Source: Azospirillum lipoferum 4B (GTDB lineage: Bacteria; Pseudomonadota; Alphaproteobacteria; Azospirillales; Azospirillaceae). Taken from it: DNA of 64,000 nt. Below are positions 1 through 64,000 of the stretch, piece after piece. The notes beneath the pieces are model-generated. The model saw only the letters and a program-made list of their open reading frames with translations. It made no database searches and was not told where the DNA came from. The first letter of the stretch is position 1, and the number at the start of each line of letters is the position of its first letter. Location of the stretch: NCBI RefSeq assembly GCF_000283655.1, contig NC_016587.1:372001-436000 (forward strand). The letters are read 5' to 3'. Both the position numbers and the translations under genes were made by a program.

Positions 1-37
1 CCGCTTCGGCGGTCAGGTCACGCCGACAAGCGTTCTA

Positions 38-77
38 CCCCCTCTCCCGCGAAGCGGGGGAGGGATGGGGAGGGGGC
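38..77. repeat. GC-rich palindromic intergenic repeat
   Basis: A C-rich arm followed by a G-rich arm around a GAA loop (CTCTCCCGC / GCGGGGGAG), continuing into ATGGGGAGGGGGC. It resembles the palindromic arms found at 4860-4973, 25501-25616 and 45112-45229. It lies just upstream of the first gene. The first 37 bases of the window hold nothing I can identify. Confidence 0.5.
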
Positions 78-122
78 AAATAGCCTCCCCCCAAGTCACC
101 TCTTCATCAGGAGACGGCCCGC

Positions 123-1088
123 ATGGACCGCAACAGCCGTATCTTCGTCGCCGGCCACCGGGGACTCGTCGGGTCCGCCATTCTGCGGCGGCTGACGGAG
201 GCCGGGCATACCGACCTCGTGATCCGCGACCGGTCGCAGCTCGACCTGACGGACCAGGCGGCGGTGCGCGCCTTCTTCGACCGCGAAGGGATCGAGCATG
301 TGATCCTGGCCGCGGCGAAGGTGGGCGGCATCCTTGCCAACGACCGCTTCGGCGGCGACTTCATCCGCGACAACCTGTTGATCCAGAACAACGTCATCGA
401 CGCCGCATGGCGCGCCGGCGTGAAGAAGCTGCTGTTCCTCGGCTCCTCCTGCCTCTACCCGAAGCATGCCGAGCAGCCGATCAAGGAGGAGGCGCTGCTG
501 TCCGGCCCGATGGAGCCGAGCAACAAGCCCTACGCTGTCGCCAAGATCGCCGGCATCACCATGTGCCAGGCCTACCGGCGCCAGTACGGCTTCAACGCCA
601 TCTGCGCCATGCCGTCCAACCTCTATGGTCCCGGCGACCATTTCGATCCCGAGACCTCGCACGCGCTGCCGGGCATGATCCGCCGCTTCCACGACGCCAA
701 GCTGGCGGGCGATCCGACCGTCACGCTGTGGGGCACCGGCACGCCGCGGCGCGAGTTCCTCTATGTCGACGACATGGCGGACGCCTGCCTGCACCTGATG
801 GACCATTACGACAGCGAGGAGATCATCAATGTCGGCCCCGGCGACGACATCGCCATTGCCGACCTCGCGGCGCTGATCCGCGATACCGTCGGCTACACCG
901 GCACGTTGACCCACGACCTGAGCAAGCCCGACGGCCACCCGCGCAAGCTGATGGACGTGTCGCGTCTGTTCGCCACCGGCTGGCGCCCCAGGGTGTCGCT
1001 GGAGGAGGGGCTGCGCCGCACCTACGACTGGTTCCTGGAGAACGCTGCTCCGGACCGTCGCCAAGCTTCCAAGCAGGCTGCGGAGTAA
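123..1088 (+). CDS. fcl: GDP-L-fucose synthase
   Basis: An NADPH-dependent epimerase/reductase of the extended SDR family. It converts GDP-4-keto-6-deoxy-mannose to GDP-L-fucose for surface polysaccharide. The 321-residue length is normal for the family. The nucleotide-binding GxxGxxG motif is at residues 11-17 (GHRGLVG). The catalytic Ser is in LGSSCLYPK (S108/S109), and Tyr137 and Lys141 form YxxxK. The start follows a CAGGAGA Shine-Dalgarno sequence. It opens a run of glycosyltransferases, the next beginning 7 nt after its stop. The partner GDP-mannose dehydratase is not in the window and may lie beyond the left edge. Confidence 0.93.
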   Translation: MDRNSRIFVAGHRGLVGSAILRRLTEAGHTDLVIRDRSQLDLTDQAAVRAFFDREGIEHVILAAAKVGGILANDRFGGDFIRDNLLIQNNVIDAAWRAGVKKLLFLGSSCLYPKHAEQPIKEEALLSGPMEPSNKPYAVAKIAGITMCQAYRRQYGFNAICAMPSNLYGPGDHFDPETSHALPGMIRRFHDAKLAGDPTVTLWGTGTPRREFLYVDDMADACLHLMDHYDSEEIINVGPGDDIAIADLAALIRDTVGYTGTLTHDLSKPDGHPRKLMDVSRLFATGWRPRVSLEEGLRRTYDWFLENAAPDRRQASKQAAE

Positions 1089-1095
1089 AGCCCCG

Positions 1096-2391
1096 ATGCC
1101 GGACGATTCCATCCATCTGCGGGAGCCGGTCACCGACCGGCCAGCCTCCAAGGCCTCTCCCAGCTCGCTTTCCCTGTCGGACGTGCCCGTGCCGGAAGAG
1201 CTGCTGCTGGTGGCGCAGAGCTATTGGCCGGAGCCGGCCGGCAGCGCGCCGATGATGACCGACCTCGCCACCGCCTTCGCGGCGGCCGGGGCCGAAACGA
1301 CCGTGCTGACCGCGCGGCCCAACTATCCCGGCAACAAGGTCTATGACGGCTATGCCGACGGGTCGCAGGACAGCAAGACGGTGGACGGGGTGCTGATCGA
1401 GCGACTGCCCACCATCCCCCCGGCCGGCGGCGGCATGAAGGCCCGCCTGATCCACGAGGGCGTGCTGCATGCCGGCTTCGCCGCCGCACTCGCCCGCGGC
1501 CGGGTCGGGCGGCACGACGCGGTGCTGTCGCTCTGCCCGTCGATCCTGTCGGTGGCCGTCGCCGACCGCCTCACCACGCCGGGCGGCAGGCATATCGCCA
1601 TCGTCCACGACATCCAGTCCGGCCTTGCCGGCGCGCTCGGCATGGGCGGCAAGGCGGCGGTCAAGGCGATCCGCGCCATGGAGCGCACGGCGCTGAACCG
1701 GGCCGACGCCATCGTCGTCCTGTCGGAGCCGATGCGCGGCGTGCTGGAGGAGTTGGGCGTCACCAGGCCGATCCATGTGATCCCGCCCCATGTCGATGCC
1801 GACGCGGTCCATCCGCTGCCGCGCCCCGACCAGCCGCCGACCGCGCTCTACAGCGGCGCCTTCGCCCGCAAGCAGGGGCTGGAGCAGGTGCTGGACATGG
1901 CAGGCCATCTGGCGGAGCTGATGCCGCAGGCCCGCATCAAGATGCGCGGCCAGGGCGGGCTGGAGGAGGAGCTGAAGTCGCGCGCCCGCGCCATGGGCCT
2001 CGGCAACGTGATCTTCCAGCCGCTGGCGCCCAAGGACCAGTTGAACGAAGCGATGGCGGAGGGCGACGTCCATCTCGTGCCCCAGCGGCCCGAGGGGGCG
2101 GCCTTCGCCATGCCCGGCAAGGCGGTGACCATCCTCGCCGCCGGCCGGCCCTTCGTCAGCACCTGCCTGCCGGGGTCGGCGCTCGCCACGCTGGAGGCCC
2201 AGGTCGGCGCCTTCCTGTGCACCCCGCCGGAGGAGCCGCGCGCGATGGCGGAGGCGGTGGCGGCGCTGCTGTCCGATTCCGCCCGCGCAACCGCGATGGG
2301 CCGCCGCGGCCGCGCCTGGGTGGAGGCCAATGCCACCCGCGCCGTCGCGCTCGACCGATACGCCCGTCTTCTGTTGGGAGTGGCAGCATGA
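1096..2391 (+). CDS. Glycosyltransferase family 4 (WcaI/WbuB-like)
   Basis: A 431-residue GT-B fold glycosyltransferase that probably adds a sugar during exopolysaccharide or O-antigen assembly at the cytoplasmic face of the membrane. The N-terminal half has the WcaI/WbuB-type opening with SYWPEPAGSAP and ARPNYPGNKVY. The C-terminal half has the nucleotide-sugar site around FAMPGKAVTILAAGRPFV. The first ~35 residues are extra and low complexity. It sits 7 nt after fcl and its stop overlaps the next start in ATGA, so the genes are probably co-transcribed and coupled. The sugar donor cannot be read from sequence, though fucose is suggested by the neighbour. Confidence 0.82.
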   Translation: MPDDSIHLREPVTDRPASKASPSSLSLSDVPVPEELLLVAQSYWPEPAGSAPMMTDLATAFAAAGAETTVLTARPNYPGNKVYDGYADGSQDSKTVDGVLIERLPTIPPAGGGMKARLIHEGVLHAGFAAALARGRVGRHDAVLSLCPSILSVAVADRLTTPGGRHIAIVHDIQSGLAGALGMGGKAAVKAIRAMERTALNRADAIVVLSEPMRGVLEELGVTRPIHVIPPHVDADAVHPLPRPDQPPTALYSGAFARKQGLEQVLDMAGHLAELMPQARIKMRGQGGLEEELKSRARAMGLGNVIFQPLAPKDQLNEAMAEGDVHLVPQRPEGAAFAMPGKAVTILAAGRPFVSTCLPGSALATLEAQVGAFLCTPPEEPRAMAEAVAALLSDSARATAMGRRGRAWVEANATRAVALDRYARLLLGVAA

Positions 2392-3629
2392 AGAAGCCCG
2401 CGCTGGTCTTCAGTTGGGAGATGTTCGGCCCCTACCACATGGACCGGCTGGAAGCGGTCGGCCGCCGGCTGGGCCATGTCTATGACGTGATCGGGCTGGA
2501 GGTCGGGTCGAAATCGCACACCTACGCCTGGGATTCGACCGGAACGGGGCAGAATTTCCGCAAGATCACCCTGTTTCCCGGCCAGTCGAAGGCAGACCTG
2601 TCGAAGGTCGCGGTCTACCGCGCCCTGCTGCGCGAATGCCGGCGCGTCGACGCGCGCTTCGTCTTCCTGTGCCATTACGAGGATCCGGACGTCTTCGCGC
2701 TCGCCCTGACCATGCGGCTGACCGGGCGCAAGGTCATCAACATGAACGCGTCCAAATACGACGACAAGCCGCGCATCCTGTGGCGGGAGATGGTCAAGAG
2801 CGTCTTCTACTCCCCCTATCAGGCGGGGATCGGCGGCAGCCACCGCACGGTGGATTACTTCCGTCTGTTGGGACTCCCGAAAGACAGGCTCTATATCGGG
2901 TACGACACGCTGTCGCTGGACCGTATCCGGCGCCTGTCCGGGATGGAGCCGGCCCCTGGGGGAGTACCCTTCGCCGACCGCCACTTCACCATCATCGCGC
3001 GCTTCGTCCCGAAGAAGAACTTGTTCCGGGCGGTCGAAGCCTACGACATTTACCGGCGGCTGGCCGGCCCGGCCGCCCGTCCGCTCCACCTCTGCGGGTC
3101 CGGTCCCCTGGAGGCGGATCTGCGGGCGGAGGTGACGCGGCGCGGGCTGGACGGATCGATCGTCTTCCGCGGTTTCCTGCAGGAGAAGGGGATTGCGGAA
3201 ACGCTGGGGTCCACGCTGTGCCTGCTGCTGCCGTCCTTGGAGGAGCAGTTCGGCCTGGTGGTGAACGAGGCATTGGCCATGGGGGTTCCGACCATCCTGT
3301 CCGATCAGTGCGGCGCCCGCGACGTGCTGATCCGCAGCGGGCTGAACGGCCACATCGTGGAGCCGGACAACCCCGAGGGGCTGGCGCGCTACATGCTGTC
3401 GGTCGCGGGGGACGAGGATGAATGGCGCCGCCTGAGCCTGAACGGGCGGCCCTTCCAGGCCTTGGCCGATGCCAGCTTCTTCGCCCAGTCGGTGGAGAAG
3501 GCCGTGGTGGCGCTGGGCGGCCCGAAGGCGGAGCGCAGCGCGGACACGAAGTATGCGTCCGACTATTCCGCCGACCCGGAGGGTGGCCAGCATGGCCGGT
3601 CCGCCGGAGCGGCACTGACCGGGAGTTGA
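2388..3629 (+). CDS. Glycosyltransferase family 4
   Basis: A 413-residue GT4-like transferase. The ATG at 2388 overlaps the preceding stop (ATGA), and the protein from there begins MKKPALVFSWEMFGPYH, a natural start for this fold. The C-terminal domain carries FTIIARFVPKKN, LHLCGSGPLEADL and the E-x7-E pair in EEQFGLVVNEALAMGVP, all typical of GT4 donor-binding lobes. The last ~35 residues are polar and probably disordered. Position three in the fcl cluster supports a role in surface polysaccharide synthesis. Donor and acceptor are unknown. Confidence 0.82.
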   Translation: MKKPALVFSWEMFGPYHMDRLEAVGRRLGHVYDVIGLEVGSKSHTYAWDSTGTGQNFRKITLFPGQSKADLSKVAVYRALLRECRRVDARFVFLCHYEDPDVFALALTMRLTGRKVINMNASKYDDKPRILWREMVKSVFYSPYQAGIGGSHRTVDYFRLLGLPKDRLYIGYDTLSLDRIRRLSGMEPAPGGVPFADRHFTIIARFVPKKNLFRAVEAYDIYRRLAGPAARPLHLCGSGPLEADLRAEVTRRGLDGSIVFRGFLQEKGIAETLGSTLCLLLPSLEEQFGLVVNEALAMGVPTILSDQCGARDVLIRSGLNGHIVEPDNPEGLARYMLSVAGDEDEWRRLSLNGRPFQALADASFFAQSVEKAVVALGGPKAERSADTKYASDYSADPEGGQHGRSAGAALTGS

Positions 3630-3631
3630 CG

Positions 3632-4780
3632 ATGGAACGGAACGCGCGCACCCATGTGGTCGTCTCGGGACGGCTGCCGCCGCCGGTGGACGGGATGAGC
3701 CGGGTGACCGCCCTGGTGCTGGACCGTCTCAAGGACCGCATGCGGGGGCGCGGCCGGGTCGAGGTGGCCGACCTGTCGCCGGGATGGAACGGCGGCGGCG
3801 GCGCCTACCACCTGCGCAAGATGGCGCGGGTGTTCGGAACCATGGGCAGGCTCGCCGCCGGCCTGGGGAAGGCCGACCGGCGTTTCTACATGCCGGTCGA
3901 TTCCGGCTGGGGAGCGCTCTATACAGCGGCACTCGCCGGCACCGCGCGCCTGTTCGGCTACGAGCGGGTGCTGCACCACCATTCCTTCGCCACCATCAGC
4001 AAACCGACATGGCGGATGCGGCTGCTGACGCGGGTCGCCGGGGCCGACTGCACCCATGTGCTGCTGTGCCCGGCGATGCAGATGCGCTTTCAGTCGATCT
4101 ATCCGGCGGCGCGCAGCTGCATGACGATGTCGAATGCCATCTTCTCCACCCCCGACGCCGCCCCGCGTCCGCGGCGCGACGGCCCCCTGCGCATCGGCCA
4201 CCTGTCGAACCTGTGCAGCGAGAAGGGGCTGGACACGCTGTTCGCCCTGCTGCGCGCCCTTCAGTTGGAAGGGGTGGACGCCAAGCTGGTGCTGGCCGGC
4301 CCCGGCCTGAAGCCGAAGGACAACGCGATGATCGCCGCCGGGCTGATGGCCTTCGACGGGGCGGTCGAGTATCACGGCCCGGTCCATGGCGAGGCCAAGG
4401 AGGCCTTCTACCGCGACATCGACGTCTTCGTCTTCCCCACCCGCTACCGGAACGAGGCGCAGCCGCTGGTCCTGTTCGAGGCGATGGCGGCGGGCGTGCC
4501 GGTGCTGGCCTATGAGCGCGGCTGCATCGGCTCGGACATCCCCGCCGACGGTCTGGTGCCGCAGAATGCCGATTTCGTGAAGGCGGCGCTGCCGATCCTG
4601 GCGGCCTGGGCCGACGACCGCGATGCGCTCGCCGCCGCGTCCGCCCAGACGCTGACCCGCGCGCGGGTCGCCTACGAGACCAGCCGCATCGGCCTGGACC
4701 TGTTGCTGGACCGCATCGCCGGCCCGCACCCCGCGACCGCCGCGACCGCCGTGCCGGCCAAGCGCCGGGTGGCGGGGTAG
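3632..4780 (+). CDS. Glycosyltransferase family 4
   Basis: A 382-residue GT4 transferase starting 2 nt after the previous stop. The N-terminus (VVVSGRLPPPVDGMSRVT) has the GT-B acceptor-loop style. The C-terminal lobe has GHLSNLCSEKGLDTLF, KLVLAGPGLK and an E-x7-E motif in EAQPLVLFEAMAAGVP. It is the last gene of the polysaccharide run, which ends at a palindromic repeat region. The start at 3632 was chosen for its tight spacing and family-like N-terminus. Confidence 0.82.
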   Translation: MERNARTHVVVSGRLPPPVDGMSRVTALVLDRLKDRMRGRGRVEVADLSPGWNGGGGAYHLRKMARVFGTMGRLAAGLGKADRRFYMPVDSGWGALYTAALAGTARLFGYERVLHHHSFATISKPTWRMRLLTRVAGADCTHVLLCPAMQMRFQSIYPAARSCMTMSNAIFSTPDAAPRPRRDGPLRIGHLSNLCSEKGLDTLFALLRALQLEGVDAKLVLAGPGLKPKDNAMIAAGLMAFDGAVEYHGPVHGEAKEAFYRDIDVFVFPTRYRNEAQPLVLFEAMAAGVPVLAYERGCIGSDIPADGLVPQNADFVKAALPILAAWADDRDALAAASAQTLTRARVAYETSRIGLDLLLDRIAGPHPATAATAVPAKRRVAG

Positions 4781-4784
4781 CTCC

Positions 4785-5053
4785 CTCTCCCCCCGGGGGG
4801 CTACGGGATGCACACATTTCGGATTTGCGAAAAGACGTGCAGCTTGGCATTGAGGACAGCCCCTCTCCCCTCGCGGGAGAGGGGTTGGGGTGAGGGGCGG
4901 AAACTTGATTTCCACGGGCTTTCAGCCGGTCGCACCCCTCATCCCAACCCTTCTCCCGCAAGGGGAGAAGGGCTTTTCACTACCTTTGGTTGCCGATATC
5001 TCGCAGAGGTGAGATGTGTGAATGCCATAGCCCCGGGGGAGAGAGGGGATTCT
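4785..5053. repeat. Nested inverted-repeat region
   Basis: No gene lies between 4781 and 5055. The interval is a nested inverted structure. The outer arms are 4785-4835 (CCCCCCGGGGGGCTACGGG, then CACACATTTC) and the reverse complement of 5000-5053 (CCCCCGGGGCTATGG, then CACACATCTC). The inner arms are the composite palindrome at 4860-4973. It separates the convergent ends of the glycosyltransferase operon and the Lrp gene and may act as a bidirectional terminator. Confidence 0.6.
4860..4973. repeat. Composite palindromic element, copy 1
   Basis: Two palindromic arms in opposite orientation (CCCCTCTCCCCTCGCGGGAG... and ...CTCCCGCAAGGGGAGAAGG) flank a spacer containing GATTTCCACGGGCTTTCAGCCGGTCG. 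Each arm carries a tail read as GGTTGGGGTGAGGGG or its complement. The same architecture and spacer core recur at 25501-25616 and, in inverted orientation, at 45112-45229. Confidence 0.75.
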
Positions 5054-5055
5054 TG

Positions 5056-5544
5056 CTAAGCCCCCAGCGTCCCCCCCAATGGCAACGCGGTCTCGAACTT
5101 GATCTCCTTCAGGGCGAAGTTGGAGCGGATGCGGACCTGGAAGGGCAGCTGAAAGACGAACTCCTCCAGGAAGCGGTTGTAGTCGGCGATCGCTCGCACC
5201 GCGACCCGCAGCAGATAGTCCGCATCGCCCGACACCGCATAGCATTCCAGCACCTCCGGCCGCTTGCGCACCGCGTCGATGAAGATTGCGGCGGTCTCGG
5301 CCGAATGATGGTCGAGCGTCACATGGGCGAACACGCACTCCCCCACCGACGCCGCCTTCGGATCGACCAGCGCCGTGTAGCGGCGGATCACCCCGGTCTC
5401 CTCCAGCGACTTCAAGCGGCGCCAGCAGGAGGAGGGCGAGGTGCCGACCCGGTCGGCCAGCTCCTGCACGGTCAGGCGCGAGTCCTCCTGCAGGGCGATC
5501 AGGATTCTGACGTCGATTTCCGATAGGGCGGCAGGCAACGGCAA
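5056..5544 (-). CDS. Lrp/AsnC family transcriptional regulator
   Basis: A 162-residue DNA-binding regulator with an N-terminal winged helix-turn-helix (LTVQELADRVGTSPSSCWRR, residues ~25-44) and a C-terminal RAM/Lrp ligand domain (ECYAVSGDADYLLRV). The family senses amino acids and usually forms octamers. It is divergent from 4-hydroxyphenylpyruvate dioxygenase with ~130 bp between the starts. A role in regulating tyrosine/phenylalanine catabolism is therefore plausible but inferred. Confidence 0.88.
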   Translation of the reverse strand: MPLPAALSEIDVRILIALQEDSRLTVQELADRVGTSPSSCWRRLKSLEETGVIRRYTALVDPKAASVGECVFAHVTLDHHSAETAAIFIDAVRKRPEVLECYAVSGDADYLLRVAVRAIADYNRFLEEFVFQLPFQVRIRSNFALKEIKFETALPLGGTLGA

Positions 5545-5674
5545 ATTTCTCCGGTGGGGCAGCGGTCAGCGAAAAATCCTGCCAAAATCATAGGTGTGCC
5601 CGCCCCACTTTGAAAGCTATTTCCACGGACAGTCCGGCATACTGATCGCATAACGAACCAAGGGAGAGGCGATC

Positions 5675-6748
5675 ATGGCCGACATGTGGGAAAACCCGAT
5701 GAAGACCGATGGGTTCGAGTTCATCGAATTCACCGCGCCGGACACCGTGGCGCTGGGTCGCCTGTTCGAGCAGCTGGGCTTCTCGGCAATCGCCCGCCAC
5801 CGGTCCAAGGACGTGACGCTCTACCGCCAGGGCGACGTGAACTTCATCGTCAATGCCGAGCCGTCGGGCTTCCCGCGCAATTTCGCCGCCCAGCATGGCC
5901 CGTCGATCTGCGCCATCGCCTTCCGCGTTGCCGACGCCGCCTTCGCCTACCGCCGTGCGGTCGACCTCGGCGCTTGGGGCGTCGAGAACCGGGTCGGCGC
6001 GATGGAGTTGAACATCCCCGCCATCAAGGGCATCGGCGATTCGCTGATCTACCTCGTCGACCGCTATGGCGAGCGCGGCAGCATCTATGAGGTCGATTTC
6101 GTGCCGCTGCCGGGTGTGGACCAGCATCCGAAGGGCGCCGGCCTGACCTACATCGACCATTTGACCCACAACGTCCACACCGGGCGGATGGAGGAGTGGG
6201 CCGGCTTCTACACCCGCCTGTTCGGCTTCCGCGAGATCCGCTATTTCGACATCGAAGGCAAGCTGACCGGCCTGCGGTCGAAGGCGATGACCAGCCCCTG
6301 CGGCAAGATTCGCATTCCGATCAACGAATCCGCCGACAACAAGTCGCAGATCGTCGAATATCTGCGCGACTACAAGGGCGAAGGCATCCAGCATGTCGCG
6401 CTCGGCACCGACGACATCGTCCACACGGTGGAGACGATGCGCGGCATGGGCACCCCGTTCCAGGACACGCCCGACACCTATTACGAGCGCATCGACGCCC
6501 GCGTGCCCGGCCACAACCAGGATCTGGAGCGCCTGCGCGCCAACCGCATCCTGGTGGACGGTGCGCCGACCGAGGGCCAGGGCCTGCTGCTGCAGATCTT
6601 CACCCAGAACGTCATCGGCCCGATCTTCTTCGAGATCATCCAGCGCATCGGCAACGAGGGCTTCGGCGAAGGCAACTTCAAGGCGCTGTTCGAGTCCATC
6701 GAACTCGACCAGATCCGCCGCGGTGTGCTGAGCGAGAACGCGGCCTGA
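5675..6748 (+). CDS. hppD: 4-hydroxyphenylpyruvate dioxygenase
   Basis: A non-haem Fe(II) dioxygenase of the vicinal oxygen chelate fold. It converts 4-hydroxyphenylpyruvate to homogentisate in tyrosine catabolism. It has 357 residues, the usual bacterial length. The predicted iron ligands are His162 (DHLTHNV), His240 (IQHVALGTDD) and Glu320 (IFFEIIQR), matching the family spacing. The start is preceded by AAGGGAGAGG. Homogentisate dioxygenase and the rest of the pathway are not adjacent. A likely terminator follows at 6780-6811. Confidence 0.95.
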   Translation: MADMWENPMKTDGFEFIEFTAPDTVALGRLFEQLGFSAIARHRSKDVTLYRQGDVNFIVNAEPSGFPRNFAAQHGPSICAIAFRVADAAFAYRRAVDLGAWGVENRVGAMELNIPAIKGIGDSLIYLVDRYGERGSIYEVDFVPLPGVDQHPKGAGLTYIDHLTHNVHTGRMEEWAGFYTRLFGFREIRYFDIEGKLTGLRSKAMTSPCGKIRIPINESADNKSQIVEYLRDYKGEGIQHVALGTDDIVHTVETMRGMGTPFQDTPDTYYERIDARVPGHNQDLERLRANRILVDGAPTEGQGLLLQIFTQNVIGPIFFEIIQRIGNEGFGEGNFKALFESIELDQIRRGVLSENAA

Positions 6749-6779
6749 TCATCGGGCGGGTTCCACAGGCAGGGTTCCG

Positions 6780-6811
6780 AACGCCGTCCGGTCGTAAGGC
6801 CGGGCGGCGTT
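6780..6811 (+). terminator. Probable rho-independent terminator of hppD
   Basis: A 12-bp stem, AACGCCGTCCGG with CCGGGCGGCGTT (one wobble pair) and an 8-nt loop, starts 31 nt after the hppD stop. It is followed by a pyrimidine-rich stretch (TTTCCGCTTT). Confidence 0.6.
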
Positions 6812-6974
6812 TCCGCTTTGGGAGGCACTTGAATTAAATTTCCATAATGCTGATTATGTGTTTTTGGCGTGTGAGCGGGGTAGGTTCTATTCTGAAGTGC
6901 AGCTTTCTTGTAATCACAGGGCTTTACGGGCCTTTTGGTGATGATGGGGCAGACATAGTCCGCCACAACCACCT

Positions 6975-8120
6975 TTATTCCTCAAGTGAGGAGGATGGGT
7001 TCATCGGGTATCCAAGCGAACCATCCCGTACAAGCCAAGCGATGTCGTCCGCATTGGGCTTCACTCCGACAGCAAGCATAGCGAACGCGGCGATTTTCAG
7101 ATCAATCCGTCCAGAATCTCGCGAAATCTTTACAAGCTCACGTGCGATTGCCGCCTTGTCGACCTTTCCGCCCTCCCCTTCGAGCCAACAGTCGACGCTA
7201 TGAAGTGCGGACTTCATCTCCGGATGTTCCCAATATCCGAGCTCCCGACCCGAAATTGGCGGTGGTGCGGGGATCGGCTTTCCCGTAAACCTCAACAGCA
7301 ACTCTTGAACGGCATTGATGCCGCTTTCCGGTGCGGTGCCAAATGAATCGCTTGTGGTCCGAAAGATACTCCGCTCGGCGATAGCCTTGTCCGTCTCAGT
7401 CAGAATGCCGATCTGAACGAGCGCAGTGAGGATGCGGTCTGAAAAGCCATCGAGCGTCTCGTTCGATCGAGATGGCGCATATGGGGCGAGATTCGCAAGC
7501 TTACACAAGGTGAAGAAATTCGCCACTCCGAGGCTGGAATGGCGAATCTGTGTTCGGAAAAACATTTTCTCGAGGTGGCTGCCCCAGGCCTTGTTCGATA
7601 CTTCATCGCAAAGGGCAATGGCCACATACTCCACGACCTCACCTCGCTCCACAGCGTCCCTATAGGCGGCTGGTGTGTTGGATGAGTGGTCTACCGGCAG
7701 GTTTTTAGCATCAGACCCCGCCGGCTTGAGCAGCCAGGAGAGCGGCACTGCATGATCGACGTTCGACGAGTGAAAAAGGTCATTGGGAACATCTTCCAAC
7801 ACATCGGCATAGTGCATGCGTACAAACGCCTTGAAGTCCTGCACATAACGCGTGTAGCCGATTGCTTTGCGGCCTCCGTACAGAAGGTTCTTGCGCCGGG
7901 TCTTGACGAAGAGTTGCTTGACAAGCCGCGCCTCGTTGGTGCGTCGCGTCGCAACGAACGCATTGTCGTTCTGATATAGCCGCGAAAGCGTTTCGATACG
8001 TCCCGTTTCTAACTCTCGAGAGAGATCAGTTCGTGATCCGTACCAAAGCGTGAATGCATCGCGTAGCAAGTGTTTCTGATCGTCCTTCAAACGCGATAGA
8101 ATGTTAGAAGTGACCTTCAT
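6975..8120 (-). CDS. Orphan protein with a possible HNH-like motif
   Basis: I do not recognise this 381-residue protein. The start at 8120 was chosen because AGGAAA lies 6 nt upstream, although an in-frame ATG also exists at 8165. Residues 121-128 read VDHAVPLS, and an Asn-Leu (N140-L141) and His145 follow. This resembles the VDHxxPLS...NL pattern of HNH/beta-beta-alpha-metal nucleases, but flanking Cys or extra His residues are not obvious. The rest is mixed helical with no membrane segment or signal peptide. Base composition is near 50-55% GC, clearly lower than its neighbours, and codon use is less third-position GC-biased. Acquisition by transfer is likely. A nuclease role is speculation. 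Confidence 0.7.
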   Translation of the reverse strand: MKVTSNILSRLKDDQKHLLRDAFTLWYGSRTDLSRELETGRIETLSRLYQNDNAFVATRRTNEARLVKQLFVKTRRKNLLYGGRKAIGYTRYVQDFKAFVRMHYADVLEDVPNDLFHSSNVDHAVPLSWLLKPAGSDAKNLPVDHSSNTPAAYRDAVERGEVVEYVAIALCDEVSNKAWGSHLEKMFFRTQIRHSSLGVANFFTLCKLANLAPYAPSRSNETLDGFSDRILTALVQIGILTETDKAIAERSIFRTTSDSFGTAPESGINAVQELLLRFTGKPIPAPPPISGRELGYWEHPEMKSALHSVDCWLEGEGGKVDKAAIARELVKISRDSGRIDLKIAAFAMLAVGVKPNADDIAWLVRDGSLGYPMNPSSSLEE

Positions 8121-8212
8121 GGATTTCCTGAAAAAGAAGTGACATGCAAAGCGACAGGTCTCCATAGCTTAATACCAAAGCAACAGATTGGAGTGCTACC
8201 ACCTTCCGGCCT

Positions 8213-9475
8213 TCACTCCGCCCGCGTGTGGGCGTCGAAGCGTTCGCGGTCGCTCTTGTCGCTCATGAAGATGGCGAAGGGACGCAGCGCGTCGGCATGG
8301 TTCAGGGTGATGGCGATCAGCACCGCCATCGGGGCGGCCAGCAGCGCGCCGGCGGCCCCCCACAGCCAGCTCCACAGCAGGAGCGCGATCATCACCACCA
8401 GGGGCGAGATCGCCAGCTGCTTGCCCTGCATGTGCGGCGCCACGAAGTTGCCCATCACCTGCTCGATCACCAGCAGGCCGGCGGCGACCGCCGTTGCGGT
8501 GCCGGCGTCCTTGGTCGCCACGGTCAGCAGGACCGGGAGCGCCCCGGCCACCACCGATCCCACCACCGGCACATAGTTCAGCAGGAAGGCCAGCAGGCCC
8601 CACAGCAGGGCCAGATCCACCCCGAACAGCGACAGCCAGCCGATATAGAGCGCACCGGTGATCAGCCCCAGCACGCTGCTGACCACCAGATAGCGGCGGA
8701 ACTGCTGGGCGATGGCCGCCACCGCCTCCACGGCGGTCCGGCAGCGCTCGCGGCCCAGAGCCATGACGATCTTCTCACGCCAGACCGGCGCTTCCAGCTG
8801 CATCAGCAGGGCGAGGAAGACGGTCAGCACCAGAATGGAGGCCGTCTGGCCGGCCGATGACAGCGCCGCCTTGGCGAAGCCGGTGATCGGGTCGACCGGC
8901 ACCTCGCCGCCGCCCTGCCCGGCCTGCTGACCGCTCCCCTGCCCGGCTGCCGGCGCAAGATCGGCCTTGGCACCCTGGACCCACTGGTTGACCTTCGCCC
9001 ACAGCTTGCCCAGCGCCTCGGCATATTGCGGAAAATCCTCCGCCACGCGCTGGGCCACCAGCGCCATGCCGCCGAAGAAGGCGGCCAGGATGCCCAGGAT
9101 CAGCAGCATCGACGCGGCCAACCCCAGCCAGGACAGGCGGCGCGGCACCCGCTCGCGCACCCAGCGGCTGACCGGGGCGACGGCAACGGCGACGAAGAAG
9201 GCCGAGATGACCGGGATCAGGATCGAGGCCGCCGCCTGCAACAGCCACAGAACCGCGACCCCGGCCAGGATGCCGAGCAGCCAGAGCGCGAGGTTGAAGC
9301 GGTCGATGCGCCCCCTGCCCGGCCCCGACCCGTCGTTCCCCGGCCCGTCATCCCCCGGCCCGTCATCCCAATGCCCGCCGTCCGTTCCGCTGTCCACGCT
9401 CTCCGCCTCCGCATGCCGCATCCTGCGTCGCCGGGACGCTCGTTCTAGACGCAGTTCCGGGCCTTTCGGTTCCAT
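8213..9475 (-). CDS. AI-2E family transporter (PerM/YdiK type)
   Basis: An integral membrane protein of the AI-2E exporter-like superfamily. A charged, Gly/Asp-rich cytosolic N-terminus leads into paired N-terminal helices (LALWLLGILAGVAVLWLL). A further hydrophobic segment (ASMLLILGILAAFFGGMAL), an amphipathic region, and a C-terminal group of helices follow, including LALLWGLLAFLLNYVPVVG, a family hallmark. Substrates of most members are unknown. The start is uncertain: ATG at 9475 or 9421 are both possible and neither has a convincing ribosome site. It lies alone between the low-GC islet and the carbohydrate-binding gene. Confidence 0.82.
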   Translation of the reverse strand: MEPKGPELRLERASRRRRMRHAEAESVDSGTDGGHWDDGPGDDGPGNDGSGPGRGRIDRFNLALWLLGILAGVAVLWLLQAAASILIPVISAFFVAVAVAPVSRWVRERVPRRLSWLGLAASMLLILGILAAFFGGMALVAQRVAEDFPQYAEALGKLWAKVNQWVQGAKADLAPAAGQGSGQQAGQGGGEVPVDPITGFAKAALSSAGQTASILVLTVFLALLMQLEAPVWREKIVMALGRERCRTAVEAVAAIAQQFRRYLVVSSVLGLITGALYIGWLSLFGVDLALLWGLLAFLLNYVPVVGSVVAGALPVLLTVATKDAGTATAVAAGLLVIEQVMGNFVAPHMQGKQLAISPLVVMIALLLWSWLWGAAGALLAAPMAVLIAITLNHADALRPFAIFMSDKSDRERFDAHTRAE

Positions 9476-9819
9476 TCGCCCGACAGGCTGTCTCCCGTGG
9501 GAGGTGGTGCCGTCATGCCAAGTCGGTGCTTCGAAAAAGCGGCGTTTTAGCTTATTCCGCAACGCCTTCGGCAAATACAAACAGCAAAGCTCAAGGTAAC
9601 AGGGAAAAATCTGCCGGCTTGATGCTCCGGGTTTCCACGGAGCGCTGAGGTTTCGTTTCTGGCTGAATCATGACCAAGGATCGATGCCCGTTTTTTGTCT
9701 CATTCATGCCACGGGAAACCGCCTCATTCATAATTTCCTAACCATAAGTGTTAGTACCCGATTAAGGCTAACAGACGAGCCTGCGGAACAAGGCGATACC
9801 CATAAAGCGGAGTTCCAAA
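9476..9819. other. Intergenic region with divergent upstream DNA
   Basis: 344 bp without a convincing gene. It is locally AT-richer (around 9680-9780) than the flanks, consistent with promoters for the genes leaving in both directions. No clear operator or RNA gene was seen. Confidence 0.4.
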
Positions 9820-12800
9820 ATGGCTACCACCAACACCGACGGCACGATCCAGGTCACCTTCGCGGTCAATGCCTGGGGCACCGTGGCCGGCGGGAAATGG
9901 CCGCATTTTCAACTGCTTATCGATGGCAAGGTCATCGGCGACGCCACCGTCGCCTCCGCCAGCCAGTCGCGCTATGTCTTCACCGCCAACGTGCCGGCCG
10001 ACAAGGCGCATGCCCTCCAGCTGGTCTACGACAACGACGACACGGTTAACGGCGTCGACCGCAACCTGTTCGTCAAGTCGTTCGAGGTGAACGGCAAGAC
10101 CATCCTCGCCATCGATCCCTCGGTGAAATACGACACCGGCAAGATCGACGGGCTGCACGTCATCGCCGGGCAGAGCGAGATGTACTGGCCGGGCGCGCTG
10201 AACGTCGCGCTGCCCGCCACGCTGTTCTCGACGGCCCCGGTCGATACCGGCAGCGATACCGCGACCATGACCACGACCATCAAGGTGAAGGCCTACGGCA
10301 TCGGCGCCGGCGGCCAGGCCCCGCACTTCAAGCTGCTGGTCGACGGCGAGGTGGTGGGCGACGCCTGGGTCAACGCGACCTCGGCCACCGACTACACCTT
10401 CACCGCCAAGGTGGACCCCAACGAGGCCCACAAGATCCAGATCTGGTACGACAACGACGCGACCGTGAACGGCGTCGACCGCAACCTCTACGTCAAATCG
10501 ATCGACATCGACGGCAAGACCATCTCCGCCACCTCAGAAATGGCCTCCTACGACAAGGGTCCGGTGGACGGCAAATATGTGGTCGCCGGCCAGGAAGGGC
10601 TGTTCTGGGGCGGCGCCCTGTCCTTCGGCGTGCCGGAGGAGTATTTCGGCGGCGCCTATGTCCCGCCGCCGCCGCCGATCCCGACCAAGCCGGTCGACAT
10701 CGTCGTCAACGCCTACGGCACCTCGGCCGGCGGACAGGCGGCGCATTTCAAGCTGCTGGTCGACGGGCAGGTGATCGGCGACGCCAAGGCGTCGGCCACC
10801 ACCGCGGGCTACAAGTTCACCGCCGACATCGACCCGACCAAGGCCCACACGGTCCAGGTCTGGTACGACAACGACGCCACGGTGAACGGCGTCGACCGCA
10901 ACCTGTTCGTCAAGTCGGTGGTCATCAACGGCAAGACCGTCCCCGTCACCGACAGCATCGTCACCTATGACAAGGGTGCGGTCGACGGCAAGGACGTGGT
11001 CAAGGGCCAGGAAGGCCTCTATTGGGGCGGCGCCCTCAACATCAAGGCCGGTGCCGAGATGTTCGGCGACACGCCCGTCCCGCAGAACCCGGTCCCGACC
11101 ACGCCGACCAAGCCGGCCTTCTATGTCGCCGCCAACGGCAAGGACAGCTGGTCGGGCAAGCTGGCAGCCCCGAACGCCGACGGCACCGACGGTCCCTTCG
11201 CCTCGCTGGAAAAGGCGCAGGCCGCCATGCGGGCCAGCTCGACCATCGACACCACCTATGTCCGCGAGGGCACCTATCACCTGACCAAGACGCTGGAGCT
11301 GACCTCGCTCGACAACGGCCACAGCTTCAAGAACTATCCCGGCGAGACGCCGGTGCTGAGCGGCGGCGAGGTGGTGAAGAACTTCACCAGCGAGGGCAAC
11401 GGCCTCTATTCGGCCAAGCTCGCCACCGCCAGCAACCTCGACCTGATCGTCGGCGACGTGCGCCAGCATCTGGCCGAGAAATACGCCTATGACGCCGGCG
11501 ACGTCACCAGCGGCTGGCGTTTCGCCGACGCGGCAGCCGGTGGGCCGAGCGGCTGGTACATCCGCTCCCACGGCAGCGAGGTGACCGCCGCCGACATCCA
11601 GCCGGGCACGATGATCCAGGTGATGGACGCAGAGCGGCTGGGCGACACGCTGACCAGCATCGAAAGCTTCAACGCGACCACCCGCACCATCAAGCTGAAG
11701 AACGGCGCCTCGCTGCCGTTTGCGGAAGGCACCACCTACAAGCTGCTGAACAACGCCTCTTACGTCGATCAGGCGGGCGAGTTCGCCTGGCGCGCCTCGG
11801 ACGGCAAGCTGCTGTACAAGGCCGCCAGCTCCGGCTTCGCGTCGACCGGCGTGGAGGTGCCGCGGCTCGGCACGCTGATCAAGCTGACCGGCGCCAGCGA
11901 CGTCACCATCGACGGGCTGACCTTCAAGAACACCACCACCGGCGGCGACGCCCTGCTGCTGAACAATGCCGACGGCAACCACATCAGCGACAACAGCTTC
12001 CTGAACGTCGGCACGGCGATCCGGCTCAGCTCGGGCTCGTCGAACAACCAGATCGCCCACAACACGCTGAACCATCTGGCGGAAAACGGCATCGAGATGG
12101 ACGGCCGCAGCAACGGCAACACCATCTACGCCAACAGCATCAGCAACATCGGCGAGGTGCGCAAGGCGGTGTCCGGCATCTTCGGGACCGGCGTCGACAA
12201 CAACGTCATCTCCAACAACGACATCGACCACAGCGCCCGCTACGGCATCTCGTTCAAGGATTACGGCGGCAGCACCAACACGGCCAACCACAACAACATC
12301 ATCCAGTACAACAACGTCTCCTACACCGGGCTTGAGACCGCCGACGGCGGCGCCATCGAGATCCTGGGCCGGTCCAGCACCAACACCGGCCTGATCATCC
12401 AGGGCAACCGGATCGAGCACGCCAACGGTCTCGCCACCAGCGCCCAGGACAGCTGGATGTTCGGCCAGAAGGGCTTCGGCATCTATCTGGACGACATGGC
12501 CGGCGGCGTCACCGTCAAGGACAACTTCATCAAGGATGCCGACTGGGCCTCGGTGCAGATCCATGGCGGCGACAACAACGTGGTGACCAACAACTTCTCG
12601 GTCATCGCCAGCAACAAGGAAGACTTCATCCGCATCGAATGGCAGCCGGTGCACGGCACGGCCGGCGATCCGCACAACAACACGATCACCAAGAACGTGG
12701 TGATGGGGACCCTGCCGCTCGACGACTACATCGAACTGCTGAGCGCCAACGACTTCGTCATCGACCAGAATCTGGTCTACAACGTGCCAACCTATGGCGA

Positions 12801-12969
12801 CCGCGACGTCAGCGCCAAGCCGATGTTCACCAACCCCTACTGGGGCGACTACTCGCTGGAGGCGTCCTCGCCGGCCTTCGACATGGGCATCCACGACCTC
12901 GCCTGGGCGAAGATGGGCATCGTCGGCACGGCGGCGGCCGGGATGGAACAGTTCTGGGACGGCGTCTGA
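9820..12969 (+). CDS. Triple xylan-binding-like module protein with parallel beta-helix
   Basis: A 1049-residue protein. Three tandem ~140-residue modules each contain (A/N)xxGxxxGGxxxHFxLLxDGxVxGDA, a calcium-site-like DNDxTVNGVDRNL (starting near residues 71, 211 and 350), and a closing (F/Y)WxGAL. This matches the CBM36/CBM60-type xylan-binding domain family. From ~433 (AFYVAANGKDSWSGK) to the end is a right-handed parallel beta-helix with Asn-rich turns such as NNADGNHISDNSFLN, resembling polysaccharide lyases or epimerases. No signal peptide is visible. Start: GGAG sits 8 nt before ATG. It probably binds and perhaps cleaves an extracellular glycan. Catalytic residues cannot be assigned. 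Confidence 0.8.
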   Translation: MATTNTDGTIQVTFAVNAWGTVAGGKWPHFQLLIDGKVIGDATVASASQSRYVFTANVPADKAHALQLVYDNDDTVNGVDRNLFVKSFEVNGKTILAIDPSVKYDTGKIDGLHVIAGQSEMYWPGALNVALPATLFSTAPVDTGSDTATMTTTIKVKAYGIGAGGQAPHFKLLVDGEVVGDAWVNATSATDYTFTAKVDPNEAHKIQIWYDNDATVNGVDRNLYVKSIDIDGKTISATSEMASYDKGPVDGKYVVAGQEGLFWGGALSFGVPEEYFGGAYVPPPPPIPTKPVDIVVNAYGTSAGGQAAHFKLLVDGQVIGDAKASATTAGYKFTADIDPTKAHTVQVWYDNDATVNGVDRNLFVKSVVINGKTVPVTDSIVTYDKGAVDGKDVVKGQEGLYWGGALNIKAGAEMFGDTPVPQNPVPTTPTKPAFYVAANGKDSWSGKLAAPNADGTDGPFASLEKAQAAMRASSTIDTTYVREGTYHLTKTLELTSLDNGHSFKNYPGETPVLSGGEVVKNFTSEGNGLYSAKLATASNLDLIVGDVRQHLAEKYAYDAGDVTSGWRFADAAAGGPSGWYIRSHGSEVTAADIQPGTMIQVMDAERLGDTLTSIESFNATTRTIKLKNGASLPFAEGTTYKLLNNASYVDQAGEFAWRASDGKLLYKAASSGFASTGVEVPRLGTLIKLTGASDVTIDGLTFKNTTTGGDALLLNNADGNHISDNSFLNVGTAIRLSSGSSNNQIAHNTLNHLAENGIEMDGRSNGNTIYANSISNIGEVRKAVSGIFGTGVDNNVISNNDIDHSARYGISFKDYGGSTNTANHNNIIQYNNVSYTGLETADGGAIEILGRSSTNTGLIIQGNRIEHANGLATSAQDSWMFGQKGFGIYLDDMAGGVTVKDNFIKDADWASVQIHGGDNNVVTNNFSVIASNKEDFIRIEWQPVHGTAGDPHNNTITKNVVMGTLPLDDYIELLSANDFVIDQNLVYNVPTYGDRDVSAKPMFTNPYWGDYSLEASSPAFDMGIHDLAWAKMGIVGTAAAGMEQFWDGV

Positions 12970-13215
12970 TCGCAAGATCCCGGACGGCGGCACCGGAGGC
13001 CGATCCCTCCGGTGCGCCGAGCTTCGCAATGGGCGGAGTCCAGTGGGCGGATCCTGTCCTGCTCGACGGTGTCGGGCAGCGATGGGCTCCGCCCTTCGGC
13101 GTTCGTCCACCGGCATTTCCGGCGTGGGCCATTGCCCCGGCTTGGCTCCAGCCTTGCCGCGCACCATATGCGGAGTCCCGATCGAGACCGGACGGACAGA
13201 GACCGTTTCCATTTG
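12970..13215. other. Intergenic, no gene identified
   Basis: 246 bp between the beta-helix gene and the signal-peptide start of the next gene. The reading frame of the next gene stays open through here, but the exported N-terminus argues for the start at 13216. I see no clear hairpin or operator. Confidence 0.4.
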
Positions 13216-13998
13216 ATGACGCAGATGAGCAGGACCGCGGGAACAGCGGGCGGGTTGGTGGCGGCGATGGTGGCCGGCCTCCTGATGTGCATCGCCGGCC
13301 CGGCGCCGGCCCGGGCGCAGGAAGACCAGAAGCCGAAATTCGGGCCCGACGCGGTGCCGATCACCCGTGACGCCGACTATCTGCGCAGCGCCCCGGCGCC
13401 GGATTACTGGGCGCTCAGCCCCTTCTACGTGCCGCAGACGACCAGCGCCTCCTGTTCGCTGGCCAGCGTGACGATGATGCTGAACGCCCTGCGCGGGCTG
13501 CCGGCGCAGGCATCGGAGCGGCTGGTGACCGGGCGGCATCTGCTCGACCGGCTGGACGACGACCATTGGCGCGCCGCCACCGCCGAGGATGGCGAGGGCA
13601 TCTCCTTCGCCGAACTGGAGCGCTATGTCCGCCGCAGCCTCGCCGCCTATGGCATCGACGCGGAGGTGGAGGTCTGGCGCCCGCGCGACGCCTCCCCCGC
13701 CACGCTGGCGGAGCTGCGCCGCATCCTGGCCGAGAACGAGCGCAGCGCCGACGACATCATCCTGCTGGCCTTCGACCAGGGCACGCTGACCGGCGACATC
13801 GGCCTCGGCCATATCGCGCCGCTGGGAGCCTATGATCCGGCGACGCGGCGCGCGCTGGTGATGGACCCCGACCGGCTGTGGTACGTGCCCTATTGGACCG
13901 GCGACGCCCGGCTGCTGGACGCCATGCTGAAACCGGACCGCGCCGATCCGGAGGGCAGCGGCCTGATCCGCGTCCGCGCCCGCCGGGTTTCGGGGTAG
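13216..13998 (+). CDS. Exported phytochelatin-synthase-like (papain-fold) protein
   Basis: A 260-residue protein. Residues 1-34 form a signal peptide (hydrophobic GGLVAAMVAGLLMCIAG, cleavage near ARAQ), which fixes the start at 13216. The mature part has the phytochelatin synthase signature PFYVPQTTSASCSLASV with Cys80, then GHIAPLGAYDP with His199 and VMDPD with Asp217. The 18-residue His-Asp spacing matches the Cys-His-Asp triad of the family. Bacterial members usually act as glutathione hydrolases or transpeptidases, here presumably in the periplasm. The C-terminal metal-sensing domain of plant enzymes is absent. Substrate is unproven. Confidence 0.75.
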   Translation: MTQMSRTAGTAGGLVAAMVAGLLMCIAGPAPARAQEDQKPKFGPDAVPITRDADYLRSAPAPDYWALSPFYVPQTTSASCSLASVTMMLNALRGLPAQASERLVTGRHLLDRLDDDHWRAATAEDGEGISFAELERYVRRSLAAYGIDAEVEVWRPRDASPATLAELRRILAENERSADDIILLAFDQGTLTGDIGLGHIAPLGAYDPATRRALVMDPDRLWYVPYWTGDARLLDAMLKPDRADPEGSGLIRVRARRVSG

Positions 13999-14004
13999 GC
14001 GGCG

Positions 14005-14418
14005 CTACTTCACTTCCCGGCTGGTGAGGTCGGAGGGATTCTGCGAGCGCGTCGGCTCGTTGGGCTGGTCCGGCTCGCTCGCCCACTGGTTCGGGCGCGG
14101 GACCGGGGTGCCGTTCAGGTCCGGCGGGGCCCGACGGACCTCGGCGAGCGCCTGTTGCAGTTCCCCGCTGCCGGTGGCGGCGGAACTGGACGAGTCGGGC
14201 GGCTTGTTCCCCTGCTGGCTGGGGAGCGGGTCCTGGCTCTTCCGGACACCGTTGTCGCGGGCAAGCGCGTCGCCGGTCGTCTCCTTCGCTCCGGAATCGA
14301 CCGGCTGGGTCGGTTGCTGCTGGGCCGGCTCATGCTGGGCCGGCTGCTGGGCAATGGCGGCGGGCGGCAGGCCGGCGAGAAGGCTGGACAGCAGCAGGGC
14401 GGCGGCGAACTTGCGCAT
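14005..14418 (-). CDS. Exported low-complexity hypothetical protein
   Basis: A 137-residue protein with a clear signal peptide (MRKFAAALLLSSLLAGLPPAAIAQ). The mature part is rich in Gln, Pro, Ser and Asn and probably disordered, with QPAQHEPAQQQPTQP after the cleavage site. No domain is recognised. It converges on the phytochelatin-synthase-like gene with 6 nt between the stops. Confidence 0.65.
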   Translation of the reverse strand: MRKFAAALLLSSLLAGLPPAAIAQQPAQHEPAQQQPTQPVDSGAKETTGDALARDNGVRKSQDPLPSQQGNKPPDSSSSAATGSGELQQALAEVRRAPPDLNGTPVPRPNQWASEPDQPNEPTRSQNPSDLTSREVK

Positions 14419-14537
14419 GGCGCATCCTCAGGTTCGGGGGCGATTAGGAGGCATTTGGCGAGCTGGCGGCACCAATCGCCCGACGGCGCGTTGTAGCGGG
14501 GACGGAGTCCGCCTCCAGCCCATCAGGAACACCGCCC

Positions 14538-15104
14538 ATGCCCACCGAGTTCCCGTCCGCGCAGGCCTTGTCCGCAACTCACCCGGCCTCTCCGCCCGAC
14601 CGTGCCGAACGGCGGACGGTCGGCGTCGTGGTGGAGCGGCGGCGTGTCGACAATCCCTGGATCGAAGCGCGCTGGCAACCGGTCCTTCTGGTCCCGCCCG
14701 AACCCGACCGGCCCGACTGGAGCGTGGTGGCGGAGGGGCCGGACTGGAGCCGCCATTATGCCGGCACCGCCGAGATCGCCCTGTTCCCGACCGAGGCGGA
14801 GAACTACAAGCACAATCTCGACGGCGGCAAGCCCTGCGCCTACGTCATCCTGCGGCCGGGCGGTCCGGCGCCGGGGATGCGGCTGCTGGCCGTCACCGTG
14901 GACCCCGGCGAGATCGACACCCATGCCGAAGCCGGCGACGACGTGATCGAGCCGCTGGCTCTGCCGATTCCCCTGGTGCTGTGGATGGACGGCTTCGTCG
15001 CCCGCCATCATGTCGAACGCCCCTTCCACAAGCGCAAACGCGACCGCGCCGACACCGAAGCCCTGGCCCGGCACCGCGGGACGGAGCGGCCGCGGCATGG
15101 CTGA
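14538..15104 (+). CDS. DUF3305 domain protein
   Basis: A 188-residue cytosolic protein that begins its conserved region at VGVVVERRRVDNPWIEARW and continues with PDRPDWSVVAEG. This is the DUF3305 pattern, a family usually found beside formate dehydrogenase maturation genes. The last eight bases overlap the following DUF3306 gene, so the two are translationally coupled. No formate dehydrogenase subunits are in this window, so the pair is separated from its usual partners. Biochemical role is unknown. Confidence 0.78.
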   Translation: MPTEFPSAQALSATHPASPPDRAERRTVGVVVERRRVDNPWIEARWQPVLLVPPEPDRPDWSVVAEGPDWSRHYAGTAEIALFPTEAENYKHNLDGGKPCAYVILRPGGPAPGMRLLAVTVDPGEIDTHAEAGDDVIEPLALPIPLVLWMDGFVARHHVERPFHKRKRDRADTEALARHRGTERPRHG

Positions 15105-15711
15105 CCCCGCAGGCACGGAAGGCTTCCTCGGCCGCTGGTCGCGGCTGAAGCGCGAGACGCAGACGGAGGAGGCGCCGGTCGAGATCGCAGTGCCGGAGCG
15201 GATGGACGACGCCCCGGCCGCGGTTTCGGCGGAGGTCGGGGCGGAGGTCGGGGCGGAGATCGCGCCCGCCCCTCCGGCGGAGGAAGAGGCGCCGGACCTG
15301 CCCTCGCTCGACAGCCTGAATGCCGGCAGCGACTACACCGGCTTCCTGCGCAAGGAGGTGCCGGAAGAGCTGCGCCGCCAAGCCCTGCGCAAGGCCTGGG
15401 CCAGCGACCCGGCCATCGCCGGCTTCCGCGGCTTCGCCGAATATGACTGGGACTACAACGCCCCCGGCTATGGCGCCCTGCGGCCCACCGACGACATCGC
15501 CCGCCTGCTCGACGCCGTGCTGCCCGACGAGAAGCGGGAGGAGGAGGTGGTGGTTGAGGAGGTGGTGGCGGAGGGGGATTCGGCGGACGGCGACTTGCCT
15601 GTCGACAGCACTTGCCCCCACCCCAACCCTCCCCCGCTGGGCGGGGGAGGGAGCGAGTGCTCATGCGAAAGAGTGGCGGCAGTCCCTCCCCCGCCCAGCG
15701 GGGGAGGTTAG
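15097..15711 (+). CDS. DUF3306 domain protein with repeat-derived tail
   Basis: A 204-residue protein starting inside the end of DUF3305. The N-terminus FLGRWSRLKRE and the later core LPSLDSLNAGSDYTGFLRKEVP and FRGFAEYDWDYNAPGYG are typical of DUF3306. The final ~33 residues (CPHPNPPPLGGGG... to PPPPSGGG) are encoded entirely by a palindromic repeat, and the stop TAG is in the repeat. The original C-terminus was therefore probably overwritten. Function is unknown; the family travels with formate dehydrogenase genes. Confidence 0.75.
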   Translation: MADPAGTEGFLGRWSRLKRETQTEEAPVEIAVPERMDDAPAAVSAEVGAEVGAEIAPAPPAEEEAPDLPSLDSLNAGSDYTGFLRKEVPEELRRQALRKAWASDPAIAGFRGFAEYDWDYNAPGYGALRPTDDIARLLDAVLPDEKREEEVVVEEVVAEGDSADGDLPVDSTCPHPNPPPLGGGGSECSCERVAAVPPPPSGGG

Positions 15712-15718
15712 GTGGGGG
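15615..15718. repeat. Composite palindrome overlapping the DUF3306 stop
   Basis: Inverted arms CCCTCCCCCGCTGGGCGGGGGAGG at the left and CCCTCCCCCGCCCAGCGGGGG at the right, bounded by CCCCCACCCCAACC and its near-complement GGTTAGGTGGGGG. Its architecture is similar to the other composite elements, but the arm sequence and spacer differ. It supplies about 32 codons and the stop of the DUF3306 gene. Confidence 0.7.
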
Positions 15719-15745
15719 TCTAACGTCCCATAGGAATCCAGCCCC

Positions 15746-16492
15746 TCACACGCACCGCCCGCCATCGACCTCCAGGCACACGCCGGTCAGGAAATCCGCC
15801 TCGTCGGAACAGAGGTAGAGCGCCGAGTTGGCGATGTCGTCGGGCGTCGACAGCCGGCCGAGCGGGATGCTGCGCAGGAACTGCTCGCGGCGTTCCGGTG
15901 AGTCCTGCCCCATGAAGCGGTGCAGCATGCCGGTCTCGCCCGCCACGGGGGCGATGGCGCAGACGCGGATGCGGTCGGGCGCCAGTTCGGCCGCCATCGA
16001 CTTGGTCAGGGTGATGACCGCCCCCTTGGAGCCGTTGTACCAGGTCAGGTTCGGCCGCGGCCGCAGGCCCGCGGTGGAGGCGATGTTCAGGATCACGCCG
16101 CCGCCCTGGGCGCGGAACACCGGCACGGCATGGAGGGCGCCGTGATAGATCGATTTCACGTTGACGGCATAGATGCGGTCGAAGGTGGCCTCGTCCACCT
16201 CCAGCATCGAGCCGTAGCGGTGGGTGTAGCCGGCATTGTTGACCAGGATGTCGAGCCGCCCGAACTCACCGAGTGCGGCGGAGACGATGGCCCCGTAATC
16301 CTCTCCCACCGCGACGTCGGCGCGCACGGCGAGCGCGGTGTCGCCCAGGCTGTCGGCGACGCGGCCGGCCGCCGCCTCGTCCAGGTCGGCGACGATGACG
16401 CGGGCCCCTTCGGCGGCGAAGCGTCGGGCGATGCCCTCGCCGAAGCCCGATCCGCCACCGGTGACGACGGCGACTTTTCCTGACAAACGCAT
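15746..16492 (-). CDS. SDR family oxidoreductase
   Basis: A 248-residue classical short-chain dehydrogenase/reductase. Cofactor motif TGGGSGFG spans residues ~11-18, NNAG is at 85-88, and the catalytic residues are Ser139, Tyr152 and Lys156 (YNGSK). The start at 16492 follows GGGGAGGAAC and gives the usual family length; a longer frame upstream is not needed. The C-terminus ends in the FabG-like TGVCLEVDGG. Substrate cannot be assigned from sequence. Confidence 0.88.
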   Translation of the reverse strand: MRLSGKVAVVTGGGSGFGEGIARRFAAEGARVIVADLDEAAAGRVADSLGDTALAVRADVAVGEDYGAIVSAALGEFGRLDILVNNAGYTHRYGSMLEVDEATFDRIYAVNVKSIYHGALHAVPVFRAQGGGVILNIASTAGLRPRPNLTWYNGSKGAVITLTKSMAAELAPDRIRVCAIAPVAGETGMLHRFMGQDSPERREQFLRSIPLGRLSTPDDIANSALYLCSDEADFLTGVCLEVDGGRCV

Positions 16493-16682
16493 GAGCGGTT
16501 CCTCCCCGGCAACTCGCGATCCCATAAGCGCGCGGCCGTTCGGCACGCGGACTCCGTACAACAGGGAACCGGCGCCTTCGGCCGCATCGTGGACACGGCG
16601 AAGAACGCATGATAGCGCGAAGCCGCCCGGTGGGGCAGTCGCCATCATCCGCTATATCGTTTTGAGGAGGTAGAAAAGAGAA

Positions 16683-16759
<77 letters not shown>

Positions 16760-16763
16760 GCGA

Positions 16764-16839
16764 TGGCTCCCGGTGCTGGACTCGAACCAGCGACAAGCGG
16801 ATTAACAGTCCGCTGCTCTACCAACTGAGCTAACCGGGA
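16764..16839 (-). tRNA. tRNA-Asn (GTT)
   Basis: A 76-nt cloverleaf on the minus strand. The acceptor TCCCGGT pairs with ACCGGGA, then G and an encoded CCA. The anticodon stem GCGGA/TCCGC holds loop CTGTTAA with anticodon GTT. Only 4 nt separate it from tRNA-Asp, so both probably come from one transcript. Confidence 0.96.
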
Positions 16840-16850
16840 ACAGAGGCCGC

Positions 16851-16879
16851 CTTATAAAAGCGCTGGCGGATCCTGGCAA
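16851..16879 (-). promoter_or_regulatory. Sigma70-type promoter of the tRNA pair
   Basis: On the minus strand, TTGCCA (16879-16874), a 17-nt spacer and TATAAG (16856-16851) lie 11 nt upstream of tRNA-Asn. The predicted transcript starts only a few bases before the mature 5' end. Confidence 0.65.
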
Positions 16880-17056
16880 GCGGAAAAATGCAAAGCTGCG
16901 CATTTTTTCCGGAGACGCGAGGTTTTGCGCCGTTTGACTGTGACAACGCATGGCCGGCGCAGCCATCGGTTGCCGCAGCCCAGGCTTGCTCTTGACAGTT
17001 CGGGCCATCTCAGGCTTTTTCTCGCCCTCCCCATCCCACCATTGCCGCAGGCCCCG

Positions 17057-17635
17057 ATGTCCGAGGTCGTCCCCTTCGCCGCCGCCCGCGAGGCGCTGCT
17101 CGCGCGCCTGACCGAACAGCTGCCGCCCTCGTCGGAATGGGCGGGCCGGCTGATGCTGATGCCGGACGGGAGACGGGTGGAGCCGATGCCGGCGGCGGAC
17201 GCGGCGGCATCGCTGCGCGCCTTCCGCGCCGGGCTGGGTGAGGCCATCGGGGCCGCCGCCTGCTCGGTCGGCGGCGTCTGGGTCGGCCGGGAGGATTGCC
17301 TGGACTGGGACGGGTTGCTGGCGCCGCTGGCGGTCGCCGCCGCCTATGTGGTCGGCCGCACCCAGTCGGCGGGTGGTTTCGCCGCAGAGCTGTTCCGCTG
17401 CAAGGACGCGCTGGCCGGCTGGGGCGTGCGCGGCCTGCGCGGCGACCCGGCCGTCGCACGCGCCGCCGGCTATGCCGTAGTGTCGGTCAGCCGCCGCCCG
17501 GACGACCAGGAAATCGTGCTGGACCGGGTGATGGACACCTTCGCTTTCGTCATGCGCAGCCAGGGCGAGCCCACGGTGACAGCCGCCGACATGGACCGCC
17601 GGCTGGTGAAGCGGGCGGTGCCGCTGCGGCGTTGA
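17057..17635 (+). CDS. Conserved-looking hypothetical protein
   Basis: A 192-residue protein starting MSEVVPFAAAREALL; the start is chosen because upstream codons overlap the tRNA promoter region. It is rich in Ala and Arg, with no signal peptide and no obvious membrane segment. Hydrophobic helices around PLAVAAAYVVGRTQSAGGFAAELF are amphipathic rather than spanning. No domain is recognised. It converges on the PepSY gene with 4 nt between the ends. Confidence 0.6.
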   Translation: MSEVVPFAAAREALLARLTEQLPPSSEWAGRLMLMPDGRRVEPMPAADAAASLRAFRAGLGEAIGAAACSVGGVWVGREDCLDWDGLLAPLAVAAAYVVGRTQSAGGFAAELFRCKDALAGWGVRGLRGDPAVARAAGYAVVSVSRRPDDQEIVLDRVMDTFAFVMRSQGEPTVTAADMDRRLVKRAVPLRR

Positions 17636-17639
17636 TCCC

Positions 17640-18866
17640 TCACCCCGCGGTGGCGAGCGCCGCCGTGCGCTCCGCGTCCTTGGCCCGGCGGGCCTTGCGC
17701 TTCAGCCACCACATCCATGTGCCGGTGACGGCGAACAGCGGCGGCAGGACACCGGACAGGAAGACCGCCCATTTCCACAAGGGCCCCAGCCCCTCGCCTG
17801 CATGCAGCGGGCGCTGCCACGCCATCACCGTCTCGCCGGCGCTGTAGGTGGCGGGATCGCGCACTTCGGCGACGCGGGCCGTCCAGGGATCGACGAAGAC
17901 CGTCGCCGTCGGTGCGCCATGCGCCTGCCCAACCGCGGCAAGCCCGATGCGATAGGCCTGGTCCGGCCGGGCCGGCGGCGAGACGGAGCGCAGTTCGGCC
18001 CCCGGCAGTGCCTTGCGCGCCAGCACGACCGCGCGGTCGACGTCGATGGGTGTGGCGCCCTTGACCGGCTGGACCGTCACGGTGGCGCGCAGGTCGCGGG
18101 CCGGCAGGACCGACGACACCCCGGCTCCCAAGCTCTGCGGGAAGGCGAGATAGACGCCGGAAAAGGTGACGACGATGAAGACCGCCAACGACCAGATGCC
18201 GACCGCGCCGTGAAGGTCGCGGTGCAGGCGGACACCGCGGGCGCCGGACTTCACGGTGAAGGCGGCCTTCCAGCGGCCGGGCCGCGGCCACCACAGCACC
18301 AGACCGCTGACGCCCAGCACCAGCATCGCCACGCCCAGCCAGCCGACGATCTCGCGCCCGCTGCGGTCGCGGATCAGCAGATTGCCGTGCAGGATGTGAA
18401 CCGTGCGCAGGAAGCCGGCGGACGCCTGGGCCGGATTGGCATCCCCGACCACCGCCAGCGACACCGGATCGATGCTGAGCGTTCCCATCGGCCCCTGCGG
18501 CGGCCCGCCCTGGGGAGCACCGCCCCGCTCCCCGCCCCGTTCCCCGTTACGCGCTGCCACCAGACGGACGACGGCCGGGCGGCCCGGCTCCTCCGGCAGG
18601 ATCAGGAAGCCGGGCTGGGTGCCGGCCGGGGCCGCGGCGCGGGCGGCGGCCAGGATCGCCGATACCGGCTGCAGCGGCCCGTCGGCCATCGCCTGGGCGG
18701 GCGTGTCGCCGCTCAGCCCGCGAATCTCGTCCTCCACCACCAGGATGGAGCCGGTGATGCCGAGAAGGACCAGCGGCAGGCAGAGGATCAGGCCGACCCA
18801 CAGGTGGATGTTCTGAAGCGTGCGGTACCACAGGCGCTGGCTGCGCGGCTTGCTGGCGTAGGCCAT
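17640..18866 (-). CDS. PepSY-associated TM helix protein
   Basis: A 408-residue inner-membrane protein of the PepSY_TM family. The N-terminal segment (RTLQNIHLWVGLILCLPLV) begins with the typical His-containing first helix, followed by a periplasmic PepSY-like region. Further helices near VGWLGVAMLVLGVSGLVLWW and SLAVFIVVTFSGVYLAF, and a last one near the C-terminus, complete it. AAGG lies 8 nt before the ATG. As the last gene of the exbB-exbD-tonB operon it is probably an iron-uptake accessory, perhaps in ferric-siderophore reduction. That role is inferred from context. Confidence 0.85.
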   Translation of the reverse strand: MAYASKPRSQRLWYRTLQNIHLWVGLILCLPLVLLGITGSILVVEDEIRGLSGDTPAQAMADGPLQPVSAILAAARAAAPAGTQPGFLILPEEPGRPAVVRLVAARNGERGGERGGAPQGGPPQGPMGTLSIDPVSLAVVGDANPAQASAGFLRTVHILHGNLLIRDRSGREIVGWLGVAMLVLGVSGLVLWWPRPGRWKAAFTVKSGARGVRLHRDLHGAVGIWSLAVFIVVTFSGVYLAFPQSLGAGVSSVLPARDLRATVTVQPVKGATPIDVDRAVVLARKALPGAELRSVSPPARPDQAYRIGLAAVGQAHGAPTATVFVDPWTARVAEVRDPATYSAGETVMAWQRPLHAGEGLGPLWKWAVFLSGVLPPLFAVTGTWMWWLKRKARRAKDAERTAALATAG

Positions 18867-18900
18867 GGCGACGACCTTGAGGGGGATGGCGGGACGGGAC

Positions 18901-19788
18901 CTAACGGATGAAGAACTGGACCGGCACGACCAGTTCGATGCGGTCCTGCCCCATCTCCTCCGGCGGGGCCGGCAGCGGGGAGGCGCGGCGGACCATCTCC
19001 ACCGTTTCCTCGTCCAGCGCGCTGTGGCCGGAACTGCGGTCGAGCTGGACCGACAGGACGCGACCCTCGCGGTCGATGGTGAAGCGGACCTGGGCAACCC
19101 CTTCCTGCCGGCGGGCCTGGGCGGAGCGCGGATAGCGCTTGTGCCGTTCCAGATGGCCGAGCACCCGGCCCTGCCAGGTCGGAACCGCGCGGCTGGGGGC
19201 GGCCGACGGCGCCGGGGCCGCCGGAACGGGTGCCGCGGCCGGGGCCGGCGGAGCTGCGACAGGCGCCTGCTGGACCGGCTGGGCCACCGGGCGGGGCGGC
19301 TTCGGCTTCTCGGGCTTGGGTTTCTCCGGTTGCGGCTTCGGCGGTTCCTTCTTCACCTCGGGCTTGAGCTTCGGCGGTTCGGGCGGCGGCTTGGGCAGGA
19401 CCACCTCCGGCTCGACCACCGGCGGCGGCTCCGGCGGCGGGGGCGGCTCCTCGACCACCGGTTCGGGTTCCGGCGGCGGCGGTTCGGGAAGCGGCTCGAT
19501 CACCGGTTCGGGCATCGGTTCCGGCAGGGGAATGTCGATGGCAGGTGCCGGCTCCGGCGGGGCGACCGGCAGCGGGGCCAGTTCCAGCAGCACGGCGGGC
19601 GGTTCCGCTTCCGACGGCGTGATCGGCACATGCCACGCCACCATCGCGACGCCGGCCGCGGCATGGACGCCCAGCGCCAGCATCAGGCTGCCGCCCCAGC
19701 GGGCGACCCCGCGGACCGGCCGCTCGCTGCCGTCGTCGGAAAGGGTGGCGGACCAGTCCGCCGCACCGTATTCGGACGCCGCGCTCAT
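18901..19788 (-). CDS. tonB: TonB energy transducer
   Basis: A 295-residue TonB. A short cytosolic N-terminus is followed by one membrane helix (~32-52), then a long periplasmic spacer (~55-200) rich in Pro-Glu and Pro-Lys repeats, and the C-terminal TonB domain with YPRSAQARRQEGVAQVRF and GRVLSVQLDRSSG. It transmits the proton motive force from ExbB-ExbD to outer-membrane receptors. The start overlaps the exbD stop. The spacer is long, suitable for crossing the periplasm. Confidence 0.93.
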   Translation of the reverse strand: MSAASEYGAADWSATLSDDGSERPVRGVARWGGSLMLALGVHAAAGVAMVAWHVPITPSEAEPPAVLLELAPLPVAPPEPAPAIDIPLPEPMPEPVIEPLPEPPPPEPEPVVEEPPPPPEPPPVVEPEVVLPKPPPEPPKLKPEVKKEPPKPQPEKPKPEKPKPPRPVAQPVQQAPVAAPPAPAAAPVPAAPAPSAAPSRAVPTWQGRVLGHLERHKRYPRSAQARRQEGVAQVRFTIDREGRVLSVQLDRSSGHSALDEETVEMVRRASPLPAPPEEMGQDRIELVVPVQFFIR

Positions 19789-20216
19789 GGGGCGGGGGCC
19801 GTTTCCAGGCCGACAAGGCCGATCTTCAGATAGCCGGCGCCGCGCAGGCTGTTCATGACCTCGGTCAGCGCGCCGTAATCCACCGTCTTGTCGGCGCGCA
19901 GGAAGACGCGCTGGCTCTTGTCGCCATGGGTGGCGGCGTCGAGCGCTGCGCCCAGCGACTCCCTGGTGGTCTGGGTGTCGCCCAGCGACAGCGTCTTGTC
20001 GGCCTGGATGGTCAGGAACAGCGGCTTGTCCGGCCGCGGCGTCGGCATTGCCGTGGACGCCGGAAGGTCCACCGGCACGTCCACCGTCGCCAGTGGTGCG
20101 GCCACCATGAAGATGATCAGAAGGACGAGAACGACGTCGATGAAAGGCGTGACGTTGATCTCATGCGTTTCGGTCAGTTCGTCGTCGTTGCTGCCGGAGC
20201 CGAGGCGCGCACCCAT
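19785..20216 (-). CDS. exbD: Biopolymer transport protein ExbD
   Basis: A 143-residue ExbD. A single N-terminal helix (INVTPFIDVVLVLLIIFMV, ~20-38) carries the conserved Asp27 that is essential for proton coupling in the family. The periplasmic domain has LFLTIQADKT and VFLRADKTVDYGAL. It forms the energy-transducing complex with ExbB and TonB. It begins 5 nt after exbB and overlaps tonB. Confidence 0.93.
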   Translation of the reverse strand: MGARLGSGSNDDELTETHEINVTPFIDVVLVLLIIFMVAAPLATVDVPVDLPASTAMPTPRPDKPLFLTIQADKTLSLGDTQTTRESLGAALDAATHGDKSQRVFLRADKTVDYGALTEVMNSLRGAGYLKIGLVGLETAPAP

Positions 20217-20221
20217 CGCCG

Positions 20222-21151
20222 TTACTCCGCCGCGCGGGAATTGCCGTGGGCCGGCGCGGCATGGGCTTGTGCCCGCGGCAGCGCATGGCGGTCGATGTCG
20301 CGGCTCAGCAGGCGCAGCACAGCCGCAGACGCGTCGGTCAGCTGGGCCTTGTGGCCGCCGATGGCGCGGGTGCAGGCATTGTAGACCACCACCGCCGGAA
20401 TGGCGGCGACGAGGCCGATGGCGGTCGCCAGCAGTGCCTCGGCGATGCCCGGCGCCACCACGGCGAGGTTGGTGGTCTGCGCCTTCGAGATGCCGATGAA
20501 GCTGGTCATGATGCCCCACACCGTGCCGAACAGGCCGATGAAGGGGCCGGTCGACCCGATGGTGGCGAGGATGCCGGTGCCGCGCGCCATGCGCCGGCCG
20601 GCCGCCGCCTCGATCCGCTCCAGCCGCGAGGCGGCGCGGTCCATCAGCCCGTCGCGCGACGGCGCATCGGCCGACAGGTGGGTCTCGGCGATCACCGCGC
20701 GGACCAGCGCCGCCGCCGTGCCCTGGCTGAAACCGACCCGCTCCGCCGCCTGGGACAGCGACCGCGCCTCCTCCAGCATCGCCAGGGCGCCGCGCGCCTT
20801 GCGCTTGGCCGAGGACAGCTCGACCGCCTTGGCGATGGCGATGGTCCAGGTGACGACGGAGGCGAGCGCCAGACCCACCATCACCGCCTGCACCACCGGG
20901 CTGGCGGTGACGAACATGCCCCAGGGCGACAGGTCGTGCGGAAGAGTGGCCAGGGCTGCGGCCGCATCCGCGGCGCTCTGGGCGGCGGGAGCCACGCCCT
21001 GTACCGCACCTTGCACCGCCTCCGGCACCGCCGGCGCGACGGTGGCGGGTGCGGCAGCCTCCTGCGCACGGGCGGCGGCGCCGGCCATCAGCGTCCCGGC
21101 GCCGGCAAGGACGGCAGCCAGAACAGGACGGTGGCGAAACGATGTCGGCAT
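20222..21151 (-). CDS. exbB: TonB-system MotA/TolQ/ExbB-type proton channel
   Basis: A 309-residue ExbB. An N-terminal signal peptide ([20 protein letters not shown]) and an Ala/Pro-rich periplasmic extension precede the MotA/TolQ/ExbB core. The core includes [41 protein letters not shown] and [16 protein letters not shown]. The signal peptide fixes the start at 21151. It is the first gene of the operon, ~90 bp downstream of a Fur-like dyad, which suggests iron control. Confidence 0.9.
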
Positions 21152-21238
21152 GGCGGTCCAACTCCCCTCGACGCGTGTCCGGCACGCGCGATGCAAAAAC
21201 CCGATGACACTCCAGAGCAAAGCCCCCACCGCGGTTAT

Positions 21239-21257
21239 AGTGCGAATGAGTCGCACT
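21239..21257. promoter_or_regulatory. Fur-box-like inverted repeat
   Basis: AGTGCGA-ATGAG-TCGCACT is a perfect 7-bp inverted repeat with a 5-nt centre, and its core resembles GCGAATGATTCGC-type Fur boxes. It sits ~90 bp upstream of exbB. Position and shape suggest an iron-dependent operator; this is not proven. The rest of 21152-21541 (390 bp) holds no gene. Confidence 0.5.
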
Positions 21258-21541
21258 CGCACGGAAAATCGACCTCCGCCGCACGCCATCGGGTCATTTT
21301 TTGTGGGGATTTCAAACAGCTTGCGCGCCGTTCCGTTTGCCTTGCGAACTGTTCAAAGGCCATAAACGGTGCAGACTGGATGCTGCGACTAAGTCTCAGT
21401 ACCACCAAACCGTCGCCCTGTCGCGGGAAAATCGCGAACTTTTCAATCGGCGGGACCGGCTGAAATAAACCGGAACCGCGCAACAATCGGGCGGCGCTCC
21501 GGGTTGAACCCTCGGTCGATACCATCCCGGGGAGGAAGCCG

Positions 21542-21796
21542 ATGGACCGCGTTTCGGTTGTGGAGGAAAAGGGCAGCTTCCGGCTGGTCGCCTGCGACGG
21601 CCGTTTCGCCGTGGTGGAGGCGCGGGCCGGACAGGTCTTCGGTATGCCGCAGGACCGCGACGGCGGTCGCGATGGTGCCGCCGACAGCCCCGAGGGCATC
21701 GAATCGGTTGCACAATGGACCGGCGAGGACGAGGCACGGGCGCTGTTGCGCGATTTGTCCCAGCGCGGCGACGGACTGGCCCGCCGCATCTGGTAG
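21542..21796 (+). CDS. Small hypothetical protein
   Basis: An 84-residue acidic protein with a strong ribosome site (GGGGAGGAAG) before the ATG. The N-terminal half (VSVVEEKGSFRLVACDGRFAVVEARAGQVF) looks like a small beta-sheet domain and the C-terminal half is charged helix. No family is recognised. It ends 14 nt before the sigmaE-like promoter of the SDR gene. Confidence 0.6.
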   Translation: MDRVSVVEEKGSFRLVACDGRFAVVEARAGQVFGMPQDRDGGRDGAADSPEGIESVAQWTGEDEARALLRDLSQRGDGLARRIW

Positions 21797-21809
21797 GGCC
21801 GAAATGGGG

Positions 21810-21838
21810 TGATCCGCCAAGCTCCCGGCTGCGTAGGA
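21810..21838 (+). promoter_or_regulatory. sigmaE-type promoter of the SDR-NTF2 operon
   Basis: TGATCC (21810-21815), a 17-nt spacer and GTAGGA (21833-21838), ~27 nt before the start at 21865. The -35 and spacer are the same as in the two promoters between 27353 and 27482. The -10 shares GTA. Confidence 0.6.
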
Positions 21839-21864
21839 GAGTGCGCAAAGCTGCGGAGCGCACC

Positions 21865-22653
21865 ATGCATGGCGAGGGAAACGGCCAGGAGGCCGATCCG
21901 AATGGCGGGCTGCCATTGACCTGGATCACCGGCGCCAGCAGCGGCATCGGCCGGGCGCTGGCGATCCATCTCGCCAACGCCGGCGAACGGGTGGCGCTGT
22001 CCGCCCGCAACGCCGAGGAACTGGCCGCGACCGCCCAATTGTCGGTGGATCGCATGCGGATCTTCCCGCTGGACGTCACCGACCGCAAGGCGACCGCCGC
22101 CACCGTCGCCGCCATCGAACGCTGGCTGGGCCCGATCGACCGGGCGGTGCTGAACGCCGGCACCCACACGCCGATGTCTCTGGAGGATTTCTCCGCCGAC
22201 ACCGCCCGCCGGCTGATGGAGGTCAACTATATGGGCGTCGTCCATGGGCTAGAGGCGCTGCTGCCGCGGATGCGCGCCCGCGGCCGTGGGCATGTGGCGG
22301 TGGTGGCCTCCGTCGCCGGATACCGCGGCCTGCCCACCGCGGCTGCCTATGGCCCGACCAAGGCGGCGCTGATCAACCTGTGCGAATCGCTGAAGCCCGA
22401 CTGCGACCGCGCCGGCATCCGGCTCCAGCTGGTCTGTCCCGGTTTCGTCGACACGCCGCTGACCGCCCGCAACGGCTTCGCCATGCCGGACCTGATGCCG
22501 GTGGAGGATGCCGCGCGCGAACTGGCCGACGGGCTGGAGAGCGGCGGATTCGAAATCGCCTTCCCGAAACGCTTCATCCGCAAGCTGAAGCTGGCGCGCC
22601 TGCTGCCCTATCGGGCCTACTTCCCGCTGGTCCGCAAGGTGACGGGGGCATGA
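21865..22653 (+). CDS. SDR family NAD(P)-dependent oxidoreductase
   Basis: A 262-residue classical SDR: TGASSGIG (22-29), NAG (97-99), Ser149, and Tyr162/Lys166 in YGPTK. The ATG at 21865 is preceded by GGAG and by a sigmaE-type promoter. The basic C-terminus (RFIRKLKLARLLPYRAY) is typical of members associated with the ECF/ChrR stress cluster. Its stop overlaps the next start (ATGA). It probably acts on a lipid-derived or stress-generated carbonyl; the substrate is unknown. Confidence 0.88.
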   Translation: MHGEGNGQEADPNGGLPLTWITGASSGIGRALAIHLANAGERVALSARNAEELAATAQLSVDRMRIFPLDVTDRKATAATVAAIERWLGPIDRAVLNAGTHTPMSLEDFSADTARRLMEVNYMGVVHGLEALLPRMRARGRGHVAVVASVAGYRGLPTAAAYGPTKAALINLCESLKPDCDRAGIRLQLVCPGFVDTPLTARNGFAMPDLMPVEDAARELADGLESGGFEIAFPKRFIRKLKLARLLPYRAYFPLVRKVTGA

Positions 22654-23126
22654 TGGCGGGGAACATGACGGCAGGGATCATAATGGACGAAGCGAGAGCA
22701 CGCGGGCTCGACGCCTGGGCGACCTTCTTCGAGACGCTGAGCCACGACACGCTCGACCGCCTGACCGCGCTGACGGTGCCGGAGGTGCGCTTCCGCGATC
22801 CCTTCAACGACGCCCATGGGCGCGACGCGGTGCGCGCGGCGCTGCTCCACACGCTGAACGGCTGCCGGGATTTGCGCTTCACCGTCACGCACCGGCTGCC
22901 GGCCGACGATCTGGCGATCCTGCGCTGGCGGTTCGAGGCGACGGTGACCGGCATCGGCCGGATGGACGTCATCGGTACCAGCGAGGTCCGGCAGGCTCCC
23001 GACGGCCGGGTGGCCGAGCATGTCGACCATTGGGATTCCGGCGAGCATATCTACCTGCGCCTGCCGCTGCTGGGCGCGCCGCTGCGCCTCATTCGGCGGC
23101 GGCTGGGGGCGGCACCGCCGCGTTGA
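22650..23126 (+). CDS. NTF2/SnoaL-like protein
   Basis: A 158-residue protein of the NTF2-like fold: a helical start (WATFFETLSHDTLDRLTAL), RFRDPFNDAHGRDAV typical of the cone-shaped pocket, then the sheet with LAILRWRFEATV and VAEHVDHWDSGEHIY. It is coupled to the SDR gene by ATGA. A two-methionine start leaves the exact start open by one codon. The 3' end overlaps the convergent DUF3833 gene by 38 bp. In other alphaproteobacteria it accompanies the sigmaE lipid genes; its substrate is unknown. Confidence 0.8.
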   Translation: MMAGNMTAGIIMDEARARGLDAWATFFETLSHDTLDRLTALTVPEVRFRDPFNDAHGRDAVRAALLHTLNGCRDLRFTVTHRLPADDLAILRWRFEATVTGIGRMDVIGTSEVRQAPDGRVAEHVDHWDSGEHIYLRLPLLGAPLRLIRRRLGAAPPR

Positions 23127-23616
23127 CGGCGCCCGGCTGGATCATCCGCCCTTCGGGCAGGAAGAACAGGCTGACGGTGCCGATCCACAATCCCCAGCGA
23201 TAGACGTTGGCGCGGTTGATCAGCGCATCGCCCGGCTGCAGCCACATCCAGTCGTCGAAGCGCACGCGCCAGCGGCCGCCACCGACCTTCAGCGCCATCT
23301 CGTAGGTCCAGTTCAGCGCGTTGCCGGCCGACCGGCCGACCGCCTTGCCGATCACGTCGTCGGCCTGCCCCTCGTAAAGGCCCTCCCCGGTCCTGGCGAT
23401 GCGCCAGACCCGGCGGTCGGTCTCGCCGTCGGCATAGTCGAACCGTTCGTCCAGCGTCAGCTCCCGCCCGTCCCAATGCCCGTCGATGACGACGGTGAAG
23501 CTGCGGCGCAGGGTGCCGAACCGGTCCTCGAAAAGACCCCAGGCGCGGGTGCGGCCGGCGAAATAACGCTCGATCCGCAACTCCGGCCCCGTTCCGGCGA
23601 AATCCTCGACCTTCAT
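23089..23616 (-). CDS. DUF3833 family protein
   Basis: A 175-residue protein that begins MKVEDFAGTGPELRIERYF and contains VVIDGHWDGRELTLDERF, DGETDRRVWRI and DWMWLQPGDALINRANVYRWG, the DUF3833 signature. It has no predicted signal peptide, although many members of this family are lipoproteins. It begins 17 nt after the methyltransferase and is the last gene of the four-gene operon. It resembles a lipocalin-like beta fold in pattern, but the biochemical role is not known. Confidence 0.82.
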   Translation of the reverse strand: MKVEDFAGTGPELRIERYFAGRTRAWGLFEDRFGTLRRSFTVVIDGHWDGRELTLDERFDYADGETDRRVWRIARTGEGLYEGQADDVIGKAVGRSAGNALNWTYEMALKVGGGRWRVRFDDWMWLQPGDALINRANVYRWGLWIGTVSLFFLPEGRMIQPGAVNAAVPPPAAAE

Positions 23617-23633
23617 GGCAGGAATCCCCCCGT

Positions 23634-24881
23634 TCAGGGTGCGGAGCCGGGCCGGCGGAAGCGCCAGAGCCCGACATCGATGGTGCCGGCGCGGAACCCC
23701 GCCTCGCAGTAGGCGAGGTAATAGTCCCACAGCCGGCGGAACCGCGGATCGAAGCCCATGGCGGCGACCCGCGGCGCAGCCTCGTGGAACCGGCGGCGCC
23801 ACTCGGCGCAGGTGCGGGCATAGGAGGCGCCGAAGGTCTCGACATGCTCCACCGCCAGCCCGGCCCGCTCCGCCTCGGCGCGCAGGGCCGACGGGCAGGG
23901 CAGCAGGCCGCCGGGGAAGATGTGGCGCTGGATGAAGTCGCATTTGCGGCGGTAGTGCGGGAAACGGGCATCGTCGATGGTGATCGCCTGCACCACCGCC
24001 GCCCCGCCGGGAACCAGCCGGTCGCGCAGGCTGGCGAAATAGCGCGGCCAATGCTCCTCCCCCACCGCCTCGATCATCTCGATGGAGACGATGCGGTCGA
24101 AGCTGCCGCCGGCATCGCGATAATCCATCAGCCGCAGGTCGACCTTGCCGGCCAGTCCGGCTTCCTCCATGCGGCGGCGGGCGAAGGACAGCTGTTCCGC
24201 CGACAGGGTGAGCCCGACGACCGAAGCGCCGCAGCGGCCGGCCAGATGCTCGGCCATGCCGCCCCAGCCGCAACCGATCTCCAGCACCCGGTCGCCGGGG
24301 CGCAGTTGCAGCAATTCGGCGACGCGGCCGATCTTGGCGTCCTGCGCGTCCTCCAGGCTCTGCCCGTCATCCTCGTAAAGGGCGGAGGAATAGGTCATGC
24401 CGGGGTCGAGCCACAGCCGGTAGAAGTCGTTGCCGAGGTCGTAATGGAAGGCGATGTTGCGGCGGCTGCCGCGGCGGGAATTGGCGCGGCTGCGGTGGAA
24501 CAGCCGGTTGATCGCGGACGCCGCTAAGGTGCCCTTCAGCACGCCCTTCAGCGCCGCCTCGTTGCGGATCGCCAGTTCGATCAGGGCCGGCAGATCGCCG
24601 CTGGTCCACAGCCCATCGCCATAGGCCTCCGCCATGCCGATCCCGCCGCCCAGCAACAGCCGCCGCGCCGCCGATCCGTCGAGCAGGGCCAGATCGGCGC
24701 GGGGACCGGTCGCCCCGTCGCCGAACCGCAGCGTCCGCCCGTCCGGCAGGCGCAAGGTCAGCTCGCCGACGCGGATGCGGGCGGCCAGCCTCAGCAGCGC
24801 GCCGGTCCACAGATCGTCTCCGGTCACCAGCCGCAGCCATCGGGGTTGACGGCGAAGCGCGGGCGCAGCGATGTCGGTCAT
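23634..24881 (-). CDS. Cyclopropane-fatty-acid synthase family methyltransferase
   Basis: A 415-residue SAM-dependent methyltransferase of the Cfa family. It has a lipid-binding N-terminal region, the family motif HYDLGNDFYRLWLDPGMTYSSALY (146 onward), and the SAM site EIGCGWGGMA (201-210). The enzyme methylates double bonds of phospholipid acyl chains. Within an RpoE-ChrR cluster, the Rhodobacter sphaeroides relative (UfaM) methylates vaccenoyl chains on the way to furan fatty acids. That role, rather than true cyclopropanation, is an inference here. It starts 24 nt after the DUF1365 stop. Confidence 0.9.
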   Translation of the reverse strand: MTDIAAPALRRQPRWLRLVTGDDLWTGALLRLAARIRVGELTLRLPDGRTLRFGDGATGPRADLALLDGSAARRLLLGGGIGMAEAYGDGLWTSGDLPALIELAIRNEAALKGVLKGTLAASAINRLFHRSRANSRRGSRRNIAFHYDLGNDFYRLWLDPGMTYSSALYEDDGQSLEDAQDAKIGRVAELLQLRPGDRVLEIGCGWGGMAEHLAGRCGASVVGLTLSAEQLSFARRRMEEAGLAGKVDLRLMDYRDAGGSFDRIVSIEMIEAVGEEHWPRYFASLRDRLVPGGAAVVQAITIDDARFPHYRRKCDFIQRHIFPGGLLPCPSALRAEAERAGLAVEHVETFGASYARTCAEWRRRFHEAAPRVAAMGFDPRFRRLWDYYLAYCEAGFRAGTIDVGLWRFRRPGSAP

Positions 24882-24905
24882 GCGGGGAAGCCTTCTCAGG
24901 AACGG

Positions 24906-25892
24906 TCAGAAGCGGGTCGAAGCGGTGGGGCCGGCGACGACGGTCACCGGATGCGCAGGCGCGGGCGGGCGCGGGCGGATCGCCAGCCCCTTGCGCCAGA
25001 GATGCAGCGCCTCCCAATGGATGCCGGCGACCACCTTGGCGGTCATCAGCGGGTGCCGGGCCCAGGCGCGCAGGATGGCGCCGTCGGTCAACTCCACCCG
25101 CCGCAGGGCGAGCGACGCATGCAGGACCGGCCCCGCCGCGTCGGTCTGGCGGATCGCGACGGCCAGCGGCTCCCCCTGCTCGCCCGAGGGCGGGCGGATG
25201 CGGAAGTGATAGGCGGTCTCCATGTCCATGAAGGGCGACACGTAGAACCGCTTGTCGCAGCTCTGGCGCACCAGCCCGTCCGCTCCGCGCTCCGCCGGAA
25301 TGAGATAGGCGTGGCGCTGGCCGAAGGTGTTGCTGACCTCATGGATGATGGCGGCGAGCGTCCCGTCGGGCCGATGACAGAACCAGAGGCAGAGCGGGTT
25401 GAAGACGAAGCCCAGCACCCGCGGAAAGCACAGCAGCCGCACCGGCCCGCCTGCCTCGATCCCGGCCGCCGCCAGCTGCGCCCCAGCCCAGGCCTTCAAG
25501 CCCCTCTCCCCTTGTGGGAGAGGGGTTGGGGTGAGGGGGTGGAAGCTTTGATTTCCAACGGCCTGCGGCCGGCCGTACCCCTCATCCCAACCCTTCTCCC
25601 GCAAGGGGAGAAGGGCATCCGAGTCGAAGCGCTGCTGTTCGCGCGCTTCCCCACGCGAAGGGTTGCTTTCCAACGGCCCGAAATCGCCGTCATGGAAACC
25701 GGTCAGGCCGAATCGGTTGTGGGCGAACAGCCGCAGCTCGCGGTCCATCCGGGGAAGCTCGTCCAGATCGATCAGCAGGCTGAACACGCGGTAGGACAGC
25801 CTGTGGCGCACCGGCTTCACCCGGTTGTGCATCACCGTGCCGACATAAAGGCCGGAGGCGAAGCGCCGCTCTTCCCGATGGTGCTCCATCAC
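24906..25892 (-). CDS. DUF1365 protein interrupted in frame by a palindromic repeat
   Basis: A 328-residue DUF1365 protein. Conserved parts are YVGTVMHNRVKPVRHRLSYRVF (near residue 16), HNRFGLTGFHDGDFGPL (58-74), and FNPLCLWFCH with NTFGQRHAYL further on. Residues ~75-131 (57 aa) do not belong to the family. They are a translation of a composite palindromic repeat, for example LTPTPLPQGERG. Without them the length (271) is normal. The frame remains open, so the gene may still be functional. It is coupled to the flavoprotein gene by ATGA. Function is unknown; it regularly co-occurs with Cfa-like enzymes. Confidence 0.85.
   Translation of the reverse strand: MMEHHREERRFASGLYVGTVMHNRVKPVRHRLSYRVFSLLIDLDELPRMDRELRLFAHNRFGLTGFHDGDFGPLESNPSRGEAREQQRFDSDALLPLREKGWDEGYGRPQAVGNQSFHPLTPTPLPQGERGLKAWAGAQLAAAGIEAGGPVRLLCFPRVLGFVFNPLCLWFCHRPDGTLAAIIHEVSNTFGQRHAYLIPAERGADGLVRQSCDKRFYVSPFMDMETAYHFRIRPPSGEQGEPLAVAIRQTDAAGPVLHASLALRRVELTDGAILRAWARHPLMTAKVVAGIHWEALHLWRKGLAIRPRPPAPAHPVTVVAGPTASTRF
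25501..25616. repeat. Composite palindromic element, copy 2, inside a CDS
   Basis: Same architecture as 4860-4973: arm CCCCTCTCCCCTTGTGGGAG, tail GGTTGGGGTGAGGGG, a spacer with GATTTCCAACGGCCTGCGG, then the inverted arm. The next 60 bp carry a second TTTCCAACGGCC at 25667-25678. The whole ~170-bp insertion lies within the DUF1365 gene without breaking its frame. Confidence 0.85.
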
Positions 25893-27271
25893 ACGGCCTC
25901 CAGCCGGGCGGCGCGGGCGGCCGGCGCAGGCGACGGGCCGAGATGGATGCGGCCGGACTCGTTCGGCACGCTCCAGGGCCGGCGCAGGCCGCCCAGCGCC
26001 TCCGCCACCGCCAGCCCCGCCTGCACGCCGTCCTCATGGAACCCGGCGCCGAAATAGGAGCCGGCGAACCAGGTCCGCCGTTGGCCCTGAAGGGTCCACA
26101 GCCGCTTCTGTGCCGCAAGCGCCTCCATCCCGAAGATGGGGTGGTCGTAGAGGACGCTGCGCAGGATGCTGCCCTCGCGCGGCGGATGCGACGGGTTCAG
26201 CGTGACGAACAGGTCGCGCTCCCGCGGCAGGAAGCCCTGCAGCCGGTTCATCCAATAGGTGACGCAGACGGCGTCGCCATCCTTGCCGCCGTCGCTCTGC
26301 CGGCTGAGGTAGTTCCAGCTCGACCACACGGCGCGGCGTTTCGGCATCAGGGCGGCATCGGTGTGCAGGATGGCGAGGTTGCGCTCGTAGCCGAAGGCGC
26401 CCAGCAGATGCCGTTCCTCCTCGCCCGCATCCTCCAGCAGGGCGAGCGCCTGATCGGCGTGGGTGGCGATCACGACATGGTCGTGGGCGCGGACGGCGCC
26501 GCGGCGGTCGCGCACCAGGACGCGCCCCTCCTCTCGGGCGATCCCCTCCACCGCACAGTTCAGGCGCAGCGCGCCGGGCATGTCCAGCAGGATGCGGTCG
26601 ACATAGCTGCGGCTGCCGCCCTCCACCGTGCGCCAGAGCGGTCGGCCCTTGATCTTCAGCAGGCCATGGTTGTCGCAGAAGCGGATGAAGGCGGCGGCCG
26701 GATGGTCGCGCATCGCCTCGGCCGGGCTCGACCAGATGGCGGCGGCCATCGGCAGCAGATGGTCGCGGACGAAGGCGTCGGAATAGCCGCCGCGGTCCAG
26801 CACCTCGCCCAGCGTCAGCGTCTCCGCCAGGGGATCGGACAGCAGCGCCGGCGCCTCGCGGTAGAAGCGCAGCAGGTCGGCCAGCATCCGCCAGAAACGC
26901 GGGCGCAGCAGGTTGCTCTTCTGGGCGAACAGCGTGCCCAGCGAGCTGCCGGCATATTCCACCCGCCCGCCGTCGAGCGAGGCGGCGAAGCTCATGTCGG
27001 TGGCACGGGTCCGCACGCCCAGCCGGTCGAACAGCGCCACCAGATTGGGATAGCAGGGCTCGTTGTAGACGATGAAGCCGGTATCGACCGGGCCGGCACC
27101 GTCGGCCTCCACCGTGTTGGCATGGCCGCCCGGCCGGTCCTCCTTCTCGTAAAGCGTGACGCGGTGCGCCTTCGACAGCAGCCAGGCCGCCGACAGCCCG
27201 GCGATGCCGGCGCCGATCACGGCGATGTCGAGCGGACCCGATGGCGGAAGGGCGGGTTCGGAAAGCGGCAT
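25889..27271 (-). CDS. FAD-dependent oxidoreductase (amine-oxidase/desaturase type)
   Basis: A 460-residue flavoprotein with an N-terminal Rossmann motif (IAVIGAGIAGLSAAWLLS, GxGxxG at 20-25) and GGHANTV after the FAD-binding acidic residue. The start at 27271 removes a non-conserved upstream stretch and follows AGAAGG. This protein type precedes DUF1365 and Cfa in many alphaproteobacteria; a relative in Rhodobacter sphaeroides (UfaD) desaturates a methylated acyl chain. It heads the four-gene operon and has a sigmaE-type promoter at 27353-27381. Confidence 0.88.
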   Translation of the reverse strand: MPLSEPALPPSGPLDIAVIGAGIAGLSAAWLLSKAHRVTLYEKEDRPGGHANTVEADGAGPVDTGFIVYNEPCYPNLVALFDRLGVRTRATDMSFAASLDGGRVEYAGSSLGTLFAQKSNLLRPRFWRMLADLLRFYREAPALLSDPLAETLTLGEVLDRGGYSDAFVRDHLLPMAAAIWSSPAEAMRDHPAAAFIRFCDNHGLLKIKGRPLWRTVEGGSRSYVDRILLDMPGALRLNCAVEGIAREEGRVLVRDRRGAVRAHDHVVIATHADQALALLEDAGEEERHLLGAFGYERNLAILHTDAALMPKRRAVWSSWNYLSRQSDGGKDGDAVCVTYWMNRLQGFLPRERDLFVTLNPSHPPREGSILRSVLYDHPIFGMEALAAQKRLWTLQGQRRTWFAGSYFGAGFHEDGVQAGLAVAEALGGLRRPWSVPNESGRIHLGPSPAPAARAARLEAV

Positions 27272-27352
27272 GGCGGACGGCCCTTCTCGGGGTCTTGGGC
27301 GTGATCGGGACCGGACCCCATTCGAAATGGGTAGCTCCGGCGCGAATGATCC

Positions 27353-27381
27353 AGATACGGCTGCCGGCCGCGGTTGGATCA
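27353..27381 (-). promoter_or_regulatory. sigmaE-type promoter of the flavoprotein-Cfa operon
   Basis: On the minus strand, TGATCC (27381-27376), a 17-nt spacer, then GTATCT (27358-27353), ~80 nt upstream of the start at 27271. It is back to back with the rpoE promoter and has the same -35 and spacing. Confidence 0.7.
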
Positions 27382-27453
27382 TGCCACGCTCGCGCTTTCC
27401 GGCGCTCCGGTCGAGTGGACGAAACGCGCATCGACAAATGTCTCACGGGGCGG

Positions 27454-27482
27454 TGATCCGAAGCGGGAGCGTTGGCGTATCC
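27454..27482 (+). promoter_or_regulatory. sigmaE-type promoter of rpoE-chrR
   Basis: TGATCC (27454-27459), a 17-nt spacer, GTATCC (27477-27482). The first ATG of rpoE is at 27488, about where transcription should begin. The message is therefore either leaderless or translated from a later non-ATG start. It implies autoregulation. Confidence 0.7.
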
Positions 27483-27487
27483 TGGCC

Positions 27488-28147
27488 ATGATCGCACCGC
27501 TGGCCTCACTTCTCTCGCATGCCACCGGCCCGGACCGGACCAGGACCGGGCCAGCCCGGCACCTGCCTGCCCGGCCTCCCGCCCGATGTCCGGACGATGC
27601 GCTGGCGGCGCGGCTGTCGGAGGATCTGGTCGCCGTGGCCTCCGGCGACCGGGCGGCCTTCGCCCGGCTGTTCGGCCACTTCGCCCCGCGGGTGAAGGCC
27701 TACATGCTGAAGCTGGGCATGCCGGCCCAGCGGGCGGAGGATCTGGCGCAGGACACCATGCTGTCGGTGTGGCGCAAGGCCTCGCTCTACGACCCGGCGA
27801 AGGCGGAGGCGGCGACCTGGGTCTTCACCATCGCGCGCAACCTGCGCATCGACGCGCTGCGCCGCGAACGCCACCCGGAGGTGTCGGACGACGAGTTGCT
27901 GGAGCATGAGGACGACCGCCCACGCGCCGACGAGCTGCTGGACGGCGACCGCCGCGCCAGCCGCCTGCGCGGCGCGCTGGCCTCGCTGACTCCGGAACAG
28001 GCGGAGGTGGTTCAGCTGTCCTTCTTCGCCGACCTCGCCCACCCGGCAATCGCCGAACGGCTGGATGTGCCGCTGGGCACAGTGAAATCGCGCCTGCGTC
28101 TGGCCATGGCCAAGATCCGCAAGGCGCTGGGAGACGACGACCGATGA
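27488..28147 (+). CDS. rpoE: ECF RNA polymerase sigma factor (RpoE/ECF11-like)
   Basis: A 219-residue ECF sigma factor. Region 2 covers AFARLFGHFAPRVKAYMLK to NLRIDALRRER, and region 4 covers LTPEQAEVVQLSFF and VPLGTVKSRLRLAM. The HFAPRVKAYMLKLG segment matches the RpoE group that pairs with ChrR in the singlet-oxygen response. The first ~35 residues are extra and Pro/Arg-rich, so the true start may be later. It overlaps chrR by four bases. Confidence 0.9.
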   Translation: MIAPLASLLSHATGPDRTRTGPARHLPARPPARCPDDALAARLSEDLVAVASGDRAAFARLFGHFAPRVKAYMLKLGMPAQRAEDLAQDTMLSVWRKASLYDPAKAEAATWVFTIARNLRIDALRRERHPEVSDDELLEHEDDRPRADELLDGDRRASRLRGALASLTPEQAEVVQLSFFADLAHPAIAERLDVPLGTVKSRLRLAMAKIRKALGDDDR

Positions 28148-28884
28148 CCGCCCGCCAACCCACCTCTGCCCAAGCCGTCCTGCCGAACCACCATCCCAGC
28201 GACGCTCTGCTGGTGGCATACGGAGCCGGCAGCCTTGCGGAAGGGCTGTCGCTGGCGGTCGCCGTCCATCTCGCCCACTGCCCCGACTGCCGCGCCGCCC
28301 TGGCGGAGGTGGAGGCGCTGGGCGGAGCCCTGCTGGAGGAGTTGCCGCCCTCTCCGCTCGAAAGCCTGTCGCTGTCGGCCACGCTGGCCCGCCTGGATCT
28401 GGAGGAGGCCCCCGTCAACCCGTGCAAGGCCGGACGGGCTTCCGCGCAGTGGGGCAGCCGCCGGCCGGCCCGTCCGGGGCCGCGGGACGGCACGGCTCTT
28501 CCGGCACCGCTGCGGCCCTATGTGCCCCGGGCGGCCGAACTGGACGGGCTGTCATGGCAGCGTCTGGCGCCCGGCGTCCGGCGGGTGGAACTGATGCCGC
28601 GCAGCGCGGCGGGCGGTGCCGCCCAGCTTCTGCGCATCGCCCCCGGCACCGCCCTGCCCCACCATGGCCATGGCGGGCTGGAGCTGACCGTGGTGCTGAG
28701 CGGCCATTTCGCCGATGAACTCGGCCGCTACGGTCCCGGCGATCTGGCCGAGGTCGACGGGGATACCGACCACCAGCCCATCGCCGACAGCCATCGCGAC
28801 TGTATCTGCCTGATCGCGACCGATGCGCCCCTGCGCTTCACCGGGCTGATGGGGCGGCTGATGCAGCCCTTCATCGGGCTTTAG
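28144..28884 (+). CDS. chrR: ChrR family zinc anti-sigma factor with cupin domain
   Basis: A 246-residue anti-sigma factor. The N-terminal zinc domain has His16/His17 and H-x3-C-x2-C at His42-Cys46-Cys49... written in full as HLAHCPDC (42-49), matching the ChrR anti-sigma motif. The C-terminal cupin has HHGHGGLE (173-180) with Glu180 and His210 as probable metal ligands. It sequesters the sigma factor until singlet oxygen or organic peroxide destabilises it. The stop codon TAG lies at the edge of the hairpin repeat at 28882-28985. Confidence 0.92.
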   Translation: MTARQPTSAQAVLPNHHPSDALLVAYGAGSLAEGLSLAVAVHLAHCPDCRAALAEVEALGGALLEELPPSPLESLSLSATLARLDLEEAPVNPCKAGRASAQWGSRRPARPGPRDGTALPAPLRPYVPRAAELDGLSWQRLAPGVRRVELMPRSAAGGAAQLLRIAPGTALPHHGHGGLELTVVLSGHFADELGRYGPGDLAEVDGDTDHQPIADSHRDCICLIATDAPLRFTGLMGRLMQPFIGL

Positions 28885-28985
28885 ATCGGATCGCGTAAAA
28901 TCGGAATCGATTTGGAGCGTGAATCCGATCGCCAAACATAAAGCTACAGCGTCGTGCGTTTCATATTAAACGCACGACGCTGTAG
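28882..28985. repeat. Hairpin repeat B, copy 1
   Basis: A 104-bp element beginning TAGATCGGATCGCGTAAAATC and ending in a perfect 18-bp stem (28944-28961 with 28968-28985; arm CTACAGCGTCGTGCGTTT) with a 6-nt loop. It also contains an internal inverted pair, CGGAATCGATT...GAATCCG. A near-identical copy is at 40329-40434. It may terminate chrR transcription. Confidence 0.85.
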
Positions 28986-28997
28986 AGAGGCGCCCCC

Positions 28998-31082
28998 TCA
29001 CGCCACCGCTTCCAGCGGCGTCAGGCCGCGGGTCAGCCGTTCGACCTCGCGGTCGAAGGCCGCCTGATCGGCGTCCGACAGGTCGAACTTCACATGCAGG
29101 CGGCCCTGCTCGCTGGATTTGATGCGGGCGGCGAGCGGCCGGGAAACCCCATCGATGCGCAGCACCAGCGGCGCACCGGCCGGCCGGTCGGGAGCGCCGG
29201 TCAGCATGGCGCCGCCCGATGACAGGTTGGCGACGATGGCGCGGACAGGTGGCGTGCCGGCGCTCTCGACCGTGCAGCCGATCGACACGGCGAAGCGCGG
29301 GCGCTGGCGGCGGTCGACGTCGGTGGTGGCGGTGCGGACGACACGGATCAGCACGTTGCGCAGCGTGTCGATGCCTCCGGCCACGTCGACGGCGACGGTC
29401 CGCACCTCGCCGGCGCGGTCCTGGGTGGAACTCGCCTCGGCGGACACGCGGCGGATGCGCAGCGACACCTCCTTCGCGGCCTCGCTCGTCTGGCCGACGG
29501 ACCGGGCGATCTCGTGGGTCGCCGCCGCCTGCTCCTCCACCGCCGCCGCGATGGAGGAGGAGATGCCGGCGACCTCGTCGATGGTCTCCGACACCTCGCC
29601 GACGGCACCGACGGCCGACGCCGTCACCGCCTCCACCTCCGCGATCAGCGAGCCGATCTCCTCGGTGGAGCGCGCGGTCTGGCTGGCGAGGTTCTTCACC
29701 TCGTTGGCGACGACGGCGAAGCCGCGCCCGGCTTCGCCGGCCCGTGCCGCCTCGATGGTGGCGTTCAGCGCCAGCAGGTTGGTCTGGCTGGCGATGTCGC
29801 CGATCAGCCGGGCGACGGCACCGATGCGCTCCACCGAGGCCGACAACCGTTCGATGGTGGAGCGGGCGAGACCGGCACGGTCCACCGCCCGGCCGGTGAC
29901 CTCGGCTGCGGTGGATACCTGCATCCCGATGTCGGCGATGGCGGCCGACAGCTCCTCCGTCGCCGCGGCGACGGCTTCGGCATTGCTCAGCGCCTGCTGG
30001 GCCGCAGCCGCGACGGTCTGGGCATTGTCGCTGACCTGCACCGCCGATTCGGCCATCGCGCCGGCATTGGTGCTCATGCGGGAGGTGCGCTCCGCCACAT
30101 GGTCGACGGCGACGCGGGTCTCCTGCTCCACCTTCTCCGCCATCGCCTCCAGCGCATGGCGCCGATCCTCCTCGCCGCGGCGGCGGGTCTCCTCCTGCTC
30201 GGCACGCAGCCGGGCGTTCTCCTGCGCGCTCTGCTGGAAGACACGCACGGTGTCGGCCATGTGGCCGATCTCGTCCCGGCGTTCCGTCAGCCCGATCTCC
30301 ACATCCAGGGTGCCGCCGGCAAGCGCCACCATGGCGCGCCGCAGCCGCTCCATCGGCCGGATCATCGCCGCCTCCAGGAACACCACGCAGGCGGACGCCA
30401 TCACCAGGATGGTCAGGCCGGCGCCGATCAGCGTCAGGCGCAGCCCGTCCGCGGTCGCCCGCACCTGCTCGATGTCGGCGGTCAGCTCCGTCAACCGGTC
30501 GGAACTGACGGCGACCACGCTGGCGCCCAGCGCCTCCAGCCTGGCGCCCATCGTCTCGGCGACGCTGTCGAACTGTCCCATCATCGGATTGCCGGCCGCC
30601 GGCCCGCCGGCGACATAGGCCTTTGCCATGCGCTGGCCCATCTCATAGAAGGGTCCGAAGGCGGTGCGGGTCTTCTCGATCTCCGCGACCACCTGCGGAA
30701 GCTCCAGCTCGCGCGCCAGATCGGCGGCCCTGGCGGTGTGCTCCCCGAAGCGGCGGGCAAAGTCGGCCGCCTTCGCCTCGCCGTCGTCCAGGCCGTCCAG
30801 CCCGCGCGTGGCCGACAGGTCGGTCAGCCATTGCTGGGTCTGCACCACGTCGTACCGGATCTCGGCCACCAGCGATACGAGCGGTATGACCCGGCCGACC
30901 ACGTCGCCGGTTTCACGCTGGACGTCGGACAGATGCTCGGTCTGCAATCCCATGTCGCGCATGGTGAGGACCGAGGACAAGCCGACCGCGGCGAACACGA
31001 ACACCGCGACCGCCACAACCTTCGCCCGGATTGAAATGACGTGGAGAATATTTCCGGCAGCGACCATGATCTGGCACTTCAT
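28998..31082 (-). CDS. Methyl-accepting chemotaxis protein with C-terminal PilZ domain
   Basis: A 694-residue chemoreceptor: an N-terminal membrane helix ([19 protein letters not shown]), a periplasmic helical sensor, a second helix ([20 protein letters not shown]), HAMP, then the signalling domain with the hairpin tip around [24 protein letters not shown]. From residue 591 the PilZ domain has RRQRPR and NLSSGGAML, the c-di-GMP-binding R-x3-R and (D/N)xSxxG signatures. It resembles Azospirillum Tlp1, which links chemotaxis to c-di-GMP. It is transcribed in the same direction as the upstream hybrid kinase. Confidence 0.93.
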
Positions 31083-31265
31083 ACGTTAAGAGTACAAACG
31101 ATTTACGTCATTCAACGTATGAGCACTCTAAACCGTTTCGCCACATTCGTCACGGCAAACAATTGAAATTGCGTGAACCTTGCGCCGATCGACCGACATT
31201 ACTCTCGGGTTGTTTGATATCCGCGATCGGGCAACAAAAATCCTGGCCGATTGCCTTTCGTTGCC

Positions 31266-34200
31266 TCAAACCATCTCGATCCGGCTTTCGGGGCTTTCCG
31301 CAGGCTGCGGGCGCGACGTCAGCGCCTCATTGGTGGCGGCGGCGACCTCCCCCAGCGCCTCGAACAGCGGGTCGTCGGGCGGGCAGGAGGCGGACGACTG
31401 CAGCCGCTGCTCCAACAGCGAGGCAAGCCGGCTCAGGCGGACGGCGCCGATGTTGGCTGCCGTCCCCTTCAGCATGTGGGCGATGCGTGGAAGCTGGGCA
31501 GGGGAATTGCCGGGTGCATCTCCCGCCGCGCCCTGCCCGGCCAGCCGGTTGGCTTCCCGGATCGCGGCGATGCTGTCATCCACCGTCTGCCGGAATGCGC
31601 TCACCGTTCTCGTCCAGGTCTCGTCGCCGATCACCGCGCGCAGGGACTCCGCCTGCCCGGCGTCGAGAAGCGGTGCGGTCCGCCACAGTTCGGCACCCGC
31701 CGGAGCCGGTGCCGGAACCGGCGACGGGCGCGTCGGCGCGGGGCCGGACTCCCACGCTTGCGCGTTCGAAGACGGCTGCTGCGGACCGGCGGCGCCGGTG
31801 CCGGATGGCTCCGTCCGGGACGCCGACACGCTGCTCAGTATCTCGAACAGGTCGGCCGAAACGATGGGCTTGGTCAGGTAGGCGGTCATGCCGGCGGCGA
31901 GATACTCGGCACGGTGGCCCGGCATGACGTTGCCGGTCAGCGCCACGATGGGCAGGCGGGATGCCGGACCGGGCATGGCACGGATATGGCGGGTGGCGGT
32001 GACTCCGTCCATCACCGGCATCTGCACGTCCATCAGCACCAGATCGAACCGGTCCTCCTCCACCAGCCGCACGGCCTGCAGACCGTCCTCCACCGCCGTC
32101 ACCCGGTGGCCGCCCCGGCGCAGCATGGTGACGACGATGTCGCGGTTGATCTCGTTGTCCTCGGCCACCAGCACGCGCAGGCCGCCGGTCTCCTCCGTCC
32201 CCGGCCCGCCCTTTGGCGCCCCTTGCGGCGCCCCCTGCGGCGCCGCTTCCGGAGCGCAAGGCGCGGTCGGAACGTCGTCGCACGGGTCGGCGGCCGGTTC
32301 GCAGCACACGGTGAACCAGAAGGTGCTGCCCTTGCCCTCGGCGCTGACGACACCGATCCGCCCGCCCATCAGCGTCACCAGCTCGCGGCTGATCGCCAGC
32401 CCCAGCCCGGTTCCGCCGAAGCGCCGGGTGGTGGAGCTGTCGCCCTGGGTGAAGCGGCGGAACAGGGTCGGCTGTACATCCTCCGGAATGCCGATGCCGG
32501 TATCGGCCACATCGAACCGCAGGAAGAAACTGTGGCCGGGCACGGCCTCCCCCTCCAGCCCGACCCGCACGGCGACACCGCGGCGCTGGGTGAATTTCAG
32601 CGCGTTGCCGACCAGATTGACCAGCACCTGCCGGATGCGCCGCAGGTCGGCGCGCACGCGGTCCGGCACCGCCGGAGCCACCTCCCGCGTCAGGATCAGG
32701 CCGCGTCCGCCGGCCGTCGGTTCCAAGAGGTCGATGCAGTCGCGCATCACCGCGCGCAGTTCGAAATCCACCGGTTCGACCTCCGCCTTGCCCGCCTCCA
32801 GCTTGGACAGGTCGAGGATGTCGTCGATGATCTGCAGCAGCGCCTTGCCCGACCGGTTGGCGACGTCCAGGAGCTGGCGCTGCTCCTCGTCCAGGTTGGG
32901 GCCGTCCACCAGGGCGAGCGCGCCCAGGACACCGTTCATCGGCGTGCGGATCTCGTGGCTCATGGTGGCCAGGAACTCGCCCTTGGCGCGGTTGGCCTGG
33001 TCGGCTGCCTCCTTGGCGCGGCGCAGGCTGGCCTCGATCTCGCGCTGGGCGGTGACGTCGCGGAGCGCGCCGGTGACATAGCGGCGGTCCCCTTCCCGCC
33101 AGCCGGCCAGCGACGCCTCCAGCGGGAACTCGCTGCCGTCCTTGCGCCGCCCGGTCAGCTCCCGCACCTCCGACCGCGGGGTGTCGCCGCCGCCGTCGCG
33201 ATATGTGGCCAGCAGCCCGTCATGGACCGCGCCGACCGCGGCCGGCATCAGCCGGGTCATCGGCCCCCCCAATACCTCCGCCGCCCGGTAGCCGAACAGC
33301 CGCTCCGCCGCCCGGTTGAAGGCATCGACGGTGCCGTGCTCGTCGATGGTGACGATGGGCTGGCCGACCGCCTCGAACATGGCGCGATAGCGCGCCTCGC
33401 TGGAGGCAAGCCGGTTGGCGGCCGTCTCCCGTTCTGTGATGTCGGTGGCGGAGCCGCGATAACCCTGGAATTCACCGCGCCTGTCGAAGATCGGCCGGCC
33501 GCTGACACTGAAGTAACGCGGCCCGGCCGCCGTCATCACCCGGTAGCGGAAGTTCCGGAACGGCTCCCGCCGCTCCATGACGCGGCGATGCTCCTCCCAT
33601 TTGGCGGCATCCCCCGTCTCGCGCAGGGCGACATCCTCCCGCCGCAGGCCGAGGGGCAGAGAGCCGTTGGCGATATGGGGGACCAGCGGACCGGCCAGGC
33701 CGGAGAAGCGCAGATCCGCATCCATCTCCCAGAACCAGTCGGAAGCCGTCTCCGCCTGGTCGCGGAACCGCTCCTCGCTTTGGGCGAGGCGGCGGGCGAG
33801 TGCGGTGAGCCGCGCCGTCTGCCGCGTCGCCAGCAGCGCCAGCCCGATCAGGCCGACGCTGCAGACCGCGGCTCCCAGCAGATAGATCCGTTGCCGCCGC
33901 CGGGTATCGGCCATGAAGGACGCTTCGTCGAAGGCGGTCGTGACGATCAGCGGATAGGTGGATAGGGTGCGGTAGGATTGCAGGCGCAGAATGCCGTCGA
34001 TCGTGCTGACGGTGCGCAGGAAGCCGGTGGGCTGGCTGCGCGCCATGGCGAGCGTCGCCGAATCGCTCACATCGCGGCCGATGATGCGGTCGTTCATCAG
34101 GGAGCGGGCGCGCAATATGCCGTCCGTGCCGATGATCGCCACGGCACCGTTCGGGCCGACGTCCAACTCCTCCAGCGAGCGGCTGAAATAGAAGGGATCC

Positions 34201-34745
34201 ATCGACGCGACCAGCACGCCGGCGAAGCCGCCGTCCGAGCGGTCGATGCGGCGTGTCAGCTGGATCGACCATTTGCCGGACGCCCGGCCGAAAACCGGCT
34301 TTCCGATGAACAGGCCGGCGTTGGGATTGTTGGCGTGAACGCGGAAATGCTCGCGGTCGGCCAGATGGACGCGGGCGGGGGCGTCCTCCACGCTGGTGTA
34401 GGTGAGGTCGCCATGTTCGTCGATGATCGCGAGCTGGACCAGGATCGCCGAACGCTCCACCGCCTGCCGCAGCATCTGGGAAACGCCCTGGCTCCAGACA
34501 TCGCCATGCTCGCGGAAGTCGTCGATCAGGAACAGCAGGATCTGGTCGGCCTCGGCGATGGTCCTGCTCGCCTGCTCGGCCACGACGCGGGCAAGATTGC
34601 CGCCGTCGCGCTCGGCCCGCTCCATGGCCTCGGCATCGTCGTAATGGACGAGCATCAGGGCCGCTGCCCACAGGCCGGCGGCGATCACCAGGGTCGCCGC
34701 CCAGATAGCGGCGATGAAGCCATGCTGCTGAAGCCGCCCCGCCAT
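31266..34745 (-). CDS. Hybrid sensor histidine kinase with receiver and Hpt domains
   Basis: A 1159-residue multidomain kinase: an N-terminal helix, a periplasmic dCache/PDC-like sensor, a second helix (RIYLLGAAVCSVGLIGLALL), two PAS domains, HisKA with MSHEIRTPMNG (His ~597), HATPase with DTGIGIPED and GTGLGLAIS, a receiver with LVLMDVQMP (Asp ~903), and an Hpt domain with HMLKGTAANIGAV (His ~1090). It therefore holds a full phosphorelay. Start 34745 overlaps the preceding stop by one base, so it is coupled to the degenerate kinase gene. Confidence 0.93.
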   Translation of the reverse strand: MAGRLQQHGFIAAIWAATLVIAAGLWAAALMLVHYDDAEAMERAERDGGNLARVVAEQASRTIAEADQILLFLIDDFREHGDVWSQGVSQMLRQAVERSAILVQLAIIDEHGDLTYTSVEDAPARVHLADREHFRVHANNPNAGLFIGKPVFGRASGKWSIQLTRRIDRSDGGFAGVLVASMDPFYFSRSLEELDVGPNGAVAIIGTDGILRARSLMNDRIIGRDVSDSATLAMARSQPTGFLRTVSTIDGILRLQSYRTLSTYPLIVTTAFDEASFMADTRRRQRIYLLGAAVCSVGLIGLALLATRQTARLTALARRLAQSEERFRDQAETASDWFWEMDADLRFSGLAGPLVPHIANGSLPLGLRREDVALRETGDAAKWEEHRRVMERREPFRNFRYRVMTAAGPRYFSVSGRPIFDRRGEFQGYRGSATDITERETAANRLASSEARYRAMFEAVGQPIVTIDEHGTVDAFNRAAERLFGYRAAEVLGGPMTRLMPAAVGAVHDGLLATYRDGGGDTPRSEVRELTGRRKDGSEFPLEASLAGWREGDRRYVTGALRDVTAQREIEASLRRAKEAADQANRAKGEFLATMSHEIRTPMNGVLGALALVDGPNLDEEQRQLLDVANRSGKALLQIIDDILDLSKLEAGKAEVEPVDFELRAVMRDCIDLLEPTAGGRGLILTREVAPAVPDRVRADLRRIRQVLVNLVGNALKFTQRRGVAVRVGLEGEAVPGHSFFLRFDVADTGIGIPEDVQPTLFRRFTQGDSSTTRRFGGTGLGLAISRELVTLMGGRIGVVSAEGKGSTFWFTVCCEPAADPCDDVPTAPCAPEAAPQGAPQGAPKGGPGTEETGGLRVLVAEDNEINRDIVVTMLRRGGHRVTAVEDGLQAVRLVEEDRFDLVLMDVQMPVMDGVTATRHIRAMPGPASRLPIVALTGNVMPGHRAEYLAAGMTAYLTKPIVSADLFEILSSVSASRTEPSGTGAAGPQQPSSNAQAWESGPAPTRPSPVPAPAPAGAELWRTAPLLDAGQAESLRAVIGDETWTRTVSAFRQTVDDSIAAIREANRLAGQGAAGDAPGNSPAQLPRIAHMLKGTAANIGAVRLSRLASLLEQRLQSSASCPPDDPLFEALGEVAAATNEALTSRPQPAESPESRIEMV

Positions 34746-36451
34746 CAGCCGCGCTCTCCGCCCGCCCGGCCTTCGCCCGCCCTGCCTCCGCCCGCCCTGC
34801 CCGCGGCCAGTGCCGCCACCCCGTGCGCCAGCCGCGGCAGGTCCACCGGCGTCGGCAGCACGAGGTCGGCTGGCCCGGCAGGTCCGCACGGGGGTTCCCC
34901 GCCGTAGAGCACGCAGGGCAGATCGCCGCGCAATTCCTTGAGACGGCCGGCCAGCGCACTACCGGCGGGCAGCGCGCTCAAGCCCGGCCCGATCACCACC
35001 GCATCGAAAAAGCCGGGCTCCTCGGCGACCACGTCCAGCGCATCGCGCAGATCGTCGCAAACCGACACCTCGAAGCCCTGCTGCTCCAGACCGGTCTGGA
35101 ACCGGTCGCCCGACGCCGGATCTGCCTCCACCACCAGAACCCGGAGCGCCGGATCGTTGCGCCGCTGCGATGACGGCGGAGGGTCTGCCGGCGCGGGCAC
35201 CGGCCGGGAGGCAGGGACGGCGGGGATGTAGAGGCGGATGGCCGTGCCTTCGACGGGATGGGTCAGCAGGCTGAGGCCGCCATCGTGGCGCCGCGCCGTC
35301 GACAGGGCCGTCGGCCAGTCGCCATCCTCCCGCACCGGCTGGCCGCGCCGGTAGCGCGTGCGGACGGACAGCAGCGGGTCGACCAGGGCGAACAGCAGGT
35401 CATCGGCCAGCGGCGCGCCGTCGACGCGCAGTTCGAACAGCGTATGCAGGCCATCACGCGGCTGAAGCAGCCGGCGCACCTGCCAGCCGGCGCCCGCCGC
35501 GTCCTCACCCTCACCCTCACCCTCACCCTCACCCGGATCCGGGTCTCCGCCGGCACCCTCCCCGTCGAAGCCCCCCCAAGCAAGGCCGGAGGGGGCGGCA
35601 CGCAGGCAGAACCGCAATTCGGTGCCGCCGCCGGCCGCGAGAACGATTTCCGCCGCCAGCCCGGCCAGCGTCCGCGCCAGCAGCCCGGCATCGCAGAGGG
35701 GATCGGGTGTGGCGGGGGCATGCCGGACAGCCAGGCCGGCCGGCGTCGCCGTCGCCGTGCGCAGAAGCTCCGCCGCCTCGTCCAGCACTCTGGCCGCCCG
35801 CTCCTGGACGACGACGGCCGGTTCCAGCCTTGCCGCCAACGCCAGACGGCGGAATTCCGGCCGGGCGCGATGAACGGCGATGAGAATTCTCTCGGCATAG
35901 TCGGCCTGGGGCGAGCCGGCCGGCAGGTCGGCGGCAAGGAAATCGGCATAGCCGGCAACGGCACCCAGCGCGTTGTTGAAGTCGTGGACGATGGTGCGGG
36001 CCAGTTCGGCACGGGCATCCATCGCCGCCATCTGCTGGGCGCGCAGCTGGGCCGACAGCCGGCGTTGCGTCTCTTGCAGCGCCTCCTCCAATTCGGCGAT
36101 CCGGGCGGCGGCGCTTCCCGCCTCTCCACCCCCGCGCCCGGCCGGCGGGGAAGCGGCGGGCGACTCGGCGGATGCCGGGTGCTGCGGCTCCGCCCCTGCA
36201 GACCGGCGACGCGCCGCCCAGGCACGGAAAAGCGCCAGCCCGGCCGCCGCACCGGTGCCGGCGGCAAGCAGGGGAAGCGCCCAGGGGGCAGCGGCGCCCA
36301 GCGGGTCGAGCACGGGCAGGAGCAGCACCGCCGCGCCGGCCAGCGCGGCCAGCGCCGGCGCGACCACCGCATTGCCGGACGCCTCCCGCCCGGCAGGAGC
36401 ATGGGCCGGTGGAACGGCCGGCCGTGGCAGGGAATGGTCGGATGGGCTCAT
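34745..36451 (-). CDS. Degenerate histidine-kinase-like protein with pseudo-receiver
   Basis: A 568-residue protein. Two N-terminal hydrophobic segments are followed by a coiled coil (~115-150) and a DHp-like helix with His156 (ARTIVHDFNNALGAVAGYAD). The middle region lacks recognisable N, G1 and G2 ATP-binding boxes. From ~436 a receiver-like fold (LRVLVVEADPASGDRF) has Gly488 (VVIGPG) where the phosphoacceptor Asp should be and Thr534 (PTPVD) in place of the conserved Lys. A hexanucleotide repeat encodes Gly-Glu repeats. It may be a structural or regulatory partner of the coupled hybrid kinase. Confidence 0.75.
   Translation of the reverse strand: MSPSDHSLPRPAVPPAHAPAGREASGNAVVAPALAALAGAAVLLLPVLDPLGAAAPWALPLLAAGTGAAAGLALFRAWAARRRSAGAEPQHPASAESPAASPPAGRGGGEAGSAAARIAELEEALQETQRRLSAQLRAQQMAAMDARAELARTIVHDFNNALGAVAGYADFLAADLPAGSPQADYAERILIAVHRARPEFRRLALAARLEPAVVVQERAARVLDEAAELLRTATATPAGLAVRHAPATPDPLCDAGLLARTLAGLAAEIVLAAGGGTELRFCLRAAPSGLAWGGFDGEGAGGDPDPGEGEGEGEGEDAAGAGWQVRRLLQPRDGLHTLFELRVDGAPLADDLLFALVDPLLSVRTRYRRGQPVREDGDWPTALSTARRHDGGLSLLTHPVEGTAIRLYIPAVPASRPVPAPADPPPSSQRRNDPALRVLVVEADPASGDRFQTGLEQQGFEVSVCDDLRDALDVVAEEPGFFDAVVIGPGLSALPAGSALAGRLKELRGDLPCVLYGGEPPCGPAGPADLVLPTPVDLPRLAHGVAALAAGRAGGGRAGEGRAGGERG
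35505..35534. repeat. Hexanucleotide tandem repeat (TCACCC)5
   Basis: Five perfect copies of TCACCC, encoding alternating Gly-Glu on the minus strand within the degenerate kinase gene. Changes in copy number would keep the frame and alter linker length by two residues per unit. Confidence 0.85.
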
Positions 36452-36647
36452 CGGCGACTCGGGAGTACGGCCATTTGCGATTGCTCTCCCGCCTTGCGGC
36501 GGACCTGACCGCGGGCGGGGCAGGAAACGCGACCGGATGGAGGAAGGACTATACCAGAAGGTTTGGGATCGCGCTGCTGGGACCAGCCCTATGCGTCACT
36601 CGCCATGCGACACCCCTTAGGCGACACCCCTCAGGCGGCGCGGCCTG

Positions 36648-37370
36648 TCAGGACGAGGCCTCGTCCATGCTGCGCGACAGCAGTCCCGCCTGTTGGGCCC
36701 GGCGGACGGCGTCGGTGCGGTTGCGGGCACCCAGCTTGCGCAGGATGCGGCGGGTGTGCAGCTTGACCGTCACCTCCTGCAGGCTCAGATGACGGCCGAT
36801 CTCCTTGTTGGTCGCCCCGGTGGCAAGCATGGACAGCACCTGCTGTTCCCGGTCGGTCAGGGGGGACGACAGCGCTCCTTCTCCCTCCGCCACGGGATCC
36901 TCGGCATCCTCCGCCTCGTCGATGTCGAGCGACAGGTCGGTCATCTGCATCAGGTCGAGCGCCACGCATTTCGGCACGAAGCTGCCGCCCTCCGCCACCA
37001 GCCGGAGGGCCTGCGCCAGGACACGGCGCGGCGTGGTCTTCGGCAGATAGGCTTCGGCACCGCAGCGCAGCACCTCCAGTGCCGTGACAGGATCCTCCGC
37101 CCCGGTCACCACCGCGACCGGTCCCTGGATCCCGGCCCGGCGGAGCACGCTGACCGGGTCGCTTCCCTCGGCACCCGGCATGCGCCAGTCCAGAACGATC
37201 AGGTCGTAACGAAGAGCCTGGGCAGGAGCACCGTCGGAAATCTGCCGCACCGCCGGCAGTTCCAACAACGAACCGATGCAGCCAACCTCGGCATCCGGCC
37301 AAGCCTGCCGGACCGACAGCTCAAGCGCATCCCGGAACAGGGGATGGTCGTCTGCCACCAGGATCTTCAT
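36648..37370 (-). CDS. LuxR/NarL family response regulator
   Basis: A 240-residue regulator. The receiver has Asp8/Asp9-type acidic pocket residues (ADDHP), phosphoacceptor Asp61 (LIVLDWRMP) and the Lys in YLPKTT. A C-terminal LuxR helix-turn-helix has LTDREQQVLSMLATGATNKEIGR. It starts 196 nt upstream of the degenerate kinase gene in the same orientation, making it the likely output of the hybrid kinase. Its own start is only 43 bp from an inserted IS630-family element. Confidence 0.9.
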   Translation of the reverse strand: MKILVADDHPLFRDALELSVRQAWPDAEVGCIGSLLELPAVRQISDGAPAQALRYDLIVLDWRMPGAEGSDPVSVLRRAGIQGPVAVVTGAEDPVTALEVLRCGAEAYLPKTTPRRVLAQALRLVAEGGSFVPKCVALDLMQMTDLSLDIDEAEDAEDPVAEGEGALSSPLTDREQQVLSMLATGATNKEIGRHLSLQEVTVKLHTRRILRKLGARNRTDAVRRAQQAGLLSRSMDEASS

Positions 37371-37413
37371 CAAACAGCCTCCGCCACCCTCGGCACCCGC
37401 CCGATGAGTTATA

Positions 37414-38576
37414 CCAGCGGCTTTGAAGTGTGACTCGTCACGGTGGATTCCCTTTTGGTCCGCCCTGTGATTCGCTGCCAGCTCTCGGAAGGAGGCGGGT
37501 ATGGCGGCGATTGCGATCACGCGGCTGGAGCTGAGTTCAGCGGAGTTGCGCCAGCGGGCGGTGCGTTTTGGCGATCCGGATGTAGCGCGGCGCCTTCTCG
37601 CCCTAGCTCTGGTTTTGGAGGGGCGATCTCGCGAGGACGCCGCGCGGTCTTGCGGGATGGATCGGCAAACGTTGCGGGATTGGGTTCACCGCTACAACGC
37701 CCAAGGCGTGGCGGGGCTGCGGGATCGTAAGGCACCGGGAGCCAAGCCGAAGCTGTCGGCGGAGCAGGAAGCGGAGGTGGCGTCCTGGGTCCGCTCCGGT
37801 CCGGACCTCGCCGAGGATGGCGTGGTTCGGTGGCGGCGGTGCGATCTGGCCCGCAAGATCGAGCGCCGGTTCGGCGTGGTGCTGGCCGAGCGCAGCGTTG
37901 GCGGGCTGTTGCGCCGTCTGGGGTTCCGTCGCCTGTCGGTGCGCCCCCAGCATCCTCAGCAGGATGGCGAGGCGCTCGAGGCTCACAAAAAAACTTTGCC
38001 GCTCTGGTTGCCGGCGCCCTCCCCGACACCGCCCGCGGCAAGCCGCTGGAGCTCTGGTGGCAGGACGAAGCCCGGGTCGGCCAGCAAGGGACCCTGACCC
38101 GGGTGTGGGCCGCCAAGGGCAGCCGGCCACGCGCGCCCCGCGACCAGCGCCATAGCTGGGCCTACCTGTTCGGCGCCGTCTGCCCGAGCCGTGGCGCCGC
38201 CGCGGCCTTGGTCCTGCCCAAGGCCAACGCCGCGGCAATGACCCTGCACATGGCCGAGATCAGCGGCCAAGTGAGCGACGGCCACCATGCGGTGCTCATC
38301 CTCGACGGCGCAGGCTGGCACCAGCCGGGCGACAAGCTGGTCGTGCCCGAAAACATCAGCCTTCTGCATCTCCCGCCCTATTGCCCGGAACTCAATCCGG
38401 TCGAAAACATCTGGCAGTTCCTGCGACAGAACCACCTCAGCCATCGCGTCTTCGATTCCTATGCCGCCATCGTCGAGGCCTGCTGCGAGGCGTGGAACGC
38501 TCTCGCCCAGGCACCCGAAATCATTCGCTCAATCGCCTCACGCTCGTGGGCAGCGGTCAATGTCTAAAGCCGCTGG
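37414..38576 (+). mobile_element. IS630-family insertion sequence, complete
   Basis: A 1163-bp element bounded by TA on both sides (37412-37413 and 38577-38578), as expected for IS630/Tc1-type insertion. Terminal inverted repeats are CCAGCGGCTTT at the left and AAAGCCGCTGG at the right. It encodes a transposase in two overlapping frames. Both ends and the catalytic triad are present, so it may be active. Confidence 0.9.
37501..38567 (+). CDS. IS630 family transposase, two frames joined by -1 frameshift
   Basis: The first frame (37501-38097) gives the helix-turn-helix half: RSREDAARSCGMDRQTLRDW and a Winged-helix part. At the run of seven A residues (37987-37993) reading must slip by -1 into the frame ending at 38567. 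The joined sequence then continues as NFAALVAGALPDTARGK, giving ~355 residues. The DDE catalytic residues are in WWQDEAR, LILDGAGWH and YCPELNPVENIW. Frameshifting at poly-A is known in several IS630 elements; a simple mutation is the alternative. Confidence 0.88.
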
Positions 38577-38578
38577 TA

Positions 38579-38838
38579 TTATATCAGCATTCCCCCTTAT
38601 GTAGTCCGAAATCTTAAGTTTTCGTGGCTTCCGTACATTTCACGTCGGTCACACTGGAACGACGCTCCACCGGGCCACTCCTTGCCGCCCGCGGGATAAT
38701 ATCCCCACTATCCCATTTCCCGATCCTGCTATCCCACACTCAACCGCCGCGGGGAGCCCGATCCGGTTATGGTGATGCTCAGCGATCCCTATCCAGCGCA
38801 GCCCGCCAATCTGGTTGCGGACGACGGAAGCGGCGACC
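38579..38838. other. Intergenic upstream of the receiver/HD-GYP operon
   Basis: 260 bp between the IS right end and the receiver gene. It is AT-richer than average in the first 150 bp and probably contains the promoter of the operon. No gene, hairpin or operator is assigned. Confidence 0.4.
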
Positions 38839-39273
38839 ATGGACATGACCCTTTACGAGCTCCGGGCCAAGCCCGTCACAGTGTCCGCTACCATCCTGCT
38901 GGTCGACGACGATCCCGACTTCCGCGGGATGGCCCGCATCGCCTTCACGCGCGCCGGTTACGCCGTTCACGAGGCAGAGAACGGCAACACCGCCCTGGCG
39001 ATCCTGGCCAGCCGGACCGTCGATCTGGTCGTGACCGACATCATCATGCCCGAGGCCGACGGATACGAGGTGATCCTGCGGCTGAAGGAACAGCCGTCGC
39101 GCCCGCCATTGATCGCGGTCACCGGCGGCAGCCTGCGGCTGCGCATGGAGCTGCCGGGAATGGCCCGCCTGCTGGGAGCCGACGCGGCGTTCGAAAAGCC
39201 GGTCGACCTGTCGGCCTTGCTGGCGGAAGCCGGCCGGCTGATCGCCGCCCGCAAGGGGGATGCCGCCGGATGA
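38839..39273 (+). CDS. Single-domain response regulator
   Basis: A 144-residue receiver: TILLVDDDPDF with the acidic pocket, phosphoacceptor Asp67 (DLVVTDIIMP), Thr in LIAVTGGS and Lys in AAFEKPVD. There is no output domain. Start 38839 has GGAAG 9 nt upstream. Its stop overlaps the HD-GYP start in ATGA, so both are coupled and it may exchange phosphate within the same relay. Confidence 0.88.
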   Translation: MDMTLYELRAKPVTVSATILLVDDDPDFRGMARIAFTRAGYAVHEAENGNTALAILASRTVDLVVTDIIMPEADGYEVILRLKEQPSRPPLIAVTGGSLRLRMELPGMARLLGADAAFEKPVDLSALLAEAGRLIAARKGDAAG

Positions 39274-40331
39274 ACATCCTCATCGTCGACGACGACCGCA
39301 CCAACCTGTTCATCATGGGCGCCATCGTCCGCCGTCTGGACGATGCGGAGCCCATCGCCATGGAAAACCCGCTGGACGCCATGGAGTGGCTGCGCGGGAA
39401 CGAGCCGGACCTGATCCTGCTGGACCAGATGATGCCGGACATGGACGGCATGGACCTGCTGCGCCACATCCGCGATGATGCGCGGCTGGACAATGTTCCG
39501 GTGGTGATGATCACCGCCAACACGGCGGTGGACATCCGGGTGCGGGCGCTGGACGAGGGCTGCAGCGATTTCCTGACCAAGCCGATCGTGGTGCCGGAGG
39601 TGCAGGCCCGCCTGCGCAACCTGCTGGCCCTGCGCCAGAGCCGCGCCCTGCTGCGCGACCGCGCCGCCCTGCTGGCCGACGAGGTGGAACGGGTGACCGC
39701 CGCCCTCCAGCGCCAGGGGGAGGAGCTGGTCAACCGCCTGTCGCGCGCATCCGAATACCGCGACCCCGAAACCGGCGCCCATATCGAGCGGATGGCGCTC
39801 TATTCGCGCCTCGTCGCCGAAGCGGCGGGCTGCGGCGGCGCCTATGCCCAGGAGTTGATGAAGGCGGCGCCGATGCACGACATCGGTAAGATCGGCATCC
39901 CCGACATGATCCTGCTGAAGCCGGGGCGGCTGACTTCGGAGGAGTTGACGGTGATGCGCCAGCACGCCACCATCGGCCATCGCATCCTGGCCAACAGCGA
40001 CATTCCGCTGCTGCGGCTGGCGGCGGAGATCGCGCTCAGCCATCACGAGAAGTTCGACGGCAGCGGCTATCCCAATGGATTGGCCGGCAGTGCCATCCCG
40101 CTGTCCGGCCGCATCGTCGCCGTCGCCGACGTGTTCGACGCGCTCACCTCCACCCGGCCCTACAAACGGTCGTGGACGCTGGAGGAGGCGCGCGGCTACA
40201 TGGTCGAGCAGCGCGGCCGCCACTTCGATCCCGCCCTTCTCGACGCCTTCCTGTCGCGCTGGGACGAGGTCTGCGCCATTCACCACGAGAATGCCGACGA
40301 ATTGCCGGTGCTCTGTCCGACAGAGCATTAG
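39270..40331 (+). CDS. Response regulator with HD-GYP domain
   Basis: A 353-residue protein: receiver (NILIVDDDRTNLF; Asp52 in LILLDQMMP), a linker helix, then an HD-GYP domain with HD at 203-204 (MHDIGKIGIPD) and GYP at 266-268 (FDGSGYPNG). HD-GYP domains hydrolyse c-di-GMP. This adds a second c-di-GMP protein to the region holding the PilZ chemoreceptor. The stop TAG (40329-40331) is the first bases of the hairpin repeat copy 2. Confidence 0.92.
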   Translation: MNILIVDDDRTNLFIMGAIVRRLDDAEPIAMENPLDAMEWLRGNEPDLILLDQMMPDMDGMDLLRHIRDDARLDNVPVVMITANTAVDIRVRALDEGCSDFLTKPIVVPEVQARLRNLLALRQSRALLRDRAALLADEVERVTAALQRQGEELVNRLSRASEYRDPETGAHIERMALYSRLVAEAAGCGGAYAQELMKAAPMHDIGKIGIPDMILLKPGRLTSEELTVMRQHATIGHRILANSDIPLLRLAAEIALSHHEKFDGSGYPNGLAGSAIPLSGRIVAVADVFDALTSTRPYKRSWTLEEARGYMVEQRGRHFDPALLDAFLSRWDEVCAIHHENADELPVLCPTEH

Positions 40332-40434
40332 ATCGGATCGCGTAAAATCGGAATCGGTTTGGAGCGTGAATCCGATCGCCAATCATAAGGCTACGGCGTC
40401 GTGCGTTTCATAGTAAACGCACGACGCTGTACAG
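40329..40434. repeat. Hairpin repeat B, copy 2
   Basis: A near-identical copy of 28882-28985, differing at only a few positions (for example GGTTTGG for GATTTGG, and ACGGCG for ACAGCG). The terminal stem pairs 40393-40408 with 40415-40430. It again begins with the TAG stop of the preceding gene. Confidence 0.85.
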
Positions 40435-40467
40435 CAGGGATGCGTTCCAGCCGCGGACCGCGAGCTC

Positions 40468-40896
40468 TCAGTTGACGATACGCCAGGAGCCGTCGGGTTG
40501 CAGGCAGGCGGTGCCATAGACCGGCTGAGACCGGCCGCCGACCATGGCGCGGCTCTGGTATTCGCGGCACTGCTGGCCGCTGCGCGAGTAATAGACCGGG
40601 CCGGCCGGATCGACGCCGATGGCGGCCGGAGGCGGGTTGTAATACTGCACCACCGGAGGCGGAGGGACATAGACCACCGGCGGCGGCGCGTAATACTGCA
40701 CCACCGGCGGGGGCGGCGCGTAGTAGCGGTAGGGGTGGTAATAGCCGTGGCCGGGAAAGACCGGCCCGAAACCGAAGCCGACCGACACCGACGTGCGCGC
40801 CTGCGCCGGTCCGGGAACCACGGCGACCGCAGCGGCAGCCGCGGTCGCCAGCATCGCAGCACCCAGGGCAAACGCCACCCGCACCGTCTTCATCAT
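40468..40896 (-). CDS. Exported Tyr/Pro-rich protein with surface-antigen-like C-terminus
   Basis: A 142-residue protein with a signal peptide (VRVAFALGAAMLATAAAAAV... cleavage near AQA). The centre repeats YYAPPPPVVQYY-like blocks. The C-terminus CREYQSRAMVGGRSQPVYG then TACLQPDGSWRIV matches the end of the RT0821/Lpp0805-type (17-kDa surface antigen) family. The start (double ATG at 40896/40893) follows GGGAG. Probably envelope-associated; function unknown. Confidence 0.75.
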   Translation of the reverse strand: MMKTVRVAFALGAAMLATAAAAAVAVVPGPAQARTSVSVGFGFGPVFPGHGYYHPYRYYAPPPPVVQYYAPPPVVYVPPPPVVQYYNPPPAAIGVDPAGPVYYSRSGQQCREYQSRAMVGGRSQPVYGTACLQPDGSWRIVN

Positions 40897-41022
40897 CCGT
40901 CTCCCGGTCGCGACACCCGGCGGCGGCCCCGCCGCCGACATGTCCGACGAACCATCATACACCTCTCCTGCGGCGCATCACAGAGGCTGCGCGCAGGACC
41001 GGATGGGATCAGACAGGATCGA

Positions 41023-41418
41023 TCAGATGTCGAGCGGCAGGTTGTCGGGGTCGAAACCCAGCTGTTCCACGATGGCGCGGGCAAGCGGAATGCTGGTCTC
41101 GAACCGCCATTCGGCCATGCCCGGACGGTATTCCGACACGTTGGGACGGCCGTTGGCGAAACGGCGCGGGTGCAGCTCGTACCAATAGATGTCGCCGAGC
41201 GCCACGCCCTGCTCCTTCGCATAGGCTTCGGCGATGCCCGGCCAATCGTTCACCGCCGGCTGGGGCGACCCGGCCGCCTTGGCGATGTCGGTCTGTTCCA
41301 GGAAGGCGACGATACGCTTCCCCTCGCGCTCGAAATCGGCGACCCGGATGGTGACGGGCTGCTTTCCCTCACGCTGATAGGTCCACTCGCGGTTCTTTTC
41401 GACCAAGGCCTTGTCCAC
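41023..41418 (-). CDS. Conserved hypothetical protein
   Basis: A 131-residue soluble protein starting with GTG (CGGAG 9 nt upstream). It includes REWTYQREGKQPVTIRVADF and DIYWYELHPRRFANGRP. There is no signal peptide or membrane segment. I do not recognise a family. It is a single gene between the surface-antigen-like gene and gamma-glutamyltransferase, all on the minus strand. Confidence 0.65.
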   Translation of the reverse strand: MDKALVEKNREWTYQREGKQPVTIRVADFEREGKRIVAFLEQTDIAKAAGSPQPAVNDWPGIAEAYAKEQGVALGDIYWYELHPRRFANGRPNVSEYRPGMAEWRFETSIPLARAIVEQLGFDPDNLPLDI

Positions 41419-41590
41419 GGCAAATGCTCCGGTTCACTCCAGCAAAGGCTAACCGACCGGCCCGCCTTAAGCCAACTGTTCCGTTGCCTTATCCGAACGA
41501 GCCCTCAGCCCTCGCGACCCCGTGCCCCCCGGCACGGCGGATCGAAGGTAACCAAAGCACGGCGCTTTTTCTTTGTACACGGGAATTGTA

Positions 41591-41612
41591 ACGCCCGGCC
41601 TCCGCCGGGCGT
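41591..41612 (-). terminator. Probable terminator of ggt
   Basis: An 8-bp GC stem (ACGCCCGG with CCGGGCGT, 6-nt loop) followed on the minus strand by TACAATT, ~60 nt after the ggt stop. Confidence 0.55.
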
Positions 41613-41669
41613 CCTTCTTTCCTTGCGGCTCATGCCATCCGGTCAATCCGCCTCTCGGTATCCGCCTTT

Positions 41670-43484
41670 TCAGTATCCAAGCGCCATGCCGTCGGGGTTG
41701 CGGGGGTCGGAATAGCCATACAGTCCGTCCGCGCGCAGCTGGATGGTCTGGGTGCGGCCCATCGTCGGCTTCACCGCCACCTTGTGGCCCATCTGCTCCA
41801 GCAGCCGGATCGTGTCGGGGCTGAGGCCCTTCTCCACCCGCAGTTCGTCGGGGGTCCACTGGTGATGGACGCGCGGCAGGGCGGCGGCCTCGGCCGGGTT
41901 CATGCCGAAGTCGATGTGGTCGATCACCGTTTCCATGGTGGTGGTGATGATGCGGCTGCCGCCGGGGCTGCCGGTGACCAGCCAGGGCTTGCCGTCCTTC
42001 AGCACGATGGTCGGCGACATCGAGCTGAGCGGACGCTTGAAGGGCTGGATGGCGTTGGCCTCGCCGCCGATCAGCCCGAAGGCGTTGGGCACGCCCGGCT
42101 TGGCCGAGAAATCGTCCATCTCGTTGTTCAGCAGGATGCCGGTGCCGGCGGCGACGATGCCGCTGCCGAAATTGAGGTTCAGCGTATAGGTGGTGCTGAC
42201 CACGTTGCCGCGGCTGTCCGCCACCGAATAATGGGTGGTCTGGTCGCTCTCGTAGGGCGCCGGCTTGCCGGGCTTGATGCTGCTGGCCGGGGTCGCCTTC
42301 TCCGGATCGATCTTCGCCGCCAGCTCGTCGGCATATCTGCGCGAGGTCAGGCCCTTCACCGGCACCTTGGTGAAGTCGGGATCGCCCAGATATTCGGAGC
42401 GGTCGGCATAGGCGAGCTTCATCGACTCAGCCATCAGATGGATCGACCGCGCGCTGGCCGGGCCGTACTCCTTCAGCGGCCAGCGTTCCAGCATGGTCAG
42501 CATCTGGATGATGTGCGTCCCGCCGGAGCTGGGCGGCGGCATCGACTTCACCGTATAGCCGCGATAGCTGCCGCTGACCGGCTCGCGCTCCACCACCTTG
42601 TAGGCCTTCAGATCCTCCTTGGTGATGGCGCCGCCATGCTTGGCCATCTCCGCCGCGATCTTCTCGGCGATCTCGCCCTCGTAGAAGGCTTTCGGCCCCT
42701 GGCGGGCGATCGTCTCCAGCGAGTTGGCGAGGTCGGGATTGACCAGAATCTCCCCGGCGGTCAGCGGGCGGTCGCCCTTGAAGAAGATGGCGCGGGTGGC
42801 CTCCCACTTGGCCAGATGGTCGCGTTCGACCTCCAGCAGGCCGGCCAGCTGCGGGGTGACGGTGTAGCCTTCGCGCGCCAGCCTGATCGCCGGGGCCATC
42901 ACGTCGGCCAGCGTCATCGTGCCGTATGTCTCCAGCGCATGGGCCAGCCCGGCGACGGTGCCGGGAATGCCCACAGCCAGATGGGTATAGAGCGAGCGGT
43001 CGGGCACCACCTTGCCCTGCGCGTCCAGATACATGTCGCGGAAGGCCTTGGCCGGCGCCATCTCGCGGAAGTCGATGGCGACGTCCTTCCCGCTGGCCGC
43101 GTCATGGACGATCATGAAGCCGCCGCCGCCGACATTTCCGGCGTTGGGCAGCACCACCGCCAGCGCGAAGCCGACGGCGACCGCCGCATCGACCGCATTG
43201 CCGCCGCGCTTGAGGATGTCGACCCCGATCTCCGTCGCCAGCCGGTGTTCCGAGGCGACCATCCCGTTCTGCGAACGGACGGGATGGAAGATGTCATAGC
43301 CGATGTCGTAGCGGACCGACGCGGGGGCCGAGGTGCTGGCGGGCGCGGCTGCCGGGGCCTGCTGCGGCGCCTTCTGGGCAAGGACCGGCGCCGGCAGGAC
43401 CAGGGGCAGGACAAGGGCCGAGCCGACGCAGAGCGCAGCCACCGCCGCGACGGAGGAACGGGACCGTAAAGCGGGGAACCACAT
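41670..43484 (-). CDS. ggt: Gamma-glutamyltransferase
   Basis: A 604-residue Ntn-hydrolase that cleaves or transfers the gamma-glutamyl group of glutathione in the periplasm. A signal peptide (AVAALCVGSALVLPLVLPAP) is followed by DIFHPVRSQNGMVASEHRLA. Autocleavage site QTTHYSVAD has the nucleophile Thr416 in the family position, followed by TYTLNLNFGSGIVA, ILLNNEMDDFS and SSMSPTIVLKDG. Length and motifs are complete. With the exported phytochelatin-synthase-like protein it is one of two possible glutathione-handling enzymes in the window. Confidence 0.95.
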   Translation of the reverse strand: MWFPALRSRSSVAAVAALCVGSALVLPLVLPAPVLAQKAPQQAPAAAPASTSAPASVRYDIGYDIFHPVRSQNGMVASEHRLATEIGVDILKRGGNAVDAAVAVGFALAVVLPNAGNVGGGGFMIVHDAASGKDVAIDFREMAPAKAFRDMYLDAQGKVVPDRSLYTHLAVGIPGTVAGLAHALETYGTMTLADVMAPAIRLAREGYTVTPQLAGLLEVERDHLAKWEATRAIFFKGDRPLTAGEILVNPDLANSLETIARQGPKAFYEGEIAEKIAAEMAKHGGAITKEDLKAYKVVEREPVSGSYRGYTVKSMPPPSSGGTHIIQMLTMLERWPLKEYGPASARSIHLMAESMKLAYADRSEYLGDPDFTKVPVKGLTSRRYADELAAKIDPEKATPASSIKPGKPAPYESDQTTHYSVADSRGNVVSTTYTLNLNFGSGIVAAGTGILLNNEMDDFSAKPGVPNAFGLIGGEANAIQPFKRPLSSMSPTIVLKDGKPWLVTGSPGGSRIITTTMETVIDHIDFGMNPAEAAALPRVHHQWTPDELRVEKGLSPDTIRLLEQMGHKVAVKPTMGRTQTIQLRADGLYGYSDPRNPDGMALGY

Positions 43485-43691
43485 GCGGTGAAACTCCTGA
43501 GCGGGACGACAGGTCGGGGGCTGCAGCCCGGGTCCCGCAGGATGTCACACCCGCGGCGCCCGGTCTTCACTCCGTCGCTGGTCTGCCCAACAATTCACCA
43601 TCGGGGTTGATGGCGTCGCTCATCCCCGTGAATGGCCTGTGACGGCCGGTGAATGGCGTGCGACGCGGAGCGGGGCGGGGCATCGCTCCTG

Positions 43692-44015
43692 TCAGTAGGT
43701 CTCCGCCATCCGCGACCGGCTCATGCTGTCGGAACCGCCGTCGAGGGAGTTGTGGGAGCCGTGATGGCCAAGCGCGTCCTGGTGGCCGCCGGGCAGGCGT
43801 TCCTTCACCGGGCAGTGGCCGCTCATGCCGCGGGCGACCAGGGCGGCCCCGACCAGCCCCATGATGGCGCCCGGAATGCTGGCGCCCTTGCGCAGACCGC
43901 CCGCCGCGACGGCGAGGCCGAGGCCGGTCGAGACGATGCGCTCGCCCATGCCCATGTTGGCGTGGCCTTCGAAGACGCTGTCATAGGCATGGCGGATCGA
44001 GGATTGGGCGTTCAT
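43692..44015 (-). CDS. YgaP-like/DUF2892 membrane protein
   Basis: A 107-residue protein starting MNAQSSIRHAYDSVF, with a CGGAG ribosome site. The segment MGERIVSTGLGLAVAAGG, then a hydrophobic hairpin (IPGAIMGLVGAALVARGMSGHCPV), is the DUF2892 inner-membrane fold. The His/Ser-rich tail is variable. Function unknown. Confidence 0.75.
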   Translation of the reverse strand: MNAQSSIRHAYDSVFEGHANMGMGERIVSTGLGLAVAAGGLRKGASIPGAIMGLVGAALVARGMSGHCPVKERLPGGHQDALGHHGSHNSLDGGSDSMSRSRMAETY

Positions 44016-44128
44016 GGCTGCTCCGGGGGACGATGGGGGGTGGAATGCCCCTTCCAACGCGGGACATCCCCGTCTGTTCCCTCCCCTGCCGTCGTCTCGA
44101 AGCCGGCCGAAGCCGCCGCGGCGCCGGA

Positions 44129-45010
44129 TCAGGCGCGCGCCCGCACGGCCCCCGGCAGCTTCAGCACCGACAGGGCAAGGCCGGCGAAGACCAGCAACCC
44201 GCCGGCCAGCTTGACCGCGGTGAAGGTCTCGCCCAGCAGGAGCGCGCTGGAACTCATGCCGAAGATGGGCACCAGCAGCGAGAAGGGAGCGACGAGGCTG
44301 GCCGGATAATGCCGCATCAGGAAGCCCCAGGCGGCGAAGCCGAACAGCGTCGCCCCCGCCGCGATGTAGACCAGCGAGCCGACGCCGACGACCGTCAGGG
44401 TGGTGAAGGCATGGACGATGCGCTCCGGCCCCTCCAGCGCCAGCGACATCGCCAGCAGCGGCAGCGGCGGGATCAGGCTGACCCAGACCATCAGGCTGAA
44501 CAGGTCGGGCGCCTTGGCCTGCTTCATCACGATGTTGGACACGCCCCAGGCCGCCGCCGCCGCCAGCGTCAGGGCAAGGCCGAGCAGCGAGTCGCCCGCC
44601 GGCATCTCCAGCGCGATCAGGCCGACGCCGGCAAAGGCGACGACCATGCCGGCGATCTGCCGCGGCCCCGGCCGGTCGCCCAGCATCAGGGCGGCGAAGA
44701 TGGCGGTGAAGAAGGCCTGCGCCTGCAGCACCAGCGAGGCGAGCCCGGCCGGCATGCCGACATCGATGCCCAGGAACAGCAGCGGGAACTTCACCACGCC
44801 CAGCATCACGCCGATGCCGATCACGAACCGCCAGGGCACCGGCGGCCCCTTCGCCCAGCCCAGCACCAGGACCGGCAGCGCCGCCAGCGCGAAGCGCAGG
44901 CAGGAAAAGAGCAGCGGCGGGAAATCGCGCAATCCGACCTTGATCGCGACGAAGTTGAAGCCCCAGACGGCGGCGACCGCCACCGCGAGCAGAATGTGGG
45001 AAGCACGCAT
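44129..45010 (-). CDS. EamA/DMT family transporter
   Basis: A 293-residue transporter with about ten helices in two EamA repeats: ILLAVAVAAVWGFNFVAIK at the start and LGLALTLAAAAAWGVSNIVM at the second repeat. The family exports amino acids and metabolites (RhtA/YedA/O-acetylserine type). Specific substrate is not assignable. It starts with ATG at 45010; the region to 45302 holds a palindromic element. Confidence 0.88.
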   Translation of the reverse strand: MRASHILLAVAVAAVWGFNFVAIKVGLRDFPPLLFSCLRFALAALPVLVLGWAKGPPVPWRFVIGIGVMLGVVKFPLLFLGIDVGMPAGLASLVLQAQAFFTAIFAALMLGDRPGPRQIAGMVVAFAGVGLIALEMPAGDSLLGLALTLAAAAAWGVSNIVMKQAKAPDLFSLMVWVSLIPPLPLLAMSLALEGPERIVHAFTTLTVVGVGSLVYIAAGATLFGFAAWGFLMRHYPASLVAPFSLLVPIFGMSSSALLLGETFTAVKLAGGLLVFAGLALSVLKLPGAVRARA

Positions 45011-45111
45011 GATGGCAGGCTAATTGGGCGCCGACCGGCCGGTCAACCGGAGGACGGGTGTTCCCGCCTACGCTAGGCCGATGGGCCGCTCAGCCGCCCC
45101 CTGGCCAGAAA

Positions 45112-45229
45112 GCCCTTCTCCCCTTGTGGGAGAAGGGTTGGGATGAGAGGTACAGACGGCGACAGGCCGTTGGAAACCCTGGATTTGCGCCCCCTCACCC
45201 CAACCCCTCTCCCGCAAGGGGAGAGGGGC
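45112..45229. repeat. Composite palindromic element, copy 3
   Basis: The inverted form of the element at 25501-25616. Read on the minus strand it has arm CCCCTCTCCCCTTGCGGGAG, tail GGTTGGGGTGAGGGG, spacer GTTTCCAACGGCCTGTCG, then the opposite arm. It lies between the EamA gene start and a lipoprotein gene stop. No other gene is in 45011-45302. Confidence 0.8.
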
Positions 45230-45302
45230 TTTTACCTCGCTCTCCGCACGAATGGTGTTGCAATGAGGTGCGCGGGGCGCGGGGCTGACCTGCGCCGTCC
45301 CG

Positions 45303-45896
45303 TCAGGGATCGGCATGCAGAATCCGGCATTCGTCCGACGCGTTGATCGCCCAGGACGACCCCGACAGCACCATCGCGCCGATGTCGCCCAGGCCGCTGC
45401 TGCGGAAGCTGACGCGGCGGGCACGGGCGAGCGGTTCCAACTCCTCCAGGTAGCTCTTGGTCGGGATGGCGACATAGAGGCTGCCGTTGGGCAGGCCGCG
45501 GGCGCTCAGCGACATCCGCGATCCCTGGTCCAGGCTGGCCGTCAGGTCATAGCGTTCGCCGGGCTTCACCGTCGCTCCGCTGTCCGACGGGGTGAAGCCC
45601 GACAGGATGAAGCCCGATTCGGTCGAGGCGGTGCGGAAGGTCAGGCGCGGAGCGGCGTCCTGGCCGACCGCAATACCGCGCTCCGCAACGCAGAAGGCCT
45701 TGCCGCCGGGGGGGGTGTGGATGGTGACGGTCCAGCCCTTGCCGGCGCTGAATGGCTTGGCCGGTCCGTCCGGCAGCCCGGCGGCGGCCGGCGGCGGGGC
45801 CGGAGGAGGAGGCACCGTCTCGCAGGCGGCAAGCGCCAGCACGAGGCCGGTCAGCAGGGCCAAAGGCGTCGCCGCCCGGACGGCGCGGCGGCTCAT
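45303..45896 (-). CDS. Putative lipoprotein
   Basis: A 197-residue protein with a lipoprotein signal sequence: RAATPLALLTGLVLALAAC with lipid-modified Cys25. The mature part starts with a Pro-rich linker and continues as a beta-rich domain (WTVTIHTPPGGKAFCVAERG, LYVAIPTKSYLEELEPL). The start at 45896 gives the signal peptide. No known domain is recognised. Confidence 0.72.
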   Translation of the reverse strand: MSRRAVRAATPLALLTGLVLALAACETVPPPPAPPPAAAGLPDGPAKPFSAGKGWTVTIHTPPGGKAFCVAERGIAVGQDAAPRLTFRTASTESGFILSGFTPSDSGATVKPGERYDLTASLDQGSRMSLSARGLPNGSLYVAIPTKSYLEELEPLARARRVSFRSSGLGDIGAMVLSGSSWAINASDECRILHADP

Positions 45897-46078
45897 GAAG
45901 GCCGGCCGCAGTCGGACGACGGGTGCAAGGTGCGGCCGATCCATCGCGGCGTCCTCCCCATCCCTGAACGTGATGCGGCGATCTGCATATCACGTTCGCA
46001 TGCATCCGGCGACCGTCGCGGCGACCGCCCCGCCTGTGCTAGAACCGGAGGCCCTGTTGCAGCAAGCCCGCGGTTGCC

Positions 46079-49000
46079 ATGCCCCACGCCGACTTCATCC
46101 ACCTGCGCGTCCATTCCGCCTATTCGCTGTCGGAAGGTGCGATCAAGGTGAAGGAGCTGGTCAAGCTCTGCCTCAAGCAGCAGATGCCCGCCGTCGCGGT
46201 CACCGACACCGGCAACCTGTTCGGCGCGCTGGAATTCGCGCTGGCGGCATCCGATGCCGGCGTTCAGCCGATCATCGGCACCGTGCTGGGCATCACCCGC
46301 GTCGGCCCCGCCCAATTTGGTCCGGGAGGGGCCAAGCCCGGCCTGCCCGGCAAGGCGGCGGCCACCCCCGACCAGATCGTCCTGCTCTGCCAGAACGAGG
46401 AGGGCTATCGCAACCTGACGGCGCTGGTGTCCAAGGCCTTCCTCGAATCGGACCCGCTGGCCGGCCCGCAGGTGACGCTCGACGCGCTGGAGGGGCGGTC
46501 CGCCGGGCTGATCGCGCTGACCGGCGGCCCCGGCGGCTCCATCGGCCGGCTGCTGCACGAGGGACAGAAGGACTTGGCGCTCGACGTTCTGGAGCGGCTG
46601 AAGCGCCTCTTCCCCGGCCGCCTCTATGTCGAGCTGCAGCGGCACGAAGGCGGGCGCGGCCATTTCGCCACGGTCGAGAACGCCATCGAGCCGGCGCTGA
46701 TCGACCTCGCCTATGCCCACGGCCTGCCGCTGGTCGCCACCAACGACTGTTATTTCGCCACCGCCGACATGTATGAGGCGCACGATGCGCTGCTCTGCAT
46801 CGCCGAGGGCGCCTATCTCAGCCAGGAGGACCGCCGCCGCCTGACCCCCGACCATCGCTTCAAGTCGGCGGAGGAGATGCGGCTGCTGTTCGCCGACCTG
46901 CCGGAGGCGGTTGACAACACGGTCGCCATCGCCCGGCGCTGTTCCTTCCTGCTGAAGCCGATCAAGCCGATCCTGCCGCCCTTCGCCTGCGAAGGCGGCC
47001 GCACCGAGGATGACGAGCTGCGCGCCCAGTCGCGCGCCGGCCTGGAGATGCGGCTGGAGAAGGTCGTCTTCACGCCCGACATGACGCCGGAACAGCGCGA
47101 GGAAACCCGCAAGACCTATTTCGAGCGGCTGGAGTTCGAGCTGGACGTCATCGTCAAGATGAAGTTTCCCGGCTACTTCCTGATCGTGTCGGACTTCATC
47201 AAATGGGCGAAGAACCACGACATCCCCGTCGGTCCGGGCCGCGGTTCGGGTGCCGGCTCCGTCGTCGCCTGGGCGCTGACCATCACCGATCTCGACCCGC
47301 TGCGCTTCGGCCTGCTGTTCGAGCGGTTCCTGAACCCCGAACGCGTGTCGATGCCCGACTTCGACATCGACTTCTGCCAGGACCGCCGCGAAGAGGTCAT
47401 CCGCTACGTCCAGAACAAGTACGGCTACGACCGCGTCGCCCAGATCATCACCTTCGGTAAGCTGCAGGCCCGCGCCGTGCTGCGCGACGTCGGCCGCGTC
47501 CTGCAGATGCCCTACGGGCAGGTCGACAAGATCTGCAAGATGGTGCCGAACAACCCGGCCAACCCGGTGACGCTGCAGCAGGCGCTGGACAGCGAGGAGA
47601 TGCTGCGGCAGGCGCGCGACAGCGACGACACCGTCCGCCACCTGATCGACATCGCGCTGAAGCTGGAGGGCCTCTACCGCCACGCCTCGACCCACGCCGC
47701 CGGCGTGGTGATCGGCGACCGGCCTTTGCAGGAGCTGGTGCCGCTGTACCGAGACCCGCGCTCGGACATGCCCGTCACCCAGTTCAACATGAAATATGTC
47801 GAACAGGCCGGTCTGGTGAAGTTCGACTTCCTGGGATTGAAGACGCTGACCGTGCTGAAGACGGCGGTCGATTTGATCCCCGAGAAACCGGACCTGACCA
47901 CCGTCCCGCTGGACGACGAGAAGAGCTATCAGCTGCTCAGCCGGGCCGAGGCGACCGGCGTGTTCCAGCTGGAAAGCTCGGGCATGCGCGACGTTCTGCG
48001 CCGGCTGAAGCCGAACCGGCTTGAGGACATCATCGCGCTGGTGTCGCTCTACCGCCCCGGCCCGATGGACAACATCCCGAAATACATCCGGGTGAAGAAC
48101 GGCGAGGAAAAAGCCGACTACATGCATGACAGCCTGGAAGGCATCCTGAAGGAAACCTTCGGGATCATGATCTACCAGGAACAGGTCATGCAGATCGCCC
48201 AGGTGCTGTCCGGCTATTCGCTGGGCGGCGCCGATCTTCTGCGCCGCGCCATGGGCAAGAAGATCAAGGAGGAGATGGACAACCAGCGCAAGATCTTCTG
48301 CGACGGCGCGGAGGCGCGCGGCGTGAAGGCCGATCTGGCAAGCATGATCTTCGATCAGGTCATGAAGTTCGCCGGCTACGGCTTCAACAAGTCCCACGCC
48401 GCCGCCTATGCCCTGGTCGCCTATCACACGGCCTATCTCAAGGCGAACCACCCGGTGGAGTTCATGGCGGCGTCGATGACGCTCGACCTCGGCAACACCG
48501 ACAAGCTGAACGTCTTCCGGCAGGAGCTGGCCCGCCTTCGCGTCAAGCTGCTGACGCCGGACATCAACAAATCCGACTCCATCTTCGGGGTGGAGCAGCT
48601 GCCCGACGGAACCAAGGCGGTGCGCTATGCTCTCGCCGCGGTGAAGGGCGTCGGCCTGCCCGCCATGAAGGCGGTGGTAGAGGAGCGGCGGAAGAACGGT
48701 CCGTTCAAGAGCCTGTTCGACTTCGCCCGCCGGCTGGATTTGAAGACCATCAACAAGCGCCAGCTCGAAAATCTCGCCTGCGCCGGTGCCTTCGACGGGC
48801 TGAACCCAAACCGCGCCCAGGTTCATGCCGCGCTGGAAACCATCATCCGCTACGCCCAGGCGGAGGCGGCTGAGCGCGACAGCGGCATCGGCAACCTGTT
48901 CGGCGGCGGTGGCGGCGGCCTGCCCGAACCGGATCTGCCCAAGGTCAAGGATTGGGAACCGCTGGAGAAGCTGAAGCACGAGTTCGGCGCCATCGGCTTC

Positions 49001-49585
49001 TACCTGTCGGCCCACCCGCTGGATGCCTATTCCGGCCCGCTCGGCCGCATGAAGGTGGTGCGCTCGGCGGAACTCCAGACCGCCGTCGCGAAGGGCGGCT
49101 CCACCCGCTACAAGATGGCGGGCATCGTCGTGTCGAAGAAGGAGAAGACCGCCAAGTCCGGCAACCGCTTCGCCTTCGTCGAGCTGTCGGACGCCACCGG
49201 CGGCTATGAGGTGACGCTGTTCTCCGAGGTGCTGGCCGCCAACCGCGACCTGCTGGAGCCCGGCCGCCCGGTGCTGATGACGGTGGACGCCCAGCTGAAC
49301 GGCGAAGAGGTCCGCCTGACCTGCCAGGAGATCAAGCCGCTGGAGGAGGCCGTCGCCTCGGTCAGCGCCGGCCTGCGCGTGGTCCTGCGCGACCCCACCC
49401 CGATCGAGCATCTGCGCGCCACGCTGGACCGGCTGTCCCGCGGCAAGAGCCGGATCAACGTGCTGGTGGAGATCGACCCGCTGAAGGAGGTCGAGATCGA
49501 ACTGCCCGGCAGCTACACCATCACCGCACAGAGCCGCTCGGCCCTGAAGGCTGTGCCGGGTGTGGTCGAGGTGGCGGAATTGTAA
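46079..49585 (+). CDS. dnaE: DNA polymerase III subunit alpha
   Basis: An 1168-residue replicative polymerase subunit. It has an N-terminal PHP domain (FIHLRVHSAYSLSEGA), the palm catalytic acidic residues in MPDFDIDF (Asp427 and Asp429) with RYVQNKYGYDRVAQIITFG, a helix-hairpin-helix region, and a C-terminal OB-fold domain (MAGIVVSKKEKTAKSGNRF). Length is normal for DnaE1. It is transcribed alone, in the direction opposite to its neighbours. Confidence 0.97.
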   Translation: MPHADFIHLRVHSAYSLSEGAIKVKELVKLCLKQQMPAVAVTDTGNLFGALEFALAASDAGVQPIIGTVLGITRVGPAQFGPGGAKPGLPGKAAATPDQIVLLCQNEEGYRNLTALVSKAFLESDPLAGPQVTLDALEGRSAGLIALTGGPGGSIGRLLHEGQKDLALDVLERLKRLFPGRLYVELQRHEGGRGHFATVENAIEPALIDLAYAHGLPLVATNDCYFATADMYEAHDALLCIAEGAYLSQEDRRRLTPDHRFKSAEEMRLLFADLPEAVDNTVAIARRCSFLLKPIKPILPPFACEGGRTEDDELRAQSRAGLEMRLEKVVFTPDMTPEQREETRKTYFERLEFELDVIVKMKFPGYFLIVSDFIKWAKNHDIPVGPGRGSGAGSVVAWALTITDLDPLRFGLLFERFLNPERVSMPDFDIDFCQDRREEVIRYVQNKYGYDRVAQIITFGKLQARAVLRDVGRVLQMPYGQVDKICKMVPNNPANPVTLQQALDSEEMLRQARDSDDTVRHLIDIALKLEGLYRHASTHAAGVVIGDRPLQELVPLYRDPRSDMPVTQFNMKYVEQAGLVKFDFLGLKTLTVLKTAVDLIPEKPDLTTVPLDDEKSYQLLSRAEATGVFQLESSGMRDVLRRLKPNRLEDIIALVSLYRPGPMDNIPKYIRVKNGEEKADYMHDSLEGILKETFGIMIYQEQVMQIAQVLSGYSLGGADLLRRAMGKKIKEEMDNQRKIFCDGAEARGVKADLASMIFDQVMKFAGYGFNKSHAAAYALVAYHTAYLKANHPVEFMAASMTLDLGNTDKLNVFRQELARLRVKLLTPDINKSDSIFGVEQLPDGTKAVRYALAAVKGVGLPAMKAVVEERRKNGPFKSLFDFARRLDLKTINKRQLENLACAGAFDGLNPNRAQVHAALETIIRYAQAEAAERDSGIGNLFGGGGGGLPEPDLPKVKDWEPLEKLKHEFGAIGFYLSAHPLDAYSGPLGRMKVVRSAELQTAVAKGGSTRYKMAGIVVSKKEKTAKSGNRFAFVELSDATGGYEVTLFSEVLAANRDLLEPGRPVLMTVDAQLNGEEVRLTCQEIKPLEEAVASVSAGLRVVLRDPTPIEHLRATLDRLSRGKSRINVLVEIDPLKEVEIELPGSYTITAQSRSALKAVPGVVEVAEL

Positions 49586-49612
49586 GGACCGGCGGAGGCG
49601 CCAGCGGGGCAC

Positions 49613-50050
49613 TCACCCGCCGGCCGCTTCCTCCTCCTCCGCCTGACGGCGGCGGAAGCCGACCAGGGCGGTTTCGTCCAGCATCGCGGCATCCTTGCGC
49701 TTCTGCTTGTCGCGTTCGCGCTTCTGCCGCTCCTCCTCGGCCAGCTCGTAGCGTTTCAGCTCCTGGAAGGCTTCGGCCATCTCGTCGGTGGCGATCTCGA
49801 TCTGCGCCTCGACCTGGGCCAGCGATTCGCCGAGCTTGCGGCCGCGCTCCAGCGCCGCCTGGGCGAAGTTGGAATAGGTGAAGGAGACGGAGAAATCGTC
49901 GCGCACGGTATCCTGTTCGTGCACGATCTCCTGCTTCACCTTCTCGATCTCGTTGCGCAGCCGGTCGGCCAGCGTGTGGAGTTCCGCCAGGACGCGACGC
50001 TTCTCGTCCAGTTGCAGCTTCTGCAGGCGGATGATCGTCTTCAGGCTCAT
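49613..50050 (-). CDS. fliJ: Flagellar export protein FliJ
   Basis: A 145-residue, almost entirely coiled-coil protein ([21 protein letters not shown] and repeated Glu/Arg/Gln heptads) typical of FliJ, the soluble chaperone escort and stalk of the flagellar ATPase. Its start overlaps the fliI stop in ATGA; an upstream in-frame ATG at 50059 is less likely. The gene order fliI-fliJ supports the assignment. Confidence 0.85.
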
Positions 50051-51384
50051 TGCGGCCACTGCACCCCAAAGATTTCAGCCAGCATGGCGTAGCTGGTCTC
50101 CAGATCGGTGGCTTCGCGCTTGCCCTGCTTCAGGAAAGCCTCCAGCGCCGGCTGAAAGTGGATCGCCTCGTCCACCTGGGGGTCGGAGCCGCGGCGGTAG
50201 GCGCCGAGCCGGATCATCTCCGCCATGTTGTCGTAGGACGACAGCAGGCGCCGGGCATGGCCGACCAGCTCGTTCTCGTTCGGCGTGTTGCAGCCGGGCA
50301 TGGTGCGCGACACGCTGCGCAGGATGTTGATGGCGGGATAGCGCCCGCGCTCGCCGATCTGGCGTTCCATCACGATGTGGCCGTCCAGGATGCCGCGCAC
50401 GGCGTCGGCGATGGGTTCGTTGTGGTCGTCGCCGTCCACCAGCACGGTGAACAGGCCGGTGATGGTGCCCGCCCCGACCACCCCCGGCCCGGCGCGCTCC
50501 AAGAGGCGCGGCAGCTCGGCGAAGACGGTCGGCGGATAGCCCTTGGTCGTCGGCGGCTCGCCGGCCGACAGGCCGATCTCGCGCTGGGCCATGGCAAAGC
50601 GGGTGACGCTGTCCATCATGCACAGCACGTCGCGGCCCTGGTCGCGGAAATGCTCGGCCACCGCCAGCGTCATGTAGGCCGCCTGCTTGCGCATCAGCGG
50701 CGCCTCGTCCGAAGTGGCGCAGACGACGACGCTGCGGGCCAGACCCTCCTCGCCCAGATCCTCGGTGATGAATTCCTGCAATTCGCGCCCGCGCTCGCCG
50801 ATCAGCCCGATCACCGCAACCTCGGCGGCGGAGAAGCGCGCCAGCATCGACATGACCGACGATTTGCCGACGCCGGAGCCGGCGAAGATGCCCATGCGCT
50901 GGCCGCGGCAGCAGGTGAGAAAGGCGTTGATGGCGCGGATGCCCAGATCCAGCTTCTCTCCCACCCGCGCGCGGGAATGGGCGTTGGGCGGGTTGTTGCG
51001 GATCGGCGTGCCGTGCGGCCCCTTGGGCAGCGGCCCCTTGCCGTCGACCGGCTCGCCCAGCGCGTTGACGACACGGCCGAGCCAGGCGTCGGTCGGGTAG
51101 ATCATCGCCTGGTCGCCCGCCACCAGCGCCCGGCAGCCCAGCCCCACCCCGTCCAGCGCGCCGAAGGGCATGGCGAGCGCCCGGCCCTGGCGGAACCCGA
51201 CCACCTCGCAAGGAATCCGGCGGCGGTCGCGCGTCTCCACGATGCAGCGGCCGCCGACCGACAATTCCTTCTCGATGCCGCCGACCTCGACCATCAGGCC
51301 GGACACGGCGGTGACGCGGCCATAGCGGCTGCAATCGGGAATCGAGTCGATGTCGCGGATCAGCTGGTCGAAATCGAACGGCAT
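50047..51384 (-). CDS. fliI: Flagellum-specific ATPase FliI
   Basis: A 445-residue F1-beta-like ATPase of the flagellar type III export apparatus. Walker A AGSGVGKS is at 168-175, Walker B is in [19 protein letters not shown], and the family segment [18 protein letters not shown] follows. The start at 51384 ([13 protein letters not shown]) gives the usual length. It is divergent from ctrA with 254 bp between. Confidence 0.95.
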
Positions 51385-51638
51385 GGGTCGGATACCGACA
51401 TCCCCAAGACGGGACGCGCTCCTATTAAGTGGTAGTTCTGTGGACGGAGGCGACGTTAACCACCATGATCGCATCTTGCGATGGAAGGATTAACGTTGTG
51501 TAAGCGCTTGGCACTGGCGTTAAGCTGAATCGTCTGTTAACTTGTGTAAACGGGATGGTTGAAATCGGTCATCAAGGATCGGGGACCATCCACGGGGTCG
51601 GGTAGCGAAAGCGCGCCATCAAACGTCGGGATATCGCC
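51385..51638. promoter_or_regulatory. fliI/ctrA divergent regulatory region with TTAA sites
   Basis: Within a GC-rich genome this interval has five TTAA tetramers, at 51426, 51457, 51490, 51520 and 51537. TTAA is the CtrA half-site, but no perfect TTAA-N7-TTAA is present; TTAACGTTGTGTAAG at 51490 comes near. CtrA control of both genes is therefore suggested, not shown. Confidence 0.45.
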
Positions 51639-52379
51639 ATGAGGGTTCTGCTGGTTGAAGACGATTCCTCCGTCGCCAAAAGCATCGAGCTGATGCTGAA
51701 CACGGAAGGATTCATCGTCGACTCTACCGACCTGGGTGAGGACGGGCTGGAGATCGGCAAACTCTATGACTACGACATCATCATTCTCGACCTGATGCTG
51801 CCGGACATCGACGGGTACGAGGTTCTGCGCCGCCTGCGCGCCGCGCGCGTGACCACGCCGATCCTGATTCTGTCCGGCCTGACCGAGATGGACAACAAGA
51901 TCAAGGGGCTGGGCTTCGGCGCCGACGATTACCTGACCAAACCGTTCGACAAGCGCGAACTGATCGCCCGCATCCAGGCCATCGTCCGCCGGTCGAAGGG
52001 CCATTCGGACAGCATCATCCGCACCGGCCGCCTGACCGTCAATCTCGACACCCGCACGGTGGAGGTCGACCAGTCGCCGCTGCACCTCACCGGCAAGGAA
52101 TACGGCATCCTGGAGTTGTTGAGCCTGCGCAAGGGCACGACGCTGACCAAGGAGATGTTCCTGAACCATCTCTATGGCGGGATGGACGAGCCGGAGCTGA
52201 AGATCATCGACGTCTTCGTCTGCAAGCTGCGCAAGAAGCTGGCCGCCGCCACCCAGGGCGACAACTACATCGAAACGGTGTGGGGCCGCGGTTACGTGCT
52301 GCGCGACCCGCACGAGGAAATCTCGGAAGCGAATCCGCCGCCGCCGCCGCGCGTGCCGCAGCAGCAGGCGGCCGGCTGA
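51639..52379 (+). CDS. ctrA: Cell-cycle response regulator CtrA
   Basis: A 246-residue OmpR-family regulator. The receiver has [20 protein letters not shown], phosphoacceptor Asp51 ([16 protein letters not shown]) and Lys in [10 protein letters not shown]. The C-terminal winged helix has [19 protein letters not shown] and [20 protein letters not shown], near-diagnostic of CtrA. In Azospirillum and relatives CtrA controls motility rather than essential cell division. ChpT is encoded 7.4 kb away. A strong hairpin follows the gene. Confidence 0.97.
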
Positions 52380-52419
52380 CCGCCAAAGAAATCGGGCGGC
52401 ACCGTCGCTCTCACAATCG

Positions 52420-52462
52420 AACGCCCGGCCGGTCTTTCGCCTTGAAAGACCGGCCGGGCGTT
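52420..52462 (+). terminator. Strong 18-bp hairpin after ctrA
   Basis: A perfect 18-bp stem (AACGCCCGGCCGGTCTTT with its complement) and a 7-nt loop, starting 41 nt after the ctrA stop. No long T-run follows, but the stem energy and position make it the likely ctrA terminator. Confidence 0.7.
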
Positions 52463-52642
52463 CCCATGTCAGACAGGTCATTCTGCTACGGACTGCGGGA
52501 CGTTCAAACGCCCCCACGCTCAGCCCCCCTTTTTTCGCCGATGCGAGCATGCCTTTGCGGGCATTCGGGGGCCGCCAATCCCACATCCAGTCTGATGCGC
52601 CGCACCGGTGGTGCGGCGCCCTTCGCGTTATGGGAGACAGAC

Positions 52643-52852
52643 ATGCCCGTCGGCACCGTCAAATGGTTCAACAGCACCAAGGGCTTCGGTTTCATTCAGC
52701 CGGAAAGCGGCGGCCCGGATGTGTTCGTTCACATCTCCGCTGTCGAACGCGCCGGGCTGCGCAGCCTGGTCGATGGCCAGAAGATTTCCTACGAGGAGCA
52801 GCGCGATCCCAAGCGCGGCAAGACCTCGGCGGAAAATCTGAAGGCGGTCTGA
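52643..52852 (+). CDS. Cold-shock domain protein
   Basis: A 69-residue CspA-type single-stranded nucleic-acid-binding protein with RNP1-like KGFGFIQPE and RNP2-like VFVHISAVE motifs. The start at 52643 is preceded by GGGAGA. The ~180-nt stretch after the ctrA hairpin probably contains its promoter and long leader, as often seen for csp genes. A terminator follows directly. Confidence 0.93.
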
Positions 52853-52871
52853 CCGCCTGACCGCCGACCTG

Positions 52872-52910
52872 CGGAAAAAGGGGCATCGGGAAACCGGTGC
52901 CCTTTTTCCG
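52872..52910 (+). terminator. Terminator of the cold-shock gene
   Basis: CGGAAAAAGGGGCATCGG pairs with CCGGTGCCCTTTTTCCG across a GAAA loop, ending in a T-run within the stem. It lies 19 nt after the stop. Confidence 0.75.
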
Positions 52911-52980
52911 TGTTGCGCATTCAGCACCGCCCATACGCCGGGCCTATGCCCCGCCGGGACCTGCCCAGAGGAGAACCGCT

Positions 52981-53199
52981 ATGGCTTTCAAACCGAACTA
53001 CAACCAGCAGCGGGCCGAGCGTAACCGGGCCAAGGAACAGAGGAAGCAGGAAAAGCTTCAGCGTCGCGAGGAAGAGGTCGCCGCCCGCCGTGCCGGCACT
53101 CAGACCGACGGCGAACAGGGTGGGCAGGACGATGCGGACGTACAGGATGACGCCGTCTCGACCGACACCGATACCAAGACCGATACCAACAATGCTTGA
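52981..53199 (+). CDS. Small highly charged hypothetical protein
   Basis: A 72-residue protein with a GAGGAGAA ribosome site. The N-terminal half (YNQQRAERNRAKEQRKQEK) is a basic helix and the C-terminal half is an acidic Asp/Thr-rich tail ending in DTDTKTDTNNA. No family is named. It is followed at 49 bp by another small gene on the same strand. Confidence 0.65.
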   Translation: MAFKPNYNQQRAERNRAKEQRKQEKLQRREEEVAARRAGTQTDGEQGGQDDADVQDDAVSTDTDTKTDTNNA

Positions 53200-53247
53200 C
53201 CGCAAGGCCGATCCCACGGCCGACTGCGACCACACGGAGGACAGGCC

Positions 53248-53472
53248 ATGGCCCGTCAGAAGAAACAACCCGTCGAAAACGCCTTCGCACTGTTCGATGT
53301 GATCTACCAGGACGGTGCGCGCACCTCGAACCGCAAGGTGCCGACGTCCGACATCGACCAGTTCGACCGCGAGAATTCCATCCGCGCCTTCATCGAGGCA
53401 CAGGACCGCAAGATCGCCGAGATGTCCGGCAACCCGCGCGGACCGATCAAGTCGATCACGCCGTCGGCGTGA
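53248..53472 (+). CDS. Small hypothetical protein
   Basis: A 74-residue soluble protein with a clear GGAGG ribosome site. It contains FALFDVIYQDGARTSNRKVP and AFIEAQDRKIAEMSG. It is lysine/arginine-rich and may be a conserved small regulatory or nucleic-acid-associated protein; I do not recognise it. Confidence 0.65.
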   Translation: MARQKKQPVENAFALFDVIYQDGARTSNRKVPTSDIDQFDRENSIRAFIEAQDRKIAEMSGNPRGPIKSITPSA

Positions 53473-53529
53473 AGCTGCTGTAATCGAGTGGGGGCGGCTC
53501 TCCCGCCCCCGTCGCTCCCCAACGGGCCC

Positions 53530-54369
53530 TCACGCCACCCTGGCGCCGGCGGCGGAGAAGCCGCCCAGGCTGTACAGGCCGCGCTGGCCTTCCACCGGCT
53601 TGAACTTGTCGGTGATGCCCAGCACCGTTTCCGCACCACCCAGATACAGAACGCCGTCCTGCGGCATCTGGCGCGAGATGGCCTCCAGAACCTTCGCCTT
53701 CGTCGGCTGGTCGAAATAGATCAGCACGTTGCGGCAGAAGACGATGTCGAACTGGCCCAGCGCCGACAGATCGCCCAGCAGGTTCCATTCGCGGAACGAC
53801 ACCATCTGGCGCAGCTGCTGGCTGATCTGCCACTTGTCGCCGTTCTGCTTGAAATGCTTCACCAGCATGGTGATGGGAAGGCCGCGCTGCACCTCGAACT
53901 GGGTGTAGATGCCGGACTTCGCCCGCTCCACCATTTCGGCCGAGATGTCGGTGCCGACGATCTCGATGCGCCAGCCCGCCAGCTTCGCCGCGTCGTCGTT
54001 CAGGAGCATCGACAGCGAATAGGCTTCCTGCCCCGACGAACAGGCGGCCGACCAGATGCGCAGACTGCGCTTGGCCGCCCGCGCCTCCATCAGCTTCGGC
54101 AGCACCAGCTGCTTGAACTGGTCGAAGGGCTTCTGGTCGCGGAAGAAGGACGACTCGTTGGTCGTCATCGCTTCCGTGATGTCGCGCAGCAGCGCCTCGT
54201 CCTTGCGGGTGCGGACGGTGGTCGCCAGCTCCTCCAGGCCCTTCATGTTCCACTTGCGCGCCACCGGCATCAGCCGGGATTCGAGCAGGTAGGCCTTGTC
54301 GCGGGTGAGGACCAGGCCGGAACGCTGCTTGAGCAGCGTGGAGAACATGTCGAAATCTTCGACTCTCAT
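53530..54369 (-). CDS. cheR: Chemotaxis methyltransferase CheR
   Basis: A 279-residue SAM-dependent methyltransferase that methylates chemoreceptor glutamates. The N-terminal helical domain (YLLESRLMPVARKWN) is followed by the SAM domain with LRIWSAACSSGQEAYSL, IVGTDISAEMVERA and IVFCRNVLIYFD. Its start overlaps the cheB stop in ATGA. It is the last gene of the che operon. Confidence 0.95.
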   Translation of the reverse strand: MRVEDFDMFSTLLKQRSGLVLTRDKAYLLESRLMPVARKWNMKGLEELATTVRTRKDEALLRDITEAMTTNESSFFRDQKPFDQFKQLVLPKLMEARAAKRSLRIWSAACSSGQEAYSLSMLLNDDAAKLAGWRIEIVGTDISAEMVERAKSGIYTQFEVQRGLPITMLVKHFKQNGDKWQISQQLRQMVSFREWNLLGDLSALGQFDIVFCRNVLIYFDQPTKAKVLEAISRQMPQDGVLYLGGAETVLGITDKFKPVEGQRGLYSLGGFSAAGARVA

Positions 54370-55532
54370 GCTGCCCTCGAAGCGAGCTTGCGGATGTGGG
54401 GACCGATTTCCTTGAGCGGCAGGATGGCGCTGCAGATGCCGGCTTGCGCCACGGCACCCGGCATGCCCCAGACCACGCTCGACGCCTCGTCCTGGGCGAT
54501 CAGCATGCCGCCGCCGTTGACGACGTCGGTGCAGCCCTTCAGCCCGTCCTGCCCCATGCCGGTCAGGATGCAGGCCAGGATCTTGCGGCCGCCGAAGGCC
54601 TTCAGGATCGACCGCATCATCGGATCGACGGCCGGGCGGCAGAAATTCTCAGGCGGATCCTTGCTGAGCGTGATTACGTTGGCCCCGCCGCGCTGCGCCA
54701 CCAGCATGTGGAAGTCGCCGGGCGCGATGTAGCAGCGGTTCTGGACGATCGGCTCGCCGTCCTTGGCCTCGCGCGCATCGATCCCGCATTGGCGGGTGAT
54801 ATGCTCGGCCAGGATGGTGGTGAAGGTCGCCGGCATGTGCTGGGTGATCAGGATCGGCTGGCTGACGCCGGCCTTCAGGTGCGACAGCACCTCGAACAGC
54901 GCCTGCGGACCGCCGGTGGAGCTGCCGATGGCAATCACGTCCGGCTTCACCGCCATGGTGCCGGCCGGGGCCGGGCGGGTGACGATCGGCCCGACCTCGC
55001 GCTTCAGCAGCCCGACCGGAGCCGCCGGGGTCAGCGGGCGGATTTCACCGCGCGAGCGCGACCCGGCGCGCCTGGCCGCGGCACCCAGCGCCTTGACCTT
55101 GGCGACCAGCTCGCGCTTGAAGTCCTCCGCCCCGCCGATCTCGCGGGTTGAGGTCGGCTTCGGGATGTAGTCGGCGGCACCCGCCGACAGGCAGCGGATC
55201 GACACGTCGGCCCCGCGCAGCGTCAGCGTGGAGGCCATGATGATCTTCACCTGCGGCGCCACCGCCAGCAGCTTCGGGATGGCGGTCAGCCCGTCCATCA
55301 CCGGCATCTCGATGTCCAGAACGATGACGTCGATCGAGTTGCGCTGCAGCGAATTGACCGCCATCTGGCCGTCGCCCACCGAGGTGACGACGCGGATGTC
55401 AGGGTCTCCTTCCAGCGCGCGGGTCAGCAGGCCGCGGATGACGGCCGAGTCGTCCACCACCATGACCCGGACGGGATCCGGATTGGCCGGTCGCGCGGTG
55501 GTGAGGGGGCCTCTGCCAAAACTGTCCGACAT
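54366..55532 (-). CDS. cheB: Chemotaxis methylesterase CheB
   Basis: A 388-residue response regulator/methylesterase. The receiver has phosphoacceptor Asp73 (VLDIEMPVMD). The catalytic domain has AIGSSTGGPQ with the nucleophilic Ser, ITQHMPATFT with His, and ILTGMGQDG with Asp. It demethylates or deamidates chemoreceptors for adaptation. It follows cheY by 130 bp and is coupled to cheR. Confidence 0.96.
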   Translation of the reverse strand: MSDSFGRGPLTTARPANPDPVRVMVVDDSAVIRGLLTRALEGDPDIRVVTSVGDGQMAVNSLQRNSIDVIVLDIEMPVMDGLTAIPKLLAVAPQVKIIMASTLTLRGADVSIRCLSAGAADYIPKPTSTREIGGAEDFKRELVAKVKALGAAARRAGSRSRGEIRPLTPAAPVGLLKREVGPIVTRPAPAGTMAVKPDVIAIGSSTGGPQALFEVLSHLKAGVSQPILITQHMPATFTTILAEHITRQCGIDAREAKDGEPIVQNRCYIAPGDFHMLVAQRGGANVITLSKDPPENFCRPAVDPMMRSILKAFGGRKILACILTGMGQDGLKGCTDVVNGGGMLIAQDEASSVVWGMPGAVAQAGICSAILPLKEIGPHIRKLASRAA

Positions 55533-55662
55533 ATCGGCGATTCGCCTTTCAACTCGACTGGTTCAACGCGGCGGGTTCCCGAACCCGGATAGGCTGCCAA
55601 CCATCCGGTTGCACTCCATCCCGGTCAAGACATGCCGTCACGGCGGGAGAGCGCGGCAGGGA

Positions 55663-56028
55663 TCACAGCAGGCCGACTTGCGCGAACTTGGTCTGGATGA
55701 TGTCGCTGTCGAACGGCTTCATGATGTATTCGTTGGCTCCGGCGGACAGCGCCTCCTGGATGTGGGCGAGGTCGTTCTCGGTGGTGCAGAAGACCACCTT
55801 GGGCTGCTCGCCCCCGCTCATCTTGCGCAGCCGGCGCAGGAACTCGATGCCGGTCATCACCGGCATGTTCCAGTCCAGCAGGATGGCATCGGGCATCTGC
55901 GCCGCGCAGGCCTCCATCGCCTGTTTGCCGTCCTCCGCCTCGGTGCAGGTGAAGTTCAGCTCTTCCAGGATCTTGCGTGCGACCTTGCGGACCACGCGGC
56001 TGTCGTCGACCACCAGGCAGGATTTCAT
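55663..56028 (-). CDS. cheY: Chemotaxis response regulator CheY
   Basis: A 121-residue single receiver: VVDDSRVVRK, phosphoacceptor Asp52 (ILLDWNMPV), Thr in VVFCTTEND and Lys in YIMKPFD. It carries phosphate from CheA to the flagellar motor. The order cheA-cheW-cheY-cheB-cheR supports CheY rather than a generic receiver. Confidence 0.93.
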   Translation of the reverse strand: MKSCLVVDDSRVVRKVARKILEELNFTCTEAEDGKQAMEACAAQMPDAILLDWNMPVMTGIEFLRRLRKMSGGEQPKVVFCTTENDLAHIQEALSAGANEYIMKPFDSDIIQTKFAQVGLL

Positions 56029-56116
56029 TGCGGCAGGGCCTCAGGTCATCTGTTCGTCGGCGGAAAAGCCGGCCGGCCGGAACGGCGCCCTCCCCCGGGG
56101 AAGGCGCCGAAAGCCG

Positions 56117-56617
56117 TCAGGCCGTCTCGATGGTTGTGAAGTTGAGCAGACGAGGGACGTCCAGCACAACCATCAACTGGCCGTTCAGCCTATAAATTCC
56201 GGTCGATACCTCGCGCCAGCGCGGATCCAGCGTCGCCGGGTTCCGTTCGAAGTCCTCCTTGGTCAGGCTCAGCACCTCGCCGACCGAATCGACCATCAGG
56301 CTGTAGAGCTCGCCCCTCAGATCGACGACGATCGACATGCCGGGCTTGTCCTTCGGCCGGCCGGTCAGGCCGAGCCGCAGGCGGACGTCGATGGCGGTGA
56401 CGATGCGGCCGCGCAGATTGAGCGATCCGGCGACCTCGGGCGGGGCCAGCGGGATACGGGTGATCCGCTGATGGCCCAGCACGTCCTGCACCTGAAGGAC
56501 CGGGATGCCGAACATCTGGTCGGCGATCGTCATGGTCACAAAGTCCTGGTTGCCGGATACGACGAGATCGTCGCCCTTCGACTTCCGGACGGTGGACGGC
56601 AGCTTGGCGTTGCTCAT
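56117..56617 (-). CDS. cheW: Chemotaxis coupling protein CheW
   Basis: A 166-residue CheW fold protein linking chemoreceptors to CheA. It has FVTMTIADQMFGIPVLQVQD, GSLNLRGRIVTAIDVRLRLG and VDSVGEVLSL. Start overlaps the cheA stop in ATGA, so the two are coupled. Confidence 0.94.
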   Translation of the reverse strand: MSNAKLPSTVRKSKGDDLVVSGNQDFVTMTIADQMFGIPVLQVQDVLGHQRITRIPLAPPEVAGSLNLRGRIVTAIDVRLRLGLTGRPKDKPGMSIVVDLRGELYSLMVDSVGEVLSLTKEDFERNPATLDPRWREVSTGIYRLNGQLMVVLDVPRLLNFTTIETA

Positions 56618-59409
56618 GCGGCACCTTTCTGTTCGGTCAGCGTCTGCTGCAGCGCGAAGAGCAGCGCGTCACGGTCGAACTTGGCGACATAGTCGTTGAA
56701 GCCGGCGATCCGGCCGCGGTCGAGATCGCGGGCACTGGCGTGGCTGGACAGCGCCACCATCGGCACACGCTGCCAACGGCTGCCGTGACGCACCGCCTCG
56801 GCGAAGTCGAAGCCGCTCATGCCCGGCATCTCGATGTCGGAGACGATGACGTCGAAGTCCTCGCCCGCCTCGCAGAGCGCCAGCGCGTCGCCGGCATTCT
56901 CCACCGCCGTCACGTCGTAGCCGGCGACCGACAGCAGCGGCGTCAGCAGGTTGCGGAAGAAGGGGCTGTCGTCCACCAGCAGTACGCGCTGCAGCTTCTC
57001 CTCCTCGAACCCCTCCTGGGTGGAGGAGCCGAACCAGTCCTTGTAGGCCTGGGTCAGGAAGAAGCCGGCGTCGATCACCTCGGTCGCCTTGCCGGCGATG
57101 ATGGCCGAGCCCATCAGGCCCGGACGCTCCGCGGCCAGCTGGACGTTCAGCTTCTCCTCCACGATGTCGACGATCTCGTCGACGATCAGGCCCATCGAGC
57201 GGTCGCCGTCGGCGAAGACCAGGACCGGCTGGCGGCCTTCCTTGCCCAGCATGAAGTTCGGATCGATCGGCACCAGAGGCATCAGCTTGCCGCGGTACTG
57301 GACCACCGGCAGGCCGTTCGACATCTCGACCGTGGCGAGATCGACGTCCTCCAGGCGGGCGACCAGCGACAGCGGCACCGCCTTGGGCGCGCCCTCGCCG
57401 GCGCGGAACAGCAGGAGCGCCATCTTGTCCTCCTGGCGCTGGGTCTGGACCGCGGTGGTCTCCTTGCCGGCGGCCTCGCCCATCGCCATCTCGCCGGTGG
57501 CCGACGCGATGCCGTTGGGGTCCAGGATCATGATGACCGAGCCGTCGCCCAGGATGGTGTTGCCCGAGAACATCTCGATGTGGCGCAGGATCGGCGCCAC
57601 CGGCTTCACCACGATTTCCTCGGTGTCGAACACGCGGTCGACCATGATGCCGAAGGTGTAGGTGCCGACCTGGGTGACGACGATGAAAGTCTCGTCCGCC
57701 GGCTTCTTGGCATCCTCGCTGTCGTCCAGCCGCAGCAGCTGCTGAAGCGAAACCAGCGGCAGCAGGCGGTTTCGCAGGCGCAGCACCGGCGTGCCCTTCA
57801 GGCGCTCGATGGTGTGCTCGCTGTCGGATGCTGCGCGCACCAGCTCGACCACGCTGATCTGCGGGATGGCGAAGCGCTCGCCCGCACACTCCACGATCAG
57901 GGCGGAGACGATGGCCAGCGTCAGCGGGATCTTGATGACGAAGGTCGACCCCTTGCCCTGGGCCGACTTGATCTCGATGGTGCCGCCGATCTTCTCGATG
58001 TTGGTCTTCACCACGTCCATGCCGACGCCGCGGCCCGACACGTTGGTGACCTTGGCGGCGGTGGAGAAGCCCGGCTTCATGATGAACTGGATGATCTGCT
58101 GGTCGGTCATCGAGGCCAGCTCGATCTCCGACGCCATCCCGTTCTGGATCGCCTTCTGCTTGATCCGGTCGATGGCAAGGCCCTTACCGTCGTCCTGGAT
58201 CTCGATGATGATGTGGCCGCCTTCGTGATAGGCGTTCAGCGTGATGCGGCCGGTCTCCGACTTGCCGGCCTTCAGGCGCTCCGCCGGGATCTCCAGGCCA
58301 TGGTCGGCGCTGTTGCGCACCATGTGGGTCAGCGGGTCCTTGATCAGCTCCAGCACCTGGCGGTCCAGCTCGGTGTCGGCGCCGAGCATCTGGAGGTCGA
58401 TCTTCTTGTTCAGTTCATGCGCCAGATCGCGCACCAGGCGCGGCAACTTGGCCCAGGCGTTGCCGATGGGCTGCATGCGCGTCTTCATGACGCCTTCCTG
58501 CAGCTCCGACGTCACATGGTTCAGGCGCTGCAGCGGGGCGGCGAACTCGCTCTCCTTCTGCGACCGCAGGATCTGCAGCAGCTGGTTGCGGGTCAGCACC
58601 AGCTCCGAGACCATGGTCATCAGGTTTTCGAGCAGATCCACGTTGACGCGGATGGTCTGCGCGGCGACCGCCGATTCCTTGGTCGCAGCCTCCGCGCCAG
58701 CATCGGCACCGCCCGCATTGCCGCCGGCCGAACCGGCGGAAACGGGGACGACCGGCGCCGGCACCTTGGCGGCGGCCGGCTCGGCCTCGGGAACGACGAG
58801 GTCCTGCGACGGGGCCGGCTCCTCGGCCGGCTCGGGCGCGCGGGTGGCGACCGCCGTGCTGGCCGCCGGGGCGGCGGCGGCGGGCGCGTCGTTCGGACCG
58901 GGGGTGGAGTTCCACAACGCTTCCAGCTCGTCCAGCGTCACCGGCCGTTCTTCCGCAGCGGCGACCGCAGGGGCGGTCGGCGGCGGCGGGGGCGGCGGCG
59001 GAGCGGCGGCGGCCGGAGATGGCCCGCCCAGCTTGCCCTCGGCGCACAGGTTCAGCCGTTCGATCAGCGGCAGGTCGTCGCCGGGCGGTTCCGCCTCGGT
59101 CGCCTCCAGAACCGCCAGCAGGCTCTTGATGGTGTCCAGAGCCTGCAGGATCAGCGAAACCGCTTCCGGATTGATCGTCAGCTCGCCGTCACGGAACTTG
59201 CCCAGCACGTTCTCCGACGCGTGCGCCACCTTTTCCAGGCGGGGCAGGCCGAGAAAGCCGCAGGTTCCCTTGATGGTGTGAACGAGGCGGAAGATGTTCG
59301 ACAGCAGTTCCGGATTGTTGGGATTCTGCTCCAACCGGACCAACTCGACGTCGAGCACCGAGAGGTTTTCGTTGGTCTCCGTCAGAAATTCGGACAGCAG
59401 ATCATCCAT
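56614..59409 (-). CDS. cheA: CheA with two CheW-like domains and a C-terminal receiver
   Basis: A 931-residue hybrid chemotaxis kinase. P1 has His44 (RLVHTIKGTCGFLGL). A Pro/Ala-rich linker leads to the dimerisation helices and the ATPase domain (HMVRNSADHGLE, VSGRGVGMDVVKTN). Then come two successive CheW-like domains (AGERFAIPQISVVELV and VPLSLVARLEDVDL) and a C-terminal receiver with RVLLVDDSPFFRNLL and VIVSDIEMPGMSG. The receiver may act as an internal phosphate sink or adaptation element. Start MDDLLSEFLTETNENL at 59409 fits the family. Confidence 0.94.
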   Translation of the reverse strand: MDDLLSEFLTETNENLSVLDVELVRLEQNPNNPELLSNIFRLVHTIKGTCGFLGLPRLEKVAHASENVLGKFRDGELTINPEAVSLILQALDTIKSLLAVLEATEAEPPGDDLPLIERLNLCAEGKLGGPSPAAAAPPPPPPPPTAPAVAAAEERPVTLDELEALWNSTPGPNDAPAAAAPAASTAVATRAPEPAEEPAPSQDLVVPEAEPAAAKVPAPVVPVSAGSAGGNAGGADAGAEAATKESAVAAQTIRVNVDLLENLMTMVSELVLTRNQLLQILRSQKESEFAAPLQRLNHVTSELQEGVMKTRMQPIGNAWAKLPRLVRDLAHELNKKIDLQMLGADTELDRQVLELIKDPLTHMVRNSADHGLEIPAERLKAGKSETGRITLNAYHEGGHIIIEIQDDGKGLAIDRIKQKAIQNGMASEIELASMTDQQIIQFIMKPGFSTAAKVTNVSGRGVGMDVVKTNIEKIGGTIEIKSAQGKGSTFVIKIPLTLAIVSALIVECAGERFAIPQISVVELVRAASDSEHTIERLKGTPVLRLRNRLLPLVSLQQLLRLDDSEDAKKPADETFIVVTQVGTYTFGIMVDRVFDTEEIVVKPVAPILRHIEMFSGNTILGDGSVIMILDPNGIASATGEMAMGEAAGKETTAVQTQRQEDKMALLLFRAGEGAPKAVPLSLVARLEDVDLATVEMSNGLPVVQYRGKLMPLVPIDPNFMLGKEGRQPVLVFADGDRSMGLIVDEIVDIVEEKLNVQLAAERPGLMGSAIIAGKATEVIDAGFFLTQAYKDWFGSSTQEGFEEEKLQRVLLVDDSPFFRNLLTPLLSVAGYDVTAVENAGDALALCEAGEDFDVIVSDIEMPGMSGFDFAEAVRHGSRWQRVPMVALSSHASARDLDRGRIAGFNDYVAKFDRDALLFALQQTLTEQKGAA

Positions 59410-59615
59410 GTCGCATTCCCCAGGCCCAATGTTTATGGTCCGCACCGGCCTGCGGCTCGAACGGGCAGCATCGAAAGGCCGCCGGTTGCGCTCCAGTCCA
59501 GGTAGGGCGGGAGCCTGTCAAACACTGATTAAGAGAACCTTACCTCTTCCGATAGGGAGTCTTCCGGAAGCTTCCACCGATAGGATCAAGGGACCGATTG
59601 TCACAAGGAGGATCG

Positions 59616-59789
59616 ATGACCGACGCCGAACTCGCCCAATCCGTGCGCACCGCCGTGGAAAAGCTGAACTCCGCGCTGGCTGAGGCCGCACGCCAGAATC
59701 TGGCCGTCACGCTGCGCACCACGGCCCACCAGACCACCGGCGGGGTGGAGCAGGTCGTGGTGGAAACGCGCATCTTCAAACAGCTGTAG
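59616..59789 (+). CDS. Small hypothetical protein
   Basis: A 57-residue protein with a near-ideal ribosome site (AAGGAGG). It reads MTDAELAQSVRTAVEKLNSAL at the start and ends VEQVVVETRIFKQL. A predicted helix-strand protein, family unknown, converging on chpT with 6 nt between the ends. Confidence 0.65.
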   Translation: MTDAELAQSVRTAVEKLNSALAEAARQNLAVTLRTTAHQTTGGVEQVVVETRIFKQL

Positions 59790-59795
59790 AGAACC

Positions 59796-60488
59796 TCACC
59801 ACTCCGCGGTGAAGACCAGCCGCTCGCTGCTTTCGGTGGCGACGGCGATGCGGAAGCCGTCGCTCTCCGCCAGCCGTCCGGCCAGATAGGCGTGGACGGT
59901 GCGGGGCGTCAGCGCCTCGGGCGTCGCCGTGCCGGCCAGGGCCGCGGCGGCATCCGCGTTCAGGGTGCCGGGGCGGCCGGCGGCGGTCACGGCGATGCGG
60001 CCGGCCGTTTCGTCGCCGTCGGCCGCGACGGAGACGAGGCCGCCATGGGTCAGCGCCTCGTCCGCCAGCAGGATGAGGTTCAGCACCAGCTTCACCACGC
60101 CGCGGCGCTGGGCCGTCATGTCGTGCGGCACCCGTTCCGGCCAGTCCAGCCGGGTGCGGCCGCCCTCGACATAGCCGGCGGCGGCGTTGCGGGCATCGCC
60201 GAATCCCTTCTGGTCGCGCCCGGCCACCCCATAGGCCAGCCGGAAAACCCGCAGCCGGCGGTCCGCCTGACCGGAGGAATGGTCGATCAGCTTCACCGCC
60301 TCGCCCAGGAAGCCGCCGGCAAACCCACCGGCCCCGCCGCCCTCCTCGTCCTCCTGCATCTCCTCGATCAGTTCCAGCCCGTTGCGGATGGCGCCGACCG
60401 GGCTGACCAGATCGTGGCACAGCTTCGACGCCAGCAGTTCCAGGACGCGGATGTCGACGCTGACGGGGTGGGAAGGCGATTCGGTCAC
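59796..60488 (-). CDS. chpT: Histidine phosphotransferase ChpT
   Basis: A 230-residue protein starting with GTG. Helix ASKLCHDLVSPVGAIRNGLEL carries phosphoacceptor His25 in the ChpT motif CHDxxxPxGAIxNG, and the C-terminal half is a degenerate ATPase-like domain. It passes phosphate from CckA to CtrA (and CpdR). CtrA is encoded in the same window; CckA is not. Confidence 0.9.
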   Translation of the reverse strand: MTESPSHPVSVDIRVLELLASKLCHDLVSPVGAIRNGLELIEEMQEDEEGGGAGGFAGGFLGEAVKLIDHSSGQADRRLRVFRLAYGVAGRDQKGFGDARNAAAGYVEGGRTRLDWPERVPHDMTAQRRGVVKLVLNLILLADEALTHGGLVSVAADGDETAGRIAVTAAGRPGTLNADAAAALAGTATPEALTPRTVHAYLAGRLAESDGFRIAVATESSERLVFTAEW

Positions 60489-60612
60489 GAGACGGTCTCC
60501 GGTGGAAAAAGGAGCGGCGACGGCGCGGTGCCGGCGATTCTATACTCTCGGGGCGCCGCCGCACAGGCGGTCGCATTTCCTATGTACATTAGACTGACGG
60601 ATGGGACGCGAC

Positions 60613-60792
60613 ATGGACGATTCGCTGGTGCCCGGCGCCTGGGTGCGCCACCCGGACCGGCCCGACTGGGGGCTGGGGCAGGTGCAGTCGGCCATCCGCA
60701 ACCGCATCACCGTGAATTTCGAGCATGCGGGCAAGGTGCTGATCGACAGCGACGTGATCTCGCTCTCGGTGGTCGATCCCGACGAGATCTGA
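60613..60792 (+). CDS. DUF3553 domain protein
   Basis: A 59-residue protein starting MDDSLVPGAWVRHPDRPDWG; an in-frame ATG at 60601 would add four residues. PGAWVRHP, DWGLGQVQS, VNFEHAGKVLI are the DUF3553 signature, a small SH3-like barrel. It is divergent from chpT. Function is unknown. Confidence 0.8.
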   Translation: MDDSLVPGAWVRHPDRPDWGLGQVQSAIRNRITVNFEHAGKVLIDSDVISLSVVDPDEI

Positions 60793-60909
60793 CACCGGCC
60801 GCGACTTCGATACCCCGATTCCGGGAAAGCGCGGATTGCGCCTTCGGGGCCGCTTTGCTTTTATGCACCGAATACGAACATGCCTTAGCCAGAAGATGGG
60901 AGACACGAG

Positions 60910-61032
60910 ATGAAGGCCATGATCCTCGGCTTTGCCGCCGCCGCGGTGATCGCACTGGGTGCCGCCGTGGCGCTGAACTCCCTCGGCCATTCCACCGCAG
61001 AGCGTTTCTCCAGCTCCACCGTCCGGCTTTAA
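60910..61032 (+). CDS. Small single-helix membrane protein
   Basis: A 40-residue ORF (ATG at 60910, TAA at 61030) with a GGGAG ribosome site. Residues 4-22 (MILGFAAAAVIALGAAVAL) form one hydrophobic helix, followed by a short polar tail. It may be a genuine small membrane protein. Confidence 0.45.
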   Translation: MKAMILGFAAAAVIALGAAVALNSLGHSTAERFSSSTVRL

Positions 61033-61133
61033 GAGAGCGGCGCCACCCAATTTTCTACGAAAAGGCGACTTCCGGCGCCGCGGCTCGCGGTGTAGCATCG
61101 GTCGATCCATGACCGGACACGGCGGGCCGTCGG

Positions 61134-62963
61134 TTGATCTCGCGTCTCAAAGGGGGAATGGGCGCCTTCGGTTTGGCGCTGATCGTCGGCTTCAATGCCA
61201 TGATCGGCTTCGACCTTCTGCATGAGCGCACCGAGACCATCGCCCGCGCGCGGGAAGAGAACGGGGCGATGGCGCTGGTGCTGGAGCGCCATGCGACCGA
61301 CAGCTTTTCCGGCGTGTCGAAAATCCTCGCCGGCGCGGCGGAGGTTCTGGCCGTCCGCGGCGACCGCTGGGAGCGGGGCGATGCCGACGTACACGCCCTG
61401 CTGCGCCGTCAGGCCAGCCAGTCGCCGCTGATCCGTGCCATGCTGGTGGTCGCCGCCGACGGCAGTCTGGTTCACGATACCCAGACGCTGACCCCTGCCA
61501 CCCTCGACCTGTCGGACCGCGATTACCTGATGGCCCACCGCGACGGGCTGGTTGCCGGCGGGGCTGACGGGGTGTTCGTCGGCAATCCGGTGCGGGGCCG
61601 CACCTCCGGCACCTGGTTCATCGGCATGAGTCGGCGGCTGAACGCGCCCGACGGGCGATTCGCCGGCGTGGTGGTCGCGGTGCTGGAGCCGACGGCCTTC
61701 CGCGGCTTCTACCGGACGCTGGCGCTTCCAGGCGACGCGGTGGTGACGCTCTACCATGCGGACGGGCCGGTGATGGCCCGCTTCCCCGACCACGATACCC
61801 ATATCGGCCGCTCGGCCCGCCATCTGCCGCTGTTCGCCCGGCTGCTGAAGGAGGCGCCGGCCGGCACCGAACTGCTGGACAGCCCGGCCGACGGGCCGCG
61901 GCGCATCCTCAGCTACCGCGCCTCGGCCGAGATGCCGCTGGTGGTGACGGTGTCGTCCTCGCGCGACATGGTGCTGGCCCCCTGGCGGTCCAAGGCCGTC
62001 ATGCTGTCCGCCGCCGGCCTCGCCGGCACGCTGGTGCTCGGGCTGATGATGCTGGCCCTGCTGCGCGAGGCGGGGCGGCGCGAACGGGCGATGGCCGACC
62101 TGCAGGGCAGCGAGCGGGCGCTGCGCGACAGCCAGCAAAGGCTGATCCAGGACATCGCCGCCCGCCACCGGATCGAGGCGGAACTGATCGCCGCCAAACA
62201 GGTCTCCGACGCCGCCAACCGGGCCAAGACGCAGTTCCTGGCGAACATGAGCCACGAGCTGCGCACCCCGCTGAACGCGGTCATCGGCTTCGCGGAGGCG
62301 CTGGAAAGCGGCATCTTCGGCGTGATGACGCCCAAGCAGACCGAATATGTCGGCGACATCCGCCGCTCCGGCCAGCATCTGCTGAGCCTGATCAACGACA
62401 TCCTCGACACCACCAAGATCGAATCGGGCAAATACGTCCTGCATCAGGAAGAACTGGCGGTGGAGGACCTGATCGGCGAGTGCCTGCGCCAGATGGAGCC
62501 GCTGGCGCTCGAAAAGGGCGTGACCCTGACGGCGATGCTGGACGATCCCCTGCCCATCCTGTACGCCGACGCCCGCGCGGTGCGGCAGATCCTGTTGAAC
62601 CTGCTGTCCAACGCCGTGAAGTTCACGCCGCCGGGTGGCCGGATCGCGGTGGAGGCGGATCGGGCGGCGCGCAGCCTGCGCCTGCGGGTCACCGACACCG
62701 GCATCGGCATTCCCGCCGCCGAGCTGGAGCAGGTGATGGAGCCTTTCCATCAGGTCGACAACTCCCACACCCGGCGCTATGCCGGGACCGGGCTGGGGCT
62801 GCCGCTGGTCAAGTCGCTGGTGGAGATGCAGGACGGGCGGTTCGTGCTCACCAGCATGCTGGGGCGCGGCACCGCCGCCACCGTGCTGTTCCCGCCGGGG
62901 CGCCTGCGCAGCCGACCCGCCGAGCTCATGGCGCTGGAACGGACGCAGACGGTCCCCGTGTGA
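61134..62963 (+). CDS. Membrane sensor histidine kinase
   Basis: A 609-residue kinase: N-terminal helix (GAFGLALIVGFNAMIGFDLL), a periplasmic dCache/PDC-like sensor (YLMAHRDGLVAGG, FIGMSRRLNAPDGRFAGVV), a second helix (AAGLAGTLVLGLMMLALL), then HisKA (MSHELRTPLNAVIGFAEAL) and HATPase (NLLSNAVKFTP, DTGIGIP, GTGLGLPLV). There is no receiver. TTG at 61134 is used because the extra basic residues fit the positive-inside rule; ATG at 61158 is an alternative. Its partner response regulator is not adjacent. Confidence 0.9.
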   Translation: MISRLKGGMGAFGLALIVGFNAMIGFDLLHERTETIARAREENGAMALVLERHATDSFSGVSKILAGAAEVLAVRGDRWERGDADVHALLRRQASQSPLIRAMLVVAADGSLVHDTQTLTPATLDLSDRDYLMAHRDGLVAGGADGVFVGNPVRGRTSGTWFIGMSRRLNAPDGRFAGVVVAVLEPTAFRGFYRTLALPGDAVVTLYHADGPVMARFPDHDTHIGRSARHLPLFARLLKEAPAGTELLDSPADGPRRILSYRASAEMPLVVTVSSSRDMVLAPWRSKAVMLSAAGLAGTLVLGLMMLALLREAGRRERAMADLQGSERALRDSQQRLIQDIAARHRIEAELIAAKQVSDAANRAKTQFLANMSHELRTPLNAVIGFAEALESGIFGVMTPKQTEYVGDIRRSGQHLLSLINDILDTTKIESGKYVLHQEELAVEDLIGECLRQMEPLALEKGVTLTAMLDDPLPILYADARAVRQILLNLLSNAVKFTPPGGRIAVEADRAARSLRLRVTDTGIGIPAAELEQVMEPFHQVDNSHTRRYAGTGLGLPLVKSLVEMQDGRFVLTSMLGRGTAATVLFPPGRLRSRPAELMALERTQTVPV

Positions 62964-62981
62964 AGGGCCGGCGGGAGGGCT

Positions 62982-63911
62982 TCAGGCCCGCCGCTTTCCG
63001 ACGATCACCAGCGCGATGCCACCCAGCACCGCGACGGAGGAGACCGCCAGCGTCGGCGTGATCCGCTCGCCCAGCGCCAGCACCGCGGCCAGCGCGGTGA
63101 TGACCGGGACGCTCAACTGGACGGAAGCGGCACGGGCGGCGGTCAGGGCCGGCAGCGCGGCGTACCAGATCGCATAGCCCACCCCCGACGCCAGCGCTCC
63201 CGACAGGATTGCATAGAGCAGCCCGCCCGCATCCCAGCGCAGCCCGCCGCCGGTGAACGGCCCGGCCAGCGCCGACAGCAGGGCCAGCGCCGCCGCCATC
63301 GGAACGGCGCGCAGGAAATTGCCGGCGGTGGTGGCGATGGGATCGCGGCTGGCCCGCCCCAGCAGCGAATAGACGCCCCAGGCCGCACCGGCCGCCGCCA
63401 TCAGCAGCGCCCCCAGCGGGTCGGGGGCCGACAGGCCCGGCGCCAGCAGCAGCGCAAGCCCGCAGAGCGCCAGAGCCAGGCCTCCCCACTGCAGCGGCAC
63501 CAGCCGTTCGCCGCGGTACAGCCCGACCAGGATCATGGTGGCCTGCACCGCCCCGAACAGCAGAAGCGCCCCGGTTCCCGCGGTCATGGTCAGATAGGCG
63601 AAGGAGAAGGCCGCCGCATAGGCCAGCAGCGCCGCCGCGCCACGCCAGCTTCCCGCTCCGGGCTTCGCATGCCCGGTCGCGCGGGCGATCAGCCACAGGC
63701 TGGCGGCGCCGGAGACGATCCGCACCAGGGTGAAGCCGGCCGGGTCGATGGCGGTCTGGCTCAGCGCCAGCCGGCACAGGATGGAGTTGGCGGCGAAGGC
63801 CAGCATCGCCAGCAGGGTCAACAGCGCCGCCTGCCTCAGCCCGGGGATCGCCGCCGGAACCGCCGGTGCGGCGGCGGCCCGCCCCGCCCCCAGCTTATCG
63901 CTCGCCACCAT
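62982..63911 (-). CDS. EamA/DMT family transporter
   Basis: A 309-residue ten-helix exporter with two EamA repeats (LLTLLAMLAFAANSILCRLAL and ALLMAAAGAAWGVYSLLG). The start at 63911 follows GAGGAAAC. It ends in the basic tail VGKRRA. Substrate unknown. It is convergent with the sensor kinase, 18 bp between the ends. Confidence 0.87.
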   Translation of the reverse strand: MVASDKLGAGRAAAAPAVPAAIPGLRQAALLTLLAMLAFAANSILCRLALSQTAIDPAGFTLVRIVSGAASLWLIARATGHAKPGAGSWRGAAALLAYAAAFSFAYLTMTAGTGALLLFGAVQATMILVGLYRGERLVPLQWGGLALALCGLALLLAPGLSAPDPLGALLMAAAGAAWGVYSLLGRASRDPIATTAGNFLRAVPMAAALALLSALAGPFTGGGLRWDAGGLLYAILSGALASGVGYAIWYAALPALTAARAASVQLSVPVITALAAVLALGERITPTLAVSSVAVLGGIALVIVGKRRA

Positions 63912-64000
63912 GATTGTTTCCTCTGCAAACACCTGGGGCAGCTAGCCGGAAGGCTGCCGCGCTGTCAAACCCGCAGCCGGCTTCGCCCCGTCCGACTTTG

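Follow-up and report, generated by a model that had tools for sequence, protein, structure and literature searches.

Palindromic repeats inserted in frame into protein linkers of Azospirillum, including the linker of a DUF1365 gene

Palindromic repeats within coding sequences are best known from Rickettsia, where they can be attributed to intracellular life and relaxed selection. Rickettsia palindromic elements (RPEs) are described in passages of PMC10969869 as palindromes of approximately 100–150 bp that belong to several families and lie in frame in unrelated genes, and each RPE is stated there to encode a conserved peptide. Intragenic REPs with the tag GTAG/CGTC are, according to passages of PMC3733652, hairpins that are often paired and mostly intergenic, with some in frame in open reading frames (ORFs); DnaE2 genes are among the genes concerned, and different REPs occupy approximately the same recB site in X. 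campestris and X. oryzae. The Coxiella MITEs QMITE1/2 are sometimes in frame in genes, and QMITE2 is a target of IS1111 (excerpts of PMC5896051). The enterobacterial RU elements are short inverted-repeat elements (excerpts of PMC2759123). In-frame palindromes are already known as RPEs and intragenic REPs; what is new here is Azospirillum as the host, the occurrence of more than one reading frame, and the stacking of elements. We found no report of such elements in Azospirillum proteins among the matches listed in the open-licence literature, and the main text of PMC3733652 does not name Azospirillum.

The Azospirillum palindromes resemble RPEs in behavior and description, being also in frame inside protein genes; unlike Rickettsia, their host is a free-living soil bacterium. 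They share with intragenic REPs that they are hairpin repeats, mostly intergenic and sometimes in frame, with DnaE2 among the genes. However, the REP tag GTAG/CGTC is absent (family A ends in GCCC/GGGC and family B in (A)TCCCC/GGG(G)GA), and the Azospirillum units are longer and have spacers. Like the MITEs (QMITE1/2 and RU), they are short, consist of inverted repeats, encode no transposase themselves, and are sometimes in frame. The features of the window, by which we mean the whole stretch of 64,000 nt of Azospirillum lipoferum 4B that was analyzed, are as follows.

24906..25892, minus strand: DUF1365 gene with in-frame insert; ORF of 328 aa plus stop; PF07103, E 6.7e-78.
25500..25616, minus strand: family-A composite palindrome (hairpin, spacer, inverted hairpin); 117 nt, i.e., 39 codons.
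25617..25669, minus strand: filler of ~53 nt between native GGGCCGTTGG and the palindrome; absent from the orthologues in G001 and B21.
25670..25679, minus strand: native gene sequence GGGCCGTTGG (gene strand); at the same place in palindrome-free relatives, e.g., L003 and L013.
4860..4973, plus strand: second family-A copy, intergenic, from nhmmer; G001 has no copy at this site.
4783..5043, no strand assigned: outer palindrome around the 4860 copy; 86% match to G037:C53 over 4783–5043; alignment with L155.
45112..45229, no strand assigned: third family-A copy, intergenic, within a stretch of ~200 nt that is absent from G001 and B21.

The preliminary description had proposed an in-frame palindromic insertion in the DUF1365 gene, and linker lengths bear this out. 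The FGPL-to-LKAW linker is 174 nt in the window, with the palindrome inside, versus 18 nt in the two closest kin; the gain is 156 nt or 52 codons, and removing the insert would restore the usual length, as had also been claimed. The reading frame and both conserved flanks were correctly described as intact: the ORF is open over 328 aa and the Pfam match to PF07103 spans residues 15–310. The element has terminal inverted repeats, a MITE feature, in the form of two 39-nt arms (25500–25538 and 25578–25616) that are 90% complementary, and its ends, GCCC...GGGC, are common to 68 family-A copies. Rfam returned 36 matches up to E 1 and none at the gathering score; these were mostly miRNA precursors, which a long hairpin would be expected to give.

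The view that approximately 57 foreign residues are all palindrome was correct only in part: the insert is real, and the palindrome makes up 117 nt (39 codons) of it, with ~53 nt (25617–25669) lying outside. No convincing copy of this filler was found in 45 genomes, plasmids, or fetched loci. The best matches were one weak 34-nt match (G010, among the 45 genomes), one peptide at E 10 (plasmids), and otherwise short stretches (fetched loci), and the idea that the filler is another repeat was rejected on these weak or short matches. With this filler beside the palindrome, the DUF1365 event was not a clean insertion. The second spacer core TTTCCAACGGCC at 25667–25678, previously taken as a sign of a second event, is mostly native sequence; it was rejected as a second insertion because GGGCCGTTGG occupies the same place in the palindrome-free relatives.

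The two other copies in the window had been noted previously, and nhmmer with the 25500 copy as the query recovered both (E = 3.6e-22 for 4860–4973 and 8.4e-23 for 45112–45229). Both are missing from G001. The 22-nt arm pattern, with up to 5 substitutions, is listed 4 times in the window; 20 mononucleotide shuffles gave 0.2 on average. At the 4860 site, the large nested palindrome of the window corresponds to an uninterrupted hairpin in B21, and A. ramasamyi has an apparent degenerate remnant at the 45112 site. The window stretch 4783–5043 is a nest of three layers: the loop of an outer hairpin holds a second palindrome, which in turn contains the family-A element. In a sample of 299 genomes of the phylum, 12 had an exact match to the 21-nt family-A arm; G135, one of these, had 60 matches over both strands.

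A maximum-likelihood tree of the locus joined the window to G001 (ultrafast bootstrap 98), then to B21 (99), and then to A. ramasamyi (100). All three relatives have 18-nt linkers without the insert. Because these sister species have empty linkers, the window insertion is private and probably entered after the split from them. The clean gap anticipated in close Azospirillum homologues was indeed found, with a palindrome-free linker in 17 of the 22 other Azospirillum orthologues with both flanks present. Inspection by eye found a palindrome at the DUF1365 linker in none of 38 loci from other genera.

The same DUF1365 linker holds another repeat, family B, in the A. oryzae clade (L001, L002, L006, and KACC 14407). 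Family B is 138 nt in length, has a spacer unlike that of family A, and gave 86 to 100 matches per genome in 5 genomes (full and partial, both strands). In A. oryzae KACC 14407, the DUF1365 gene is an annotated CDS of 984 nt on a complete plasmid. Thus, the earlier suggestion of more than one event does not follow from TTTCCAACGGCC; it is supported at this linker by the different repeat family of the A. oryzae clade. The linkers of L007 and L008 are 45 and 48 nt and contain a single hairpin, which may have arisen independently or be what is left of the same insertion; the choice is limited by the locus tree, in which the A. oryzae and A. lipoferum groups are poorly resolved (supports 39–66). 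The linker of L006 (A. oryzae A2P) is 155 nt, out of frame, and has a stop. The DUF1365 gene of L140 is located between genes for an FAD-dependent oxidoreductase and a cyclopropane-fatty-acyl-phospholipid synthase family protein, with a sigma-70 family/ChrR anti-sigma pair nearby.

As judged from locus alignments, the linkers of four other proteins (urea carboxylase, histidine phosphatase, DnaE2, and RbbA) also contain in-frame palindromes. Each site has several families, which were assigned by eye. Among 11 urea carboxylase loci, 4 had family B, 4 had family C, 1 had a larger nested insert, and 2 were palindrome-free; the inserts lie between the CT_A_B and CT_C_D domains. The stretch that comes after the family-B inserts of L307/L308 is nearly identical to the family-C end in L311, which suggests that family B entered or replaced an older family C. 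For histidine phosphatase, 20 of 30 loci were used (the rest are paralogues, ~50% identity), and L349 was unusable without a downstream anchor. These linkers contained family B (6, one nested), family D (2), which is akin to family C, a single hairpin (3), or a short linker (7), and 1 was off frame in a locus that holds one undetermined base.

The DnaE2 set comprised 30 loci from the 44 genomes with a match, with composite or nested palindromes in 17, a single hairpin in 6, and other or short linkers in 7. L407/L408 have flanks nearly identical to those of L401 and are 84 nt (28 codons) shorter; this fits a deletion between the two hairpins of a composite, with shortening as the presumed direction. 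At the RbbA linker, 28 of 33 loci were usable (L443 gave no length, L447 had a false anchor, and L372/L373/L375 duplicated genomes already in the set), and at least 3 families were present. L433 and L435 contain a different repeat there, HPREGGDP or HLREGGGP...DSRLRGNDG. Two RbbA loci are off frame: L438 with a palindrome-free 16-nt linker, and L439 with element E (described below) and an undetermined base in the locus.

The survey covered 147 distinct full-length copies, each with a flank of 160 nt or more; they are a convenience sample from loci fetched for several reasons. A coding signal on both flanks was found for 8 of them, versus 2081 of 3000 random positions in the same loci. Flanks of 450 nt had flagged no copies, the DUF1365 ones included, and were shortened to 300 nt after that result (70, then 147 copies). 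Six copies were in frame within a spanning coding ORF: DUF1365 (window, L001, and L002), urea carboxylase (L237 and L243), and histidine phosphatase (L248). Within each of the pairs L001/L002 and L237/L243, the inserts have a common origin or are at the least orthologous. The window copy belongs to the 6 in-frame copies and not to the 8 because its filler side has no coding signal, and no coding ORF spans the element in 2 of the 8 (L109 and L193). By codon signal, 140 of the 147 copies were not inside a coding ORF. The repeats are mostly intergenic; in this respect, and in the several families per linker and the loop nesting, they differ from RPEs.

A further 38 loci included 9 with coding on both sides, which is not a rate because 20 of the 38 were chosen for long open frames. 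The 9 include DnaE2 (L382 and L383), RbbA (L372, L373, L375, L376, and L379), and an acyltransferase/FabA-type protein (L371); ten rows were returned for this set, L304 was dropped as a coordinate artefact, and L380 had no Pfam match. NCBIfam cut-offs were passed by RbbA (L376), error-prone DNA polymerase (L382), and urea carboxylase (L243), and the remaining proteins were assigned by Pfam or by likeness.

Linker length was a multiple of three in 21 of 22 DUF1365, 11 of 11 urea carboxylase, 18 of 19 histidine phosphatase, 30 of 30 DnaE2, and 26 of 28 usable RbbA loci; these counts cover loci related by descent, palindrome-free linkers included, and are not independent events. Element cores have a multiple-of-three length in 30–31% of cases. 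In urea carboxylase and histidine phosphatase, dN/dS was 1.0–1.2 in the inserts, with changes even over codon positions, and 0.11–0.36 in the flanks (0.31–0.47 in the two-sequence family-D set); the ratios are pairwise sums, and the insert sets include a few native linker codons. The flanks in these two genes are under purifying selection, and their inserts evolve as neutral sequence. AlphaFold2 with a 48-sequence alignment gave the DUF1365 protein a mean pLDDT of 83.1, with residues 77–115 and 125–129 below 50 and most of the core above 90. The insert is predicted to be disordered and the linker to lie outside the folded core. Taken together, the dN/dS and pLDDT values suggest that the inserts are neutral, disordered linkers, the frame of which is held by selection downstream.

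The family-B peptide reads PSPPRGEGRGEG in urea carboxylase and, in a different frame, SPLPPGERVRVRG in both DUF1365 and histidine phosphatase. A conserved peptide such as that of RPEs was not found in Azospirillum, in which family B occurs in more than one frame and insert dN/dS is about 1. The likeness to Rickettsia palindromic elements that had been pointed out for this gene holds as behavior (in frame, with the insert predicted to be disordered) and extends to at least 4 more genes of the genus.

We consider it very probable that a family-A repeat entered the variable 18-nt DUF1365 linker after the split from the sister species and was kept in frame outside the core, and that like events recur in Azospirillum. 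A mobile-type repeat, with two G+C-rich hairpins in inverted orientation and a variable spacer, would have entered the linker. The insert probably persisted because the net gain was a multiple of three, the reading frame stayed open through it, and the linker is outside the folded core, where it would be tolerated. The protein would presumably be made with approximately 52 extra disordered residues, the sequence of which matters little. Different palindrome families have come to occupy the same linkers of the five proteins; hairpins that are in place can receive further elements in their loops, and a composite can probably shrink to one hairpin.

An unlikely alternative is a function in RNA: the hairpin would be kept for ribosome pausing between domains or for tuning of the operon mRNA, with the peptide as a by-product. 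The 117-nt palindrome has a stable predicted fold (MFE -90.2 kcal/mol, a value without a shuffle control), the urea carboxylase inserts are positioned between domains, and their arms look by eye better conserved than their spacers. However, homogenization among copies would also conserve the arms, and the elements are patchy within the genus, belong to several families, occur as single hairpins, and have many palindrome-free orthologues.

Slightly less probable again is that the palindrome hit an unneeded DUF1365 gene that is dying, its open frame being the luck of G+C-rich DNA. Open frames are frequent in the elements (57% in family A and 24% in family B), the A2P insert and two RbbA orthologues are off frame, and the upstream dN of the window gene is somewhat raised (64 codons; 0.051 to both G001 and B21, versus 0.029 between G001 and B21). 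Some relaxation of the window gene is possible because of this dN and an upstream dN/dS of 1.06 against A. ramasamyi, a ratio based on few changes. However, downstream of the insert, dN/dS between the window and G001 is 0.094 over 189 codons, and nearly all linkers of the four other genes are multiples of three. Even A2P is still constrained downstream of its insert (dN/dS 0.22–0.24), and its frameshift is, therefore, recent or a sequencing error. It is highly improbable that the insert is skipped at the RNA level or by ribosome bypassing to give a protein of normal length; strong hairpins could in principle support bypassing, but skipping would require neither a length divisible by three nor freedom from stops, and nearly all inserts show both. 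Least probable of all is an assembly or sequencing artefact, since, although the window copy rests on a single assembly, its ends recur across the family-A copies, the ORF is intact, and analogous inserts are present in other strains, including the annotated complete plasmid of A. oryzae KACC 14407.

Element E, of 62 nt and two hairpins, was first seen in the histidine phosphatase locus L347, where it is nested in frame in the first family-B hairpin; the orthologue L341 has a similar family B without E. Direct comparisons show loop nesting in this pair and between the window and B21 at 4783–5043. All 17 distinct E copies in the fetched loci lie between CCCTCTCCC-like and GGGAGAGGG-like arms. 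A stem score of at least 9 of 12 was found for 14 of the 17 versus 122 of 5000 controls, and at least 8 of 12 for 17 of 17 versus 558 of 5000. The initial threshold of 10 of 12 stem matches was reached by only 2 of the 17 because the stem is ~9 bp. Of these loci, ten had been retrieved on the basis of family B and three on the basis of a family-B-type peptide. Among 12 copies fetched by E similarity alone (12 of the 33 Azospirillum replicons with a match), 9 scored at least 9 and all 12 at least 8.

The E copies align mutually over up to ~220 nt, beyond the 62 nt of E, and many were, therefore, probably copied with their host and are not separate insertions. By eye, the hosts include both family-B hairpins, a single hairpin (L458), a C-type hairpin (L439 and L461), and a CCCTCCCC-type hairpin (L359, L366, and L460). 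E is, therefore, linked to hairpin loops, and at least a few of its entries were separate. The sister species have no hairpin at the DUF1365 linker, which limits any comparison of family-A entry there with the loop route of E. On B510 plasmid pAB510e, a copy of E (L457:301-362) falls within the region annotated as the start of cobA, the start codon of which may be misplaced.

Mobilization would presumably involve an enzyme that acts on hairpin DNA. The motif GGGGWSAS, in passages of PMC3733652, pointed to a RAYT or TIR-associated Y1 transposase as the mobilizer. Y1_Tnp (PF01797) was detected in 11 of 45 genomes, which are partly drafts; it was strong in G011 and G025, weak in G028, G034, and G037, and at threshold detected neither in the pattern-rich G012, G013, G014, G029, and G032 nor in the family-B-rich G020, G024, and G031. 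Neither family-A nor family-B ends showed a direct target duplication; the family-A flank consensus AA...TT is inverted, not direct, and the three window sites are complex. In this, the Azospirillum elements may differ from MITEs, as also in that the search for Y1 identified no partner transposase.

More tentatively, and with less than even confidence, we envision self-stacking palindromic elements that enter hairpin loops, for which the linkers of DUF1365, urea carboxylase, histidine phosphatase, DnaE2, and RbbA would be recurrent landing pads, entered in succession over evolution by different families that nest, collapse, and displace one another in frame. If this is true, the hairpin acts within coding genes as a target that is inherited, and layers of selfish DNA supply new linkers.

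Azospirillum offers coding palindromes in large free-living genomes, in genes under purifying selection, and at the same linkers across species with several families. The empty, single-hairpin, composite, and nested states are replicated natural experiments on selfish DNA becoming protein, and through the loop-associated element E the mechanism of insertion can be tested. Annotators should also be aware that a peptide such as PLPPGERVRVRG within a protein can stem from repeat DNA and not be a domain. Family B also matches Escherichia and Enterobacter plasmids. In A. ramasamyi and Azospirillum sp. B510, the annotated HlyD family protein encoded directly 5' of rbbA has a C-terminal end that comes from a family-B-like element (L462:1501-1636 and L463:1501-1636).
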